Assembly (NCBI RefSeq): GCF_016743215.1
Contig: NZ_VRZC01000001.1
Location: 1 to 54,921 of the forward strand
Source of the DNA: Geminocystis sp. GBBB08
GTDB lineage: Bacteria; Cyanobacteriota; Cyanobacteriia; Cyanobacteriales; Cyanobacteriaceae
Direction of reading: 5' to 3'
DNA length: 54,921 nt
Positions 1 through 54,921 of the stretch are shown here, piece after piece. The translations under genes were made by a program, and so were the position numbers. Each line of letters starts with the position of its first letter. Positions within the stretch are counted from its first letter, which is position 1. A model generated the notes under the pieces. It saw nothing but the letters and a program-made list of their open reading frames with translations, made no database searches and had not been told where the DNA came from.

Positions 1-26
1 TTAGGGAAAAGGTGATGGCTAAATTT

Positions 27-755
27 TTAAAATTCCAGTGTTTGAGATAACTTACTATTAACAAGGGAAAAACGAACTAAACTTAAAAATATCTTCTGAT
101 AATGACTAAAATCAAGGTGAGTCGATAACTTGAAGGCTTTTTCTAGGGTTGGAGCAAGAATTTGTCAAGAAAGAAGGCGATCGCAGCTATAATCATAGAG
201 TTCTTTGGGGAAGAGTTGAGTAACGGATTGTAACAAATCTTGATAATTTTCTTTGATCAAAGAATCATTGAAAGGGAGATTAGAGGGCGATTCTACTGTT
301 TTTAGCTTAGATTTTGCCTCTTCCCATGATTTTAATAGCCAAGTTAAATTATCTTCAACATAATCAAGTAAAGGTGTATACTTTAAAGGTAACAAAAAAT
401 GTCGGTTTGTTGTGTTATTAACATTCCCCAATTGATTAATGACAAGATTTAACGTATAAAGACATCTAAGGGCATTTTTTACTTCTTCATTTTTTTCTGA
501 AGAATTAAAGGTGGAAAATTTTTCGGCGATCGCCCTTTGTGTAGGAATCAGCTTATCTGACTTAAAATATAATTCCGTTAAAGATACCAATGTTTTTATG
601 TCTGCTTTGACCAATAAAATACAAGTATCTTTTGTTATCTTTGGTTCAATAGTACATTTCTCCTGAAAATCTAATTCATCACTAACACAAAACAATAAAG
701 CACTCACTAATAACTGGGTATAATCTTTTCCCTTACCATAATTAGGTTTTGCCAT
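27..755 (-). pseudogene. Interrupted hypothetical protein (possible winged-helix fold), in-frame TGA
   Basis: The gene reads from an ATG at 755 as 196 residues to a TGA at 165-167. The same frame then stays open for 45 more codons to a TAA at 27-29. Those codons (beginning QILAPTLEKAF) continue the helical, leucine-rich character of the protein, so a 241-residue product cut by one nonsense codon is the simplest reading. I do not recognise the family. Residues 50-130 (LVSLTELYF, PTQRAIAEKF, VKNALRCLYTLNLV, NRHFLLPLKY) look like a helix-helix-wing arrangement seen in small winged-helix domains, which is inference. There is no signal peptide or membrane segment. It is divergent from the DGR target gene starting 370 bases away and could be its partner or simply a decaying neighbour. 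The 196-residue form may still be functional. Confidence 0.5.
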
Positions 756-1124
756 AATCGTTAATTTTATTAATCATAATCCCTAGCATACACCATCTAA
801 AAGTAGCTGTAACCCAAATTATCAAAAACTTTTAGCCATCTAAAAAAAGAGTTGCTGGGGGAAATATTAATTTTCTAAAATCAGATAATAAGTAAAATTA
901 ATTAAAGTTCTGATTCATCAGAACCTCATTCTTGGCATCAGACAACTACTAGCTTACATTCTGATGATTCTAGCACCAGTGATCTTTATTTTTAATTTTG
1001 CCCCGACTTTGAAAAAACCCTGCTTTAAAAGGGGGGAATAGAATAAATAGATAAAGTCTCCCCTTCAAGGGGAGATTTAGAGAGGTTGCCATAAAGTTCA
1101 ATCAATATTTTTAGGAGTTTATTT
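756..1124. other. Divergent intergenic region upstream of the DGR target gene
   Basis: This 369-base gap separates the divergent interrupted gene and the DGR target. I see no coding region. It contains a perfect 7-bp hairpin at 1057-1075 (arms TCTCCCC and GGGGAGA, loop TTCAA), preceded by a purine tract with GGGGGG near 1040. The ribosome binding site AGGAG at 1113-1117 lies 7 bases before the ATG at 1125 and fixes that start. The hairpin sits about 40 bases before the ribosome binding site, so it would lie in the 5' leader if transcription starts upstream. It has no following T-run and is a weak candidate for a terminator. Confidence 0.6.
1057..1075 (+). promoter_or_regulatory. Leader hairpin upstream of the DGR target gene
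   Basis: A perfect inverted repeat with 7-bp arms and a 5-base loop, with no U-tract after it. It could be a leader structure or the end of a small dispersed repeat. No function can be assigned from sequence alone. Confidence 0.3.
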
Positions 1125-3746
1125 ATGAATATCGGAGCTATAGTTACAACAGTCGCCAGAATAAGAGATGCTATTACCGCCGTTACATCCCTAATAAATC
1201 AAAGTCGCAATATTGCCAATCAAGAAAGATCTCATGCTTTAATGTTAAAAGGAGATAGCGATAACCTACAGCTAGGCATGAAACGTACGGAATTTGATGC
1301 CAAAATGGAGATGATGCGTCAAGCTGTAAGAGCTAAAGAACGTCAAGAAGAGAAGGAATTTAGTCTGCAACTTAAGGCTATAGAGACAGAAAATTTATTC
1401 AAACTAGAAGGACAACGCCAAGCATTTCAATCCCTTGAAGCAGAGAAACAACGGGAATTTACCCAGAGTATCGAAAAATTCAAAGCTGAGGTACAAATCG
1501 TCCTCCAAGCTGATAATATCGCCTTTCAACGTTGGAAAACCGAAACCGATCGCCAATTTACCCTCGAATTAAGAGCATTAGATGCGCAAATAATGCGACT
1601 GCGGGATAAACAAAACCGAGAAGATGCCAGACGTGATCGCAATAGCCCTGTTTTTTCTGTAGCCGATGATATACTCAAAACTGTCACTAATAACTCCGAA
1701 ATGCCTCTTACTGTCTTCTTTTCTTCGCCTGTATTACGTTACGATCCGATTCCTAATGCTACCACTAACAGTCAATTTCCCATGATGGAATCTACTGTTT
1801 CGGGTGCTTTAAGAGAAATGTTTAAGCAATATACCTTAAAACAGCGCCCCATTAAATTTATGGCAGGAGAATGGGGTACAAAAAACCGTCGTGCTGAATC
1901 AGCAGTAAACCAAATTTACAGAGATTTATACTCTATTCCGGTCATTGTCTTAGAAACCGAAGTAGAAGAATCATACTTTAACATTAATATCGGGTTTTGG
2001 AATAACGACTTTAACGATGTACGCTTTGAAACCGTAGTGCGTAAGTACCGTTGGCAAGATGCGATCGCCCAAATTTGTCAAGAATTAGCTCAAAAATGGC
2101 AACAGCAAGGGCGACAACTTCAAACAAACTATGACAAAGCCCAATTTAGTCGTCGTAGTCGAGAAACCTTTACTCAATATATGGAGGTATTGCACTGTAT
2201 TCATACGGGCATGGTAGCCGATGAATATTTCTTGATTTATGCACCCCAGCGTCAGTTACCCCTTTTACCTAGTTTACTGCAAGATTTATTTGAGGAAGCC
2301 AATCTCTCTCAACAGGAAAGCGAAGCCTTAGAAAAAGCCGTAATTGACTACTGCAATGCCTTATTTTCCGCTTTAGAAGCCACTGAACCTGCTCTCATGG
2401 TAGAATTGCGTATCGGTTGGGCAAAAATCTTACAGCAACTTCCCTCACAATATGGTTTTGCGGAGCAAGTACAAGCTCTAATGAAAACATGGTTAAAACA
2501 ACGGGGTATTACTAACAGTATTGAGCCTCTAACTGAGATTAGTAAAATGTTGCTCCCAGAAGATACAGATTTTGTCCAATCTCTCAATGGTTTCTTGCAA
2601 GTGTTAGGAGAAACCCGTTATCTCAATATTGCTCAATCTTGTTTTCAGCGCGGAGTTGAACATATACAAGCACAACGTTATGATTATGCTCGTACTGACT
2701 TTGATCGCACTATCTCCCTTAATCCCCATGTAGAGGCTTACCACCAACGGGCTATAGCTCATTACGGATTGGAAAATTACCAAAATGCCATCGCCGATTT
2801 AGACAAAGCCATCGCACTGCAACCCCATCGTGCGGAATTATACGATTTACGGGGGGATGTTTACCACAAATTAGGTAACTATGAATTAGCCTTAGCTAAC
2901 TATAACCAAGCCGTCAGTTTAGGACATTCTAGTAATAAACGGGATAACTTACAACAGCAATGGAATGACACCCTTCGTCATGAACAAGAAGAGCGTAAAC
3001 GCAAGGAAGCAGAAGCCGCTCGTAAACGAAAAGAGGAAGAAGATCGTCGTCGTGCCTTAATTTTACCCTTACCGAATAACCAAACCCTAAAACTTGTCTG
3101 GATACCCAAGGGTACCCTCAAAATGGAAGGAGGACACACCATTAACCTATCCGAGTTTCGTATGGGTAAATATCCCGTCACCCAAGCCCAATATCAAGCC
3201 GTCATGGGTAACAATCCCTCCCATTTCCGAACCTCCCCCAATCACCCCGTTGAGAATGTAAATTGGTTTCAAGCAAACGAATTTTGCAAAAAACTGACTG
3301 AATACCTGAAAAAACAAGGTTTTAACGTCAAAATCGACCTCCCTAGCGAAACCCAATGGGAATATGCCTGTCGTGCTGGAACAACGACCAAATATTGGTT
3401 TGGTAACAACGAAAACGAGCTCAAAAAACACGCTTGGTATAAAAATAATTCAGGAGATACAACCCATAGCGTCAAAGAAGCCGAGGATACTCATACCAAC
3501 CCTTGGGGCTTAGTAGATATGCACGGTAACGTGTGGGAGTGGTGTAAAGATGAATGGACTTCTAATGTTAACCAACTTCCGACAGATAGTAGTACTTATA
3601 AACCTAATAGTAACAATAATCAAATATGTAGTTTGCGTGGTGGTTCTTGGCTCTACGATAGTAACAGTTGTGCTTCTGGCGACCGCTATTACTACAATGC
3701 GCGTGTCGTCCACTACTACTTCGGTTTTCGTATTGTCTGTGTATAG
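1125..3746 (+). CDS. DGR target protein: coiled coil, unknown domain, TPRs, FGE-sulfatase/C-type-lectin-fold domain with variable C-terminus
   Basis: The 873-residue protein has no signal peptide and is probably cytoplasmic. Residues 1-170 are highly charged and predicted as long helix/coiled coil (for example KAKERQEEKEF-like heptads around 80-170). Residues about 175-490 form a globular region I do not recognise (motifs RPIKFMAGEW and FNINIGFWNNDF). Residues about 505-605 carry three TPR-like repeats (YDYARTDFDRTISLNP, YQNAIADLDKAIALQP, YELALANYNQAVSLG). A KRKEEEDRRR-rich linker follows. From about 645 to the end is a formylglycine-generating-enzyme/sulfatase-modifying-factor domain (MGKYPVTQAQY, LPSETQWEYACRAGT, GLVDMHGNVWEWC, LRGGSW, GFRIV). 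This is the C-type-lectin fold used by DGR targets. The last 38 residues match the DGR variable-region pattern, and an avd gene follows 174 bases later. AGGAG lies 7 bases before the start. The fold and DGR role are well supported; the ligand is unknown. Confidence 0.85.
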   Translation: MNIGAIVTTVARIRDAITAVTSLINQSRNIANQERSHALMLKGDSDNLQLGMKRTEFDAKMEMMRQAVRAKERQEEKEFSLQLKAIETENLFKLEGQRQAFQSLEAEKQREFTQSIEKFKAEVQIVLQADNIAFQRWKTETDRQFTLELRALDAQIMRLRDKQNREDARRDRNSPVFSVADDILKTVTNNSEMPLTVFFSSPVLRYDPIPNATTNSQFPMMESTVSGALREMFKQYTLKQRPIKFMAGEWGTKNRRAESAVNQIYRDLYSIPVIVLETEVEESYFNINIGFWNNDFNDVRFETVVRKYRWQDAIAQICQELAQKWQQQGRQLQTNYDKAQFSRRSRETFTQYMEVLHCIHTGMVADEYFLIYAPQRQLPLLPSLLQDLFEEANLSQQESEALEKAVIDYCNALFSALEATEPALMVELRIGWAKILQQLPSQYGFAEQVQALMKTWLKQRGITNSIEPLTEISKMLLPEDTDFVQSLNGFLQVLGETRYLNIAQSCFQRGVEHIQAQRYDYARTDFDRTISLNPHVEAYHQRAIAHYGLENYQNAIADLDKAIALQPHRAELYDLRGDVYHKLGNYELALANYNQAVSLGHSSNKRDNLQQQWNDTLRHEQEERKRKEAEAARKRKEEEDRRRALILPLPNNQTLKLVWIPKGTLKMEGGHTINLSEFRMGKYPVTQAQYQAVMGNNPSHFRTSPNHPVENVNWFQANEFCKKLTEYLKKQGFNVKIDLPSETQWEYACRAGTTTKYWFGNNENELKKHAWYKNNSGDTTHSVKEAEDTHTNPWGLVDMHGNVWEWCKDEWTSNVNQLPTDSSTYKPNSNNNQICSLRGGSWLYDSNSCASGDRYYYNARVVHYYFGFRIVCV
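3630..3746 (+). repeat. DGR variable region (VR) at the 3' end of the target gene
   Basis: The segment encodes SLRGGSW, then L-Y-D-S-N-S, C-A-S-G-D-R, Y-Y-Y-N, A-R, V-V-H-Y-Y-F and GFRIVCV. Invariant blocks (LRGGSW, C-S, R, AR, GFR) alternate with runs of variable residues exactly as in cyanobacterial DGR targets, where the template has AAC/AAT asparagine codons. All 17 codons in the variable runs end in C or T, as expected if only the two adenines of an AAY template codon were mutated; two codons (AAC, AAT) remain asparagine. The cognate template repeat is not in this window, so the adenine-mutation reading is inferred from codon pattern and family knowledge. Confidence 0.8.
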
Positions 3747-3791
3747 TTTTAGGACTCCTTTACCCTTTACCCTTTGCTCTTATTCCCCCTA

Positions 3792-3818
3792 TCTCTTATC
3801 CCCCCTAAAAATAAGAGA
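3792..3818 (+). other. Inverted repeat downstream of the DGR variable region
   Basis: Eight-bp perfect arms TCTCTTAT (3792-3799) and ATAAGAGA (3811-3818) flank an 11-base C-rich loop, 45 bases after the target stop codon. Characterised DGRs such as Bordetella phage BPP-1 use a hairpin/cruciform just 3' of the variable region for efficient retrohoming. This one is farther away and has a longer loop, so it could equally be a transcription terminator or mRNA structure. Confidence 0.4.
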
Positions 3819-3920
3819 GAAGAGTCTTTGAGAGGGAGGAATGAAAAAGAATAAAAGGAGGAAGGGAGATAGAAATTAAGTGTTTGAGAACTATATTTAA
3901 AGCAGGGAAAATCTATATTT

Positions 3921-4235
3921 ATGACAGAACCGCCAATTATTCAAAAAACCTATAATCTAATTAAATGGTATATTCCCATTCTTAATAATTTGCCAAGAAA
4001 TCATAAATTTATGTTAGGCGATCGCCTGATTAATGGATTATATGATCTTTTAGAAAATTTAATTGCCGCTCGTTTTGCATCAGAAAAAGTGACAATTTTA
4101 ACGCAAATTAATTTAAAATTAGATATTATTCGTTATCAAACCAGATTGCTTTATGACTTTGAACTAATTAAAGTCGATCGTTATAATTATGGGAGTCAAT
4201 TATTAAAGGAAATTGGTATAGATTTAGGAGCATGA
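3921..4235 (+). CDS. avd: DGR accessory variability determinant (Avd, four-helix bundle)
   Basis: This 104-residue, largely helical protein begins MTEPPIIQKTYNLIKWYIPI and contains NLPRNHKFMLGDRLINGLYDLLENLIAARF and LDIIRYQTRLLYDFELI motifs typical of the bAvd/four-helix-bundle family. In DGRs, Avd forms a basic homopentamer that binds the retroelement reverse transcriptase and template RNA and is required for mutagenic retrohoming. The gene lies 174 bases after the target's variable region in the same orientation, the usual target-avd order. The expected next elements, template repeat and RT, are missing: 10 bases after the stop a convergent ABC permease gene ends. Family assignment is confident; Avd-like proteins also occur without DGRs, but here the adjacent variable region makes the DGR role likely. 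Confidence 0.88.
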   Translation: MTEPPIIQKTYNLIKWYIPILNNLPRNHKFMLGDRLINGLYDLLENLIAARFASEKVTILTQINLKLDIIRYQTRLLYDFELIKVDRYNYGSQLLKEIGIDLGA

Positions 4236-4245
4236 TAGTATTTAT

Positions 4246-5136
4246 TTAGGCAAAACGACGACTTAATAACGGTTTTATTGACAGTAAAATTACCACATCA
4301 AAAATGAATAATAATGATAAAACGGTGACAAAATTAAAATTTCCCCAAGGGGTATTCATTACAATACTGACAAAATTCCAATGAGGATTTTGATATATAT
4401 AGCGTATCGGCTCAATGGCATAGGTTAAAGGGTTTAAACTAGCTATAATTTGCAACCATTCTGCCATGAATGACAATGGTGCTAAGGCTGTACTCGCAAA
4501 TAAAAGGGGTAAATTAATGACAAAAATAACGGCTAGTAATTCAATATGCCCAGGTAAAGCGAAGGCAAATCCAAGACTTAATCCGGTTACGCCTAATACG
4601 ATCAAAAATACTATTAAAGCGATGGCAATTAATCCTCCAAAACGAGGCAAACCTGCCCCAATAAAGGCACTGGCGGTAATAATAACGGCGGTTTGAATAA
4701 AACTGAGGCTAATAATATAAATAGTAGAAGCGGCAACGATAGAAAAACGAGAGGCTAATGGTGCTACTAATAGTCTATTTAAAAAACCAAATTCTCGATC
4801 AAACATGATAGGTAAACCGGCATTTAATGCCCCCGAAAAAGCAGTAAAAATAATAATTCCAGGGGCTAAAAATTGTCCATAGGTAAGGTTATTTCCGAAT
4901 AAACTGGGTGGGGCTTGGTAAAATAAAGCACCAAATAAAATTAGCCACATAAATGGTTGAATAACTCCGGCTACAAGGCTAGAAGGGCGACGTTTTAGCT
5001 GAATAAATAAACGTGTAGTTAAGGCTAATGTTTCTTGAAAAAAGTCTCTAATAGCATTATTTTTTATTTCTATTTGAGTCTCTGAATTAGGAGCTAAAAT
5101 TTCGGTAAACTGATTTGGTAAAATACTCTGAGTCAT
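4246..5136 (-). CDS. ABC-2 type transporter permease (DrrB-like)
   Basis: The 296-residue integral membrane protein has a short cytoplasmic N-terminus followed by about six hydrophobic segments (around 52-72, 90-112, 133-160, 168-195, 205-225 and 265-285). The central APGIIIFTAFSGALNAG and FDREFGFLNRLLVAPL segments are typical of the ABC-2/DrrB family. It would form the channel of an exporter with the ATPase encoded 77 bases upstream on the same strand. Substrates of this family include lipids, drugs and polysaccharides, and nothing here identifies the one used. The gap to the ATPase gene is filled by an ATTCCTC heptamer array. The start at 5136 gives a full-length family member. It converges with avd. 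Confidence 0.9.
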   Translation of the reverse strand: MTQSILPNQFTEILAPNSETQIEIKNNAIRDFFQETLALTTRLFIQLKRRPSSLVAGVIQPFMWLILFGALFYQAPPSLFGNNLTYGQFLAPGIIIFTAFSGALNAGLPIMFDREFGFLNRLLVAPLASRFSIVAASTIYIISLSFIQTAVIITASAFIGAGLPRFGGLIAIALIVFLIVLGVTGLSLGFAFALPGHIELLAVIFVINLPLLFASTALAPLSFMAEWLQIIASLNPLTYAIEPIRYIYQNPHWNFVSIVMNTPWGNFNFVTVLSLLFIFDVVILLSIKPLLSRRFA

Positions 5137-5186
5137 AATTAATTATAAAATATTTTAAAAATTTATGTAATAAGAAATTTATTTCA

Positions 5187-5214
5187 ATTTAATTCCTCAT
5201 TCCTCATTCCTCAT
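5187..5214. repeat. Short tandem repeat ATTCCTC between ABC transporter genes
   Basis: About three and a half copies of a 7-base unit, ATTCCTC, lie between the ABC ATPase and permease genes. The same family of degenerate heptamers recurs through the window (6310-6340, 17446-17485, 27146-27194, 42931-43002). It resembles the short tandemly repeated repetitive sequences described in cyanobacteria. Confidence 0.7.
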
Positions 5215-6233
5215 TATTTCATGGCTTGTTTTTTCTCTGCTTTCAAATCTCGACGATTAGAGGCTTCAATTTCCGCATCAATTAAATTTTTGCCCGTTGC
5301 GGCTAAATAAACATCGTCTAAACTAGGGCGAGATTGAGTGATACTAAACATAGGCAAATTAATTTCTGTGAGGGTTTGTTCTATTTTACTGATAGGATTA
5401 CTTTTTGGGGTAACAATCAGATTAAGAGAATTTCCTTGAGCTTGATTGATGATAATATTTTCGACAAAGGGGAGTTGTGATAATTTTTCTTGAGCCGTTT
5501 TTGCTTCTTCAAGGCTAGAAAATTCCCTAATTTTTAAAGTAATACGATCGCCGCCTAAATCATCTTTTAAATTTGAAGGGCTACCTTCGGCAATAACTTC
5601 ACCCTGATCAATAATAGCTAATCTATCAGCTAATGCGTCTATTTCTTCTAAATAATGACTGGTTATTAATACTGTTGTACCTGCTTGTTGAAGTTGACGC
5701 AAAAAATCCCAAACTATCATTCGACTTTCGATGTCTAACCCTACCGAAGGCTCATCTAATACTAACACTTGGGGTTGATGAAGTAACCCCGCCGCTAAAT
5801 CAAGACGTTTGCGAATACCTCCTGAATAAGTGCCAGTTTGGCGATCGCAATATTCTTCTAGCCCTAATAGAGTCAATAGTTGTTCAATTCTTTTTTTTGC
5901 CACAAAAGAAGGTAAATGATAAAGAGAGGCTTGTAACTTTAATAACTCTTTCCCCGTCAAAACTTTGTCGATGGCTACCTCTTGTGCCACATAACCTAAT
6001 TTTTGTCTAACTTGTTTGGGTTGAGTAATAGCAGATATACCACCTACAAAAATCTCTCCTGAATCGGGTTGGGCAAGGGTTGTTAAGCATCGAATAGTCG
6101 TTGTCTTTCCAGCACCATTGGGCCCTAATAATCCGAAAATTTCCCCAGTTTTGACAGAAAATGAGATATTTTTAAGAGCTTTTACATCACCGTAACTTTT
6201 TTGTAAATTTTTAATAGTAATTACATCACTCAT
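5214..6233 (-). CDS. ABC transporter ATP-binding protein (DrrA-like)
   Basis: The 339-residue nucleotide-binding subunit energises export through the permease encoded downstream. Walker A is GPNGAGKTTT at about 37-46, the signature is YSGGIRKRLDLA near 137, Walker B is LVLDEPSVGLD near 157, and the switch histidine is in ITSHYLEE near 193. A C-terminal extension of about 110 residues (from DDLGGDRITLKI) is characteristic of the DrrA/DUF4162-containing daunorubicin-resistance type. The start at 6233 gives the expected MSDVITIKNLQKSYG beginning. The two genes form a likely operon reading from 6233 down to 4246. The transported compound is unknown. Confidence 0.93.
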   Translation of the reverse strand: MSDVITIKNLQKSYGDVKALKNISFSVKTGEIFGLLGPNGAGKTTTIRCLTTLAQPDSGEIFVGGISAITQPKQVRQKLGYVAQEVAIDKVLTGKELLKLQASLYHLPSFVAKKRIEQLLTLLGLEEYCDRQTGTYSGGIRKRLDLAAGLLHQPQVLVLDEPSVGLDIESRMIVWDFLRQLQQAGTTVLITSHYLEEIDALADRLAIIDQGEVIAEGSPSNLKDDLGGDRITLKIREFSSLEEAKTAQEKLSQLPFVENIIINQAQGNSLNLIVTPKSNPISKIEQTLTEINLPMFSITQSRPSLDDVYLAATGKNLIDAEIEASNRRDLKAEKKQAMK

Positions 6234-6440
6234 CTTAGTTAAACGTCAGAGATAAATTTAATCTCATGCTCTCATATTCCTGTCAAGATAATCAATAGTA
6301 AATTAGGTGAAGAATGAGGAATGAAGAATGAGGAATGAGAAGATAAAAAGTCACCCTATCACCCCATCATTATTGACTATTTACTATTCTCTATGCCCTC
6401 TCTTTTAACTATTCATTCTTATCTATTTATTAACTAAAAT

Positions 6441-8330
6441 TTACACTGAAACAGTAGTTTTGCGACGACGACGAGTAAATTTATTATCGCTTTCTTCTTC
6501 TTCTTTCTGATTATCAGCTTCAGAAATATTACTGTTACCATTATTATTCCCATTTATTGTTATGGCTTTAGGAGTATTTTCAGGAATTTGTAGCATAAAA
6601 ATAACTAAAGGTTCGCTATCCAATTCTCGTTGAATCAATCGCCCTAAGTTTGTCTCAACATCGATGCGAATACTTGTCCAATTAACTTCATCATGACCAT
6701 TTAAGAGTAAACTACTTTTAAGTCGATCGATAATAGTTTTATCAATAGTACGAATAATCATACGCTCAAGAGTAGTAATTTCAATTTTACAAACAACACC
6801 ACGTAAATTAATTTGGGGTTGAGTTAATAAACGCCCTTGATTATCAACACTAGCGGCAATGGTAATAACTCCATCTTCAGCTAACTGTTGGCGCTCTTCC
6901 ATTACGTTATCATGGACAACTCCAGAGGTATCAACTAATTGAATACCAGAAGGCACTTTATCCCCTTTGCGAATACTATCCGCCGTTAATTCAATGGTGT
7001 CACCATTTTGAATAATGACAATATTTTCCGCAGGAATGCCGACACTTTGCGCCGTTTTTGAGTGTTGTACTAACATTCTATGCTCACCGTGTACAGGTAT
7101 AAAAAACTTAGGTTTAGTTAAGGCTAACATCAATTTTTGATCTTCTTGGCAACCATGTCCAGAAACATGAACACCTGCTTGTTTTCCATAAATTACATTT
7201 GCCCCTTGCATCATCAGGCGATCGATAGTATTGACGACAGGTATAGTATTACCTGGAATCGGATTAGCAGAAAAGATAATTGTATCACCAGCTTTGACTC
7301 TTACCTGACGATGTTCACTGCGAGAAATTCTTGTCATGGCGGCAAATTTTTCTCCCTGAGAACCAGTGCAAAGAATTAAAACCTCATTATCTGGTAAACT
7401 ACCTAATTGGCGTAACGGCACAAATAAATTATCTGGTACTTTAATATATCCTAAGTTACGAGCATGAGCTATTACATTTAACATCGATCGCCCTACAATC
7501 CCTACTTTGCGATTATGCTTTAGTGCCAAATCTAATAAGATATTAACTCGATGCACAGAAGTAGCGAAAGTTGTTACCATTAAACGCCCTTTCGCTTGAG
7601 TAAAAGCACGATCTAATCCAGGATATACTGCTTTTTCAGAGGGAGTAAAACCAGGCACTTCTGAGTTAGTAGAATCACCTAAGAGACATAATATCCCTTC
7701 TTGTCCTAATTCTGCTAAACGGTGTAAATCGAAATACTCATTATCTACAGGAGTATGATCTATTTTATAATCTCCTGTGTGAATTAAAACACCGATGGGG
7801 GTATGAATAGCAAGAGTGAAACTATCAGCGATAGAGTGAGTATTGCGGATAAACTCGACTTTAAAATGCTTCCCAATTTTAACAATTTCTCGGGGAAGTA
7901 CTGTTTTAATAATAGTACGATCTTGTAACCCTGTTTCTTCTAATTTATCTCTTAATAGTGACATAGCAAGACGAGGACCATAAATTATTGGTGTGTCAAT
8001 CTGTTTGAGGTGATAAGGAATACCCCCAACATGATCTTCATGCCCATGAGTTACAATCATCCCTTTAATCTTGTGTTGATTTTCCTTGAGATAAGTCATA
8101 TCAGGTAAAACAACATTAATACCGTGCATTCCATCTGTCGGAAAACCGATACCAGCATCCACAAGGATAATTTCATCTTCATATTCATAGATACAAGTAT
8201 TTTTACCAATTTCGTGTAAGCCACCGAGGGGAATTACTTTTAAAAGAGGCTTATTATTTCTTGCCGGAAGAATAATTGCTGGTTTTTCTGTGGCAGTAGT
8301 TTTTCTTTTTCTAGCTTGAATTTGATACAT
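6441..8330 (-). CDS. rnj: Ribonuclease J
   Basis: The 629-residue metallo-beta-lactamase/beta-CASP ribonuclease works in 5' to 3' exonucleolytic and endonucleolytic mRNA decay and rRNA processing in the cytoplasm. The zinc-binding motif is VTHGHEDHVGG near residue 83, followed by GDYKIDHTPVD, the beta-CASP region (MVTTFATSVHRVNIL) and FIPVHGEHRMLVQH. The C-terminal domain is present. The last 40 or so residues are low-complexity (asparagine/glutamate, then TRRRRKT), a cyanobacterial extension that could bind RNA or partners. It lies downstream of dapA and asd on the same strand, an order often seen in cyanobacteria. The 447-base gap to dapA suggests its own promoter. Confidence 0.96.
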   Translation of the reverse strand: MYQIQARKRKTTATEKPAIILPARNNKPLLKVIPLGGLHEIGKNTCIYEYEDEIILVDAGIGFPTDGMHGINVVLPDMTYLKENQHKIKGMIVTHGHEDHVGGIPYHLKQIDTPIIYGPRLAMSLLRDKLEETGLQDRTIIKTVLPREIVKIGKHFKVEFIRNTHSIADSFTLAIHTPIGVLIHTGDYKIDHTPVDNEYFDLHRLAELGQEGILCLLGDSTNSEVPGFTPSEKAVYPGLDRAFTQAKGRLMVTTFATSVHRVNILLDLALKHNRKVGIVGRSMLNVIAHARNLGYIKVPDNLFVPLRQLGSLPDNEVLILCTGSQGEKFAAMTRISRSEHRQVRVKAGDTIIFSANPIPGNTIPVVNTIDRLMMQGANVIYGKQAGVHVSGHGCQEDQKLMLALTKPKFFIPVHGEHRMLVQHSKTAQSVGIPAENIVIIQNGDTIELTADSIRKGDKVPSGIQLVDTSGVVHDNVMEERQQLAEDGVITIAASVDNQGRLLTQPQINLRGVVCKIEITTLERMIIRTIDKTIIDRLKSSLLLNGHDEVNWTSIRIDVETNLGRLIQRELDSEPLVIFMLQIPENTPKAITINGNNNGNSNISEADNQKEEEESDNKFTRRRRKTTVSV

Positions 8331-8777
8331 AATTTTCTTAATTATTTAACTTTTTTGGATAGATTAATTGTAGGGTGGGCAATAATGCCAATATTTTTGA
8401 CTAATAGTTATTCTTAGGGCGAATATTATTACCATTTCTAACTATTATTTTTTAGAGGTATATTACCAACATTAATGACTTTCAAAAATTATCTTTTTTT
8501 ATTGGTAATTGATAGTTGTTTGAGGGATAAACTAAAAATTATAAACAGGCTTAATAATTGTAAAAATTAATTTTAATAACTAGATAAATATTCAGTAAAA
8601 TCGGGAAAACAATTACTTTAGTTAAATATAAAATTTAGGGGCGGTGCATCGCCTTATTAACATTTATCCATGATTATTAACCTCCTCAAATAAAAACGAT
8701 TTATCATATCTCTTTCATTGACTGAAAAACTTTTTTTAACTGCTTTTAAATAATCTTAATTTCATTAACATGACTAT
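8331..8777. other. Intergenic region between dapA and rnj
   Basis: These 447 very AT-rich bases hold no credible coding region. There is a fragment of the dispersed GTAGGGTGGGCA repeat at about 8370-8381 and a GGGGCGGTGCATCGCC fragment near 8637-8652, which recurs as GGCGATGCACTACCT near 15719 and as TTATGCACCGCCCAC near 21948. It probably contains the rnj promoter and leader, but no clear -35/-10 pair stands out. RNase E-type leader elements could not be recognised. Confidence 0.6.
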
Positions 8778-9671
8778 TTATAATAAGCCCAAATTTTGTA
8801 AATTTTTTTTAACTTCCTCTTGTTGATTAGGAGTTAAATTTGTTAATGGTAATCTCAAACTACCCACATCCCAACCTTGTAGTTGTAGGGCATATTTGAC
8901 GGGAATAGGGTTGGTATTGCAAAATAAAACCTTGAATAAACTATACAATTGTTCTTGAATTTTTTGAGCTAAAGAATTATTCCTATTTTCGTAGGCTTGA
9001 ATCATGGTTTGAATTTCTTTGCCAACTAAATGACTTGCGACACTAACAACTCCAACACTTCCTACCGTCATCATCGGTAAAGTTAAAAAATCTTCTCCTG
9101 AGTAAATAAAAAAATCGGAAGGAGCAATTATTTTTATTCTAGCAGTTTGTTCTAAATCTGCACTAGCTTCTTTTATTGCTACTATATTATCTAAATCCTG
9201 TGCTAATTGAGCAGTGGTTTCCGCTTCTAAATTTTTACCAGTCCTTCCGGGTATATTATATAACATTATCGGCACATCAGGATTAGATTTAGCAATGGCA
9301 CTAAAATGTTGATATAATCCTTCTTGAGGTGGTTTATTATAATAAGGTACAACTTGCAATGAACCATCAATGCCTATTTTAGAGGCTTTTTGAGTATCTT
9401 TAATCGCTTTAGCGGTAGAATTTGAACCCGTACCCATAACTATTTTAGCACGATGACCCACCGCATTTTTAACCACTTTGAGTAATTGATATTTTTCGTC
9501 ATCTTCAAGAGAAGGAGATTCGCCCGTAGTGCCACAAATAACTAAACCGTCACTACCATTATTAACCAAATGATCGGCTAATTTTTCAGCAACACCATAA
9601 TTAACAGATAAATCCTCATGAAAGGGTGTCACCATAGCGGTTAAGACTCTACCAAAAATATAATCACTCAT
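8778..9671 (-). CDS. dapA: 4-hydroxy-tetrahydrodipicolinate synthase
   Basis: This enzyme condenses pyruvate with aspartate semialdehyde in the diaminopimelate/lysine pathway in the cytosol. The N-terminus FGRVLTAMVTPF, the ICGTTGESPSL loop, the tyrosine in MLYNIPGRTG and the Schiff-base lysine in NIVAIKEASAD are all present. I place the start at the ATG at 9671 (MSDYIFGRV, 297 residues); the frame extends three codons further to a TTG at 9680. It lies on the same strand as asd, the preceding enzyme of the pathway, but a Uma2 gene is interposed, breaking the usual asd-dapA adjacency. All expected catalytic residues are intact, in contrast to asd. Confidence 0.97.
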   Translation of the reverse strand: MSDYIFGRVLTAMVTPFHEDLSVNYGVAEKLADHLVNNGSDGLVICGTTGESPSLEDDEKYQLLKVVKNAVGHRAKIVMGTGSNSTAKAIKDTQKASKIGIDGSLQVVPYYNKPPQEGLYQHFSAIAKSNPDVPIMLYNIPGRTGKNLEAETTAQLAQDLDNIVAIKEASADLEQTARIKIIAPSDFFIYSGEDFLTLPMMTVGSVGVVSVASHLVGKEIQTMIQAYENRNNSLAQKIQEQLYSLFKVLFCNTNPIPVKYALQLQGWDVGSLRLPLTNLTPNQQEEVKKNLQNLGLL

Positions 9672-9858
9672 TATTATCAATCAACGGAAGGTTTAAGTAG
9701 GGAACATTGCCCATAATTTAGAATATTATACAATAAACGGACATACGAGAAGTCTCTTAAATAATGTTTTAGTTAAATGCTCAATGAATTATACTGCCCT
9801 AGGCAAAGGGTAGCTGTACAACTTTTGCATAACAGAATCTTAAAAAGATTTTAAGCCC

Positions 9859-10407
9859 TTAACACATTAATTGTTCAACGTTTATGATTATTTGAGGAAA
9901 AGAAAGAGGATTGATGATACCTGTTGTTAAAGTTAATTCAGAAGTGTAATTATTATTTTTGAGATCCCTAAATACTTTTAATTGGGAATTTTTTAAATCC
10001 ACAACCCAATATTCAAGAATACCAGATTGTGCATAAATATCTTTTTTTTCCCCTAAATCTTGATTCAACGTAGTTTGAGAAAATTCAATAATCCAAAAAA
10101 TATCTTCAGGGTAAGGATGATGTTTAAGATATTCTTTCCCTAAAGGTTTTACTATAGCAATATCTGGTTCTGGTTCGGAATTATTGGGGAGTGTAATGGG
10201 TTTAGCATCTCTAATTTTAGCTTTATTTCCTAATAAATTTCTGAGATAATCTCCTGCCTCTGTATTATAATAAGCATGAAGCTCTCTTTCCGGTGACATA
10301 ATAATAATTTCTCCTCTTAATAATTCTACAGATTCACCATCAAATATGCCCTTATCAATAGCGTTATGATAATGTTCTGTTGTCCATTTATAAGTAGTTA
10401 AAGTCAT
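9859..10407 (-). CDS. Uma2 family protein (DUF820, PD-(D/E)XK nuclease fold)
   Basis: The protein is 182 residues if started at the ATG at 10407 (MTLTTYKWTTEHY); the frame extends eight codons further. It has the Uma2 pattern: an N-terminal LLRGEIIIMSPE, then NSEPEPDIAIVKP, then WIIEFSQTTLNQDLGEKKDIYAQSGILEYWVVDL. This family has a restriction-endonuclease-like fold with acidic metal ligands (D in EPDIAIV, E in IIEFS) and is greatly expanded in cyanobacteria, often in mobile or repeat-rich positions. Its biological role is not established. It sits between asd and dapA on the same strand and looks like an insertion into that conserved pair. A second member is at 21964. Confidence 0.92.
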   Translation of the reverse strand: MTLTTYKWTTEHYHNAIDKGIFDGESVELLRGEIIIMSPERELHAYYNTEAGDYLRNLLGNKAKIRDAKPITLPNNSEPEPDIAIVKPLGKEYLKHHPYPEDIFWIIEFSQTTLNQDLGEKKDIYAQSGILEYWVVDLKNSQLKVFRDLKNNNYTSELTLTTGIINPLSFPQIIINVEQLMC

Positions 10408-10713
10408 AATATTCAACTTTTTTTTGAACAATTTTTTCGTGAATCAATATAATCTAAAATTATTTTTTCCAGATTATTCATATCAAGGATAAATCATTAA
10501 TATTGATAAAGTCTAATCAACTTTGTGTTAAAGATTCTAATGGAGGAGTTTATAATTCATTAATGGGCGAACTCCAGAGTAATATTACCAAAATGTTTTG
10601 ATAATAAACCCCATAAGCACTCGACTTGGAAAAGATCATCTTGTAAATATATTTTGATTAATTCCTCTGACGAATAGTTAATACCTGCTAGTAATTCAAC
10701 ACATTAAAATTAA

Positions 10714-11727
10714 TTAGTTTTTTTCGTTTATCAATAACTCCGCAATTTGCACTGCATTTAACGCCGCACCTTTACGAATTTGATCACCGCATAACCATAA
10801 CTCGATGGCATTTGGGTTAGAAATATCTTGCCTAATTCTACCTACTAAAACATCATCTTTTCCAGTGGCATCTATAGGCATAGGAAAATAATTTTTATCC
10901 CAATCTTCTAATAATTTTACCCCCAAAGATTGAACAATAATTTCTCTTGCTTTATCTATAGAAAAAGGTTGCTCAAATTCAAGATTAATCGCTTCAGAAT
11001 GAGCTCTTAATACAGGCACTCTCACACAAGTTGCACTAATACGCAAAGAATCATCATGGAAAATTTTACGAGTTTCATTAACCATTTTCATCTCTTCTTC
11101 ACAATAATTATTATCAGTAATAGGTGAATTATGAGGAAATAAATTGAAAGCTAAAGGATAAGGCAACACTTCTGCTACAGGATTTTCTCCTTTTAAAATG
11201 GCTTGAGATTGAATTTTTACTTCCTCCATCGCCCTTGCACCTGCACCACTGGCAGATTGATAAGTAGAAACTATAATTCTTTTAATAGGCTGAATTTGAT
11301 GTAAAGGATAGATAGCAACCCCCATTAAAATAGTTGTAAAATTAGGGTTAGCAATGATTCCTTGATGGGTTAAAGCATCTTTAGGATTAATTTCAGGTAC
11401 AACTAAAGGAACGTCAGGATTCAGGCGAAAAGCACTAGAATTATCAATCATCACTGCACCTGATGAGACTATCGTATTCGCCCAGTGTTTAGAAGTCGAG
11501 CCTCCTGCGGATGCTAACACTATATCAACATCTTTGAAGGAATTTTGCTCAACAGCTTGAACTTCGATTAATTCGTCTTTAAAGGCTATTTTTTGCCCAG
11601 CCGAGCGAGGAGAAGATAATAATTTTAATTCTTTTATCGGAAAATTACGCTCAATCAATAAATCAATAATTTCTGTACCAACTGCCCCCGTTGCCCCTAA
11701 AATAGCAACATTAACTTGATTAGACAA
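10714..11727 (-). CDS. asd: Aspartate-semialdehyde dehydrogenase, catalytic cysteine replaced by phenylalanine
   Basis: The 337-residue protein matches cyanobacterial Asd along its whole length: GATGAVGTEI nucleotide-binding loop, LASAGGSTSK, IDNSSAFR, YQSASGAGARAMEE, NETRKIF, VRVPVLRAHSEA (catalytic His) and GDQIRKGAALNAVQIAE. Asd makes aspartate semialdehyde for lysine, threonine and methionine synthesis. The active-site motif, normally NPNC(T/S)TI with the acyl-forming cysteine, reads NPNFTTILMG here: residue 130 is Phe, codon TTT at 11338-11340. A single G to T change from TGT would explain it. As family knowledge, loss of this cysteine abolishes activity, yet the gene is otherwise undamaged and usually single-copy and essential, so a sequencing error must be considered. 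Downstream are a Uma2 gene, dapA and rnj. Confidence 0.95.
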   Translation of the reverse strand: MSNQVNVAILGATGAVGTEIIDLLIERNFPIKELKLLSSPRSAGQKIAFKDELIEVQAVEQNSFKDVDIVLASAGGSTSKHWANTIVSSGAVMIDNSSAFRLNPDVPLVVPEINPKDALTHQGIIANPNFTTILMGVAIYPLHQIQPIKRIIVSTYQSASGAGARAMEEVKIQSQAILKGENPVAEVLPYPLAFNLFPHNSPITDNNYCEEEMKMVNETRKIFHDDSLRISATCVRVPVLRAHSEAINLEFEQPFSIDKAREIIVQSLGVKLLEDWDKNYFPMPIDATGKDDVLVGRIRQDISNPNAIELWLCGDQIRKGAALNAVQIAELLINEKN

Positions 11728-11834
11728 ATAATTTTCCTCCTAATATTATATAACGGTTGTTCCTTGAATTTCTCTTAACTAGAGAAATTTTTGCAATCAT
11801 TTTCCTCTAATTATAAATCAATTATTTCTATAGT

Positions 11835-12551
11835 TTATTTGTGAATTTCTACATAAAGACTTTCGTCACTGCGAATAGCTAAATCTAATCTATAAACTTC
11901 AGGGATTGATCCTTCTCGAAATTTACATTTGACTACACTTTCTGGTTTAAATCCTGCCGCTACTGCTATAGTCTGAATTTCCTCAAAATCATAAATCCAT
12001 TGATGTCCCCAAAATCGAAAAATTTGATTAACCATCCACGCTTTACGTTGAGGCGGATTTTTAAATCCCATATTAGTGAGATTCTGGTGATGTTGTTGAT
12101 AAAAATTATTACTACTATCTAAATACCCAGAAACATATAAATATAAATCGGGTGTACTTAATCGTAAAATTCCATCAGGCTTAAGAAGTCTTCTAATTTC
12201 TTTTAACCATTCTACGGCTTGTTGTAAGCTAATATGTTCTATGAAATGTTCAGAAAAAGCATAATCAAAAACCTCATCATCAATGGGTATTTTCTGAGTT
12301 TGATCACATTGTAGGTAATAGGTATCTTCCCCAACACTAATTAAATTTCCTGCCTTTGATTGATTTCCTAATTCGTCTGTAATCGAAAGATAATCCATAT
12401 TTAACCAACCAGAATGTAAGTTTAAACCAGAGCCACAATGAATACCTCGCAACCCCAATTCTTGAATATCACTAGCGGTTAATGGAAGGAATTTAAAAGG
12501 CACACTTTTTATAGCATTTTTTACAGGGATTATTTTTTGATTAGAAGTCAT
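11835..12551 (-). CDS. Class I SAM-dependent methyltransferase
   Basis: The 238-residue cytosolic protein has the Methyltransf_11-like layout: a short, glycine-containing motif I region (RGIHCGSGLNLHSGWLNMD near 35-53), a central FDYAFSEHFIEHIS motif with the usual acidic/EH pair, and RLLKPDGILRLSTPDL after it. The C-terminal half carries FRFWGHQWIYDFEEIQTIAVAAGF, common in sugar- or glycan-linked methyltransferases. The substrate cannot be told from the sequence. It is a minus-strand gene between psb27 and asd, 107 bases upstream of asd, and appears intact. Fold assignment is confident and function is not. Confidence 0.85.
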   Translation of the reverse strand: MTSNQKIIPVKNAIKSVPFKFLPLTASDIQELGLRGIHCGSGLNLHSGWLNMDYLSITDELGNQSKAGNLISVGEDTYYLQCDQTQKIPIDDEVFDYAFSEHFIEHISLQQAVEWLKEIRRLLKPDGILRLSTPDLYLYVSGYLDSSNNFYQQHHQNLTNMGFKNPPQRKAWMVNQIFRFWGHQWIYDFEEIQTIAVAAGFKPESVVKCKFREGSIPEVYRLDLAIRSDESLYVEIHK

Positions 12552-12739
12552 AGAAAATTTTATTAAGGGATTCTAATGAAAAAAGCCTCTCTTCATTCTT
12601 AAAATTTAGGAAAGAAAACTTATTGACCAATTTATATTAATATGATAACCGAATATACATTTCTAAAAATAAACTCATCAAAGGCTTAATGCTTTACTAC
12701 AAGCTAAAATTAATTGTTAATTGTTAATTGTTAATTGCC

Positions 12740-13150
12740 CTAGTATCCTTTTTTGAGAGCAAATTCTACTTGTTTAAACTCTTGATTAAGACGAGTTTTT
12801 AATTTTTCTGGTAAAGGGCGATTACCGTAAGAAGTATAATAACCGGCAATGGAATTTAAAGCAGTTTGCATAGTAGTAAAAGATTTTAAACCACTATAAT
12901 TGCTATTTTTACGATAACGAGCAATATAGTCATTAATTTGATTTCTAGCTTCTTTTTGAGTCGCTTTTTTAGTTTCGATGTCAGCATCGGTAGGAAGCTC
13001 GATAGCAGTAGTTAAAGTTTCTAAAACACTTAAAGTATCATCTGTATAATTACCTGTTAAATTAGCTGAGGCGACATCTATATAGCTTAAAAAACTAATA
13101 GTTATTATTAATACAAATACAAATAGCTTTGATAGATAAGATTTAATCAT
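12740..13150 (-). CDS. psb27: Photosystem II assembly protein Psb27, without a lipobox cysteine
   Basis: The 136-residue protein is recognisable from LTGNYTDDTLSVLETL, ARNQINDYIARYR, GLKSFTTMQTALNSIAGYYTSYG and RPLPEKLKTRL. Psb27 is a lumenal four-helix protein that binds CP43 in assembling or repairing photosystem II and keeps the oxygen-evolving cluster site open. The N-terminus is a signal peptide (KLFVFVLIITISFLSYIDVASA). Most cyanobacterial Psb27 proteins are lipoproteins with a Cys just before the LTGNY region. Here the sequence is VASANLTGNY with no cysteine, so it would be cleaved by the general signal peptidase after ASA and be soluble. The gene is monocistronic, with TTAATTG repeats at 12715-12735 just after its stop. 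Confidence 0.93.
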   Translation of the reverse strand: MIKSYLSKLFVFVLIITISFLSYIDVASANLTGNYTDDTLSVLETLTTAIELPTDADIETKKATQKEARNQINDYIARYRKNSNYSGLKSFTTMQTALNSIAGYYTSYGNRPLPEKLKTRLNQEFKQVEFALKKGY

Positions 13151-13209
13151 GATTATTGATATACATATTTTTTATTTTTCCTGATTTTATCAGTTAAAGG
13201 GATCAATAA

Positions 13210-13308
13210 TAGACCTCTTAAGTAATTCGTACAAAATACAAAAAGTCAGAGAAAAAACAGATAATTTCCCTTCTAAATCAATTTTATTTTTAATGAATAC
13301 AAGAGGTC
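13210..13308. repeat. MITE-like element, TAGACCTCTT terminal inverted repeats
   Basis: TAGACCTCTT at 13210-13219 is matched by AAGAGGTC at 13301-13308, enclosing an AT-rich non-coding core. Two other elements of 95-115 bases with related ends occur at 23417-23529 and 28355-28450, all intergenic. The cores differ, which is common for small non-autonomous elements that share only their ends. Mobility is inferred. Confidence 0.45.
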
Positions 13309-13312
13309 AATT

Positions 13313-14044
13313 TTAAGTCCATGCGTGAAAAATGGCTCTGTCTTTTCTCCATTTAACTAATTCGGCTTTTTTGAAACCTGCTGTTAATAACCATGATTTT
13401 ACTAAGGCAATATTTGCACCAGTCCAATTTGTAACATCTTTACTTAATTCATTAGTAGGATAAAATCGCATTAAAGGTTGAGGAAATAAACTAAGAAATA
13501 AACTAATATGAGTTTCTAAAACTAATAATTCTTTAGTGACACTTCTTACTTTTTCAAGGGCAAATAAAGGGTATTTCATATGATATAAAACCCCTAAAAA
13601 AAATACGACATCAAAACTTCCAATTTTGTCAGGAGTTAAGTCTAAAACATCTATATTATAATCTTCCACTTGAGAATTATATATTTTTCTAGCTAATTCA
13701 AATCCCTGTTTTCCTGCTCCAAAATCACGCCAAAAATTATGATCTAAACCATATAATTCTCTTTGTTCCCAAATGAAAGAATCTGTAGCTAAAACTCTTT
13801 TTGCACCTCTTTTTTCCGCCGAAAATGAGTAAAATCCATCCCAAGCACCAACATCTAAAACGGTTTTATTGCTTAAATCTTCAGGAATACTCCTTAAAAT
13901 CCACTGCTGAAATTTACGGCAAAATTGACCTTCTTTTCCTTCTTTTGTGACTACATTGTTCCCAAAATCAAGATAATGATGCCAATATTTGACTTTTGCG
14001 ACTTCTTGTGCCAAATCAGAGGAATTTAACTCACTTAATTTCAT
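13313..14044 (-). CDS. DUF1698/CmoB-like SAM-dependent methyltransferase
   Basis: The 243-residue protein has the methyltransferase motif I in KTVLDVGAWDGFYSFSAEKRGA (about 60-81), the acidic motif II in RVLATDSF, and FDVVFFLGVLYHMKYPLFALEKV near 155, which is the characteristic GVLYH.K.P segment of the DUF1698/CmoB group. CmoB makes the carboxymethoxyuridine tRNA modification, but many proteins of this group in cyanobacteria act on other substrates. No CmoA partner is visible here, so I do not assign tRNA modification. The start at 14044 (MKLSELNSSDLAQEV) is natural. It is divergent from purF, sharing a 164-base promoter region. Confidence 0.85.
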   Translation of the reverse strand: MKLSELNSSDLAQEVAKVKYWHHYLDFGNNVVTKEGKEGQFCRKFQQWILRSIPEDLSNKTVLDVGAWDGFYSFSAEKRGAKRVLATDSFIWEQRELYGLDHNFWRDFGAGKQGFELARKIYNSQVEDYNIDVLDLTPDKIGSFDVVFFLGVLYHMKYPLFALEKVRSVTKELLVLETHISLFLSLFPQPLMRFYPTNELSKDVTNWTGANIALVKSWLLTAGFKKAELVKWRKDRAIFHAWT

Positions 14045-14148
14045 AATAATTTTATCTTGGATTGTTAATCATTATAAATTAACCATTGATCAAAAGTTTA
14101 AGAATTGGTTAAAGAAAATGAAAATAATGCCCTAAAAGTCTGTTAAGA

Positions 14149-14176
14149 TTGACCTTGTGCAAGATTAAAATATGTA
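14149..14176 (+). promoter_or_regulatory. Possible sigma-70 promoter for purF
   Basis: TTGACC at 14149-14154 and TATGTA at 14171-14176 are separated by 16 bases and lie 32 bases upstream of the purF ATG. The match to the -10 consensus is moderate. No purine-type riboswitch or PurR-like palindrome is visible here. Confidence 0.35.
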
Positions 14177-14208
14177 ACTAAGCAGGTAGAGAAAATCTGG
14201 GACACAAT

Positions 14209-15684
14209 ATGAAGGACAACCAATACAATGTAACTGATAAACATTTCCTCGTCCAAAGAGGGGACAAGCCAGAAGAAGCCTGTGGTGTTTTTGGAGTTTA
14301 TGCTCCTGAAGAAATTGTCGCCAAACTAGCTTATTTTGGATTATATGCACTACAACATCGAGGGCAAGAATCTGCGGGAATAGCGACTTTTGACGGAGAG
14401 GCCTGTTATTGTTACAAAAACATGGGGTTAGTCTCGCAAGTTTTCAGTGAATCTATCTTAACCAATTTACCAGGAAAAATCGCTATCGGTCATACCCGTT
14501 ATTCCACTACCGGCTCTAGTTTACAAACAAATGCACAACCGGCGGTAATTAACACCCGATTAGGAAAATTAGCCCTGGCACATAACGGCAATTTAGTTAA
14601 TACTGTAGAATTAAGAGCCGAATTAAAGAAGCGTAATTGTCAGTTTATCACCACTACGGATTCAGAAATGATTGCTTTAATGATGGGTAAAGAAATTGAT
14701 AGCGGAAAAGATTGGCTAGAAGCCGCTATTAGTGCTTTTAAATGGTGTCAAGGCGCTTATAGTTTAGTTATAGGTACATCCGTCGGTATAATAGGAGTAA
14801 GAGATCCTCACGGTATTCGTCCTTTAGTTATCGGTAAAATGGAAGAAGAAGGCAACCCCATCCGCTATGTATTAGCCTCTGAAACCTGTGCTTTAGATAT
14901 TATCGGTGCTGAATATATTCGAGATGTTAACCCCGGAGAATTGGTTTGGATTACCGAAGAGGGTTTATCTTCTATTCAGTGGGCTGAAAAACCACAACAT
15001 AAACTCTGCGTATTTGAGATGATTTATTTTGCCCGTCCTGATAGTATTATGGGGAATGATAGCCTCTACGCTTATCGGTTAAGATTAGGAGAACAATTGG
15101 CAAAAGAATCTGTTGTCGATGCTGATATGGTAATGGGTGTACCAGATTCAGGTATTCCAGCCGCCATCGGCTATTCCCGTTATACAGGTATTACCTATCA
15201 AGAAGGATTGATTAAAAATCGCTATGTAGGACGAACTTTTATACAACCTACTCAACACATGAGAGAACATGGGATTAAAATGAAACTTAATCCCCTCAAA
15301 GATGTTTTAGCAGGAAAACGCATTATCATTATCGATGACTCTATCGTGCGCGGTACTACTAGCCGTAAAATAGTTCGTGCCTTAAGAGATGCCGGAGCAA
15401 AAGAAGTACACATGAAGATTTCTTCTCCTCCCGTTACTCATCCTTGTTTTTATGGTATTGATACCGATAGTCAAGATCATCTTATTGCAGCGACTAGAAG
15501 TGTCGATGATATAGCTAAACAGATAGAAGTAGATACTTTAACCTATTTATCTCAAGAAGGAATGTTAAAAGTTACCAACGAAAATCCTCAAAGTTTTTGT
15601 ACAGCTTGTTTTAACGGTAATTATCCCATCAATATTCCTGAAGAGATCAAAAGATCTAAATTAGTTTTAGAAACGGTATCTTAA
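14209..15684 (+). CDS. purF: Amidophosphoribosyltransferase
   Basis: PurF transfers glutamine amide nitrogen to PRPP, the committed step of purine synthesis. The 491-residue precursor has a 24-residue propeptide before Cys25 (EEACGVFGVY), the N-terminal nucleophile exposed after cleavage. The glutaminase domain includes LQHRGQESAGIA, GHTRYSTTG and LAHNGNLVN. The phosphoribosyltransferase part has the PRPP loop IIIIDDSIVRGTTSRKIV near 370-387. C-terminal SFCTACFNGNYPI, with CVFEMIYFARPDS upstream, supplies cysteines typical of the Bacillus-type Fe-S PurF. The gene is on the plus strand, isolated between minus-strand genes. An AGTTGA/TCAACT inverted repeat immediately follows the stop (15685-15702). 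It appears fully functional. Confidence 0.98.
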   Translation: MKDNQYNVTDKHFLVQRGDKPEEACGVFGVYAPEEIVAKLAYFGLYALQHRGQESAGIATFDGEACYCYKNMGLVSQVFSESILTNLPGKIAIGHTRYSTTGSSLQTNAQPAVINTRLGKLALAHNGNLVNTVELRAELKKRNCQFITTTDSEMIALMMGKEIDSGKDWLEAAISAFKWCQGAYSLVIGTSVGIIGVRDPHGIRPLVIGKMEEEGNPIRYVLASETCALDIIGAEYIRDVNPGELVWITEEGLSSIQWAEKPQHKLCVFEMIYFARPDSIMGNDSLYAYRLRLGEQLAKESVVDADMVMGVPDSGIPAAIGYSRYTGITYQEGLIKNRYVGRTFIQPTQHMREHGIKMKLNPLKDVLAGKRIIIIDDSIVRGTTSRKIVRALRDAGAKEVHMKISSPPVTHPCFYGIDTDSQDHLIAATRSVDDIAKQIEVDTLTYLSQEGMLKVTNENPQSFCTACFNGNYPINIPEEIKRSKLVLETVS

Positions 15685-15762
15685 AGTTGAGGGGCATCAA
15701 CTATAATCAATAACGTAAGGCGATGCACTACCTACAATTTTTGCTCTGTAAACTAACCTTAT

Positions 15763-16950
15763 TTATTTACTAACAGTAGTAAATTTTATTTTCAGGTAGT
15801 CATCCTCCATTTTTGCCCCTGAAGGAGTTAAAGTGGCTAATGCTTGAGGTAAAACTAAATTACGGCGATGATTACCAATTCTTACATTTAACTCATCACC
15901 TGTTTTATTAAGTTTGATTTGTTGTTTAGGAATGCTAGGAAGATATAACTCTAAACTGTAACTGTTATCCACTTGTACAACTCTGATCGTATTTTCTGCA
16001 TAATAAACTTTACTAGGATCTTCATCCCCATGATAAAGTATATCTTTTAACTTTTCAAGGGCTTTTAACCCACACATTTCCTCAGAAAATAAGGGAGCTT
16101 CTTTAATGGGTAATGGATGAAAATTATCATAGATTTCTTGTTTATAAATAGCTTGATTTTCTTTCCATTTTTGGAAAAACGGATCTTCGACTTCATCAGG
16201 GATAATGCGATTAGCAATAATTAGATCAGTAGAAACGTTATATAAACTTAAATAAGCATGAGCCCTTAAAGACTCTTTGATGACCATTTTTTCAGGATTT
16301 GTTACCAATCTAACAGAGGTTTGAGTGTTATCTGTTAAAACTTTCTCAAGGGCTTCTATTTGTTGATAAAATTCATAAGGTGCGTCCATAACTTCATTAG
16401 TAGGCAACGAAAATCCTGCTATGGGCTTAAAAATTGGCTCAAATAAAGGGCGTAAAGCGGCAGACATAGTTTGAAAAGGTTTATAAAATCTCCTCATATA
16501 CCAGCCACTTACTTCAGGAAGACTTAATAATCTTAAGGCGGTGCCAGTGGGTGCAGAATCAATAATTAAAACATCGAAATCCCCTTCATCATAATGTCTT
16601 TTCATCCGCACTAATCCAAAAATTTCATCCATACCCGGAAGGATTGCCAATTCTTCAGCTTGTACCCCATCCAGTCCTCTAGCTTGTAATACTTCCGTTA
16701 TGTATCTTTTAACAGCCCCCCAATTACCTTCTAATTCCATCAGAGCATCCAATTCTGCCCCCCAAAGGTTCTTAACTACACGTTGGGGATCATGGCCTAA
16801 TTCCATGTCAAAGCTATCAGCTAAAGAGTGAGCAGGATCAGTACTTAATACTAAAGTTTTATAGCCTAATTCGGCACATTTAAGACCTGTAGCGGCAGCA
16901 ACGGATGTTTTACCGACTCCACCCTTTCCTGTCATTAAAATTACACGCAT
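15763..16950 (-). CDS. ArsA/Get3-family ATPase with C-terminal HSP20-like domain
   Basis: The 395-residue P-loop ATPase has the deviant Walker [10 protein letters not shown] at 8-16, switch motif [13 protein letters not shown] near 41-53, and [21 protein letters not shown] near 130. The last 75 residues or so ([40 protein letters not shown]) form a small alpha-crystallin/HSP20-like beta sandwich, the ArsA-HSP20 arrangement typical of cyanobacteria and plastids. Bacterial proteins of this type are annotated as arsenical pump ATPases, but no arsB or arsenite-responsive gene is nearby. The eukaryotic relative Get3 targets tail-anchored membrane proteins and acts as a chaperone, so a thylakoid protein-targeting role is an inference worth considering. 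It lies next to linker and Vipp1 genes. Confidence 0.93.
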
Positions 16951-17092
16951 TATATTTTTCCCAACTAAAGTTAATTTTTTTTAAACAATTCCCTCTTTCT
17001 TTAAAATATAACGTTTTGTTACAATATTTTTTACCTATCCACTTATCTTGAACCTTATTTTAAAATTAAAGTTCCAGTTTTATGGGACCTAT

Positions 17093-17437
17093 TTACCCTT
17101 TATTTTTCTTTGGTTCAAATTTAGTAATCATAGCACCGTGTCTTTCCCAATAATCTTTCAGTTGATGATGTAAAGGAGTATATAAACTGGCTTTTGCTTG
17201 GTAAAGAATTACTTGACGGTGATTACCTATCGATAATTTTTTGATGGATTCCACAGAAATTAAACTACCGCCTAATGTAGTGATATAGCCCTCGAAACGC
17301 TCTACCATTGAATATTCAACAGTTTCCAAAAGAAAAAAATTTCCCGAACAAATTAAATGCCTACTTTTAATCCAAATTTGCAGTTTTTTAGTAGCACAAG
17401 TTGCCGAAATTTTACCTATTAAGGTGTGATTACTCAT
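17093..17437 (-). CDS. Conserved-looking small protein of unknown function
   Basis: I start this 114-residue protein at the ATG at 17437 (MSNHTLIGKISATCATKK); the frame extends 13 codons upstream through repeat DNA. It has alternating beta-type hydrophobics at the N-terminus (LQIWIKSRHLICSGNFFLLETVEY), a central helix (YSMVERFEGYITTLGG), then SIGNHRQVILYQAKASLYTPLHHQLKDYWERHG and a basic tail. No signal peptide or membrane segment is seen. I do not recognise the family. It lies between the ArsA-like ATPase and a phycobilisome linker on the same strand. Its size and basic nature would fit a small phycobilisome-associated or chaperone-linked protein, but that rests on position only. Confidence 0.6.
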   Translation of the reverse strand: MSNHTLIGKISATCATKKLQIWIKSRHLICSGNFFLLETVEYSMVERFEGYITTLGGSLISVESIKKLSIGNHRQVILYQAKASLYTPLHHQLKDYWERHGAMITKFEPKKNKG

Positions 17438-17549
17438 AAAGAAATGAGAAATGAAGAATGAGGAATCAGAAATCAAAAATCAGAAATTAACAATAATTAC
17501 TTACTTATTACCTATTACTTATATAACTTCAAATTTATTTTTTTAACAC

Positions 17550-18419
17550 TTAGTTAACAGGAGTTACACTAGCAACACTTGCACCTTGTTTGTGTATCGT
17601 TTGATAAAGTTCAAATAACTGATTGAAAGGAACCATATAAACTTTATTAGGACGACGATATTTAGGGAAAGCATTATATTTATTAGCACGATAGCCAGTA
17701 ACTTCTACTTTGTAAATTTTACCATCATCACCAGCACCTACACCTTGACGGGTAGCGGAGCTTAAAGGAGTCTCTTGGAATGCCCAACCGTTACCTGCTG
17801 CACCACCAGAAGGAGGAATTACCGTAATGGGAGTTTGAGTTAATACGCTTTTGTGAATTACAGGAGATTGTAAATTTTTACCAACATCACTACTGGCTGC
17901 ACCTCTTAAGATAGCAAACAGATGAGTAAATTCTAACATTGTACGGTTATTCTCGGTTTTATAACCACGATAGTAAGGTACAATATTATCTCCGTAAGCT
18001 TCGGTATATTCATCACTGTCAATATAAGAATTAATATCAGCTTGATAACCAAGAGTGTCTAAAATATCGCTATGGTATCTCATTTCTAGTTGATTTTCAG
18101 GAGTACGTCCTAAAAGGTGTTTAAAATTAAGTTCAGTAAAGCGATAACGAGGAGAAGGCTCAAAAAAGCGTTGACGATATAAGTTAGAATTGGCGATTTC
18201 ACGGACAAATTCACGAACAGTTAACTGCCCGTTTCTGAAACGAGATTCAGCATTGACAAGTCTTTCCGCCTTCATGATATAGGAATTACCAAGCACTTGA
18301 CGATAAACAGAGTTGATAATCTGGGAAATTCTTTCGTCAGAATCATGGGGTTTTCTTTCAATAATATCAGCATCTTCAAATATGCTAATACCTAAATTTG
18401 CACTTTGTTGTAAAGACAT
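17550..18419 (-). CDS. cpeC: Phycobilisome rod linker polypeptide, phycoerythrin-associated (CpeC) type
   Basis: The 289-residue protein has a PBS linker domain at about 20-150 (SVYRQVLGNSYIMKAERL, ESRFRNGQLTVREFVREIA, LNFKHLLGRTPE, INSYIDSDEYTEAYGDNIVPYYRGY) and a CpcD-type capping domain at about 235-286 (KIYKVEVTGYRANKYNAFPKYRRPNKVYMVPFNQL). Such linkers sit inside phycobiliprotein hexamers of the rods and tune their assembly and spectra on the thylakoid surface. The EMRYHSDILDTLGYQADINSY, FTHLFAILRGAASSD and PITVIPPSGGA segments resemble CpeC rather than CpcC, so I favour a phycoerythrin linker; CpcC is the alternative. No phycobiliprotein subunit gene is in the window, so it is an orphan linker here. 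AGGAG lies about 9 bases before the ATG. Confidence 0.8.
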   Translation of the reverse strand: MSLQQSANLGISIFEDADIIERKPHDSDERISQIINSVYRQVLGNSYIMKAERLVNAESRFRNGQLTVREFVREIANSNLYRQRFFEPSPRYRFTELNFKHLLGRTPENQLEMRYHSDILDTLGYQADINSYIDSDEYTEAYGDNIVPYYRGYKTENNRTMLEFTHLFAILRGAASSDVGKNLQSPVIHKSVLTQTPITVIPPSGGAAGNGWAFQETPLSSATRQGVGAGDDGKIYKVEVTGYRANKYNAFPKYRRPNKVYMVPFNQLFELYQTIHKQGASVASVTPVN

Positions 18420-18865
18420 TGATTAATCTCCTTTTATGAATGTGTTAATTTTTTGGTTTTAATTTTATTAACAAAACTTAATAACTTAAACAATGAGCAA
18501 TCCTGATTAAAACAGTTTAACGATCACTATTTTGTTTTTAAGTATTTGTACTTATTAACCCTTCAAGTTTTTTCTCAATATGGACTTGAACCGATTATTT
18601 AGTCGGTATTGATGAGTTAATTTAAAGTTAATTTAAAGTATGGGGATTCAACCCTTAGTCAGTTCTATTTATACAATGAGAAGAGTGCATTTATTATCAA
18701 GATTTGTAACAAATTGACCTTTGATAATTGAAAATTTTTGGTGATTGTGGCTATATAAAGATCAAATACTGACGATAGATTGAGAAATGATGATTTACAA
18801 TAGAACAAAGTCGAAAATGATAAAGTAATATAAGTATAGAAGTAGAATAAAAGGTTGAAATTATT
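18420..18865. other. Divergent promoter region between the phycobilisome linker and vipp1
   Basis: This 446-base gap contains no credible coding region. It must hold the promoters of both divergent genes. The linker side has a good ribosome binding site. Two tandem AATTTAAAG units occur at about 18620-18637. I see no convincing -35/-10 pair for vipp1 and no clear binding site for a known light or nitrogen regulator. Confidence 0.6.
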
Positions 18866-19654
18866 ATGGGAATTTTTGATCGCATCAGTAGAGTAGTAAG
18901 AGCCAATGTTAACGATATGATTGACAAGGCAGAAGATCCCGAAAAAGTTTTAGAACAAAGTCTTCGGGAAATGGGGGATGATCTTATAAAAATGCGTCAA
19001 GCAGTAGCACAGGCGATCGCTGCTCAAAAAAGAACCGAACAACAGTATCAAAAAAATCTTTCTGAAGCTAATATGTGGCAACAAAGAGCTCAATTAGCTT
19101 TAACTAAAGGTGAAGAAACTTTAGCTCGTGAAGCCTTAGTGCGGAAAAAAACCCATGCTGATACTGCAGCTACTTTAAAAACTCAATTAGATTCACAAGT
19201 GGGGCAAATCGACTCTTTACGTCGTAATCTCACGGCTTTAGAGAGTAAAATTTCTGAAGCAAAAACCAAGAAAGATATGCTTAAAGCTCGTATGAGTGCG
19301 GCTAAAGCTAATCAACAGTTACAAAGCACTATTTCTAACTTAAATACTAGCTCTGCCATGTCAGCTTTTGAACGTATGGAAGACAAAGTTCTTCAAATGG
19401 AAGCGGTATCTCAAACGGCTGGAGAATTAGCAGGAATGGGAGAAGACTCTAAATGGGCACAGTTAGAAGGTGGTAGCGAAATAGAAGACGAATTAGCCAT
19501 GCTGAAGGCTCAATTATCAGGCACACCCCAATCTAACACTGCTTTACCTCAAGGTATTGATATTCCAACTTCGTCAAAAACTCCAGCACCTTCTGCAAGT
19601 GTTGTGGATATTGAGTTAGAAGAATTACGTCGTCAGTTACAAAAACCCTATTAG
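18866..19654 (+). CDS. vipp1: Vipp1/IM30 (PspA family) thylakoid membrane-remodelling protein
   Basis: The 262-residue protein starts MGIFDRISRVVRANVNDMIDKAEDPEKVLEQ, the amphipathic helix and first coiled coil of the PspA/IM30 family, which belongs to the bacterial ESCRT-III superfamily. Helical coiled-coil segments run to about residue 215 (EANMWQQRAQLALTKGEETLAREAL, AFERMEDKVLQMEAVSQTAGEL). A proline/serine/threonine-rich linker then leads to a final short helix (VVDIELEELRRQLQKPY). This C-terminal extension distinguishes Vipp1 from PspA. It polymerises into rings and rods at thylakoid and plasma membranes and is needed for thylakoid biogenesis and membrane protection. It is monocistronic; the next plus-strand gene begins nearly 800 bases away. 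Confidence 0.96.
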   Translation: MGIFDRISRVVRANVNDMIDKAEDPEKVLEQSLREMGDDLIKMRQAVAQAIAAQKRTEQQYQKNLSEANMWQQRAQLALTKGEETLAREALVRKKTHADTAATLKTQLDSQVGQIDSLRRNLTALESKISEAKTKKDMLKARMSAAKANQQLQSTISNLNTSSAMSAFERMEDKVLQMEAVSQTAGELAGMGEDSKWAQLEGGSEIEDELAMLKAQLSGTPQSNTALPQGIDIPTSSKTPAPSASVVDIELEELRRQLQKPY

Positions 19655-19684
19655 ATAATCAGAAATGAGGAATCAGGAATTAGC

Positions 19685-19706
19685 AAGGGGTTTAAACCCT
19701 TTGTTA
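19685..19706. repeat. Dispersed palindrome AAGGGGTTTAAACCCTT, copy 1
   Basis: AAGGGGTTTAAACCCTTTG is a near-perfect palindrome centred on TTTAAA. Three more copies are at 20988-21008, 37994-38013 and 47107-47125. All are intergenic, near gene ends, and embedded in AT-rich repeat DNA. Next to this copy is a CAGGCAAGATGCCTATTC segment (19712-19729), itself a recurrent repeat (also near 28488 and 47080). Confidence 0.7.
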
Positions 19707-19787
19707 GAAATTACAGGCAAGATGCCTATTCACCGTTATTAATTAATAATGACTTTTCCTCTTCCTCTGTTCTCCTTTTCTCCTGTC

Positions 19788-20363
19788 TTATTTCTCCACA
19801 GGCACTAATTCACTATTAAATTGGTTGAAAGTTTTGCGTTTTAACTCTATAGATTCCGAACGTGGTAGTAAATTAAAAACTTTTCTTAATACATCGTCCA
19901 CATCTTCAAATTTTGATTGTCCAATTTCATCAAAAACTACATTACCTTTTTGATCTAAAACAACGGTTTGAGGAATACCGCCTTTATAATAATAACCAAT
20001 TTCATTCGGTTCATATTTGTCCTTGGGGGGAATGGTATCCACTGTAACAGCTATGATACTCGCTGCCCTACCATAAAATTCTTGGAAACGAGAAACGATA
20101 AAAGCATATTGTTTAGAATCGCTATTATCATCGAGATAGTAAACCAAAATCACGGGCATTTCTCGATCTAAAGACTGTTTTAAGGTCAGTTTTGAAGGTA
20201 CTAATGAACCATTACCTGCATAAACAACAAAAATATTGCCATCGTAGCGATCATCATCAATATCTCCATAGCTAAGATTCGGATAACTAAACCAGAAAGT
20301 TAAGGCACAAATGAAAATAATTAAAATACGTTTAAAAGTAGAATAAAACGGAATTGTTAACAT
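19788..20363 (-). CDS. Thioredoxin-like protein, thylakoid photosystem I accumulation factor type
   Basis: The 191-residue protein has an N-terminal signal anchor (FKRILIIFICALTFWFSYPNLSYG) and a lumen- or periplasm-facing domain of thioredoxin fold: NIFVVYAGNGSLVPSKLTLKQSL, MPVILVYYLDD, IIAVTVDT, the cis-proline motif GGIPQTVVLDQKGNVVFDEIGQ. The CxxC redox pair is absent, and there is no cysteine after the signal region. It resembles the cyanobacterial thioredoxin-like protein reported to be required for photosystem I accumulation (slr1796 type). I assign that family with moderate confidence and propose a chaperone rather than disulfide-exchange role because of the missing cysteines. It is monocistronic and divergent from the J-domain gene at 20449. 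Confidence 0.75.
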   Translation of the reverse strand: MLTIPFYSTFKRILIIFICALTFWFSYPNLSYGDIDDDRYDGNIFVVYAGNGSLVPSKLTLKQSLDREMPVILVYYLDDNSDSKQYAFIVSRFQEFYGRAASIIAVTVDTIPPKDKYEPNEIGYYYKGGIPQTVVLDQKGNVVFDEIGQSKFEDVDDVLRKVFNLLPRSESIELKRKTFNQFNSELVPVEK

Positions 20364-20448
20364 AAGTTGAAGTTTGATTTTTAAGGTAGAAAAAAAAAAG
20401 ACCTTGATCTAGAATATTGAAACAGATCTTCATTGTCAAAAGAAAACG

Positions 20449-20925
20449 ATGAACTCCCAAAGCAAAAATAAATTTCCTTCCACTGTCAATCAATATTTTG
20501 CTAATACTCATTATGGTTTATTTAATTTACATCCTTGCGCATCAGTTATCGATATTAGAAGGACTTATCGAGAGTTAAGTAAACTTTACCATCCTGATAC
20601 AACTAATTTACCTTTAGAGGAGGCAAGACAAAAATTTCAACGATTAAATGAGGCTTATGGTATTTTGGCGAATCCCGAAAGACGATCTCTTTATGATTTA
20701 CAAATTGGTTATTCTCGCTGGAATGTGATTCAAAGTTCCTATCATTTTACCATCTCAGCCGATGCCGATGCCGATGAAGAAGACATCAGAACAACATACT
20801 TAGATCCTACAGAAAGACCGTTATCTAGTGGAGAATTGTTTGCATTATTCTTAATGGGATTAACAATTATCGGTTGTCTATTACTAGCCATAACTCTTGC
20901 GTGGTTGAGAACTTCTGGTATATAG
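20449..20925 (+). CDS. J-domain protein with C-terminal membrane anchor
   Basis: The 158-residue protein has a J domain at about 20-85: YGLFNLHPCASVIDIRRTYRELSKLYHPDT includes the HPD motif needed to stimulate Hsp70 ATPase, followed by FQRLNEAYGILANPERRSLYDLQIGY. An acidic stretch (DADADEEDIRTTYLD) then leads to one transmembrane segment near the C-terminus (FALFLMGLTIIGCLLLAITLAWL). The J domain would face the cytosol and recruit a DnaK to a membrane, probably thylakoid. This type is common in cyanobacteria and distinct from the canonical DnaJ at 36379. It is divergent from the thioredoxin-like gene, 85 bases apart. Confidence 0.93.
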   Translation: MNSQSKNKFPSTVNQYFANTHYGLFNLHPCASVIDIRRTYRELSKLYHPDTTNLPLEEARQKFQRLNEAYGILANPERRSLYDLQIGYSRWNVIQSSYHFTISADADADEEDIRTTYLDPTERPLSSGELFALFLMGLTIIGCLLLAITLAWLRTSGI

Positions 20926-20987
20926 TGAGTGATAAGTACCAGTGCAAAATTAATCGATGCCCTTTGTTTTTCTCAAATCTATGATAA

Positions 20988-21008
20988 AAAAGGGTTTAAA
21001 CCCCTTGT
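20988..21008. repeat. Dispersed palindrome AAGGGTTTAAACCCCTT, copy 2
   Basis: This copy lies between the J-domain gene and the DUF3143 gene, in opposite orientation to copy 1. It shares the core GGGTTTAAACCC with copies at 19685, 37994 and 47107. Confidence 0.7.
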
Positions 21009-21086
21009 CTATATACAATTAATTTTGCGTACTTACTTATTTGTTAATCCTAAAATTCTATTTTTTTGCCCCATCTGAAGAAAATA

Positions 21087-21359
21087 ATGCCCAAATTAAC
21101 CTCTAATAGTCCTTTATATAATTTTCCCCTGCCTGAAATTGAAAATTGGTTAAAACAAATGGGATGTGAACAAAATCCACAAGCACTTAATTGTTGGTAT
21201 GTCAAAAAACGAGGATGGGAAGCAGAAATAACTTTAGAAATAGAGGATCTTAATGTTAATTATCTCAATGCCGGTGCTGATGGTAGTGATATAAAAAGAG
21301 TATTTCGTTATTCTCTTTCTCGCCAAGACATTGAAGATGCCGTTTTTTCTGGACCATAA
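21087..21359 (+). CDS. DUF3143 family protein
   Basis: This small 90-residue protein, with start chosen at the ATG at 21087, begins MPKLTSNSPLYNFPLPEIENWLKQMGCEQN and continues CWYVKKRGWEAEITLEIEDLNVNYL and FRYSLSRQDIEDAVFSGP. It matches the DUF3143 family as I know it, widespread in cyanobacteria and often next to a J-domain gene as here. The function is unknown. It has no signal peptide, membrane segment or cysteine-rich motif. The frame extends seven codons upstream to a TTG at 21066. It lies 161 bases downstream of the J-protein gene on the same strand, so a shared transcript is possible despite the intervening palindrome. Confidence 0.88.
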   Translation: MPKLTSNSPLYNFPLPEIENWLKQMGCEQNPQALNCWYVKKRGWEAEITLEIEDLNVNYLNAGADGSDIKRVFRYSLSRQDIEDAVFSGP

Positions 21360-21468
21360 TTTAGAGCGAGTGGGCAGGAAAGCTAAAAGACTAGAATAGG
21401 GGAAAGGAGACAGGGAGACTTTTTGCTTTTTCATTTCTCATTATTAATTCCTCATTCCTAATTATTTT

Positions 21469-21657
21469 ATGAGTTCTACAAAAAAAACCGTTGAAACAAT
21501 GTTACGAAAATTACCTGATGATTGCACCATTGAAGATATACAATATCATTTATATGTCTTAGGCAAAGTGCGTCAAGGTTTACAAATAGCCGATAAAGAA
21601 GGGGTTTTACAACAAGCAGAAGTAGAAGGATTGTTAAATAAATGGCTTATCGAGTAG
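21469..21657 (+). CDS. Antitoxin of a ParE-type toxin-antitoxin pair
   Basis: This 62-residue acidic helical protein (KTVETMLRKLPDDCTIEDIQYHLYVLGKVRQGLQIADKEG) is of the short antitoxin type commonly paired with RelE/ParE toxins in cyanobacteria. It would bind and neutralise the toxin and repress its own promoter. The stop at 21655-21657 lies inside the toxin gene, which starts at 21642, a 16-base overlap that indicates translational coupling. Repeat-like AT-rich DNA precedes it, with heptamer fragments at 21430-21465. Pair assignment is supported by gene arrangement and length. Confidence 0.85.
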   Translation: MSSTKKTVETMLRKLPDDCTIEDIQYHLYVLGKVRQGLQIADKEGVLQQAEVEGLLNKWLIE

Positions 21658-21935
21658 TTTGGTCTCCTAAAGCAGTGGAAGATGTAGAAGCGATCGCCGC
21701 TTATATCGCTAGAGATTCACCGTCTTATGCGGCGGCGGTGGTGCAAAGAGTCATCGAAATTACCAGTAAATTATCGGAAGAGGCAAAACAGGGAAGATTA
21801 ATTCCTGAAATAGAAGAATCTACAATTATTGAGCAATTTGCCTATAGTTATCGCTTAATCTATCGCATTGAATCAAATATTGTCACTGTTGCTGCCCTAA
21901 TTCATGGCAAAAGATTATTATACTTAACTGAATAA
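21642..21935 (+). CDS. RelE/ParE family toxin
   Basis: This 97-residue protein has the RelE/ParE layout: YRVVWSPKAVEDVEAIAAYIARDSPSYAAAVVQRVIE, then LIPEIEESTIIEQFAYSYRLIYRIESNIVTVAALIHGKRLL. ParE members poison DNA gyrase, while RelE members cut mRNA in the ribosome. The sequence EDVEAIAAYIA...AVVQRVI and YRLIYRI...VTVAALIHGKR favour ParE type, but the target is not certain from sequence. It overlaps its antitoxin by 16 bases. A repeat fragment GTAGGGTTATGCACCGCCCAC follows at 21943-21963. Confidence 0.93.
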   Translation: MAYRVVWSPKAVEDVEAIAAYIARDSPSYAAAVVQRVIEITSKLSEEAKQGRLIPEIEESTIIEQFAYSYRLIYRIESNIVTVAALIHGKRLLYLTE

Positions 21936-21963
21936 TCAAAAGTAGGGTTATGCACCGCCCACA

Positions 21964-22539
21964 TTATTTCAGTTTTAGCCAAGAAAATATTTTGTGAGGA
22001 GTTAATTGTAAATTGGTATTTTTAAGAATCGGTAAAATTTCTTGATCTCGATAAATTTTCAGAGGTTTTTCTGGTTCAAATACCATGATTATTTTTTCAT
22101 CAGTATCAATTAACCATCCTAAAGAAGTGCCATATTCTAAACAATATAAAATATTATCAATTACTTTGGTCTGTTTTTGATTAGGTGATAAAATTTCGAT
22201 AGTCCAATCTGGGGGGAAAAAAATAGAATTATTTTCTAATTCATTATCCTCATTTAGTGGTATTTTGTCCAAAGAGACTACTACTATATCAGGAACGATA
22301 GATCTACTTCCAAAATTACATCTTAATTCTGTAAAAACAACGACTATTTTTTCAGTTTCTACTATCGATTCAATCAAACTGGCTAATTTTATTTGTATTC
22401 GACTATGATGAATTTTTGGCATCGGTTTTTTGATGATGTCGTTATCAATATATTCATAAGCAGGAGATTCTTCTATATAATCTTGTTGTAAAAACTCTTC
22501 TAAGGTTAAAACTGTATTTTTAATGGCAGTAATAGTCAT
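21964..22539 (-). CDS. Uma2 family protein (DUF820)
   Basis: This 191-residue protein begins MTITAIKNTVLTLEEFLQQDYIEESPAYEYIDNDIIKKPMPKIHHSRIQ, a typical Uma2 N-terminus. Core motifs are RCNFGSRSIVPDIVVVSLDKI, with the metal-binding Asp, and PPDWTIEILSPNQKQTKVIDNILYCLEYG, with the catalytic-type Glu and the conserved C-terminal helix. Only the fold (restriction-endonuclease-like) is known for this family. It is convergent with the toxin-antitoxin pair and divergent from the PEP-CTERM gene. It resembles the other Uma2 at 9859 only at motif level, so the two are not recent duplicates. Confidence 0.94.
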   Translation of the reverse strand: MTITAIKNTVLTLEEFLQQDYIEESPAYEYIDNDIIKKPMPKIHHSRIQIKLASLIESIVETEKIVVVFTELRCNFGSRSIVPDIVVVSLDKIPLNEDNELENNSIFFPPDWTIEILSPNQKQTKVIDNILYCLEYGTSLGWLIDTDEKIIMVFEPEKPLKIYRDQEILPILKNTNLQLTPHKIFSWLKLK

Positions 22540-22635
22540 AAATATTAATTAGTAATTATATGAATAATTTTAGATAATTTTTCTTGATTATGAGTATGAT
22601 ATATTTAGAAAATCCCTGATTTAAAGTGGAAAATC

Positions 22636-23255
22636 ATGACATTAAAAAAACTTATCTCTACCGCCTCTTTAGGGGGGGGATACTTATATTACACGCTAGT
22701 ACTTTTTCTCAACCCGTTCAAGCTATTGCAGTAACTTTTGACTTATCTCAATTTACCGATGGTGTAACTTCTACGAGTATTACGAATAGTGGTATAACCC
22801 TTACTGCTTCTAATTTTGCCCCAACCACAAATTCTAAGAGTAATTCTGACGGATTGTGTTTTTTTGGTAGTTTAGGAAGTTTCTGCGGTTACAACGGTTA
22901 TGTAAAACTCACTTTTTCAGCTCCAGTACAGCTACTTAGCTATAAACCCGGAAATGTTAGTAATACAGCGAACAGGTATCCTGCAACATTTAGTCAAAAC
23001 TCTAATTATTCTGCGGAAATCAATTTTGTAGATGAACAAGTCACCAATTTTAACAATCAATTTGTGGCCTTAGGTAATCAAGGAATTAATGTCAGTGCTT
23101 ACTTAAACGGCAATACTGGTAGTTTGCAAATTCGTGAACTTACCGTGGAAACTCAACCGGCGGCAGCAGTTCCAGAACCTTTAACCATTATGGGTACAAT
23201 CTTAGCGGGGGGTTTAGGTGTTGCCATGAAAAAGAAAAAAGCTCGTCAACTGTAA
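22636..23255 (+). pseudogene. PEP-CTERM exported protein, frameshifted at a G8 tract in the signal peptide
   Basis: From the ATG at 22636 the frame reads MTLKKLISTASLGGG, a normal signal-peptide start, then shifts at a run of eight G (22672-22679). With nine G it would continue ILILHASTFSQPVQAIA, completing a signal peptide that joins the long downstream frame. That frame encodes a secreted beta-rich domain (VTFDLSQFTDGVTSTSITNSGITLT; SNSDGLCFFGSLGSFCGYNGYVKLTFSAPVQLL) and ends in a PEP-CTERM sorting signal: VPEPLTIMGTILAGGLGVAMKKKKA (VPEP, hydrophobic helix, basic end), recognised by exosortase. A GTG at 22626 would give an unshifted 209-residue frame but a poor signal peptide (MENHDIKKTYLYRLFRGG). 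So this is either phase-variable, a pseudogene or a homopolymer sequencing error. Confidence 0.75.
22672..22679 (+). promoter_or_regulatory. Poly-G tract (G8) inside the PEP-CTERM gene, possible phase-variation switch
   Basis: The homopolymer lies at codons 13-15 of the predicted signal peptide. Eight G puts the ATG frame out of register with the body of the protein; six or nine would restore it. Long G tracts mutate by slipped-strand mispairing, as known for contingency genes in pathogens. Confidence 0.4.
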
Positions 23256-23661
23256 AGATAGATAACTTTGGGTTGAAATAATAAGTAATAAGTAACAGAT
23301 AACCTATCTTTAAAAATGTCAAAAAAAGTTAAATTATATTTTCAGAGTCCATTTTAATGGACGTTAGCTATTAGCTTTGAAATAAATTTCAAAGAGAGAT
23401 AATTGCTCATAACCATTAGACTTCTTGCACCAAGTCGAGTAATGAGTAATGAGTAATAAGTAATAAGTTAAGAAATTTATGTTTTCCACCCTAAAATAGA
23501 TTTTACTTTTTATTTTGCACTCGTGTCTATTAACCCATCTTGAAATGACGTTTAAAATAACACCCTAGGGCAAGTTAACAAAACTTTACTTATAGCAAGA
23601 AAATCAATCACATTTTGAGAGAGAAACTAGAATGAAAGTGGTTGTTTAAAAACAGAATTAA
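23256..23661. other. Intergenic region upstream of zwf
   Basis: The 406 bases contain no convincing coding region. They hold GTAATGAGTAATAAGTAATAAG-like tandem repeats and a MITE-like element at 23417-23529. The zwf ATG at 23662 has no strong ribosome binding site. The zwf promoter probably lies between 23530 and 23640; I do not see an unambiguous NtcA-type site (GTAN8TAC). Confidence 0.6.
23417..23529. repeat. MITE-like element, TAGACTTCTTGCA family
   Basis: The left end TAGACTTCTTGCA (23417-23429) is paired with a diverged right end ending TTTTGCACTCGTGTCTA (23513-23529). The core contains AGTAATGAGTAATGAGTAAT tandem repeats. Its left end is identical to that of the element at 28355. Confidence 0.45.
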
Positions 23662-25191
23662 ATGTTGACACTACAAGAAAATCCTCTCAGAGTTGGCTTA
23701 AAACAAGCAAAAACTCCAGAACCATTAATCTTAGTTATTTTTGGTGCATCAGGAGATTTAACCCAAAGAAAATTAGTACCTGCTTTATATCAATTGAAAA
23801 AAGAAGGGCGATTACCGCCAGAAATGACTATCGTAGGCGTAGCACGACGAGAATGGAGTCATGACTATTTTCGAGAACAAATGCGAGAAGGAATCGAGGA
23901 ATTTTCTGACGGTATTGGGCAAGAAGACTTATGGGAAGATTTTGCCCAAGGACTTTTTTACTGTGACGGAAATATGGATGAAGCCGAAAGTTATGAAAAA
24001 TTAAAGGCATTTCTCGAAGATTTAGACGGTAAAAGAGGCACAAGAGGTAATCGTGTTTTTTATCTAGCAGTTTCTCCTAAATTTTTTCCCCCTGCCATTA
24101 AACAATTAGGGGCGGCAGGAATGTTAGATGATGCTTTAAAACATCGTTTAGTCATTGAAAAGCCTTTTGGTAAAGATTTAAGCAGTGCGCAGGTATTAAA
24201 TCGTATTGTTCAAAAAGTTTGTAAAGAAGAACAAATTTACCGTATTGATCATTATTTAGGTAAAGAAACGGTACAAAATTTAATGGTATTTCGTTTTGCC
24301 AATGCAATTTTTGAGCCGTTATGGAATCGCAACTATGTTGACAATATTCAAATCACGGTAGCCGAAACTGTAGGGGTAGAAGAAAGGGCAGGTTACTATG
24401 AAATGGCAGGGGCTTTAAGGGATATGGTACAAAACCACCTTTTACAGCTATTTTGTCTAACAGCCATGGAAACACCTAACGGAGTCAATGCTGATAGTAT
24501 TAGGGGTGAAAAAGTCAAAGTTTTACAATCAACTCGTTTAGCGGATGTCAAAAACTTAGAAAAAAGCGCTATTAGGGGACAATATTCCGCCGGATGGATG
24601 AAGGGAAAAGCGATTCCGGGTTATCGAGACGAAAAAGACGTAAATCCTCACTCGACAACTCCTACTTTTGTGGCGTTAAAATTAATGGTAGATAATTGGC
24701 GTTGGCAAGGTGTACCTTTTTATTTACGCACTGGTAAACGATTACCAAAAAAAGTTTCTGAGATTGCCATTCAATTTAAAGATGTGCCTTTAACTATTTT
24801 TCCTTCGGCGGCACAACAAACTAATCCGAATATTCTCGCCTTGCGCATCCAACCCAATGAGGGCATTTCTTTAAGATTTGAAGCCAAAGTTCCGGGATCT
24901 GAATTACGCACTCGTACAGTAGATATGGATTTCAGCTATGGTTCATCTTTTGGTATTAACACCGCAGACGCTTATCACCGTTTACTTTTAGATTGTATGT
25001 TAGGGGATCAAACATTGTTTACCCGTGCCGATGAAGTAGAGGAAGCGTGGCGTATCGTTACTCCGGCTTTAACAGCGTGGGATGCTCCTTCTGCTCCTGA
25101 TTCTATACCATTATATGAAGCAGGTACATGGCAACCTCCAGAGGCGGAATTTTTGCTTAACCGTGACGGGCGTAAGTGGAGAAGATTATAA
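23662..25191 (+). CDS. zwf: Glucose-6-phosphate 1-dehydrogenase
   Basis: This 509-residue enzyme catalyses the entry reaction of the oxidative pentose phosphate pathway, the main source of NADPH in darkness. The nucleotide fold is [20 protein letters not shown] at about 27-46. The substrate and catalytic regions are [12 protein letters not shown] and [22 protein letters not shown], with the catalytic His pair region intact. [17 protein letters not shown] and the C-terminal half are full-length. Cyanobacterial Zwf is redox-regulated by thioredoxin and activated by OpcA. The start at 23662 ([15 protein letters not shown]) is the usual one. opcA follows 386 bases later in the same orientation, the standard cyanobacterial arrangement. 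Confidence 0.98.
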
Positions 25192-25577
25192 TAACCACGA
25201 ATGCTCAATTCTGACAACTTCTATTTTTGTAGAGTGGGCAGTGTCCACAATTTTTCTATCTATTTTATCGTCATGTATCGCCCACAATTTCTTTATCTAT
25301 TTTATAGTCATCAAAATAAAGTTTAATAAATTTTTCTGTTTATCATGAATTACTAATAACAGATAATTAGATTCTATGAAAGTTAAATGGTTTTACCTAA
25401 TTAAATATCTTACTTTCTTTTGTTATTTGCCCAAAATCCCTATTATAAAATTCTAAATGTATAAATGTGGACTAAAAGACAAAATAAGACTTACACAGAT
25501 GACTATTTTTTAGATTCTATATCATGGAAATGTGAGCATTGCCCAGCCTACATAATTATTTAATACACAAAAAAACC
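25192..25577. other. Intergenic region between zwf and opcA
   Basis: No coding potential is seen. Two fragments of the dispersed hairpin repeat GTAG(A/G)GTGGGCA...GCCCAC are present, at 25230-25250 and 25526-25553 (GGAAATGTGAGCATTGCCCAGCC). The second ends just before the opcA start and could affect its leader. The length suggests either a long intercistronic region or a separate opcA promoter. Confidence 0.6.
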
Positions 25578-26942
25578 ATGACAACTCCCTTAGTATCCTT
25601 ACAAGCACCAAAAGATGTTGATTTAGAATACATCGATCACGAATTAAGACAAATTTGGCAAACTTATACAGGCTCAGGTGACGGTTTAGCCGCAACAAGG
25701 GCTTCTAGTTTTAGTTTTTTAGTATATGAGCCGGAAGTTACACAGCCTTTACTAGCCGCTCTCGGTTTTTATACCGGACCTGTAGATGGAATTGGTGGAC
25801 CTCGTACTACTTCAGCCATTAAAGCGGCTCAAAAAGCCTATGGTTTAGAAATTACAGGGCTTTCTTCCCCTGAATTGTTAGCTAAACTTAGGGTAGAATT
25901 TGAGGCAAAACAAGCTAAAGGTAAAATCGATTTAGCAGACTTAGCTTCAGTGCAACAGTATTCTCCTGATATTGAAGGTGCTGGAATTGCTGATGCCATT
26001 GCTTCTATTAATCCTTGTCGTATTATTACCTTATCACCGACAACGGAAAAAGATGAAGGAGTAAGAGCTTCCGTATCGGCTTATTGCCCAGTAAATAAAC
26101 GTTCTGCTAATACTTTAATCTGTTGTGAGTATATCAATATTACTGGAGTTGCTTCTGCTTTTGAACGTATCGGAGGTATTATCTCTGAATTGATGATTCC
26201 TGATTTACCTAAATTTATTTGGTGGAAAGCTGGGATTGATCAGGAATACTGCCTATTTCAACGATTAATTAAGGAGTGCGATCGCATAATTGTTGATTCG
26301 AGTACTTTTGCACAACCAGAAATAGAGTTACTGAAAATAGGTAAGTTATTAGATCAAGATTTACCCCTGATTGACTTAAATTGGGCTAGATTATCAGCAT
26401 GGCAAGAGTTAACGGCGGAAGCATTTGATCCTCCTGAAAGACGTAGTGCTATTTGGGAAGTTGATCAAGTTACTGTTGACTATGAGAAAGGTAACCCAAC
26501 TCAAGCCTTAATGTATTTGGGATGGTTAGCTAGTCGCTTGAATTGGCAACCCATAGGCTATACTTATGAAAGTGGCACTTACGACATCACGACTGTTAAG
26601 TTTCTTACTGCCGAAGGCAAGGAAATCAATACAGAATTAGCAGGAGTGCCGATCGCAGATTGGGGTTCAGTTTTGGGGGATTTAATCAGCTTAAAACTAA
26701 CTTCTACTAACCTTAACGCCGATTGTTGTACTGTTTTATGTTCAGAAACAACAGGTTGTATGAGAATGGAAGCAGGAGGAGGTGCGCAATCTTGTCGCAT
26801 TCAGCAAGTAACTTCTTTAGCAGATCAAGATACTGAACAATTATTGAGTCAACAATTACAGCGTTCAGGCAAGGATGTTCTTTATGAAGAAAGTATGATA
26901 GTAACAACTCAAATTTTACAATTATACTTAGAAGGAGAATAA
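25578..26942 (+). CDS. opcA: OpcA, glucose-6-phosphate dehydrogenase assembly/activator protein
   Basis: OpcA binds and allosterically activates Zwf and is required for full enzyme activity in cyanobacteria. I choose the ATG at 25578 (MTTPLVSLQAPKDVDLEYIDHELRQIW, 454 residues); 13 upstream codons are repeat-derived. Residues about 55-110 resemble a peptidoglycan-binding-like three-helix module (TQPLLAALGFYTGPVDGIGGPRTTSAIKAAQKAYGL). The OpcA core follows (RVSVSAYCPVNKRSANTLICCEYINITG, LPKFIWWKAGIDQEY, IIVDSSTF). Several cysteines (SINPCRI, AYCPV, LICCEY, DCCTVLC, GAQSCRI) fit the known thioredoxin-dependent redox control of the Zwf-OpcA complex. Confidence 0.96.
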   Translation: MTTPLVSLQAPKDVDLEYIDHELRQIWQTYTGSGDGLAATRASSFSFLVYEPEVTQPLLAALGFYTGPVDGIGGPRTTSAIKAAQKAYGLEITGLSSPELLAKLRVEFEAKQAKGKIDLADLASVQQYSPDIEGAGIADAIASINPCRIITLSPTTEKDEGVRASVSAYCPVNKRSANTLICCEYINITGVASAFERIGGIISELMIPDLPKFIWWKAGIDQEYCLFQRLIKECDRIIVDSSTFAQPEIELLKIGKLLDQDLPLIDLNWARLSAWQELTAEAFDPPERRSAIWEVDQVTVDYEKGNPTQALMYLGWLASRLNWQPIGYTYESGTYDITTVKFLTAEGKEINTELAGVPIADWGSVLGDLISLKLTSTNLNADCCTVLCSETTGCMRMEAGGGAQSCRIQQVTSLADQDTEQLLSQQLQRSGKDVLYEESMIVTTQILQLYLEGE

Positions 26943-26987
26943 CTTAACTACAGTAAAATTTTTGGTTGAGATGAACCAATAAGTAGG

Positions 26988-27135
26988 TATAGCAATCCTA
27001 AATCATTCGTCAAGAATTAAAGATTAAAAAATAAATCTGTAAATCTTACTATACCTTAAAGCTGACCACTGAAAGCTGATAGCTGATAGCTAACACCTCT
27101 TTAAATCTCACAACTCCCATAGTAGGATTGCTATA
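26988..27135. repeat. MITE-like element with 13-bp perfect terminal inverted repeats
   Basis: TATAGCAATCCTA at 26988-27000 is the exact reverse complement of TAGGATTGCTATA at 27123-27135, bounding 148 non-coding bases between opcA and tgt. The core has AGCTGATAGCTGATAGCT repeats. A related 141-base element with nearly the same ends lies at 49792-49932. A target duplication was not clear. Confidence 0.65.
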
Positions 27136-27145
27136 GTTGCTTTTG

Positions 27146-28292
<1,147 letters not shown>

Positions 28293-28354
28293 AGAATGAG
28301 GAATGAGGAATTTTTTTAACAAGTCAGTTATCAGCTTGTAAGGTTTTAATATAT

Positions 28355-28450
28355 TAGACTTCTTGCAGAAGTTAGGGAAGAGGGAAAAGTGCATAAAATT
28401 GATCTTAAACTATCCTAATTTGATCATAGTTTTTATTTTGCAAGAGGTAT
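28355..28450. repeat. MITE-like element, TAGACTTCTTGCA family
   Basis: The left end TAGACTTCTTGCA (28355-28367) is matched by TTGCAAGAGGTATA (28439-28452) at the right. The core is AT-rich and non-coding. The left end is identical to the element at 23417, showing they are one family. Confidence 0.5.
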
Positions 28451-28545
28451 ATTAAACCCCTACTAATTACTAATTATAAGTGGCACAGGCATCTTGCCTG
28501 TAATTGAGTACTTCCTAATCCCTAATTCTTAATTCTTAATTCCTC

Positions 28546-28577
28546 TTAATGTTAAAAAATGTTAAGATGTTAACAAA
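28546..28577 (+). promoter_or_regulatory. Repeated TGTTAA motifs upstream of hli, possible HLR1/RpaB-type site
   Basis: TGTTAA occurs three times at 10- and 8-base intervals, about 50-75 bases before the ATG. Cyanobacterial hli genes are known to be controlled by RpaB through HLR1, paired octamers related to GTTACAWW separated by 2 bases. The motifs here resemble HLR1 with A in place of C. A similar TTAACAT/ATGTTAA cluster precedes the other hli gene at 37851-37883. Confidence 0.4.
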
Positions 28578-28624
28578 ATTTAATAAAAACATATAATTAC
28601 TGTTTAATCAGGAGTTTCTTAACT

Positions 28625-28795
28625 ATGACTCAGCCTCAACCCACTAAAACCCCTAATCTCGAAGAACCAAAATTCGGCTTTAATAACTATGCTGAAAAGT
28701 TAAACGGTAGGGCAGCGATGATCGGTTTTATTATTACTTTAGCCATTGAATATTTTACTGGACAAGGTTTATTAAGTTGGTTAGGGTTAAACTAA
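28625..28795 (+). CDS. hli: High-light-inducible protein (Hlip), 56 residues
   Basis: This short gene begins at the ATG at 28625 and ends at TAA 28793-28795. The product is MTQPQPTKTPNLEEPKFGFN, then NYAEKLNGRAAMIGFIITLAIEY, then FTGQGLLSWLGLN. The chlorophyll-binding helix EKLNGRAAMIGF, with E, N and R ligands, is the Hlip/SCP signature, shared with plant LHC proteins. It forms a single thylakoid membrane helix and dimerises to bind chlorophyll and carotenoid. It serves photoprotection and chlorophyll synthesis/assembly under high light. AGGAG lies 11 bases before the ATG (28609-28613). It is convergent with the aldo/keto reductase gene, with a GTGGGC/GCCCAC hairpin between. Confidence 0.96.
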   Translation: MTQPQPTKTPNLEEPKFGFNNYAEKLNGRAAMIGFIITLAIEYFTGQGLLSWLGLN

Positions 28796-28808
28796 TCATT
28801 ATGGAAAT

Positions 28809-28823
28809 GTGGGCAATGCCCAC
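28809..28823. terminator. GTGGGC-AAT-GCCCAC hairpin between convergent genes
   Basis: A perfect 6-bp GC-rich stem with a 3-base loop lies 13 bases after the hli stop and just after the aldo/keto reductase stop on the other strand. No long T-run follows. It is part of the dispersed repeat also seen near 8370, 25230 and 25530, so it may work as a two-way terminator or simply be a repeat. Confidence 0.4.
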
Positions 28824-28829
28824 CCTACT

Positions 28830-29814
28830 TTATGTTGTTTGAAAAATATTTTGAATCATTTGTTTATCTAAATTTATGGCAATTTTTTCTAATTCTGTTA
28901 CTTGGGCTGAAGATAAACGCCAACCTAATGCACCAATATTCTCTCTTGCTTGATGTAAATTTCTAGCCCCTGGAATTGGAATTGTACCTTGACAAATACA
29001 CCAATTTAGGGCAACCTGACTCATGGTTTTTCCGTTATTTTTGGCGATCGCCTCTAAAGTGTGTAATAAAGGTTGAATTTTCGGTAATAATTCCTTAAAT
29101 AAACCTTTTCTCGGTCCTGATGGTAAACTATTTAAGTCTTGATATTTACCGGTTAAAATACCCAAAGTCAGAGGGCTATAAGCAATAATTTTAATGTCTA
29201 ATTCCTCACATAACTGTTTTAATCCTAACCTCACCAAAGGATAAGTAGATAATAAAGAATATTGCACTTGTAAGGTACTAATTTTTACCCCCTGTTGTCG
29301 TAAATATTCAGAAGCTCGTTGTAAATTTTTTGGTCCATAATTAGATAAACCAATCCCTTTTACCAATCCTTGATGATATAACTGTGCCAACCCCTCCCAT
29401 AATGGTTTTTCTTGCCAAGGGAAGTATTTTGCGGGAGACCAGTGCATTTGAACTAAATCTACGGATCTTCCTAGTCTTTTAGCTGATTTTTCACAAGCCT
29501 TAATCATGGATTGAGGAGTTAAACGCCAAGGATAAACCGCTAATTTTGTGGCAATGGCAACTTCATTTTGATGATCTCCTCTGTATTCTCTAGCAAATTT
29601 ACCTAAAAGAGTCTCACTGCGTCCATTTAATTTACCCGTGCCATAAGAGTCACCTGTATCAAACCAAGTTACCCCTTGAGATACATGAAGATTGAATACT
29701 TGCTGTAATTCTTCATCCATTGTCATCTCATAACCCCAAAGAAACCGATTACCCCAAGCCCATGTGCCACAGCCGATGGGAGAAAGTAATAAATCGTCAG
29801 CTACTCTTATTAAA
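28830..29814 (-). CDS. Aldo/keto reductase, exon 2 (gene split by a group II intron)
   Basis: This is the main part of an NADPH-dependent aldo/keto reductase: LIRVADDLLLSPIGCGTWAWGN, FDTGDSYGTGKLNGRSE (catalytic Asp and Tyr), IATKLAVYPWR (Lys), LVQMHWSP (His), GIGLSNYGPKNL, IAYSPLTLGILTGKY and the C-terminal cofactor region IPIPGARNLHQARENIGAL. Read alone, the frame starts at a GTG at 29831, but those first codons lie inside the intron's domain VI. The natural start is the short exon 1 at 32454-32476. Joining exon 1 to this exon restores one frame, M-T-M-M-E-S-K-I-L-I-R-V-A-D-D, for a 335-residue protein. The substrate is unknown. Expression would depend on intron splicing. Confidence 0.92.
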
Positions 29815-29848
29815 GTAGGAGTAGCCGTCACCGACTAAACCTCTCTAC

Positions 29849-29882
29849 GAACCGTGCATGAAACTTTCACTTCACACGGCTC
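29849..29882 (-). ncRNA. Group II intron domain V
   Basis: On the minus strand the 34 bases begin GAGCCGTGTGAAG and end CATGCACGGTTC, pairing GAGCCGTG with CACGGTTC around an internal GAAA-type loop. This is the catalytic hairpin and best-conserved group II signature. Confidence 0.93.
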
Positions 29883-29896
29883 TTTAAATTATGCCT

Positions 29897-31648
29897 CTAT
29901 GGAGTACAAATCACTGCGTTTTTACTTCTACCTTTAAGGCTTCCGTCTGTTGCAGTTTTACTATCGTGACAATGTCGATGAAGTAACTGTAGATTAGTGT
30001 TTTCGTTTCCTCCTCCTAGTGATTTGGGGATAACGTGGTCGATTTCTACTATGTCACCATCTTTTAAATATAATCCACAGTGGTTACATTTTCCTTTTTG
30101 TCTCTTCATTAGACTAGCTTTTTGATTTGACATTTCAGGATGCTTACCTAAACGACTACACCAATACATTAAATCTCCATCAAAAAGGCTTTTATTCCCT
30201 TTGACTTTGACGTGTCTGACAATGGGGGTATCAGCGTGTTTAAGAAGTTTGTATTTAATACTGCCCTTTTCTTGAGTTCCAAAACACCAGTTTCTCATTT
30301 TTCCGTTAGAATAATCTGATTGCCAATATTTGTCTGCTACCCATGATTTTGACTTCTTAGGATGTCTTCTTTCACTCCATCTCTTAAGTTGTTGATATAT
30401 AATATGATCACAATGAGAATAAGTTTCTTTACTACAGACTGAGCTATAATAATTACTCCAACCTCTGATTATCGGATTTAATTCCTTAATCAACACCTCC
30501 TGTGGAGATGATTTGTGCCTTCTTATGACATCGCCAATCTTTTTGAGATGAGATTTTACTTTACTTTCAGAAGGTTTTATGATAGTCTTGAATCCTAATT
30601 GACTTCCGTTTGTCAATTTACCACTATGACATTTACCCACTGGGTACTGTCTAATGTTAAATCCAAGAAAATCAAAACCAACTTGTCCCTTATGCTCCAA
30701 AAGTGTGTGGGATATTTTGGTTTTACTCGGTTTTAATTCTAGTCCTATTTCTTTCAACCAGTTTTCCATAATTACTTTACATTGCAGAACTACATCTAAG
30801 TCTTTGTGCAGGATTAAAAAATCGTCTGCATATCTTATTAGATTAGGAGTTTGTTCATTGTGTACCTTTTTACCCTTTAAAGTTCTGGCGTATTTCTTGA
30901 CTTCTAATTCCATACCGTGTAAGGCTATGTTTGCCAATAAGGGTGATATGACTCCTTCTTGTGGTGTGCCTTTGTCAGTAGTAATTAACATTTTATTATC
31001 CAAAACTCCATTTTTTAACCATGCTTTCACTTGGTTTGTTAGGGTGGGATAAGTACCTAATTTAGTTAGTAATTTATTATGGTCGAAATTATCAAAACAC
31101 CCGCTAATATCCGCATCTAAAACATATTTTGAGTTAATTTTTATTGAATTGAATATCGCTTGTATGGCATCATGACAGTTTCTAGCTGGTCGAAATCCGT
31201 AAGAATTTTCCTCGAAAGTTGCCTCCCATTGTGGCTCTAAGCCTAGTTTGACTAATGCTTGTAATGCTCTATCTTTTATGGTGGGTATTCCTAAACCTCG
31301 TTTTTCTCCGTTGGCTTTTGGTATCCATACTCTGCGTAACGGATGGGCTTTCTTGCCTACCTTCAGATTATTCACGAGTTCGAGTCTTTGTTTCGATGTG
31401 AGAGACTTTTTACCATCCACTCCTGCCGTCACTTTTCCTTGATTGTCTTGAGTTACTCTACGAGTTGCCCAAAGTTTCCCATAAAACGATGAGATTAGTA
31501 ATCGTTGTAATTTGTGTACTAATTTGACATTGCCACTTTGACTTGCTTTGAAAATGCGCTTCTGTAATCTGAACACCGCAATCTCTACGACTTTCCAGTC
31601 GATTTGATTCCAGAAATTCATTTTATCGATAGATTTTACCTTCGTCAT
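29897..31648 (-). CDS. ltrA: Group II intron-encoded reverse transcriptase/maturase with HNH endonuclease
   Basis: This 583-residue protein has the RT-0 to RT-7 blocks of intron-encoded proteins: AGVDGKKSLT, RRVWIPKANGEKRGLGIPTIKDRALQALV, NSYGFRPARNCHDAI, YVLDADISGCFDNFDH, TPQEGVISPLLANIALHGME, and LIRYADDFLIL with the catalytic YADD. These are followed by GFDFLGFNIRQYP and the maturase X domain (LNPIIRGWSNYYSSV). The C-terminus has a zinc-type HNH nuclease (CNHCGLYLKDGDIVEIDHVIPKSLGGGNENTNLQLLHRHCHDSK) that cleaves target DNA. All modules look intact, so the intron may be able to splice and retrohome. It is unrelated to the Avd/DGR reverse transcriptase type (no DGR RT motif set) and cannot be taken as the missing DGR enzyme. 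It starts at the ATG at 31648. Confidence 0.97.
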   Translation of the reverse strand: MTKVKSIDKMNFWNQIDWKVVEIAVFRLQKRIFKASQSGNVKLVHKLQRLLISSFYGKLWATRRVTQDNQGKVTAGVDGKKSLTSKQRLELVNNLKVGKKAHPLRRVWIPKANGEKRGLGIPTIKDRALQALVKLGLEPQWEATFEENSYGFRPARNCHDAIQAIFNSIKINSKYVLDADISGCFDNFDHNKLLTKLGTYPTLTNQVKAWLKNGVLDNKMLITTDKGTPQEGVISPLLANIALHGMELEVKKYARTLKGKKVHNEQTPNLIRYADDFLILHKDLDVVLQCKVIMENWLKEIGLELKPSKTKISHTLLEHKGQVGFDFLGFNIRQYPVGKCHSGKLTNGSQLGFKTIIKPSESKVKSHLKKIGDVIRRHKSSPQEVLIKELNPIIRGWSNYYSSVCSKETYSHCDHIIYQQLKRWSERRHPKKSKSWVADKYWQSDYSNGKMRNWCFGTQEKGSIKYKLLKHADTPIVRHVKVKGNKSLFDGDLMYWCSRLGKHPEMSNQKASLMKRQKGKCNHCGLYLKDGDIVEIDHVIPKSLGGGNENTNLQLLHRHCHDSKTATDGSLKGRSKNAVICTP

Positions 31649-32453
31649 AAGTTTAATTACATTATTGTCTTTTCATTACATAATTCAAATGTGTACGTCA
31701 GCATATCTTTTACGTTACATAAAAGCGTTGGCTTTTTACACAATCTCTTCCCTAATAATCATGCACTGGTTGTTACTTAAGGTTTTCGACCTCCTTAAGA
31801 GATTAAGAGGGATTACTTCGTTCCTATTTTCCGTATTACCTGACTTTAGACTCTCACTATCCACCGACTCTTTATAGATGTTCCCAGTTTAAGAAAAACA
31901 ACTTACTGGTATGTTAGAGTGTTACCTTTTGGTCTAGCTTGTCAGCCTTTTAGCTAGTTTGGAATAACGATGGTTCAAACGTGAGTTTCTTTCGTAGTCA
32001 TAGTCAGTATGCTAGATGTGTACCAATTTAGGCTATTAGTATTTACACCGTTTAATCCTGCTTTAGCCTATGGGATTACCAGTTCCAAGTGACTAAGGAA
32101 TATGCACTCAACCCAACATCGGGGCGGTAGGCTTTTCACCTACACGAAAAACAAGTTATCAAGGTACTTCTTTTTAGGTTCGGTTATCACTACCTATAGT
32201 GTGCGGTAATTCGCTTGTGTGATTATTACGATCTCTTAACGTTTCCCTTCTTTTAGGTGGTTGTTGAGTATTTCTACTTAACCGTTTCGTGATTATTGAA
32301 CTGTCGGGGTTCTGATTTATTGACCTTCAAAATTGCCTAAAAAGGGCTTATAATTTGTTTTAGGTCATTTTGTACCTTGCTAGGTTTACGTTGTTTAAAA
32401 GCGTCTCTCAGTTATCACTGATTTAACTCAACTTTGACCTAAACGAGTCGCAC

Positions 32454-32476
32454 ATTTTCGATTCCATCATAGTCAT
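32454..32476 (-). CDS. Aldo/keto reductase, exon 1 (first 23 bases)
   Basis: On the minus strand this reads ATG-ACT-ATG-ATG-GAA-TCG-AAA-AT, directly abutting the GTGCGAC start of the intron. Its two leftover bases AT join the first T of exon 2 (29814) to make ATT (Ile) and keep the frame into LIRVADD. This exact fit supports the intron boundaries. Confidence 0.75.
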
Positions 32477-32568
32477 TTTGTTGTTTTAAATTATCATAAA
32501 AGTCAAAATACTTGATATACATTCAAAGTATAATATTATTTTCACAACACTGTCACGTCAAACTAATA

Positions 32569-32916
32569 ATGATTCAAACTAATTTGGAGTTCAATTTTTT
32601 GGAAAATGGTGTAACTCCAACTTTTGCTCGTCATGAGACTTTTCATCCCCGTTGGGGGTGGTTAAAGAAAGGTTTTGATGTGGCATCTAATGATAGTAAT
32701 ATTTTCAACTCCGAAGATGCCCCAGTTAGGTTAGGAGTGGGCAAGAATATGGTTCGATCGCTCCGTTATTGGTGTTATACTTTTAAGATTATTGATACTG
32801 AGTTAGGATTAATTTATCAGCCCAAAAATAGCAAGTATTACCGTTTTCGCTTTGGTAGTAAGACGAATTTACCATCAGTGATAATCGTAGCCCACCCTAC
32901 TCAAAAAATTAAGTAA
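32569..32916 (+). pseudogene. Truncated DUF4007-type protein remnant
   Basis: From the ATG at 32569 the 115-residue product reads MIQTNLEFNFLENGVTPTFARHETFHPRWGWLKKGFDVASNDSNIFNSEDAPVRLGVGKNMVRSLRYWCYTFKIID. FARHETFHPR, GWLKKGFD and LGVGKNMVRSLRYWC are the N-terminal hallmarks of DUF4007 proteins, which are normally about 300 residues. Here homology fades near YRFRFGSKT, where the sequence runs into a GTAGCCCACCCTAC repeat and stops, so about two thirds of the protein is missing. As I recall, DUF4007 genes sit beside PAPS-reductase-like/DndC-related genes in defence-type islands; no such partner remains here. The ORF extends 19 codons upstream without homology. It is most likely a relic. Confidence 0.75.
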
Positions 32917-32974
32917 TATTTGTTAATGAATAATAGCACTCTTCCCTAATTTTATTTTTGATCTTAATTTCTTT

Positions 32975-33370
32975 TTAAGAAAAAATAATTGTTTGTAAAT
33001 CTCTTACTTTTTTAATAGTTTCAAAATCTTTATCATTATGAATTAAAATTAAATTATAACTGATAGCTAGTTGAGCGATGCAACAATCAATGCTACTTCT
33101 AACCGTTAAACCTTTACGTCTTAAATCATAGAAAATACGAGCAGAGTTAATCAAAATAGGACTATTTTCTGTAAGATAATCTTGATCATGCAAATAAATT
33201 TCTAATAGCTGCCATTCCTTTTCATTTTTAGCACCTTGTAATAATTCCATTTGGATAAAATGACTCAAAAAGAAAGGATTATCTTGAATAATATTTTCTA
33301 AATTTTTTCTTTTAATTCCTATTTTATCTCTAAAAATATTAACCAAAACAGAAGTATCAATTAGATACAT
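32975..33370 (-). CDS. vapC: VapC-type PIN-domain toxin
   Basis: This 131-residue PIN-domain ribonuclease reads MYLIDTSVLVNIFRDK (first acidic Asp), HFIQMELLQGAKNEKEWQLLE (Glu), RSSIDCCIAQLAISYNLILIHNDKDFETI (the remaining acids in SSIDCCIA and HNDKDF). VapC toxins usually cut initiator or other tRNAs or rRNA. It starts 1 base after the antitoxin stop, a classic vapBC operon. It lies in a repeat-rich accessory stretch between an intron insertion and an orphan gene, which fits a mobile addiction module. Confidence 0.95.
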   Translation of the reverse strand: MYLIDTSVLVNIFRDKIGIKRKNLENIIQDNPFFLSHFIQMELLQGAKNEKEWQLLEIYLHDQDYLTENSPILINSARIFYDLRRKGLTVRSSIDCCIAQLAISYNLILIHNDKDFETIKKVRDLQTIIFS

Positions 33371-33371
33371 T

Positions 33372-33569
33372 TTAGTTATTTCTTAATTCCTTATAATTAT
33401 AGTCTTCTCTAAATTCAATTTTTCCACTTAAATCTAATAAATTCAGTTTTTTTCGATTACGAATTAACTCTTTTAAAGCCATATTTACTAACTCTTTTTT
33501 TGTTCTTACATTAGTTAAACGGAAGGCTTCTTCTAGTAAACTATCATCAAGATCAATATTAGTTCTCAT
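33372..33569 (-). CDS. vapB: VapB-type ribbon-helix-helix antitoxin
   Basis: Using the ATG at 33569, the 65-residue product MRTNIDLDDSLLEEAFRLTNVRTKKELVNMALKELIRNRKK is a typical VapB: a ribbon-helix-helix DNA-binding N-terminus followed by a VapC-binding tail (LNLLDLSGKIEFREDYNYKELR). It would bind and neutralise VapC and repress the operon. The frame extends 18 codons upstream but without VapB character, so I reject the longer form. Confidence 0.95.
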   Translation of the reverse strand: MRTNIDLDDSLLEEAFRLTNVRTKKELVNMALKELIRNRKKLNLLDLSGKIEFREDYNYKELRNN

Positions 33570-33668
33570 TTTCTTATGTAAAATGTGTAAATATAAAAAC
33601 ATTATACAATAAATGATTCTCAATGTCTAATCCTATCTACTTAATGTTTCCTAAACCCAAATTTATTA

Positions 33669-34586
33669 TTAATGGTTTTCTACACATAAAAATGGTTGTA
33701 AGAAAGATTTGATAAAACATTTTTTGATTATGATTTTTAAATCTGTCACGGTATTTTTAACTTCTTCTGCTAAATCTTCGGCAAAATCATCTACTTTACT
33801 CCTCTCTTGAAATGCTAATTTCTTCAGATCTTTTTCCCATCTATTAATCATTTCACTGCTAGGAGATTCTAATATTTCTAACCTTTGCTTAAATTGAGTT
33901 TCAACACTTCCATCTTGATTAATTGTTATTTCTCCGTCCAGAATTTTACTAAGAAATTCTCCAGCTGATATGCCATTTTCTAAGGCTTTTATTTCTATTT
34001 CTCTAATTACTTTAATTGGTAATTTTAATGAACTTTTCTTTAATAAATTTTCACCAAAAACAATTTTTTCAATGCGGTTAGCTGTAATTTTATGAGCTTC
34101 ATAAGTATCTAAAACTTCTTGCCATTTTTTGATTAATTCTTCTTTGCTTAATTTGATTAATAAACGAGCTTGAGCTTCATTTTGAGGAATAATATTAAAT
34201 CCTGCTTTTATTAGTTGAATCGCAATACTTGAAGATTCAATTACTTGATTTGCTCTCCATACTGGATAGTAAACTGCTTTTTCACAATAGTCTTTAAAGC
34301 ATTCATACTGATTTTTATATAAGCGATAATATTTAACTTGATATAACTGTATCCCTAATTTTATATAGCTAATTCTGTTATATTTAATACTATTAGTAAT
34401 CTGCTCTAGTTGGTTATATCTTCCTTCTTCATTTAAATAATAACATTCTTCTAAAATTGATTTATAGGGATCGTTTATACTTTCCCAAAATAGTTCATTA
34501 CTATTCTCTTCACCACAACTATAAAGAAGAGCGATCGCCTGATCGACTTTTTTTGTTATTTTTTTTTTCTCTAATAATTGATTCAT
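33669..34586 (-). CDS. Hypothetical protein, helical, plasmid/partition-like character
   Basis: This 305-residue protein is not recognised. It is mostly helical. Residues about 70-180 contain GIQLYQVKYYRLYKNQYECFKDYCEK and YYPVWRANQVIESSSIAIQLIKAGFNIIPQNEAQARLLIKLS, followed by WQEVLDTYEAHKITANRIEKIV. That composition recalls the DNA-binding cores of cyanobacterial ParB-like or DUF3102-type proteins, which is inference. The C-terminal 90 residues carry two amphipathic helices and end CVENH. There is no signal peptide. It is monocistronic and next to vapBC, a typical accessory neighbourhood. A 369-base non-coding gap precedes its neighbour rsgA. Confidence 0.5.
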   Translation of the reverse strand: MNQLLEKKKITKKVDQAIALLYSCGEENSNELFWESINDPYKSILEECYYLNEEGRYNQLEQITNSIKYNRISYIKLGIQLYQVKYYRLYKNQYECFKDYCEKAVYYPVWRANQVIESSSIAIQLIKAGFNIIPQNEAQARLLIKLSKEELIKKWQEVLDTYEAHKITANRIEKIVFGENLLKKSSLKLPIKVIREIEIKALENGISAGEFLSKILDGEITINQDGSVETQFKQRLEILESPSSEMINRWEKDLKKLAFQERSKVDDFAEDLAEEVKNTVTDLKIIIKKCFIKSFLQPFLCVENH

Positions 34587-34955
34587 GATTGTGTTGATAA
34601 TTTTTACTATTTTTTAGTACATAATTAGTACCATCTTTCTCTTGGGCTTTTCATTATACATCTTTTGCTTAAACTATACCTAATAATTTTAATTATATTT
34701 TTTTTAGCTATAATTAAGTAATGATAAACAGCTTATTTTAAAGTTTTTAATAGTAAATAATATTAATTAAATAAAGAGAATATAAGTATCTTAATTCCTC
34801 AAAGTTTTTCTCAAAAAATTTTTATTTTTGTGAATCTATTGGCGTTTTTTCAAAAATGAGGATTTTAGCCTTAACCTCCAAATGTAGGAGAGTTAATTTG
34901 TATTTACCATTAAACTTTGGGCATCAATTAGCAAATCCGGAGGGCTTGGATTATT
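34587..34955. other. Intergenic region between rsgA and the hypothetical gene
   Basis: These 369 AT-rich bases contain no coding region I can support. A small inverted TTTTTCTCAAAAAA/TTTTTTCAAAAATG-like region occurs near 34802-34858. No tRNA, riboswitch or repeat family seen elsewhere in the window is present. Confidence 0.6.
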
Positions 34956-36044
34956 TTAATCTTCAAAATCTAATTCATCATCAAGAGAATTAAAAGATTG
35001 AGAAGTATATAAATCGTCTAATTTTTGATTAGTAACTTTACGAGAAACCCGTCGGTATTTTTTTGCTTCTAATTTTGGTTCGTCACATTTCTTCCCTGAT
35101 GCTTTTATTTTTGTCTTTAGTATCGATTCTTCTCGTTGATGGGCAATTTTCTCACCATAGGCCATCGCTTCCTCTAAAAATTTGAGATAATAGGGGTAAC
35201 GTTCCCATGATCCTTTTACAATACAATCAGGCTCATCTTTATGGACACAATTATGAAACTTACAATTATTTTCAGCTAATCTTAATCTCCCTTCAGGAAA
35301 ACAATGAATGAGAGACTCCGACGGAAAATCAAAATTTGGTTGATTAAAACCAGGACTATCAGCGATAAAACCACCGTCTGTAAGTTCAAATAATTCTACA
35401 TGACGAGTGGTATGACGACCTTTTTGTAACTTACCAGAAACTGAGCCAATACGCAGTTCTAAATCAGGGATCAATAATGAAGTAAGGCTAGATTTGCCAA
35501 CACCGCTAGGTCCTGCTAAAATAGTAATCTTATTGTGTAAAACTTCTTGTAAATCAGAAATTCCCTCCCCAGTATTGACACTGAAAAAATAACTCTTATA
35601 GCCCCAGTTTTTTAGCCTTGTTTGCCATGCTTCTCTGTGTTTGGTAGTAATCAAGTCAGCTTTGTTTAATCCTAATAACAGCCTTAAATTTGTGGATTCT
35701 ACCTTAACTAAAAAACGGCTCAGTTGTACAGGATCTAATGTAGGTTCTTCTAAAGCAAATACTAATAAAATTTGTTCAGCGTTGGCTATGGGCGGACGTT
35801 CTAATACTGTTTTTCTTGGTAATACTTCAACAATAGCACCTCGATCAAATTCCCTTGACTTAATTGTAACTCGATCCCCGACTAGCACTGATTGCCCAAT
35901 TTTTTTTAAGCGAGTAGGACGTGTACACAAAAGAGTGTCTTTTCCAGAATCCAAACACACTTGATAAAAGTTAGCTTGAACAGCTACAACCGTACCAATA
36001 TACAACCTCGATTCTTGATCAAAAGATAATTGCGGTGTAACCAT
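34956..36044 (-). CDS. rsgA: Ribosome small subunit-dependent GTPase RsgA
   Basis: The 362-residue circularly permuted GTPase promotes late 30S subunit maturation. An OB-fold N-terminus (LYIGTVVAVQANFYQVCLDSGKDTLLCTRP) is followed by the G4 motif NKADLI, G1 GPSGVGKSSLTSLL and G3 DSPGF, in the permuted order. A zinc-binding tail CKFHNCVHKDEPDC follows. A charged C-terminal extension of about 60 residues (ILKTKIKASGKKCDEPKLEAKKYRRVSRKVTNQ) is unusual in length for RsgA. It is 8 bases downstream of tusA, so co-transcribed, in the dnaJ-tusA-rsgA order. Confidence 0.97.
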   Translation of the reverse strand: MVTPQLSFDQESRLYIGTVVAVQANFYQVCLDSGKDTLLCTRPTRLKKIGQSVLVGDRVTIKSREFDRGAIVEVLPRKTVLERPPIANAEQILLVFALEEPTLDPVQLSRFLVKVESTNLRLLLGLNKADLITTKHREAWQTRLKNWGYKSYFFSVNTGEGISDLQEVLHNKITILAGPSGVGKSSLTSLLIPDLELRIGSVSGKLQKGRHTTRHVELFELTDGGFIADSPGFNQPNFDFPSESLIHCFPEGRLRLAENNCKFHNCVHKDEPDCIVKGSWERYPYYLKFLEEAMAYGEKIAHQREESILKTKIKASGKKCDEPKLEAKKYRRVSRKVTNQKLDDLYTSQSFNSLDDELDFED

Positions 36045-36052
36045 AACTCCAA

Positions 36053-36271
36053 TTAAACCCGCACTGAAAGACTAAAGAAATCTCCTTGATCCTCTATTCC
36101 TTCTACTTTGTAACCTTCCATTACCAAACTATTGGGTACTTGCTCTATCGGTTCACCAGTATCTAACCATATTTCAAGCAACTCCCCTGATGACATTTTT
36201 TCTAACTGTAACTTACTGCGGACAAAATTAATAGGGCAGGGAGTGCCTCTTAAATCTAGTGTTTTAGTCAT
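36053..36271 (-). CDS. tusA: TusA-family sulfur carrier protein
   Basis: This 72-residue protein has the TusA/SirA signature MTKTLDLRGTPCPINFVRSKLQLEKMSSGELLEIWLDTGEP, with the sulfur-accepting Cys in the CPxP-like motif (TPCPINF). TusA carries persulfide sulfur between IscS-type desulfurases and acceptors such as tRNA thiolation enzymes. The remainder (VPNSLVMEGYKVEGIEDQGDFFSLSVRV) completes the fold. It lies 8 bases before rsgA and 107 after dnaJ. Confidence 0.95.
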   Translation of the reverse strand: MTKTLDLRGTPCPINFVRSKLQLEKMSSGELLEIWLDTGEPIEQVPNSLVMEGYKVEGIEDQGDFFSLSVRV

Positions 36272-36378
36272 AAATTATAAATATTATCAAGTAATAGTGA
36301 TAGGGTGACAAGGAGATTAGGAGATTAGGAGACTAGGAGATGCAGTTGACTTTTTGCTTTCTCATTCTAAATTCTAAA

Positions 36379-37506
36379 TTATTTATGAAATATACTATCT
36401 AAGAATCCTTCAAATCCTCTTTTAGAAGTATGTTCACCTTTAATCTGAGCTAATTTTTCTAATAACTCCCTTTCTTCAGAATTAATTTTATTAGGAATTT
36501 CTACCTTAATGGTTAATAAATGATCACCACGACTAACAGAGTTACCTAATTTCGGCACACCTTTATCTTCTAACGTCATTACTGTATTTGGCTGTAATCC
36601 TGCTGGAATGGTAATTTCATGATCGCCGTCAATGGTAGGCACTTTAAAACGACAACCGAGAATCGCTTGTAAATAACTAATACTAATTTCTGACAAAATA
36701 TTATTCCCTTCCCGTTTGAATTGGGAATCAGTATCTACTGATAAATATACATATAAATCTCCCGAAGGACCACCACGAGTACCAGCATCTCCTTCACCAC
36801 TTACCCTTAAACGAGTACCAGTGTCAACTCCTGCCGGAATGGTAATTTTGAGCTTTTTATTAACTTGTTTTCTACCTTGCCCACCGCAAGATTCACATTT
36901 TTCCTCGATAATTTGCCCTTCACCGTTACAAGTTGGACACGTTGAAACCTGTGCAAAACTGCCAAAGGGCGTTTTTGTAGCCCTTCTTACTTGACCAGTC
37001 CCACTACAAGTACCACAAGTTTTCGCTGAACTACCGTTTTTAGCACCCGTGCCGTTACAAGTTTGACAATTCTCTAAATGAGGAATTTTGATCTCTTTTT
37101 CACCGCCAAAAATTGCTTCTCGGAATTTTAACCGTAAATCAAGACGTAAATCATCGCCCCTAGTAGGTCCACGACGACGAGTCGTAGTACCTGTCGCACC
37201 GCCAAAACCACCACCGAAAAAAGTTTCAAAAATATCAGCAAATCCGCCCATGTCTGTTTCAAATCCAGCGCCACCAGCTCCAGCACCAGAAACTCCCGCT
37301 TCTCCAAAGCGATCATAACGTGCTTTTGTCTCCGGTTCAGATAACACTTCATAGGCACGATTAATTTCTTTGAAGCGTTCTTCGGCATCAGCATCTTTAT
37401 TGACATCAGGATGATATTTCCTTGCCATTTTACGATAAGCTGATTTTAACTCTTCTTTTGTTGCAGTACGGGGAACGCCCAATATTTCGTAGTAGTCGCC
37501 TGGCAT
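36379..37506 (-). CDS. dnaJ: Chaperone DnaJ (type I J-protein)
   Basis: I place the start at the ATG at 37506 ([38 protein letters not shown], 375 residues); the ORF extends 16 codons further without homology. The J domain with HPD is at residues 1-70. It is followed by a glycine/phenylalanine-rich region ([30 protein letters not shown]) and a zinc-finger region with four CxxCxGxG repeats ([32 protein letters not shown]). The C-terminal substrate domain ends with [14 protein letters not shown]. It is the full canonical cochaperone of DnaK, located before tusA and rsgA. No dnaK or grpE gene lies in the window. Confidence 0.98.
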
Positions 37507-37612
37507 ATTACTTTTTGATACTTCTTTTACTAATCTGCATCTATACACTATCATTTGCCTTTATCTTATCATAAGAATCTCTCCTTTATGACAAGATAAG
37601 ACATTTTTTAAT

Positions 37613-37828
37613 TTAAAGGTTAGTAAACCAAGTGATTAAACCTTGCCCGGTTAACACTTCAAAACTAATAAGAGAAATAAAACCGATCATCGCTAAACGA
37701 CCATTTAATTTCTCAGCATATTTATTGAAACCAAATTGTTGATTTGAATCTACATACATTTTAGGCTCAATGGCGTAGTTATTCAAACGTCCTTGATCCT
37801 CTACTACAAAACTGTTTTTTGCTTCCAT
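37613..37828 (-). CDS. hli: High-light-inducible protein (Hlip), 71 residues
   Basis: The protein has an N-terminal extension (MEAKNSFVVEDQGRLNNYAIEPKMYVDSNQ) then FGFNKYAEKLNGRLAMIGFISLISFEVLTGQGLITWFTNL, a single LHC-like helix with EKLNGRLAMIGF chlorophyll ligands. Hlips bind chlorophyll and carotenoid as dimers and quench excess energy, and take part in photosystem II assembly and chlorophyll recycling. It is co-oriented with dnaJ 106 bases downstream. Upstream is a cluster of TTAACAT/ATGTTAA motifs (37851-37883), similar to the other hli gene. Confidence 0.96.
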   Translation of the reverse strand: MEAKNSFVVEDQGRLNNYAIEPKMYVDSNQQFGFNKYAEKLNGRLAMIGFISLISFEVLTGQGLITWFTNL

Positions 37829-37850
37829 GATTAATATATTTTTATGATTG

Positions 37851-37883
37851 CTTATGTTAAGTATTTTAACATTATGTTAAGTT
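37851..37883 (-). promoter_or_regulatory. TTAACAT/ATGTTAA motif cluster upstream of hli
   Basis: On the minus strand, ACTTAACATAA occurs twice 20 bases apart, with ATGTTAA between, giving the perfect palindrome TTAACATAATGTTAA. It lies 23-55 bases before the ATG. Similarity to the TGTTAA cluster before the 28625 hli gene suggests shared control, perhaps RpaB at HLR1-like sites; this is an inference. Confidence 0.4.
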
Positions 37884-37993
37884 ATTTTGCAATAAATTGA
37901 CAAAAATATATAAATAGTGTATTAAATATTTTCAATTGCTTATGGTTAAGCCAAGACGCATTCATTTAACTTATATTTTTTTGCTAACTCCTA

Positions 37994-38013
37994 ACAAGGG
38001 GTTTAAACCCTTT
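37994..38013. repeat. Dispersed palindrome AAGGGGTTTAAACCCTT, copy 3
   Basis: This is the most complete copy: AACAAGGGGTTTAAACCCTT. The flank TCCTAACAAGG is shared with the copy at 47107, so the repeat unit extends beyond the palindrome on its left side. Confidence 0.7.
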
Positions 38014-38156
38014 ACCTTGACTCAAACGTTTACTTCCCTTTTCCCTCTTGCCAAATTCGCTCTTTCCTATCTTAAAAAATCAACTTAGATGCTTTCTTAG
38101 TTTATTTATGAATATGAATAAAAATAAATTTTGTTGGTATAATAAAGAATAAGTAG

Positions 38157-38900
38157 TTATAAATCTTCTATATATTTTTGTATTCCTAAAAAAATTAGGT
38201 GAGAATTGAGTACAATTTTATTACTAATATCAGGTAAAATCACTTCTAAATATTGAAATAATAATAAAGCGTCACCGCCAGTTAAAATAATGTTACTTTC
38301 AGGGTATTTAGTTAACCAATCTTGACTAAAATCTCCTATAGTGGCGATAAGAGTATAGATAACACCACTTTGTATTGCACAAGGAGTATTTTTTGCCCAA
38401 CGAGGTATTATTTCCCTGATTATCTCAACTTCTGGTAAAGCTGCGGTATTGAAAAAAAGAGTTTGTAATTGTAATTTTACTCCCGGAAGAATTGCACCGC
38501 CGATTAATTTTTTATCTTCATCTGCGCCGGTAAAAGTTAAAGCAGTGCCGCTATCAATTACCAGACAAGGAAAACCATAAGTACATCCTGCCCCCCATAA
38601 TGCTAAAATGCGATCGACTCCCATAGTTGAATAAATATCTTGTAAAGGAAGAATGTTCGGATTAATAATGGTAGTTTGAGGGAGAGATAAATAGATTTTC
38701 GTAACCGAAGGCACAACCGAGGCGATATATAAGGGAATTTGTGCTTTTAAGTAAGAATAAAGAGTCTTATCTAAAATATGGGGTAACTCTGCCAAAGATT
38801 CAGCTTGAGAAGTATTCCATGTTTGTTGTATTTTTTCGTCTTGAAAATAGCACCAATGGAGTCGGGAGTTGCCGATAATTAAACCTAGCCAGTTATTCAA
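38157..38900 (-). CDS. coaX: Type III pantothenate kinase
   Basis: The 247-residue kinase phosphorylates pantothenate in coenzyme A synthesis. The acetate-kinase-fold motifs are NWLGLIIGNSRLHWCYF (phosphate 1), MGVDRILALWGA (substrate), CLVIDSGTALTFTGAD (phosphate 2, Asp base), IGGAILPGVKLQLQTL, and ILTGGDALLLFQYL near the C-terminus. The first motif uses IGNSRLHW rather than DxGNT, the form usual in cyanobacteria. Cyanobacterial genomes usually have this type rather than CoaA. It is transcribed on the minus strand, about 100 bases downstream of ubiA. Confidence 0.94.
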   Translation of the reverse strand: MNNWLGLIIGNSRLHWCYFQDEKIQQTWNTSQAESLAELPHILDKTLYSYLKAQIPLYIASVVPSVTKIYLSLPQTTIINPNILPLQDIYSTMGVDRILALWGAGCTYGFPCLVIDSGTALTFTGADEDKKLIGGAILPGVKLQLQTLFFNTAALPEVEIIREIIPRWAKNTPCAIQSGVIYTLIATIGDFSQDWLTKYPESNIILTGGDALLLFQYLEVILPDISNKIVLNSHLIFLGIQKYIEDL

Positions 38901-39001
38901 AGTTTTAATGATAGTTATACTTAGAATTTAGAATTTAGAATTTAGAATCAGAAAGCAAAAATTCTTAAGAGTCTTCTAGTTTTAAGAGTCTTAAGAGTCT
39001 C

Positions 39002-39892
39002 CTAATTTCCGAAGATAATACCTAATAATAAAATAAAACCTATCCACACATTTTGACTAAAAATTTGTCCATAATTAATTAATTCTTGATTTTTTTGTTG
39101 TAAATCTATATATTGCCCTACCCAAAGAATAACAGCGATCGCCCATAGGAGTCCAAAAATGAAGTTAAAACCGTTTGTTGAGCCAATATAAGCGAATAAA
39201 CCTGCAGTGAGAGCGAAAAATAAACCCACTGCTTCCTTTGCCAAATCGCCAAAAAAGATAGCACTAGAATTAATCCCTAGTTTCAGATCATCTGGTTTAT
39301 CTGCCATAGCATAAATTGTATCAAAGCCCATTGTCCAAGTAATTGTAGCTACCCACAATAGCCAAGTATTATAAGTAAGATTACCCGTCACCGCACTCCA
39401 ACTAATTAAGACGGCAAAACCCCAAGCGATAGATAAAATTAATTGGGGGATAGGAAAAACTCGTTTAGCTAAAGGATAACAGATAATTACCGGTACAGAG
39501 GCTACACTTAGCCAAAAACTAAGAGAATTTAGATAAAATGTCAATGCGGCGGCACAGGTTAAACTGATAATAAAAACAATGATACCGACTTTGATTGATA
39601 AAGCACGGGAAGCAATAGGGCGATTTTTCGTTCTTTCTACTTGATTATCTATGTTATGATCCCATAAGTCATTGATAACACATCCGGCAGCACTGGTGGC
39701 TAAACTACCTAAAATGATAATACCAACTAAAATTAAAGGAGGTTTACCCCTTGCAGCTAAAAATACTGCCCATAAGGCAGGAATCATGAGAATTAATCTT
39801 CCTGCTGGTTTATCCCAACGGAGAAGTTTAATAATACTTTGAGTAAGAGACGGAGAATTAATTTTGGGAGATGAAATCATAGATAATTGCAA
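39002..39892 (-). CDS. ubiA: 4-hydroxybenzoate polyprenyltransferase, UbiA family
   Basis: This 296-residue integral membrane enzyme has eight or nine hydrophobic helices. The first Asp-rich motif is NDLWDHNIDNQVERTKNRPIASRALS (NDxxDxxxD), and the second is DTIYAMADKPDDLKLG. These coordinate magnesium and the polyprenyl diphosphate. It attaches the prenyl tail to 4-hydroxybenzoate for plastoquinone in cyanobacteria. The N-terminus (MQLSMISSPKINSPSLTQSIIKLLRWDKPAGRLILMIPALWAVFLA) is typical, and the start at 39892 is plausible, with a second Met at residue 5. It lies 101 bases upstream of coaX on the same strand, with heptamer TTTAGAA copies between. A tocopherol-type substrate is less likely. 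Confidence 0.95.
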   Translation of the reverse strand: MQLSMISSPKINSPSLTQSIIKLLRWDKPAGRLILMIPALWAVFLAARGKPPLILVGIIILGSLATSAAGCVINDLWDHNIDNQVERTKNRPIASRALSIKVGIIVFIISLTCAAALTFYLNSLSFWLSVASVPVIICYPLAKRVFPIPQLILSIAWGFAVLISWSAVTGNLTYNTWLLWVATITWTMGFDTIYAMADKPDDLKLGINSSAIFFGDLAKEAVGLFFALTAGLFAYIGSTNGFNFIFGLLWAIAVILWVGQYIDLQQKNQELINYGQIFSQNVWIGFILLLGIIFGN

Positions 39893-39961
39893 AAATAAAA
39901 ATTGAGAGTAAAATTGCTAACATTAATCATCAAATTATAAACAGTCAAACACTCTTTGACA

Positions 39962-42799
39962 TTAAGACAAAAAATTGCTTAAAATTAACTCTAATTTTGA
40001 TAACTTAATGGGTTTGGGTAGATAGTCTTTCATGCCTACCTCCTCACAAATTTTCTTATTTTCATCGTCATCATGGGCACTCATCGCTATAACTATTGGT
40101 AGATTTTCTGATGGTAAAACTTCATGAATTTTTTTTGTAGCCGTTATGCCATCCATTTCAGGCATTTCAATATCCATAAAAATAATATCATATACTTGTT
40201 TTTCGATCGCCTCTATAACTTCTTTGCCATTATTAGCGATATCCGCCGAGTAACCTAGTTTTTTTAACAAACTTAAAATTAATTTTTGATTAACTCGATT
40301 ATCTTCAGCCACCAAAATTTTCCTATTTAAAGGGGAGATTTTTTCTGTTAACATTTCAACATTTTTTGTTTCAGGAATCATGAGAGTTTCTGAAGTTGAT
40401 TCATAGACATATTCGAGATGTAAAAAATGTTGTAACTTCTCGAAAATAATTGATGTAACAAAAGGTTTACTAATTACATCATCACAACCACACCCTAAAA
40501 TGTCGTCTTTTTCTTCCATAAAAGCATGGGCAGTTAAAGCAATAATAACAGGATTAGAAGAAGAATTTTGACTATTTTTACGAATCAGTTTGGTTGCTTG
40601 ATAACCATCCATTACTGGCATTCCTATATCCATCCAAATTAAGTGAGGTTGCCAATTTTCAGTAATTTCTACAGCTTCTTTACCGTTAATAGCTTCTTTG
40701 ATGTCAAAATTTAAAGGTTTTAAGAGTTTGTGTAATAATAAACGATTTTGCTCATTATCATCTACTATTAAAATACGATAAATGGGAGTATTCTCTGCTA
40801 AACCGATTATTTTTTGAGTCGGTAAAATTTTAGAAGAAGCTAAGGAAGAAACAGGAGTAAAATTAATCGTAAAATAAAAAGTTGTACCTTTATTAAACTC
40901 ACTTTCAACTTTCATGTCTCCCCCCATTAATTCCACAAATTGACGAGAAATCAATAAACCTAAACCAGTGCCTTGTTTTGATTTTATTCCTGATTCTGTT
41001 TGAAAAAATGGGGTAAAAAGTTTATCTAAATCATCTTGTTTCATGCCTACTCCTGTATCTTTAACGGCAAAATAAAGTTGATTTTCGCTGATTAATTTTC
41101 CTGTAAGAATTATATTTCCTTGTTGAGTAAATTTTAAAGAATTGCTGATTAAATTGAGGAAAATTTGTCTTAACTTACTTTCATCTGTAACAATAAATTC
41201 AGGTAAGTTATCCTCTAAATTGAAAATTAAATCTATATTTTTCTCATTGGCTTTTATTTGCAACATAGATTTTAAAGATTTTAATAAGTTATGAAGATTA
41301 AAGGCAGTTTCATTAAAGGTAACTTGCCCTGCTTCAATTTTCGATAATTCTAAAACTTCATTAATTAAGGATAATAAATGTTCACTACTATTAATAATTA
41401 TATAAAGATTGTCTTTATTCTCTAAAGTTAAAGTATGATCATCTTTCATTAGTTGAGAAAAACCTAAAATAGCATTTAAAGGAGTGCGTAATTCATGACT
41501 CATATTCGATAAAAAAATACTTTTTGCTTTATTAGCTTTTTCTGCTATTTCTTTTGCTTCCTGTAACTCTTTTGTCCTTTCAAAAATTTTATTTTCTAAT
41601 TCTTGATTACTTTTTATTAGTTTGTTTTCTTTAGTGATTAAATTTTGGACTAGATCTTTTAAACTAGAAGATAATAAAAGAATCTCATTTTTACCTTGAT
41701 AAAAAAAACTATTTTCAGTAATTTCACATAAAGAAACTGAGCGATTTCCTTTACGAATTTGATCAGCTTCATATGCAATATTTAATAAAGGCTTCATAAT
41801 TTCTTCAGCAATTTTCCAGCCTATCCAAGAAAAAAGTGTGGCTAATAGTAATCCTGAAATAAAAATTTTTCTTTGTAAATCATCCGCCGATTGAAAAACT
41901 ATTTCCATGGGTTGTTTAACCAGAATATGCCATCCTAATCCGGGATAAGTTAAGTAACCTTTATCTCGATTATGACTGATTAAAAATTCTTTTCCTTGAA
42001 AATTTTTCCGTTGAAATAAAAAAGTAGATTGATTCAAATCGATTAAAGGGATAATATTATTAATATTTTTTCCTTCGAGTTTTTTTTCTGAATCAAAAAT
42101 AATTTTTCCTTGTTTATCGAGAATTAAAATCTCAATCTGTTTATCTTTAGGTATATTTGCCATTAAAGAATTACTTAAATCTTCTATCCATTGCCAACTC
42201 AAATGTGCCCCTAAAACACCTATCAACTCATTTTTCTCATTATAGACTGGATGTGCTACGTCAAGAAATCTTAAAGGTTCACCATTAGGAAGAGGCGGTA
42301 ATTTTTTCGCTAATAATTTAGCTTCATGCACATCTCCCACAAAACTGCCTTTTAAAGCTGCAATAAACCAAGGGCGTTGACTGACATTTTCTCCTTCTAA
42401 AATTCCTTTAGTGCTAATTTTGACTTTTCCTTGAGTATCCGCAAAACCTATCCAAGCATAACCTTCATAGCTTTCTTGTAATTTTTCCAGCAAAAAACGA
42501 CGATTATTTTTATATAACCCCTCATCCCTAAATTCTGATAAGATAGTCATATTGCGAATATCCGTAGAACGTCTATACATTAGTTTATCAAAGGTATTAA
42601 CTAATTCATGACTAATTTGTTGTAATAAAAAACTTTGATCTTCTTTTACTTTATTTCTAACAGACTGAAAGACAATAAAATTATATAAAAGGGAAAGAAG
42701 AAAAATAGTTATACCAAAAGAAAATCCTAATTTTTCCTTGAGGGTGAGATTAAGTAATAATTTATTTAATTTTATCTTTAATGAATTAGAAAAAGACAT
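39962..42799 (-). CDS. Hybrid sensor histidine kinase with extracytoplasmic cache domain and two receivers
   Basis: This 945-residue protein has an N-terminal transmembrane helix ([17 protein letters not shown]), a dCache-like sensor domain of about 260 residues ([42 protein letters not shown]), then a second helix ([17 protein letters not shown]) and a HAMP-like/coiled-coil region (about 340-430). The HisKA dimerisation box is [20 protein letters not shown], with the phospho-His. The HATPase has the N box LISNSLKFT and G boxes [10 protein letters not shown] and GTGLGL. Two receiver domains follow ([10 protein letters not shown] and [10 protein letters not shown], each with a phospho-Asp). 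The ligand and output are unknown; no response regulator or DNA-binding protein is adjacent. It appears complete. Confidence 0.95.
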
Positions 42800-43223
42800 T
42801 AGTAATCAGTAATTGGTAATTGGTAATATCAAATTTGATTAAAGAATTATCAGAAAAATCTCTTTTTCGGTGGGTAAACACGCAAAGAAGGTAGCAAAGT
42901 TTTTGTGACTAATTAAGGTATGCTGAGGAAATTTAGAATTTAGAATTTAGAATTTAGAAATTTAGAATTTAGAATTTAGAATTTAGAATTTAGAATTTAG
43001 AATGAAGAAATTGAGCATCGTTACCTTGTCACTTTAAAAGGATGGATAAAGGGGGTATCCCTATCTTCACCAACTTTTTGACACACCTCTAATTAGTCTA
43101 ACTTCATATAATCGTCAATCGGTAATGAGGAATTAATTTTTTCTCCTCTTCCTATCTTCTAATATCAAGCCTTTTCTAATTTCTCATTCCTTATTCCTAA
43201 TTATATTCAAGGAGATAAATTTT
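42800..43223. other. Intergenic region between the histidine kinase and the exonuclease-NTPase gene
   Basis: This 424-base divergent gap has no coding region. It holds a long TTTAGAA heptamer array (42931-43002), GGTAATTGGTAATTGGTAAT-like copies near 42810-42825, and TTCCTAATT-type repeats just before 43200. A ribosome binding site AGGAG at 43211-43215 precedes the 43224 gene. Confidence 0.6.
42931..43002. repeat. Heptamer tandem array, about ten TTTAGAA units
   Basis: About ten copies of TTTAGAA, with one single-base interruption near 42958-42961, form the longest heptamer array in the window. Shorter runs of the same unit occur at 38927-38947. Such arrays vary in length between strains through slippage. 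Confidence 0.9.
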
Positions 43224-45947
43224 TTGATAATGACAGAATTTATTGTTATCGATACGGAAGGGGCGGATATACTTAGAGAAATTGCTATTATTGATAGTCA
43301 AGGAAAACTTATCTATGAAGCCTTTACTAATTCTCAAGATAATAAAGTGAAACTAAAAATTCAGTCTTTAGAATTAATTATCGCCGATTTATCCCAGTTA
43401 TTATCAAATAAAACAATTATTTGTCATAATGCTCAACATGATGCTACTATTCTTCGTAATAGTTTTCTAAAATGTGGACAAAATTTACCTAAAGTTTCCT
43501 TTATTTGTACTGTAGAATTAGCAAAAAAAATTTATCCTGATTGTCAAAGTTATAGCCTCAGATTTCTCTCAAAAAAAATCAGATTAAAAGTCAATAATCA
43601 ACTTTTTCGAGATATTCATGCTCATAATGCTCGTTATGATGCCCTATTTACTTTACAATTATATTTACATTTACTTTCCATGACGAAAACGACACCCATG
43701 TCTTTATCTGTGAATAATATTGCCAATCCTTTTATTAGCAACCGAGTTGATAATCCTTTCCAAAATCATCTCGACTTTAATCATATTTATCAAAATGAAT
43801 TTAGTTTTCTCAAGTCAATTGTTAATGACATTAAAAATGACGCTAATCGACAAAGTAAAGCCGCTGTTGTCATGGGGGAAGCAGGTAACGGTAAAACTCA
43901 TTTAATGATGCGATTAGCAAAGGAAACTTTACAAACTAATCGTTTATTATATGTGCGTCAGCCTAATAATCCTTCTTCGGTGATGCACCATATTTATGCC
44001 AGAATTTTAGAATCTTTTGCCGAAAAAGTTAGTATTGCTAATAGTGAACGCACTCAGTTAGATTTATTATTAGCTCGTAGTTTTACTCGAATTTTGGAGT
44101 TAATTCAATCTCAAGATTCTACTCAAAAATTAGATAATATTATTCAATCTCTCAAAAATGATACCCTAAGTTTGTTCGATCGACTAGGAAAAGAAGGCAC
44201 ACAACAACACGGCAATAATTGGAAATATATTGACAGTAAAATTACTCAATGGTGGGAAAATAATTATTCTGCTGGTGGTTATTCTTCTAATATTTTGCGA
44301 GGAATTATTAAGTTTTGTAGCTATAAAGACAATCCTCTTAGTGGTATTCGTTACAAAGATGAAGTCAGAAGATGGTTAGCCGGTAGCGAATTAAGTGATG
44401 ATATTTGCCAACAAATAGGGTTAAATAATTGGCAGGAAGATTTAAGTAGAGAAGATTTTTCCTTAGAGGCAATGAGTTTATTTGGGCAATTATCCACTTT
44501 AGATGAACCTTTAATTATTGTCTTTGATCAGTTAGAATCTTTAATAAACAATCCTACTCTTTTAATCAGTTTTGGTGATGCTATTAGAGAAATCTTAACT
44601 CATGTTCCTAACAGTTTAATTATTGTAAATCTTTTTCCTGATCGTTGGCATAAATTTCAGCAATATTTTGATGCTTCCGTCACCGATAGATTATCCCAAC
44701 ATCCAATCTTTTTAAATCGCCCTTCTCCTGAAGACTTATTGCAAATTTTAAATTTAAAATGTCAGGCATTGGGAGTCAAAATTGATGAATTATTTACTCA
44801 AGATGATTTAAGACTTATCTTACAAGAATCTTCTATCCGAAAAGTTATTAATAAAGCCTCTGATTATTTTCGTTATAAAAGTCAAAATCTTCCTTTACCT
44901 AACAATACGAATCCTAGTCACAATCAACCTAATTCCTTTAACAGTTTAAATAATAATCAACCACAAACTAATTTATCATCTTCTCCTCTTTCAGCAGAAG
45001 AAAAATTAACAAAATTCGAGACAGCTTTCCAACAATTTATCAATATTTGCTCACCTTTAATTAAGGATAATTTAGATTATCAAAATAAGCAAACTTTAAA
45101 TAATAACAATACTATTTTAATGAAAAAAAATGAATTATTAAGAGAAAAAGAGGAATTAATTAAACAAAAAAATTTATTAATACAACAATTAACAACAGAA
45201 TTAAGTCAAGCAAAAAATAGATTAACGACAAATTTAGAACTAGAATCACCCGAGCTAAAACTTAAAAATAAACCGAAAAATAAACCTTCATTATTAGACA
45301 AAGCAACAGAAACTATTAAACCTTTACAATCTGTTAAAGAGAATAATGTTAGTGATTGTCAACCCAAAATTAATGTTAGTGATTCTCAGAGAAAAATACA
45401 AGACTATTTAATCGAAACAAAGAAATTTTTAAACGATGATTATAGTCACCCTCATATTATTACCGATGATGATGATATAGGAAAATTAGTGACAATTATG
45501 GAGGCTTTTCAAAAATATAATAACACTATCAAAATTGATCAATTAATGTTAGGCAAAAAATCTTTACCAAATCACTTATTAATTATTAACAATAACCTTC
45601 AATATGCCGTTGCTTTTTTACAAATTAGTGGTGGTGGTTTTACCGCCAGAATGAAGAATTTTAACCAACTGGTTTTTTCCCATAAACAGATTAAATTTAC
45701 TTTGCTTCGAGATGAAAGGGAAGGTTTTATCACAGGTAAGGTTGGCAAGGAAGAAATTGAAAAACTTAACTATACAAAAAATGGTCAATTTGTTATGATG
45801 GATAAACAAAATCGAGTCATTTTTGAGTTAATTTATAAGCTAATTATTGACATTCAAGAAGGTGATTTAGATGTCAATTTAAAGGAAGCGATCGCAACTT
45901 TAATTTCTGAATATAAATCTTATTGGCTGATTCAAGGAATATCTTAA
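43224..45947 (+). CDS. DEDDh exonuclease fused to a P-loop NTPase, candidate defence or nucleic-acid-processing protein
   Basis: The 907-residue protein begins with a DnaQ-like exonuclease domain (about 1-150): FIVIDTEGAD (Asp10, Glu12), IICHNAQHDATIL (Asp73) and DIHAHNARYDA (His134, Asp139), a complete DEDDh set. A P-loop NTPase follows: Walker A GEAGNGKT at 218-225, Walker B-like LIIVFDQLESL with Asp435, then a winged-helix-like end near 540. An asparagine-rich linker and coiled coil (about 560-680) lead to a conserved-looking C-terminal domain (residues 725-905: IQDYLIETKKFLNDDYSHPHI, ISGGGFTARMKNFNQLVF). I do not recognise the fusion. The ORF starts with TTG at 43224, eight bases after AGGAG (43211-43215); the ATG at 43230 is also possible but further from it. 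Confidence 0.7.
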   Translation: MIMTEFIVIDTEGADILREIAIIDSQGKLIYEAFTNSQDNKVKLKIQSLELIIADLSQLLSNKTIICHNAQHDATILRNSFLKCGQNLPKVSFICTVELAKKIYPDCQSYSLRFLSKKIRLKVNNQLFRDIHAHNARYDALFTLQLYLHLLSMTKTTPMSLSVNNIANPFISNRVDNPFQNHLDFNHIYQNEFSFLKSIVNDIKNDANRQSKAAVVMGEAGNGKTHLMMRLAKETLQTNRLLYVRQPNNPSSVMHHIYARILESFAEKVSIANSERTQLDLLLARSFTRILELIQSQDSTQKLDNIIQSLKNDTLSLFDRLGKEGTQQHGNNWKYIDSKITQWWENNYSAGGYSSNILRGIIKFCSYKDNPLSGIRYKDEVRRWLAGSELSDDICQQIGLNNWQEDLSREDFSLEAMSLFGQLSTLDEPLIIVFDQLESLINNPTLLISFGDAIREILTHVPNSLIIVNLFPDRWHKFQQYFDASVTDRLSQHPIFLNRPSPEDLLQILNLKCQALGVKIDELFTQDDLRLILQESSIRKVINKASDYFRYKSQNLPLPNNTNPSHNQPNSFNSLNNNQPQTNLSSSPLSAEEKLTKFETAFQQFINICSPLIKDNLDYQNKQTLNNNNTILMKKNELLREKEELIKQKNLLIQQLTTELSQAKNRLTTNLELESPELKLKNKPKNKPSLLDKATETIKPLQSVKENNVSDCQPKINVSDSQRKIQDYLIETKKFLNDDYSHPHIITDDDDIGKLVTIMEAFQKYNNTIKIDQLMLGKKSLPNHLLIINNNLQYAVAFLQISGGGFTARMKNFNQLVFSHKQIKFTLLRDEREGFITGKVGKEEIEKLNYTKNGQFVMMDKQNRVIFELIYKLIIDIQEGDLDVNLKEAIATLISEYKSYWLIQGIS

Positions 45948-46136
45948 CATCTTTTTTACTTAAATAATCAATCGATTAATGATTCTTCAGTATATAGTAT
46001 GCTTAATTAAGTAATAAGTAATAGGTACAAGAATTGAGTTTTAACTTATTAAAATTGATTTTATGTAATTATTGATTAAATTTAAGTCTTCCCTTTTTTT
46101 TGACTAATTTAGCATACTAACTCATCAAGAACCAGA

Positions 46137-47000
46137 TTAATAGTCAAAATTAATTAAATTTACATTTTTAAGACTACGTTTAAGTAAGCCTGTAAGCACT
46201 TTTCCTGGGCCTATTTCAATCACCTCTGTTACGTCTTCTAAGGGTAACTGTGCCATTATTTCTCGCCAACGCACCCCCCCCGTCATTTGTGCGATTAATC
46301 GTTGTTTAATCCTGTCTTTTTCAGTAGTAGGCATAGGATCAACATTACTTAAAATAGGTATATTAGCAGTATTAAAATTAATTCCCTCTAATACTTGGGC
46401 GAATTCAGAAGCTGCCATAGCCATCAAAGGAGAATGAAATGCACCAGAAACCTTTAAAGGTACGGCTAACTTGGCTTTAACCTCACTTACTACCTGATCA
46501 ACCTTATTCGGTTCACCTGAAATAACCACTTGACCATCGCTATTATCATTAGCAATGACCACATTTTCTGTGGCATTTATTACTGTTTCTAAGGTTTGTC
46601 GGTCGAATTTCATTAAGGCTACCATTTTGCCGCCTTCGGCTTTATCCATCAACTCTCCCCGTTTTTGCACTAATTTTAAACCTGTTGCAAAATCATAAAC
46701 TCCGGCGGTATAAAGAGCGACATATTCCCCTAAACTATGCCCTGCAACTAAATCAGGATTTTTTCCTTCGGCTTTTAATAAATCGACTAAAATAGTTTCG
46801 ATGGTATAAAGACAAGGTTGAGTGTAAAGAGTGCGGGATAAAATTTCTTCATCACCCTGACATATTTCTAACACAGACCAACCTAAAATTTCCTCTGCTT
46901 GGTTAAATTTTTCTTGGGCGATGGCAATATCCTGTAAATTTACACCCATATTTTGAGCTTGTGAACCTTGTCCAGGAAATACCCATGCTGTTTTCGTCAT
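46137..47000 (-). CDS. fabD: Malonyl-CoA:ACP transacylase
   Basis: The 287-residue enzyme loads malonyl groups onto acyl carrier protein for fatty acid synthesis. MTKTAWVFPGQGSQAQNMG, the nucleophile motif VAGHSLGEYVAL (Ser), and VSGAFHSPLM (His) are intact. VIEIGPGKVLTGLLKRSL is the C-terminal signature. The start at 47000 is the standard one. It is monocistronic here, convergent with the exonuclease-NTPase gene and divergent from the DUF1995 gene. No fabH or plsX is beside it. Confidence 0.97.
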   Translation of the reverse strand: MTKTAWVFPGQGSQAQNMGVNLQDIAIAQEKFNQAEEILGWSVLEICQGDEEILSRTLYTQPCLYTIETILVDLLKAEGKNPDLVAGHSLGEYVALYTAGVYDFATGLKLVQKRGELMDKAEGGKMVALMKFDRQTLETVINATENVVIANDNSDGQVVISGEPNKVDQVVSEVKAKLAVPLKVSGAFHSPLMAMAASEFAQVLEGINFNTANIPILSNVDPMPTTEKDRIKQRLIAQMTGGVRWREIMAQLPLEDVTEVIEIGPGKVLTGLLKRSLKNVNLINFDY

Positions 47001-47106
47001 TTATGATACAATTTTTTTTAAGTGCCAAAGTGATATTATATCATTATTCTGAACCTGTAATTAATCATCGTAGAATAGGCATCTTGCCCGTAATTCCTAA
47101 TTCCTA

Positions 47107-47125
47107 ACAAGGGGTTTAAACCTTT
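47107..47125. repeat. Dispersed palindrome AAGGGGTTTAAACC, copy 4
   Basis: This copy shares the left flank TTCCTAACAAGGGGTTTAAACC with copy 3 at 37994, but its right arm has a base lost (ACCTTTTG instead of ACCCTTT). A GGCATCTTGCCCGTAATTCC repeat fragment precedes it at 47078-47097, the same pairing as near copy 1. Confidence 0.65.
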
Positions 47126-47165
47126 TGCTAATTCCTAATTCTTCATTCCTCATTCCTAATTATTT

Positions 47166-47909
47166 ATGACAAGTCTCCCTGAAACTTTAGAAGATGCCAT
47201 TTTACAAGCGAAATCAGCATTAAAAGTTGCTTTAGATAGCGGTTGTAATCGCATTACCGTTGACTTAGTTATCCCTGAAATTGCCCTAAAAGCTCAATAT
47301 TTAGCGTTCGAGTTTGCTAAATTATTTGAAGATGAATATGGTATGAGTTTAAAAGTCTTTTTTACCGATACAGGTGCTGCCGCCTTAGCTAGAAGAGAAT
47401 GGGGAGAAACGGCATTTCAAGTCACAGATATTGGTAGTAGTCGCACTCCCGTTGATCTGAAAATTAGTGAAACAGATAAACTCTTTTTAGTAGTATCTCC
47501 TTGCTCCATAGAAGTTTCTCTGGTAGAAAGATTGTGTAATCTTGCAAGCGATCGCCCTGTTATCTTATTAACACCACAATTAGAAGATATTTCGATCGTT
47601 GGAATCGGTTATGCTGCTCGACAATTAAGAGAAAGATTTTTAAGTATTTTAGAATCTTGCTATTATTTTCGTCCATTAGAATCAGCAGTGGTAATACGCA
47701 GTTATCCTAATCTATGGGAAATTTGGCAACAAAAAAAAGAAGAAGAAGAATATCAATTAATCACACAAGTGTCTCAAAAACCATTAGGAGAGACATTGGA
47801 TAGAATTTTAGCAGGACGGGAAAATAATGATCAAGATAATCAAAATTTACCATCATCTTTAGGGTTTTTTGGCTCAATAAAAAGTTTCTTAAAAGCCCTA
47901 AATAATTAG
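47166..47909 (+). CDS. DUF1995 family protein
   Basis: This 247-residue protein belongs to the DUF1995 family of cyanobacteria and plastids, recognisable from LPETLEDAILQAKSALKVALDSGCNRITVDLVIPE, KVFFTDTGAAALARREWG and LFLVVSPCSIEVSLVERLCNLASDRPVILLTPQLED. A plant member, LPA3, assists photosystem II assembly; the bacterial role is not established. It is soluble and lacks a signal peptide. The C-terminal 40 residues are low-complexity. It is transcribed divergently from fabD and convergent with the two-partner-secretion transporter gene. Confidence 0.92.
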   Translation: MTSLPETLEDAILQAKSALKVALDSGCNRITVDLVIPEIALKAQYLAFEFAKLFEDEYGMSLKVFFTDTGAAALARREWGETAFQVTDIGSSRTPVDLKISETDKLFLVVSPCSIEVSLVERLCNLASDRPVILLTPQLEDISIVGIGYAARQLRERFLSILESCYYFRPLESAVVIRSYPNLWEIWQQKKEEEEYQLITQVSQKPLGETLDRILAGRENNDQDNQNLPSSLGFFGSIKSFLKALNN

Positions 47910-48105
47910 GGGTGCGTCAAAAAGTATTTTTATTTTGATGAGGGTAGGGAATGGGCACTCTTGCAACTAAATTTGTCATTGGTCATTCTTCGGGCAATGG
48001 GCAATAGCTAAATTCTAAATTCTTTACCCTTGATGATTATAGCCTTCTGATTCCCAACAGCAAACCCTAATTAAGGTTAAAATTGTATTTTGGTTAACTC
48101 TAAAT

Positions 48106-49764
48106 TTAAAAATTATATTTAAGATTAAAATACAAACCATCGTCTTGAATATTATTACCTCGATCGATCAAATTAATTAAAGGTGGTGCATAATCAATTC
48201 TCAGGTTTAAATTTTCTATGGGTTGCCAAATAAATCCTAACCCTAAAGCAGCGATAAATCTTTGATTAGGTAAAAAATTGGGGTTTTCTTTGACATTCCA
48301 AACCGAACCCATATCGAAAAATGGTGCTATTTGAAACACTGGAAATCTTTCTTCATTTCTGGCAAGAGTAATTCTGTCTTCTATGGAAAAACGAAAACCA
48401 TTATCTCCGGCACGAACATTTTGCCGATAACCTCTTACGGATTGTCCTCCACCAATTACAAATTGCTCTGATGGTAATAAAGGATCAAAACTGAGTTGAA
48501 TATCTCCTTGAATAATTAATAAATGATCAGGGTTTAATAATTGTACCCGTTGAATTTGTCCTAACCATGTCAAAAAATAACCATCAGGATCATTTGCACT
48601 ATTAGAAGTTGTTACATCAAATAACCCCACTCCTAACCGAAGTTGCGAGCGCACCCCCCACGCTCCTGTAGTGTCACGTTTAATATAATCTTGACCAAAA
48701 GTAATCACATTAGTCCGAGTAATACCATCATCATCAGGTCCAATACCAAAAGGAGTAGGTCCTTGAAAAGTGAAAGTTTGACCATTACGATAACTCATAC
48801 CTAAAGATAAAGCAAATTCTTTTCGGGGAGTGCGAATCAAAGGTTGACGATAAGTTAAATCATAAAACTGACTTTCGCCGCTAATATCTAATGATTGAAA
48901 ATCCCCTTCGATAACAGTATTTTCTTGTAAAGAAATCCTAGCCTGTAAAGTGCCATTCATGGGATTAAGAGGGGCGATATAGTTAAAATCAAGATTATAA
49001 GTACCAGCCCAATCTTCCAAACGAGGTTGATAAGACACCGAAAAACTATCCCCAAAGCCAAAAACATTGCCATAACCTGCCGCAAATGTCATTTGAGTAC
49101 CACCAATGCTAGGGGGGGAATAATTATCAATACCAATGGTGGCAAAAAAGGGATCAGCTTCCGTTACTTTAACGATTAAAATACTCTGTTTTTGACCATT
49201 ACCAGGCCTTAAAGTTGCTTCAATATTTTCGATTAAAGGATCAATTTTTAATAACTTTAATTGATCTTCTAAATGACTAGAATTAAAAGGAGTTACTGCA
49301 CCTAAACTTATTCTTTGTCTTACATAATTTTCTAATCGTTTTCCTCCTTGAATTTCGAGAGTTTCTATTTGTCCTTCATCAACTCTAATAATAACCACGT
49401 CATCAATAACATTTTCCACTATTGCTCGTGTAGTAATATAACCTTGATTCAAATAAAGTTGAGTAATATTATTAGCAATCTCTTCTAAAGTTTTAAAAGA
49501 ATTAGTTTGATTTTCATAGGGATTATTAAAAGAATTAATTTAATTAGTAAGATTAGTATTACCTTTTACTTCTATTTTTTTGACCGTTAATTCTTGAGGA
49601 GTGTTTTGACTAATTAAAGAGTACTTATTATCTAAATTAGAAAAAAAATTACCATTATTTTTAATAAAAAAATCTTGAGCAAAAACAGGATTATTTAATG
49701 ACAAAAAAGATAAATATATTAGATAAAATAACCAAAAATTTTTATTAAAATTAATATTTTTCAT
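48106..49764 (-). pseudogene. ShlB/FhaC-type two-partner secretion transporter (TpsB), interrupted by an in-frame TAA
   Basis: The N-terminal part starts at 49764 with a signal peptide (FWLFYLIYLSFLSLNNPVFA) and reads 74 residues to TAA at 49540-49542 within the POTRA domain (KKIEVKGNTNLTN). The same frame continues without a break (INSFNNPYENQTNSFKTLEEIANNITQLYLNQGYITTRAIV) through the whole transporter to 48106. The remainder has the second POTRA half and a 16-strand-type beta-barrel (FVIGGGQSVRGYRQN; the C-terminal residue is Phe, as in Omp85 proteins). A CAA to TAA change would explain the stop. It lies just downstream of its likely partner exoprotein gene. A restart at MNQGY would lack a signal peptide, so the gene is probably inactive unless the stop is read through or is an error. 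Confidence 0.88.
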
Positions 49765-49791
49765 ATTATAATATTTATATAGGATAAATTA

Positions 49792-49932
49792 TATAGCATT
49801 CCTATGAGCGGTTGTGTCTGGTAAAATTAAAGATTTTGTCATTTGTCATTAGTCATTTGTTATTGTTTACAAGGATTGGGGCTAATTTTTGATAATCTTT
49901 GATTGTTTACAAATCCTAAACGGATTGCTATA
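49792..49932. repeat. MITE-like element with TATAGCA(A/T)TCCTA-type ends, second copy
   Basis: TATAGCATTCCTA at its left differs by one base from the 26988 element. GGATTGCTATA at its right (49922-49932) is the matching inverted end. The 141-base core is AT-rich and non-coding. It lies between the two-partner-secretion genes, where it fills most of the gap. Confidence 0.6.
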
Positions 49933-50021
49933 TATAATTAAGAGTTGGAAATTAGGTGACAAGAAGCCTATTCCACAACTATAAATTATTCACTATCTAT
50001 TGTTAATGGTCAATTGTTAAA

Positions 50022-53000
50022 TTACCAAGGATTACCAATCATCGTAAAAGGAGCCCAATAAAAAGGATGAGAAAAATCTTCTTTTTGTCGAGAATCTTGC
50101 GGTAATGCCTCTAAGGAAACCTCTAATTGAGGGGTAATAATTTTATTTCCATCATCACTTTTATAAATTTTCCCTTTAAGCATATTTAACTGAGTTTGTC
50201 GTAAAGATTCTGCTTTGGTAGTTTGAATTTTGAGTTGACGATAAAAATCAGTCATTAATGCTAAAGTACCAGTATCACTAACTTGCCAAACACTACCCAT
50301 AGCAGTTTTAACTCCTGCTTGTACAGCCAACCCCGCAAACCCTAACTCAGCAATCTCGTTACCGAAAGCAGTTTCACAAGCACTTAAAATCATTAATTCC
50401 ACTAAAGGATTATTTAAACTCAGATTTCTAATTTCATTTAAAGGCAAACGAGAATTATATAATTGAATAAAACTATTGGTAGTTTCTGTCGGGTTAAATT
50501 CTCCATGAGTGCCTAAATGAACAATTCCAACCGGTTGACGTTTAATATTCGTTTTCAGTTGCTCTAAAGTAAAATTTTCGTTCAAATAACGTTGATATTC
50601 TGGAGATGGTTCATCATTCCATACTTTTTTAATGGTAGGTAATTCTACACCAACCGCAGGTAAGGGAGTAATTTTATCATCAGCAAAACTAGACGCACCC
50701 ATAGCTAAAAGGTGTAAATCTTTAATAGGGCGATAACGATTATCATTTAAGTTTAAACTTGGAGCTAAACCACTACTATATTTTTCGACTAAAAACTCCT
50801 TACTATTGCCATCATATAATGCGGCCACGGGAATAAAGCGAATTTCTGCAGGTAAAATGAATAATAGGTTAGATATTTTTTGTTCTTTTAGTTCAGCTTC
50901 AATAGGAGCAATTAACCAACTATACAATTCAGTAGCAAAAGGTTTATAGTCATCATTTAAAGCAAAAACATCGGATATACTTGACCATAAACTAGATGCA
51001 GATTTTACTACTTGTTCCCGTGTTATAGGTACAGTTACTCTGATAGGTCGTCCTTTTTGTGTAATAACTAAGATGTCCAACTGATCATCGGGAGCCGGTT
51101 TAAGAGCTAGGGTAGGTTGAAGATTTGGTTTATTGATATTAACTCGGCGATATTCTTGAGTATTGAGAGCTTCTCTCCGCGCAAAATCCTGATCTAAATC
51201 ACCTGGTTGATAACCTTTAGGGGTAAAGCTAACGTAGATAAAAGCAGGTTTTTGATCAGTTTCTTTTTCAATGAAAGTTAAAATTTCTTGAGTTTGATCA
51301 ATATTATAAATTTGCAGACCAAAAGGCGAAGTAATTATAGATGAACGTCCGATAATATTAACACTTGAACTATCAACTCCAGAGTCATTAGTAGTGCTAA
51401 TACTTGTTTGAATTATATTAATAATATCAGGAAGGCGTTGAGGAATAATTAATGGTGGTTCAATGGGAGGCTTAACAGGAGGCTCAACGGGAGGCTCAAC
51501 GGGAGGCTCAATGGGAGGCTCAACGGGAGGCTCAATGGGAGGCTTAACAGGAGGCTCAACGGGAGGCTCAACGGGGGGTTCAGGAATAGGATCTAATAAA
51601 ACAACATTAATATTTCCTTCTTTAATAGCTTCAAAATATTTTCCGGGTGCAATAGAAAAATTACTATTTGTAATAATTCCTGCTGTGCCATTATTGCTTG
51701 AATCACCTACAATAAAAGGTAAACGGGGATCTTCGGTTAATCCTTTTTGAGAATTATCAGGGAAAAAATTAATCAAAATTGCCCCTCCTTGTCCATTTCC
51801 TCCAGTACTATCAATACTAATATTAGAGTCAGGAATAGTGTCTGTTACTTTCAACCGCCCTAAAGTACTGATATTTATATCCCCTCCTTTACCGTTACTG
51901 CTACGGGTGTTAATACTACTAACCTGAATATCACTAGGTGCATTTAAAGTCACATTTCCACCATTACCGTTACTACCAATAGCCTCTATTTTTCCCGTAT
52001 TAATGGTTGTATTAGAATTTATGGCGATCGCACCACCAGCAAAACTGCTACTACTGTCTAAATCTTCAGTGAAGATACCATTATTATTACTGGTGAGGGA
52101 TATATTGCCGCCATTAGTAATAATATTTTGGGTGTCAATATTTTGAGCATTAATTTCAATATTTGTATTTCTAGTAGAAATATTTTGGGCTAAAAACGAG
52201 CCCTGACTATTGAAAAGAGTATCTTGTGTGAGCGTGACATTAGTGTTCAAATTTTGATTTCCAGTGGTAGAGACTAAATTACCATTAAAATTAGTATTGT
52301 TAGCGGTGAGAGATAAATTATTTAAAGCCTCATTATTCCCTATATTATTAGTCAGGGAAATGTTACTATTACCCCCATTCATAGTTAAATTATGATTACC
52401 ATTAATCGTGCCAAGAATCTGAATATTTCCTCCAACATCACTTTGATTATTCGTAATAAGGTTGACGTTTGCACCTAAAATGACGTTATTATCGATGGTT
52501 ATATCATTACCCTGAGTAAGAATATCAGCGTTAAGAGTAGTTGTTGAACCAGCACCTTGTATAGTAACAGAAGCGTTATCATTACCATTGATGGGTTGAT
52601 TCACAAAAATATTACCTGCTTGAAGAATTAAAGGATCATTTATAGTTAAATTTTCATTGATAGTTATACTACTGCCAATAGTGTTATTTTGACCAATAGT
52701 AATACTATTAAATCCATTAAGGCGATCGAGATTTGTGATCAAAAATGAGTTATTATTTGCATTACCGATCAAAATATTGCCATCAGGATTATTAGTTTGT
52801 AAGGATAAATTTCCTCCCGTAGAAGAAACTAATCCAGTATCAGAAAAATTAATCCCAGTAAAACTGGTTGATGTTAAGTTATTAGAAGCAGTATTGAGAT
52901 TATTAAGGAAATTGATATTACCCTGATTACTGGTTAAAGTTATATTGCTTTGAGTTATTAGTACATTATCTTGATAAACCTGATTACCAGTGGTTATAAT

Positions 53001-54921
53001 ATTTCCATTTAATCTGGTTATACCGTTACTATTAGTTGTTAAAGTTTGAGCCGTTACAGTATTAAAAGTTTTTTCCCCATCACTATTAACGAGAATATCA
53101 CCTAAAGTCTGACTATTGCCAATAGCTTGATTAAAGGTAATATTACCAGTACCACTATCAACCGTTAAATTATTATTTTCTCCTGACTGACTATTAACAG
53201 TTCCATTAAAATTGATATTATTATTAGTTAAAGTAACAGAATTGCCTATCTCGACATCATTTTGATAGTTTTGAATCTGGGTAGTAGTGATGTTACCATT
53301 AATTATCGTTTTACCATCGCTATTAGTTGTAAGGTTATTTAATCCTTGTATCGTGTTATTGAAAGTTGTGATACCGTTATTATTAGTATTAACTGTTAAG
53401 TTATTAGCACCACTAATAGCACCATTAAAAGTTAGATTATTGCCCGTGAGAAAAGTATTAGCTTGTAATAATACTGGGCTATTAAAAATTTGATTGCCAA
53501 TAGTGTTGATACTATTACCCGTTATATTAACATTAATATTTGTTTGCCCGTTAGAGGTAAGACTTCCTAAACCAATACTACTACCAAGGCGATCATCTCC
53601 GATTCCGTCACCATAGTTAATATTATTATTGGCGATAACTGTCAAATTTTGAGGAATAACAGAAGAGTCAATGAAATTATTAAAGGTGATATTATTTCCT
53701 GTGATTTCTGTATTTGTGGCTAAAATGATAGGATTATTATAAGTTTGATCAAGATTAGTATTAATATTACTTGTCTTAATCATCGTTATTCCACTATTTC
53801 CAGTAAAAATATTATCAGCTTGAATATTACTCTCTATATTAGTTGTATCAGTAACTCGGAGATCTAAATCCCCAAAAATAAAGATATTGATAGGATTTCC
53901 TAAACTATTGGCAAGAGTTAAGTCATTAATATCGGCAAGGGTGACGTTATTACCATTAACAATACTAACAGTATTAAAATCATTGAGATTATTATCGAGG
54001 ATAATATTATCACCGTTAAGAGAAGTATTACCCAAAACTTTGACGACACCAGTATCAGTTATATTACCATTAGTCGTAATTTTTAAATTATTTCTGACAT
54101 TAAGAGTTGCCAAGTCAATATCATTGAGAGTATTAAAAGTTAAATTATTAGTATCAACAATTCCTGTGGAAATTCCTTGAGAAGATGTGATAGCAATATT
54201 ATTATTTACTGTGCCAGTAGTATTCAAAATACCAGTAACAACAGAACTATTACTACTATTGATATTAATTTCCCCAGCTAAATCAAGGTTAGAATTAGTA
54301 ATAATATCTTGAGTGTTGACGTTTCCCATCGCCGAGACAAAGATATTACCTCCTTTTCCTTGAAGAGAATGAGAATTAATCAAATTAGTTTGAATTAATC
54401 CTTCTTGACTATTGATAGTGACATTACCACCGTTTAAACTTCCAAAACTATTAATATTTTGAGTAATAATATCCCCCATAGAAGTTAAAGTAATGTCTCC
54501 ACCAATATCCCCAACAGCATCAATACTTTCTGATAAATTAATCAGTGCATCACTTTGAATATTAATTTTGCCAGCATTACCAGTTTGACCACTTTTAATG
54601 ATTCTTCCTGATGTTATACTACCTTTAGCGATAAGATTAACATTTCCTCCTTGTCCATTAGTATTATTAGCATCAGCAAATATTCCATTAATAGCAATTT
54701 TACCATCACTATTAATAGTGACATTACCACCGTTTAAACTTCCAAAACTATTAATATTTTGAGTAATAATATCCCCCATAGAAGTTAAAGTAACGTCTCC
54801 ACCAATATCCCCAACAGCATCAATACTTTCTGATAAATTAATCAGTGCATCACTTTGAATATTAATTTTGCCAGCATTACCAGTTTGACCACTTTTAATG
54901 ATTCTTCCTGATGTTATACTA
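50022..54921 (-). CDS. Large repeat exoprotein (TpsA-like) with C-terminal CHAT protease domain, 5' end outside window
   Basis: The frame is open to the window edge, giving more than 1,630 residues with no start in view. Most is a beta-helix-type repeat region (ISLTSNNNGIFTEDLDSSS, GNGGNVTLNAPSDIQVS, GKGGDINISTLGRLKV), Asn/Gly/Thr-rich like filamentous haemagglutinin exoproteins. A proline-rich linker with about ten PPxEP/PPxKP units is near 51460-51590. The last 350 or so residues form a CHAT domain: FILPAEIRFIPVAALYD, LNENFTLEQLKTNI, catalytic His in IVHLGTHGEF and Cys in MILSACETAFG (codon at 50376-50378), then GVKTAMGSVWQVSD and SHPFYWAPFTMIGNPW. The C-terminus is complete. It is co-oriented with the damaged TpsB gene. 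CHAT domains are caspase-like proteases, so this fusion suggests a protease on a secreted adhesin. Confidence 0.9.
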   Translation of the reverse strand, partial: SITSGRIIKSGQTGNAGKINIQSDALINLSESIDAVGDIGGDVTLTSMGDIITQNINSFGSLNGGNVTINSDGKIAINGIFADANNTNGQGGNVNLIAKGSITSGRIIKSGQTGNAGKINIQSDALINLSESIDAVGDIGGDITLTSMGDIITQNINSFGSLNGGNVTINSQEGLIQTNLINSHSLQGKGGNIFVSAMGNVNTQDIITNSNLDLAGEININSSNSSVVTGILNTTGTVNNNIAITSSQGISTGIVDTNNLTFNTLNDIDLATLNVRNNLKITTNGNITDTGVVKVLGNTSLNGDNIILDNNLNDFNTVSIVNGNNVTLADINDLTLANSLGNPINIFIFGDLDLRVTDTTNIESNIQADNIFTGNSGITMIKTSNINTNLDQTYNNPIILATNTEITGNNITFNNFIDSSVIPQNLTVIANNNINYGDGIGDDRLGSSIGLGSLTSNGQTNINVNITGNSINTIGNQIFNSPVLLQANTFLTGNNLTFNGAISGANNLTVNTNNNGITTFNNTIQGLNNLTTNSDGKTIINGNITTTQIQNYQNDVEIGNSVTLTNNNINFNGTVNSQSGENNNLTVDSGTGNITFNQAIGNSQTLGDILVNSDGEKTFNTVTAQTLTTNSNGITRLNGNIITTGNQVYQDNVLITQSNITLTSNQGNINFLNNLNTASNNLTSTSFTGINFSDTGLVSSTGGNLSLQTNNPDGNILIGNANNNSFLITNLDRLNGFNSITIGQNNTIGSSITINENLTINDPLILQAGNIFVNQPINGNDNASVTIQGAGSTTTLNADILTQGNDITIDNNVILGANVNLITNNQSDVGGNIQILGTINGNHNLTMNGGNSNISLTNNIGNNEALNNLSLTANNTNFNGNLVSTTGNQNLNTNVTLTQDTLFNSQGSFLAQNISTRNTNIEINAQNIDTQNIITNGGNISLTSNNNGIFTEDLDSSSSFAGGAIAINSNTTINTGKIEAIGSNGNGGNVTLNAPSDIQVSSINTRSSNGKGGDINISTLGRLKVTDTIPDSNISIDSTGGNGQGGAILINFFPDNSQKGLTEDPRLPFIVGDSSNNGTAGIITNSNFSIAPGKYFEAIKEGNINVVLLDPIPEPPVEPPVEPPVKPPIEPPVEPPIEPPVEPPVEPPVKPPIEPPLIIPQRLPDIINIIQTSISTTNDSGVDSSSVNIIGRSSIITSPFGLQIYNIDQTQEILTFIEKETDQKPAFIYVSFTPKGYQPGDLDQDFARREALNTQEYRRVNINKPNLQPTLALKPAPDDQLDILVITQKGRPIRVTVPITREQVVKSASSLWSSISDVFALNDDYKPFATELYSWLIAPIEAELKEQKISNLLFILPAEIRFIPVAALYDGNSKEFLVEKYSSGLAPSLNLNDNRYRPIKDLHLLAMGASSFADDKITPLPAVGVELPTIKKVWNDEPSPEYQRYLNENFTLEQLKTNIKRQPVGIVHLGTHGEFNPTETTNSFIQLYNSRLPLNEIRNLSLNNPLVELMILSACETAFGNEIAELGFAGLAVQAGVKTAMGSVWQVSDTGTLALMTDFYRQLKIQTTKAESLRQTQLNMLKGKIYKSDDGNKIITPQLEVSLEALPQDSRQKEDFSHPFYWAPFTMIGNPW
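51460..51590 (-). repeat. Proline-rich tandem coding repeat in the exoprotein
   Basis: A 12-base unit encoding PPVE, PPVK or PPIE repeats about ten times in a row between the beta-helix region and the CHAT domain. It acts as an extended linker or spacer in the product. Repeat number is likely to vary between strains. Confidence 0.85.
54414..54921 (-). repeat. Tandem 300-base coding repeat in the exoprotein
   Basis: Bases 54421-54621 recur at 54721-54921 with only one difference seen (T at 54494, C at 54794). The unit is exactly 300 bases (100 codons), so the reading frame is kept. The second copy runs off the window, so the true copy number is unknown. Near-identity at DNA level implies recent duplication or gene conversion. 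Confidence 0.85.

Follow-up and report, generated by a model that had tools for sequence, protein, structure and literature searches.

A target gene and avd of Geminocystis sp. GBBB08 as a probable remnant of a DGR without reverse transcriptase and template repeat

Near one end of a contig of Geminocystis sp. GBBB08, a gene for a lectin-like protein ends in what resembles the variable region (VR) of a diversity-generating retroelement (DGR) and is followed by an avd gene, with neither a DGR reverse transcriptase (RT) nor a template repeat (TR) beside them. This arrangement raises the question of whether the target is still rewritten by components encoded elsewhere or is what remains of an element that has lost them. 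The window, here the whole stretch of 54,921 nucleotides that was analyzed, lies on contig 111 (81.7 kb) of a 4.10-Mb draft genome with 325 contigs and 99.9% completeness. We consider it likely that the locus comprises the target and avd of a cyanobacterial DGR whose RT and TR were removed by a rearrangement joining the end of avd to the flank of a permease gene.

The target gene and its variable region

The target protein consists of a coiled N-terminus, a middle part assigned to no family, TPR repeats at about residues 503 to 600, and a C-terminal FGE-sulfatase/C-type-lectin domain (Table 1). The best solved relative of this VR-bearing domain, by sequence, is TvpA, the DGR variable protein of Treponema denticola (2y3c, E=1.3e-34); its N-terminal architecture differs from that of the present target, and, unlike this locus, it belongs to a complete DGR. 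An AlphaFold model of the target (six sequences) had a mean pLDDT of 52.9, too poor for use. The N-terminal ~500 residues are strongly conserved in the target family, match no Pfam family, and may constitute a new domain tied to DGR lectin targets. Directly upstream, a divergent gene encodes an EAD4 (effector-associated domain 4) protein, a domain belonging to conflict systems in which FGE domains and DGRs also occur (PMC7159879). PADLOC returned no match for the target, the avd, or the EAD4 protein.

Table 1. Coordinates of the features at the locus, elsewhere in the same genome, and in related genomes (window positions unless a locus label is given)
Feature	Location	Strand	Remarks
EAD4 protein gene	165-755	-	PF19959
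Target gene, probable former DGR target	1125-3746	+	873 aa, reading frame intact
Conserved N-terminal region of the target family	1125-2630; L128:9983-12667; L125:9992-12604; L124:6181-8784		
FGE-sulfatase/C-type-lectin-like ligand-binding domain	3129-3737	+	Carries the VR; PF03781 at aa 669-871, 129.8 bits
DGR VR	3633-3743 (core 3651-3722)	+	NNY codons flanked by the invariant blocks LRGGSW and GFRIVC
avd accessory gene	3921-4235	+	104 aa; NF033474, 121.2 bits; PF22296 bAvd
Rearrangement junction (proposed)	4230-4245	.	Last DGR-homologous bases ...GATTTAGGAGCATG meet the native sequence flanking the ABC permease gene on its 3' side
ABC-2 permease gene (DrrB-like)	4246-5136	-	Conserved native neighbor, outside the DGR
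Group II intron, maturase RT with HNH domain	29809-31648	-	RF00029 at 29809-29884
Retron-type RT, same genome	L021:473-1615	-	Contig C3
Intact Roseofilum DGR	L077: target 7209-9962; avd 10057-10407; RT 10404-11462; TR 11484-11594		
DGR with an RT interrupted by TGA (G005)	L080:13287-14859	-	
DGR RT fragment (G158)	L166:6362-6487		42-43 residues

The pattern of invariant and variable blocks that a sequence-only reading had described at the 3' end of the gene was confirmed: the last 37 codons carry the invariant blocks LRGGSW, C, R, and GFR.VC around runs of NNY codons (LRGGSW...C...R...GFRIVC). Codons ending in C or T make up 23 of the 24 in the VR core, compared with 54.5% in the remaining gene (P=1e-5), the sole non-NNY codon being GCG (Ala); the earlier count of 17 such codons out of 17 is correct for the variable runs. 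This VR aligns codon for codon with the VRs of intact DGRs, and between species the VR of the target family is hypervariable. The Geminocystis genome encodes three FGE proteins besides the target, one of which (at C32) uses CTA, TCA, GAA, AAA, and GGA codons in the VR-equivalent columns. The assignment of the downstream gene to avd also held, as its score for the NCBIfam Avd model (NF033474) lies above the cut-off of 80 bits; it is the only avd in the genome.

The search for a reverse transcriptase and template, and the junction at the end of avd

Five RTs are encoded in the genome, four of the group II intron type (QGGVISP or EGVISP with Y.DD) and one of the retron type, and the DGR RT motif IGNLTSQ (IGxxxSQ) is absent from all of them. 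The retron RT, of the Ec67/TIR anti-phage type with 380 aa, apparently comprises the RT domain only. Using the DGR RT protein of Roseofilum as a query against the Geminocystis genome gave no match at E<=1e-25. In agreement with the earlier statement that no DGR-type RT could be found in the window, the only RT gene there (29897-31648) encodes a group II intron maturase, and a group II intron was also the sole find with Rfam.

A 111-bp pattern in which each position could be either A or the base present in the VR, and which tolerated as many as three mismatches, matched the VR alone in the whole genome. This test is sensitive, since over 80 bp the TR/VR pairs visible in intact cassettes differ by 0 to 1 non-A mismatches (at L098, L103, and L106, which have an RT, the short flank fetched contained no such pair). 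A template scan of the 81.7-kb contig reached at best 87 of 111 compatible positions, against a chance mean of 59 (s.d. 6), and revealed nothing template-like. Weak genome BLAST matches of the VR, considered as possible templates, were short chance matches. With the contig scan, the genome BLAST, and the pattern search all negative, the absence of a second VR copy from the window is corroborated, and the template-like copy that the sequence-only reading had proposed to look for anywhere in the genome, as a check on rewriting in trans, was not found, a result that speaks against such rewriting. Thus, of a functional cassette the assembly holds a VR-bearing target and an Avd, and lacks a DGR RT and a matching TR; a remote target would have its TR and RT at another site of its genome, and the assembly contains neither. 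The parts present are collinear with those of an intact relative and break off in the remainder, as in a decayed or partial DGR.

This intact relative, in Roseofilum acuticapitatum BLCC-M154 (G047, L077/L128), has the order target-avd-RT-TR, and its target shares 50% amino acid identity with that of Geminocystis over the full length. Its RT has 352 aa, with the motifs IGNLTSQ and YVDD and a start that overlaps the end of avd, and its TR fits its VR at 97% of positions. The Geminocystis avd matches that of a member of the same family (G005) through ...GATTTAGGAGCATG and diverges afterwards, the homology ending after codon 103, and the native flank of the ABC permease starts about 10 bp further on. 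Consistent with this, the encoded protein is 11 to 12 aa shorter than those of its relatives (115/116 aa, in an alignment with G005 and G047), and the 10 bases reported earlier between avd and the convergent ABC gene are exact (4236-4245, up to the permease stop). The DGR segment consequently meets native sequence at the exact point where the RT would be expected to start.

On the permease side, DNA homology with three genomes of the same genus (G001-G003) sets in immediately beyond the permease stop, at 4233-4240, and the genes for the permease, an ATPase, RNase J, and dapA keep the order that they have in other genomes of the genus. In four of four such genomes (G001-G004), the 3' side of the permease is occupied by a secreted ORF of 110 to 116 aa and then cysS, both named from their sequences and not by family search. 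The sequence ATGAT at the junction is also present in the G001/G002 flank, a microhomology that is only suggestive as a trace of the joining event, and the repeats near the junction are limited to short simple ones. Because the contig starts at window base 1, the left end of the DGR segment is beyond view. Since the avd homology stops and the native permease flank follows, these observations support the view of the locus as the 5' portion of a DGR that was severed where avd ends, with the RT and TR beyond the cut.

Recurrent loss and hypervariable orthologs

A survey of 149 genomes of the order (E<=1e-15) yielded 45 avd loci: 31 with an adjacent DGR RT, 11 without one, two with a broken RT (G120 and G153), and one at a contig edge (G037). 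The RT-less loci are those of G000 (the present genome), G016 (a second avd), G048, G061 (two, one of them ~0.5 kb from its contig end), G085, G086, G117, G122, G129 (a second avd), and G134; G016 and G129 also have an intact DGR elsewhere in the genome. Early avd stops (profile end <=101) were found in 8 of the 11 RT-less loci and in none of the 31 with RT (Fisher p=1.4e-6). The target frame, on the other hand, is intact at 10 of the 11, the exception being one locus in G061. Intermediate states were also present. The RT of G120 is internally deleted with its TR kept, the avd of G122 is fused to an RT fragment, and G005 retains a TR and two VRs, its RT gene being broken by one TGA that stems either from inactivation in the recent past or from an error in the sequence of this 67%-complete MAG. 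On the avd tree the relics do not group together, with 11 changes for 11 relics; many of its branches are weak, and the well-supported ones force at least four separate changes. Distant RTs in the relatives (E of 1e-25 to 1e-32) were rejected as DGR RTs, having QGxxxSP motifs where checked.

Closer orthologs of the target, with 71 to 72% amino acid identity over the full length, occur in Kamptonema UHCC 0994, a Nostocales MAG, Anabaena UHCC 0187, and an uncultured bin, and neither avd nor RT was found near these four. Including Dolichospermum LEGE 00240, five ortholog genomes (G155-G159) showed no DGR RT save one fragment in the uncultured bin, located without an adjacent avd or target, which is a trace of a lost DGR. 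Between Anabaena UHCC 0187 and uncultured bin-073, nucleotide identity is 75.3% in the VR and 94.8% in most of the gene, and nonsynonymous change between close relatives reaches 0.54 per codon in the VR versus 0.06 elsewhere. Furthermore, VR differences between orthologs fall disproportionately on codon positions 1 and 2 (p down to 5e-7). The Nostocales MAG and Dolichospermum have most of the 3' part of the VR in common, with an identity of about 89% elsewhere. Diversification is therefore real in the target family, because the VR is far more divergent than the rest of the gene in genomes without RT; it took place either before repeated RT losses or by means of an RT that the cell has since lost or carries only at times. 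The strongly diverged VRs of these Nostocales orthologs also indicate that an RT-less state does not mean that a target was never diversified.

Competing explanations and significance of the locus

According to the favored explanation, the RT of a whole element would have made A-directed errors when copying the TR RNA, and the mutated copies would have been transferred by retrohoming to the 3' end of the gene with the lectin domain, generating the NNY-codon VR. A rearrangement would then have fused the end of avd directly to the sequence 3' of the ABC permease gene, removing the RT and TR, after which the VR could no longer be rewritten. The intact target would most likely be retained as a TPR/lectin binding protein of fixed specificity, with the shortened avd as a passenger. 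Since the RT and template are missing from the assembled genome, the receptor is probably frozen; the VR would be static today, and the target protein would still be in use.

The sequence-only reading had left the choice between a remote target served in trans and a relic. The relic is favored by the avd truncation at the junction, the absence of a DGR RT and template, and the recurrence of such losses, and rewriting in trans finds no support inside the assembled genome. The components could also reside on a plasmid or mobile element that is outside the assembly or was lost before it, with the chromosomal target still being rewritten, and such a plasmid could be missing from the data because the genome is a 325-contig draft. 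DGR RTs of the same clade (66 to 71% identical) are indeed carried by plasmids of Anabaena sp. 90, Fischerella, Nostoc UHCC 0926, Microcystis FD4, and Acaryochloris; the hypervariable VRs of the five genomes without DGR RT, in which codon positions 1 and 2 are changed more than expected, would agree with it; and activity in trans from another locus is reported for DGR 4/5 of Thiohalocapsa PB-PSB1 (PMC10907252). However, no TR from the examined cassettes or plasmids is a suitable template for the orphan VRs, the best being 80% compatible compared with 97 to 100% for true pairs. Moreover, G157, G158, and G159 each hold a single match to the VR pattern and no TR, the viral contigs contain neither a VR/TR pattern match nor an avd relative, and an avd truncated at the junction suits loss rather than design. 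We thus regard continued rewriting in trans as unlikely.

It is highly improbable that the absence of RT and TR is an artefact in which a DGR contig was misjoined with the ABC-transporter contig. TR/VR repeats can break assemblies, and this one is fragmented, but the RT gene would then be expected on another contig, where none was found. The short simple repeats near the junction, the collinearity of the permease region within the genus, and the similar losses in genomes of few contigs (three in G122 and five in G134) also argue against a misjoin. FGE proteins are common here, and the C-terminus might be imagined as a naturally variable domain of that family outside any DGR, next to avd by coincidence. 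This is extremely improbable given the NNY codons of the VR core, the excess of changes at codon positions 1 and 2, and the concentration of nonsynonymous change in the VR; the adjacent avd stands in the canonical order, a relative belongs to the complete Roseofilum DGR with its TR, and the FGE protein at C32 uses non-NNY codons in the same columns.

Partial loss of a DGR is thus the preferred reading, an ordinary mechanism that is well supported at this locus. The target domain (FGE/C-type-lectin) and the avd family are shared with chromosomal and plasmid DGRs described in cyanobacteria, from which the present locus differs in its missing RT and TR and in the 3' cut of avd (PMC7517822). Vallota-Eastman et al. 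(2020) reported DGRs on plasmids, remote targets, and one gene of Nostoc that retains remnant TR-VR homology although no RT lies close by; they proposed that the diversification parts could be removed after selection of a good variant (PMC7517822). Like the present target, all3226 of Nostoc PCC 7120, an example of a remnant or remote variable protein, has a VR-like C-terminus and no proximal RT (PMC7517822), but that strain has two DGRs elsewhere, whereas the Geminocystis assembly has none, and the present locus additionally keeps avd and has a located loss junction. Dore et al. (2024; PMC10907252) also described DGRs that are incomplete, of which some are served in trans and others were disrupted by structural change. 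Among them, DGRs 3 and 7 of Thiohalocapsa PB-PSB1 resemble the present locus in that structural change has left a target with no intact RT/TR; the population in question also contains intact variants, whereas no intact copy is known here.

The Geminocystis locus is a clean further case of an incomplete DGR, with its junction located and its recurrence counted. We tentatively raise the possibility, which we consider doubtful, that a target with avd and without RT is a recurrent, selected end state, in which the receptor is locked in or is rewritten only when a plasmid with matching RT/TR visits. Together, the junction, the intact relative, and the graded losses within one order (RT nonsense, RT deletion, avd-RT fusion, and avd only) allow the retention of a receptor after loss of its mutator to be asked directly. 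That nearly all RT-less targets remain intact while most avds erode fits the published suggestion of part removal (PMC7517822).

Follow-up and report, generated by a model that had tools for sequence, protein, structure and literature searches.

Bacterial-type aspartate-semialdehyde dehydrogenase (Asd) reduces beta-aspartyl phosphate by way of a thioacyl-cysteine intermediate. The Usg-type paralogues of Asd (NF005368 PRK06901, NF004224 PRK05671 and NF005957 PRK08040) belong to the same fold family and some of them are not known to have Asd activity, and N-acetyl-gamma-glutamyl-phosphate reductase, ArgC, represents a related family. In the H. influenzae enzyme, exchange of the nucleophile for serine (C136S) left an activity of less than 0.01%, and Salmonella asd mutants are dependent on diaminopimelate and lyse without it (PMC3276109). 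A literature search on the essentiality of asd in cyanobacteria gave no usable result.

Within a window of 54,921 nucleotides from Geminocystis sp. GBBB08, we analysed the asd gene at 10714 to 11727 (minus strand), which has a TTG start and encodes 337 amino acids. The protein passed the bacterial-type asd equivalog models NF011456 (467.5 bits; cut-off 223) and TIGR01296 asd_B (408.9 bits; cut-off 324.2). Like other proteins of this type (for example, 2yv3), it is full length, contains both domains (PF01118 and PF02774), is encoded with dapA nearby and has all other checked active-site residues; it differs at residue 130, which is Phe and not the nucleophilic Cys. The protein remained below the cut-offs of the three Usg-type models (NF005368, 54.8 against 437; NF004224, 223.9 against 284; NF005957, 234.2 against 273) and of the ArgC model TIGR01850 (58.9 bits against 233.6).

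The initial annotation had described a replacement of the catalytic Cys by Phe, and this description was exact. Positions 11338 to 11340 read AAA on the plus strand, giving a TTT codon on the minus strand, and the reading frame around residue 130 is ...GIIANPNFTTILMGVAIYPLH..., with F at 130. This codon, at which a Cys codon is expected, aligns to the Cys of the solved structures 2yv3 and 8juo. The motif reads NPNFTTI, and the nucleophile of NPNC(T/S)T is missing from the gene as assembled, the base itself being doubtful; the catalytic His and the substrate-binding residues are in place. Judged from its sequence, the protein apart from residue 130 appears to be a normal bacterial-type Asd.

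We compared the gene with asd loci from the same genus, family and order and from cyanobacteria at large (110 loci including this one; a few genomes present in two collections were counted twice). Residue 130 was Cys in all 109 other loci, those of four same-genus species included, and only Geminocystis sp. GBBB08 deviated. The gene is a clear asd orthologue, its product being 89–91% identical to those of the congeners, and it has kept 116 of the 117 positions at which the other loci are invariant, the sole exception being residue 130. When checked singly, R101, N129, Q157, E212, K214, R241 and H243 were unchanged in 110/110 sequences. These residues include the catalytic His (codon 243, 10999 to 11001), the Asn adjoining the nucleophile (codon 129, 11341 to 11343) and a conserved active-site Gln (codon 157, 11257 to 11259), all on the minus strand. 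The earlier claim that the other conserved segments, including the catalytic His, are intact was thus borne out. No new Cys that could compensate has arisen in this protein: C209 and C234 occur in all 110 sequences and C313 in 99.

We also searched 388 sampled genomes of the order using a DNA pattern for NPNFTTI, and the only match within an asd gene was that of Geminocystis sp. GBBB08. The seven other matches lay in non-asd open frames of 15 to 34 residues and were ascribed to chance. To find another sequence from this species, we scanned genome contigs, where the best relatives reached 89%, and viral contigs, where the codon 130 site gave no match with either base.

Codon 130 is TGT in two of the four congeners and TGC in the other two. 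One G>T transversion would account for TTT when compared with these codons. The synonymous divergence of asd from the congeners is large (dS 0.58–0.95), and the pairwise dN/dS values to the congeners (0.076–0.112, versus 0.067–0.097 among the congeners) gave no sign of relaxed selection in comparison with the four species. Purifying selection on asd has thus been as strong here as in the congeners, and the gene has been functional until now. An old, inherited loss of the nucleophile, or a rebuilding of the enzyme over an appreciable share of this divergence, would be expected to relax the gene or to alter its evolution near the active site; since no such effect was seen, TTT is either absent from the organism, as an error of base or consensus, or extremely recent.

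Phenylalanine provides no nucleophile, and at this position we infer that it would be at least as damaging as Ser. The behaviour of the C136S variant of the H. influenzae enzyme (PMC3276109) gives good grounds for the inactivity that the initial annotation expected of the encoded protein. The same annotation had left a choice between an error, a second copy of the gene and a remodelled enzyme. The first of these, widened to include a very recent mutation, fits the data best. We consider it likely that TTT reflects one base that is either wrong or unrepresentative, introduced by an error of base calling, consensus building or strain mixing, or by a very recent mutation that was picked up in the DNA sampled and has not become established. 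This reading is favoured because Cys is found in every other locus, the codons differ by one step, all but one of the invariant positions are kept and dN/dS is unrelaxed. It is favoured further because enzymes acting on the Asd product are present and only one asd copy was found, because the change from Cys to Ser alone all but abolishes activity and loss of asd lyses Salmonella (PMC3276109), and because the assembly is faulty elsewhere. The working asd of the organism would then most likely encode the usual Cys130, and we infer that the living population is not fixed for TTT.

One observation counts against a wrong base. No private substitutions at invariant positions were found in rpoB (636 positions, 30 sequences), dapA (61 positions) or rnj (161 positions), and a general excess of errors in the assembly was rejected. 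Across the assembly, wrong bases are not generally abundant and, because these three genes show no private deviation, TTT is an isolated event. We also considered an oxidative G>T library artefact; the direction of the change fits, and a single site only is concerned. The completeness score of the assembly is 99.91%, but the whole assembly contains neither psaA nor psaB, nor the main copy of chlH. The presence of psaD without psaA and psaB is best explained by assembly gaps. The genes on either side of psaAB in a congener are spread over many contigs here.

Local faults of this kind show that genes may be missing despite the high completeness score, and they leave a small opening for a second asd outside the assembly. 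The mutation would then be real and fixed, a functional asd would reside in the missing DNA (a gap or a plasmid), and the copy described here would be newly dead. We regard this as improbable. No second asd, whole or partial, was found in the assembly by searches with the two Pfam domains, with the DNA of the whole gene and with a protein query, and the search for another asd proposed in the initial annotation thus ended negatively within the assembly. Together, PF01118 and PF02774 detected two genes, asd and a gene on contig 48, which is argC (TIGR01850, 438 bits). A trace DNA match on contig 233 covers 31 bases only. Relatives also argue against a hidden copy: asd matched in 59 of 60 of their genomes, once in each, except for a broken gene in one 61%-complete genome, and all relatives that are at least 90% complete have exactly one asd.

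A real and fixed mutation might also mean that the organism depends on lysine or diaminopimelate, threonine and methionine from outside, for example in a mixed culture. Such a dependence would agree with a single asd copy that has lost its nucleophile, but the enzymes that use the product of Asd are intact. The dapA gene at 8778 to 9680 (minus strand; TIGR00674, 350 bits; PF00701) encodes the next enzyme of the lysine/diaminopimelate branch, and homoserine dehydrogenase, another user of aspartate semialdehyde, is present in the genome. From the presence of both, it is reasonable to conclude that the cell makes aspartate semialdehyde. Moreover, selection on asd is unrelaxed and the cell wall needs diaminopimelate. 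We therefore find auxotrophy very unlikely. The last possibility, that Phe130 supports catalysis through a remodelled mechanism or that the enzyme has a changed activity, is hardly credible: its one attraction is that this asd shows perfect conservation elsewhere and seems to be the only copy, but the rest of the active site is unaltered, no Cys has been gained, Phe130 occurs in no other sequence among the 110, and Phe lacks the nucleophile at a position where even Ser left almost no activity (PMC3276109).

Most likely, then, TTT does not denote a novel type of enzyme. In the likely event of a wrong base, the case serves only as a warning: a genome that is almost complete by its score may contain a base that would disable an essential enzyme, and psaAB may be missing from it as well. 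A genuine TTT would call into question the accepted thioacyl mechanism of an essential enzyme or point to an unexpected auxotrophy. That a sole essential Asd works without its Cys nucleophile, or that a free-living cyanobacterium has very recently come to be without the aspartate-semialdehyde branch point, we hold to be highly unlikely.

The surroundings of the gene were compared with those in the congeners. For the greater part of the remaining window, there is no counterpart near asd in these species. The gene order asd–dapA–RNase J (block 6441 to 11727, with RNase J at 6441 to 8330) is common to two congeners, G001 and G003, and did not appear in the regions retrieved for G002 and G004. A gene of the Uma2 family (PF05685, putative restriction endonuclease) lies between asd and dapA at 9859 to 10431 (minus strand). 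Since the distance between asd and dapA is only a few hundred bases in G001 and G003, the Uma2-family gene was probably inserted in this lineage.

Follow-up and report, generated by a model that had tools for sequence, protein, structure and literature searches.

A putative mobile group II intron in sense within an aldo/keto reductase gene of Geminocystis, with a revised 3' end

The stretch of DNA analysed here, hereafter the window, comprises 54,921 nucleotides from Geminocystis sp. GBBB08, whose genome assembly spans 4.1 Mb in 325 contigs. It very probably contains a mobile group II intron of the CL-type/IIB kind, inserted in the sense orientation into an aldo/keto reductase gene and spliced so that position 32454 is joined to position 29808. 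Splicing of this intron would best explain the data, and predicts a spliced mRNA. Intron parts, both junctions, exon pairings, an intact intron protein and a restored reading frame can be recognized in the DNA itself, and from these we infer that the gene is transcribed, that the intron is spliced in the cell and that it is mobile. The element is a genuine and probably active group II intron residing in a conserved gene. The features of the interrupted gene are as follows:

32454..32476 (-): exon 1, ATG ACT ATG ATG GAA TCG AAA AT, coding for MTMMESK plus AT
29809..32453 (-): group II intron, 2645 nt, GTGCGAC...CTCCTACTTTAAT
29897..31648 (-): intron-encoded protein, 583 aa, with RVT_N, RVT_1 (YADD), GIIM maturase and HNH
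29849..29882 (-): domain V, from RF00029 and plastid group II-D5 matches and the fold
29809..29848 (-): domain VI, with a single bulged A29816 and an apical GUGA loop
28830..29808 (-): exon 2, the remainder of the aldo/keto reductase (PF00248), stop included

Intron components and exon pairing

A sequence-only reading had recognized an aldo/keto reductase gene interrupted by a group II intron in the sense orientation, and this identification holds: domains V and VI (29884-29809) match RF00029 with 63.5 bits (gathering 40) and exon 2 carries PF00248. The maturase that it described as intact is so, with all four domains found in 31648-29897. Moreover, the intron-encoded protein scores above the TIGR04416 cut-off, and its closest solved relative is the 6me0 maturase (E 2.8e-110, residues 12-570 of 583). 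By correspondence with the literature the RNA would belong to class IIB, while the protein is assigned to the CL type from the cyanobacterial host, the HNH domain, the plastid-type domain V and the literature rather than from protein phylogeny.

The exon-binding sites were sought as columns in the 5' 800 nt of the intron that co-vary with the exons over 71 distinct insertions, which yielded the following elements:

32461..32466 (-): IBS2 TGGAAT, exon positions -13 to -8, pairing with EBS2 at 6/6
32454..32459 (-): IBS1 GAAAAT, exon positions -6 to -1, pairing with EBS1
31960..31965 (-): EBS2 ATTCCA, intron 489-494, covariation z 18.9 in 71 introns
31894..31900 (-): EBS1 within TGTTTTT, intron ~554-560, covariation z 18.4 in 71 introns
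31859 (-): EBS3 U, intron 595, pairing with A29808, the first base of exon 2

The pairing that the sequence-only reading had put forward as a check is found for both 5' exon elements, EBS2 at all six positions and EBS1 at six of six, including two G.U pairs, in a register that also suits L146, the nearest relative found. In the register of the family EBS1 and IBS1 form only 4/6 pairs, which counts against the model. The EBS3 column is paired in 90% of the 71 insertions versus 39% in the background (z 8.7), and in the window its U pairs with A29808, not with T29814. EBS1, EBS2 and EBS3 thus all find partners in the exons, and the EBS3-IBS3 pairing is of the IIB type.

Taken together, these elements outline a probable course of events. 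In a Geminocystis-like cyanobacterium the intron would have entered a conserved reductase gene only a few codons behind its start, in the sense orientation, and gene and intron would be transcribed together. The RNA would fold with its maturase, and EBS1, EBS2 and EBS3 would pair with both exons. The bulged A29816 would then attack the 5' junction, and 32454 would be joined to 29808 to give an uninterrupted reductase beginning MTMMESKIRVADD... (or MMESKIRVADD...).

Host gene and dependence on splicing

Exon 1 had been described as seven codons plus AT, from ATG 32476, joining exon 2 in frame, and this is confirmed, although comparison with the orthologue MMELNIKVA suggests that the reductase may start at ATG 32470 rather than 32476. 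The junction described here gives MTMMESKIRVADD (reading on: MTMMESKIRVADDLLLSPIGCGTWAWG...) in frame and leaves no gap in the alignment with seven intron-less orthologues, whose protein sequence is the one restored. Intron-less proteins of the same genus start M(I/M)E(S/L)(K/N)IKV, for example, MIESKIKVADN. The reductase frame is intact throughout, with 89% identity to the nearest orthologue, and pairwise dN and dS against the orthologues are 0.06-0.16 and 0.75-1.65, respectively. The dN/dS of ~0.09 versus the closest orthologues may mostly reflect the time before the insertion, since the four other congeneric species examined lack the intron. Likewise, no intron was found at the reductase start in the homologous loci of the relatives examined. 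A close relative of the reductase occurs in 14/14 other family genomes searched (one as a partial match), and in its own genome no second close copy was found, the next best match having 33% identity.

A truncated DUF4007 gene (32512-32916 (+); PF13182, profile positions 1-61 of 288) lies immediately upstream of the reductase on the opposite strand, and 134 nt of it are 90% identical to a DUF4007 gene on a plasmid of Geminocystis NIES-3709. This match to flanking DNA was the only one obtained when plasmids were searched for the same intron. A VapB antitoxin/PIN-domain pair (32975-33623 (-)) is also located upstream of the reductase.

The protein start expected from gene callers falls within the intron, as had been anticipated, since the ORF caller took 29831:

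29829..29831 (-): GTG called as the reductase start by ORF callers, in the GUGA loop of domain VI

This raises the question of whether the reductase is made from unspliced mRNA, beginning at this GTG, with the intron simply taking the place of the original 5' end. The frame is indeed open from GTG 29831, a GAGG lies 8 nt upstream, and in distant orthologues the N-terminal part preceding MGCGTWAWG is short and variable. However, these two elements belong to the structure of domain VI, the GTG being its apical GUGA loop and the GAGG part of its stem; loops of the GNGA/GNAA type recur in relatives of the intron whatever the host gene, and exon 1 still codes for the family sequence ESK. This origin of the protein is, thus, considered unlikely. 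Nevertheless, exon 1 codes only for a poorly conserved N-terminal tail, so that unspliced mRNA is not necessarily useless, and a protein begun in domain VI might work, given how variable the N-terminus is among distant orthologues. Dependence of the reductase on splicing is, on the sequence, plausible.

An equally low probability is given to a recent insertion with poor splicing, by which the reductase would be effectively knocked down and its gene would be drifting. The absence of the intron from the four congeneric species is in line with such a history, but the frame is intact over its full length, at the identity to the nearest orthologue given above, and EBS/IBS pairing is good. Splicing from 32454 to 29808 remains the preferred reading, and it is the position of the 3' junction that had to be corrected.

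The 3' end of the intron

Both splice sites had been called exact in the sequence-only reading. This holds for the 5' junction, 32454|32453, where the intron opens with GTGCGAC at 32453 and where the GUGYG-type boundary GTGCGACTCG is found, as it is in the relatives. The 3' junction, in contrast, had been placed 6 nt early, with the intron ending at 29815 instead of 29809. Its length of 2639 nt and an exon 2 from 29814 have to be replaced by 2645 nt and 29808, as shown by the TTTAAY ends of the relatives, EBS3, the orthologue alignment and the single bulged A of domain VI.

The terminus at 29809 (...CTCCTACTTTAAT, TTTAAT) is followed by exon 2 from 29808, opening AAGAGTAGCT. Related introns of the same order have (A)(C/G)TTTAA(C/T) or a close variant, e.g., CTCTAAC, after domain VI, with unrelated host DNA beyond it; L146 (77% protein identity), which resides in a different gene, has the terminus CCTACTCCTACTTTAAT. 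In one relative, L117, the intron end can be seen directly because its TTTAAT immediately precedes GTGCGATTCG of a second intron, L118, in a tandem arrangement that makes both intron ends visible. As domain VI of the relatives, L117 included, runs on to TTTAAY, the 3' end of the window intron is 29809, not 29815. A longer 3' extension, in which CTTTAA would pair with TTAAAG before domain V, was dropped, TTTAAY being the normal end of domain VI in the relatives. An outside check is provided by the cutA gene that hosts L146, whose Pfam CutA1 match scores 127.6 bits with the corrected join versus 120.1 bits with 6 nt more.

The earlier assignment of the domain VI bulge was made on the wrong 3' end and does not stand. 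With the end at 29809, domain VI has A29816 as its only bulge, at the 8th position from the terminus, and only with this end (AT at 29809) does the intron show a bulged A at 7-8 nt from a terminus in AY. Therefore, A29816 is the branch point that the folding model would predict. Comparison with intron-less homologues, also proposed as a check, confirmed that the frame is restored but showed the earlier join, MTMMESKILIRVADD, to be too long, with two surplus residues right at the junction, while the corrected join is free of gaps. The 6-nt error escaped notice because both joins keep the frame.

A 3' splice site at 29815|29814, yielding a reductase with two extra residues, preserves the frame, ends the intron in AY (CTCCTAC) and allows a domain VI stem to be drawn, but it is hardly credible, as TTTAAY continues after the same domain VI in the relatives, the EBS3 U would oppose T29814, the two-residue insertion is missing in every aligned orthologue and A29816, bulged in the full domain VI fold, would adjoin the intron end.

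Related introns and known systems

The insertion in a protein gene had been described as unusual because bacterial group II introns mostly avoid coding genes, a view that fails for this intron lineage. Among 73 distinct sites, 36 (the window included) lie in sense in a junction-spanning ORF, 8 are antisense and 29 are neither. The excess of sense over antisense (36 vs 8) has a binomial p of 2.5e-5, not corrected for relatedness. To be counted as a sense host, an ORF had to comprise no fewer than 100 residues, with 20 or more on either side of the junction, the window being counted despite its short exon 1. The sample consists of the closest relatives, so that the proportion cannot be read as a genome-wide rate. 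A single scan of named genomes returned two distant relatives only.

The sense hosts form 27 protein groups, one of which, with nine members, appears on reading to include TnpB-like transposon proteins. Pfam matches identify CutA, TruB, PdxJ, NrdB, a cytochrome c oxidase subunit II, a class I/II aminotransferase, a radical SAM protein and a GTPase among the hosts, and on reading of the sequences the last three would be DapL, RlmN and YchF, respectively. When Pfam was applied to nine relatives, the match clearly crossed the junction in six (CutA, TruB, PdxJ, NrdB, the aminotransferase and the radical SAM protein), extended just past it in the oxidase, and stopped or started beside it in the GTPase and a PMT-like protein. 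According to a review, CL introns are found in housekeeping genes of cyanobacteria. It is possible, though tentative, that in this order HNH-bearing CL-type introns are retained preferentially in sense inside conserved genes, leaving many core genes, the window's reductase included, dependent on the splicing of a retroelement and their junctions mis-annotated.

The genome of the window contains one more full-length family member (L145, contig C274; 67% protein identity), in sense in a gene read as a TnpB-like transposon gene. On another contig (C78), positions 1501-1595 of locus L003 match only the first ~80 nt of the intron, at 77%, in a copy apparently truncated or interrupted.

Judging from the survey, core cyanobacterial genes are often interrupted by members of this intron family. 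Gene callers will place the start of such genes at the domain VI loop, and the present case illustrates how an intact frame can conceal a 6-nt error at the 3' end. The junction-spanning sense hosts thus constitute a natural candidate set of splicing-dependent bacterial genes.

Among known systems, the window intron resembles the TeI4-type introns of Thermosynechococcus elongatus (PMC2882425; PDB 6me0) in its reverse transcriptase, maturase and DNA endonuclease domains and in target recognition by EBS1/2/3. The location of one of these, TeI4h, within an essential tRNA gene implies that it splices actively (PMC2882425). However, the similarity is distant, the host is here a protein-coding reductase and the activity of the window intron is a predicted one. 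Introns within protein-coding genes are also described for the cyanobacterium Trichodesmium erythraeum, many with documented splicing in vivo (PMC4649490; Meng et al. 2005, cited in PMC4424553); unlike these, the window intron stands alone and carries an intact protein of its own, being neither ORF-less nor a twintron. A further parallel is L146 in cutA of a congeneric genome (G004): although host gene and target sequence differ, it shares 77% protein identity and the 3' end CTCCTACTTTAAT with the window intron and likewise lies in sense in a conserved gene, whose frame is restored by joining the exons.
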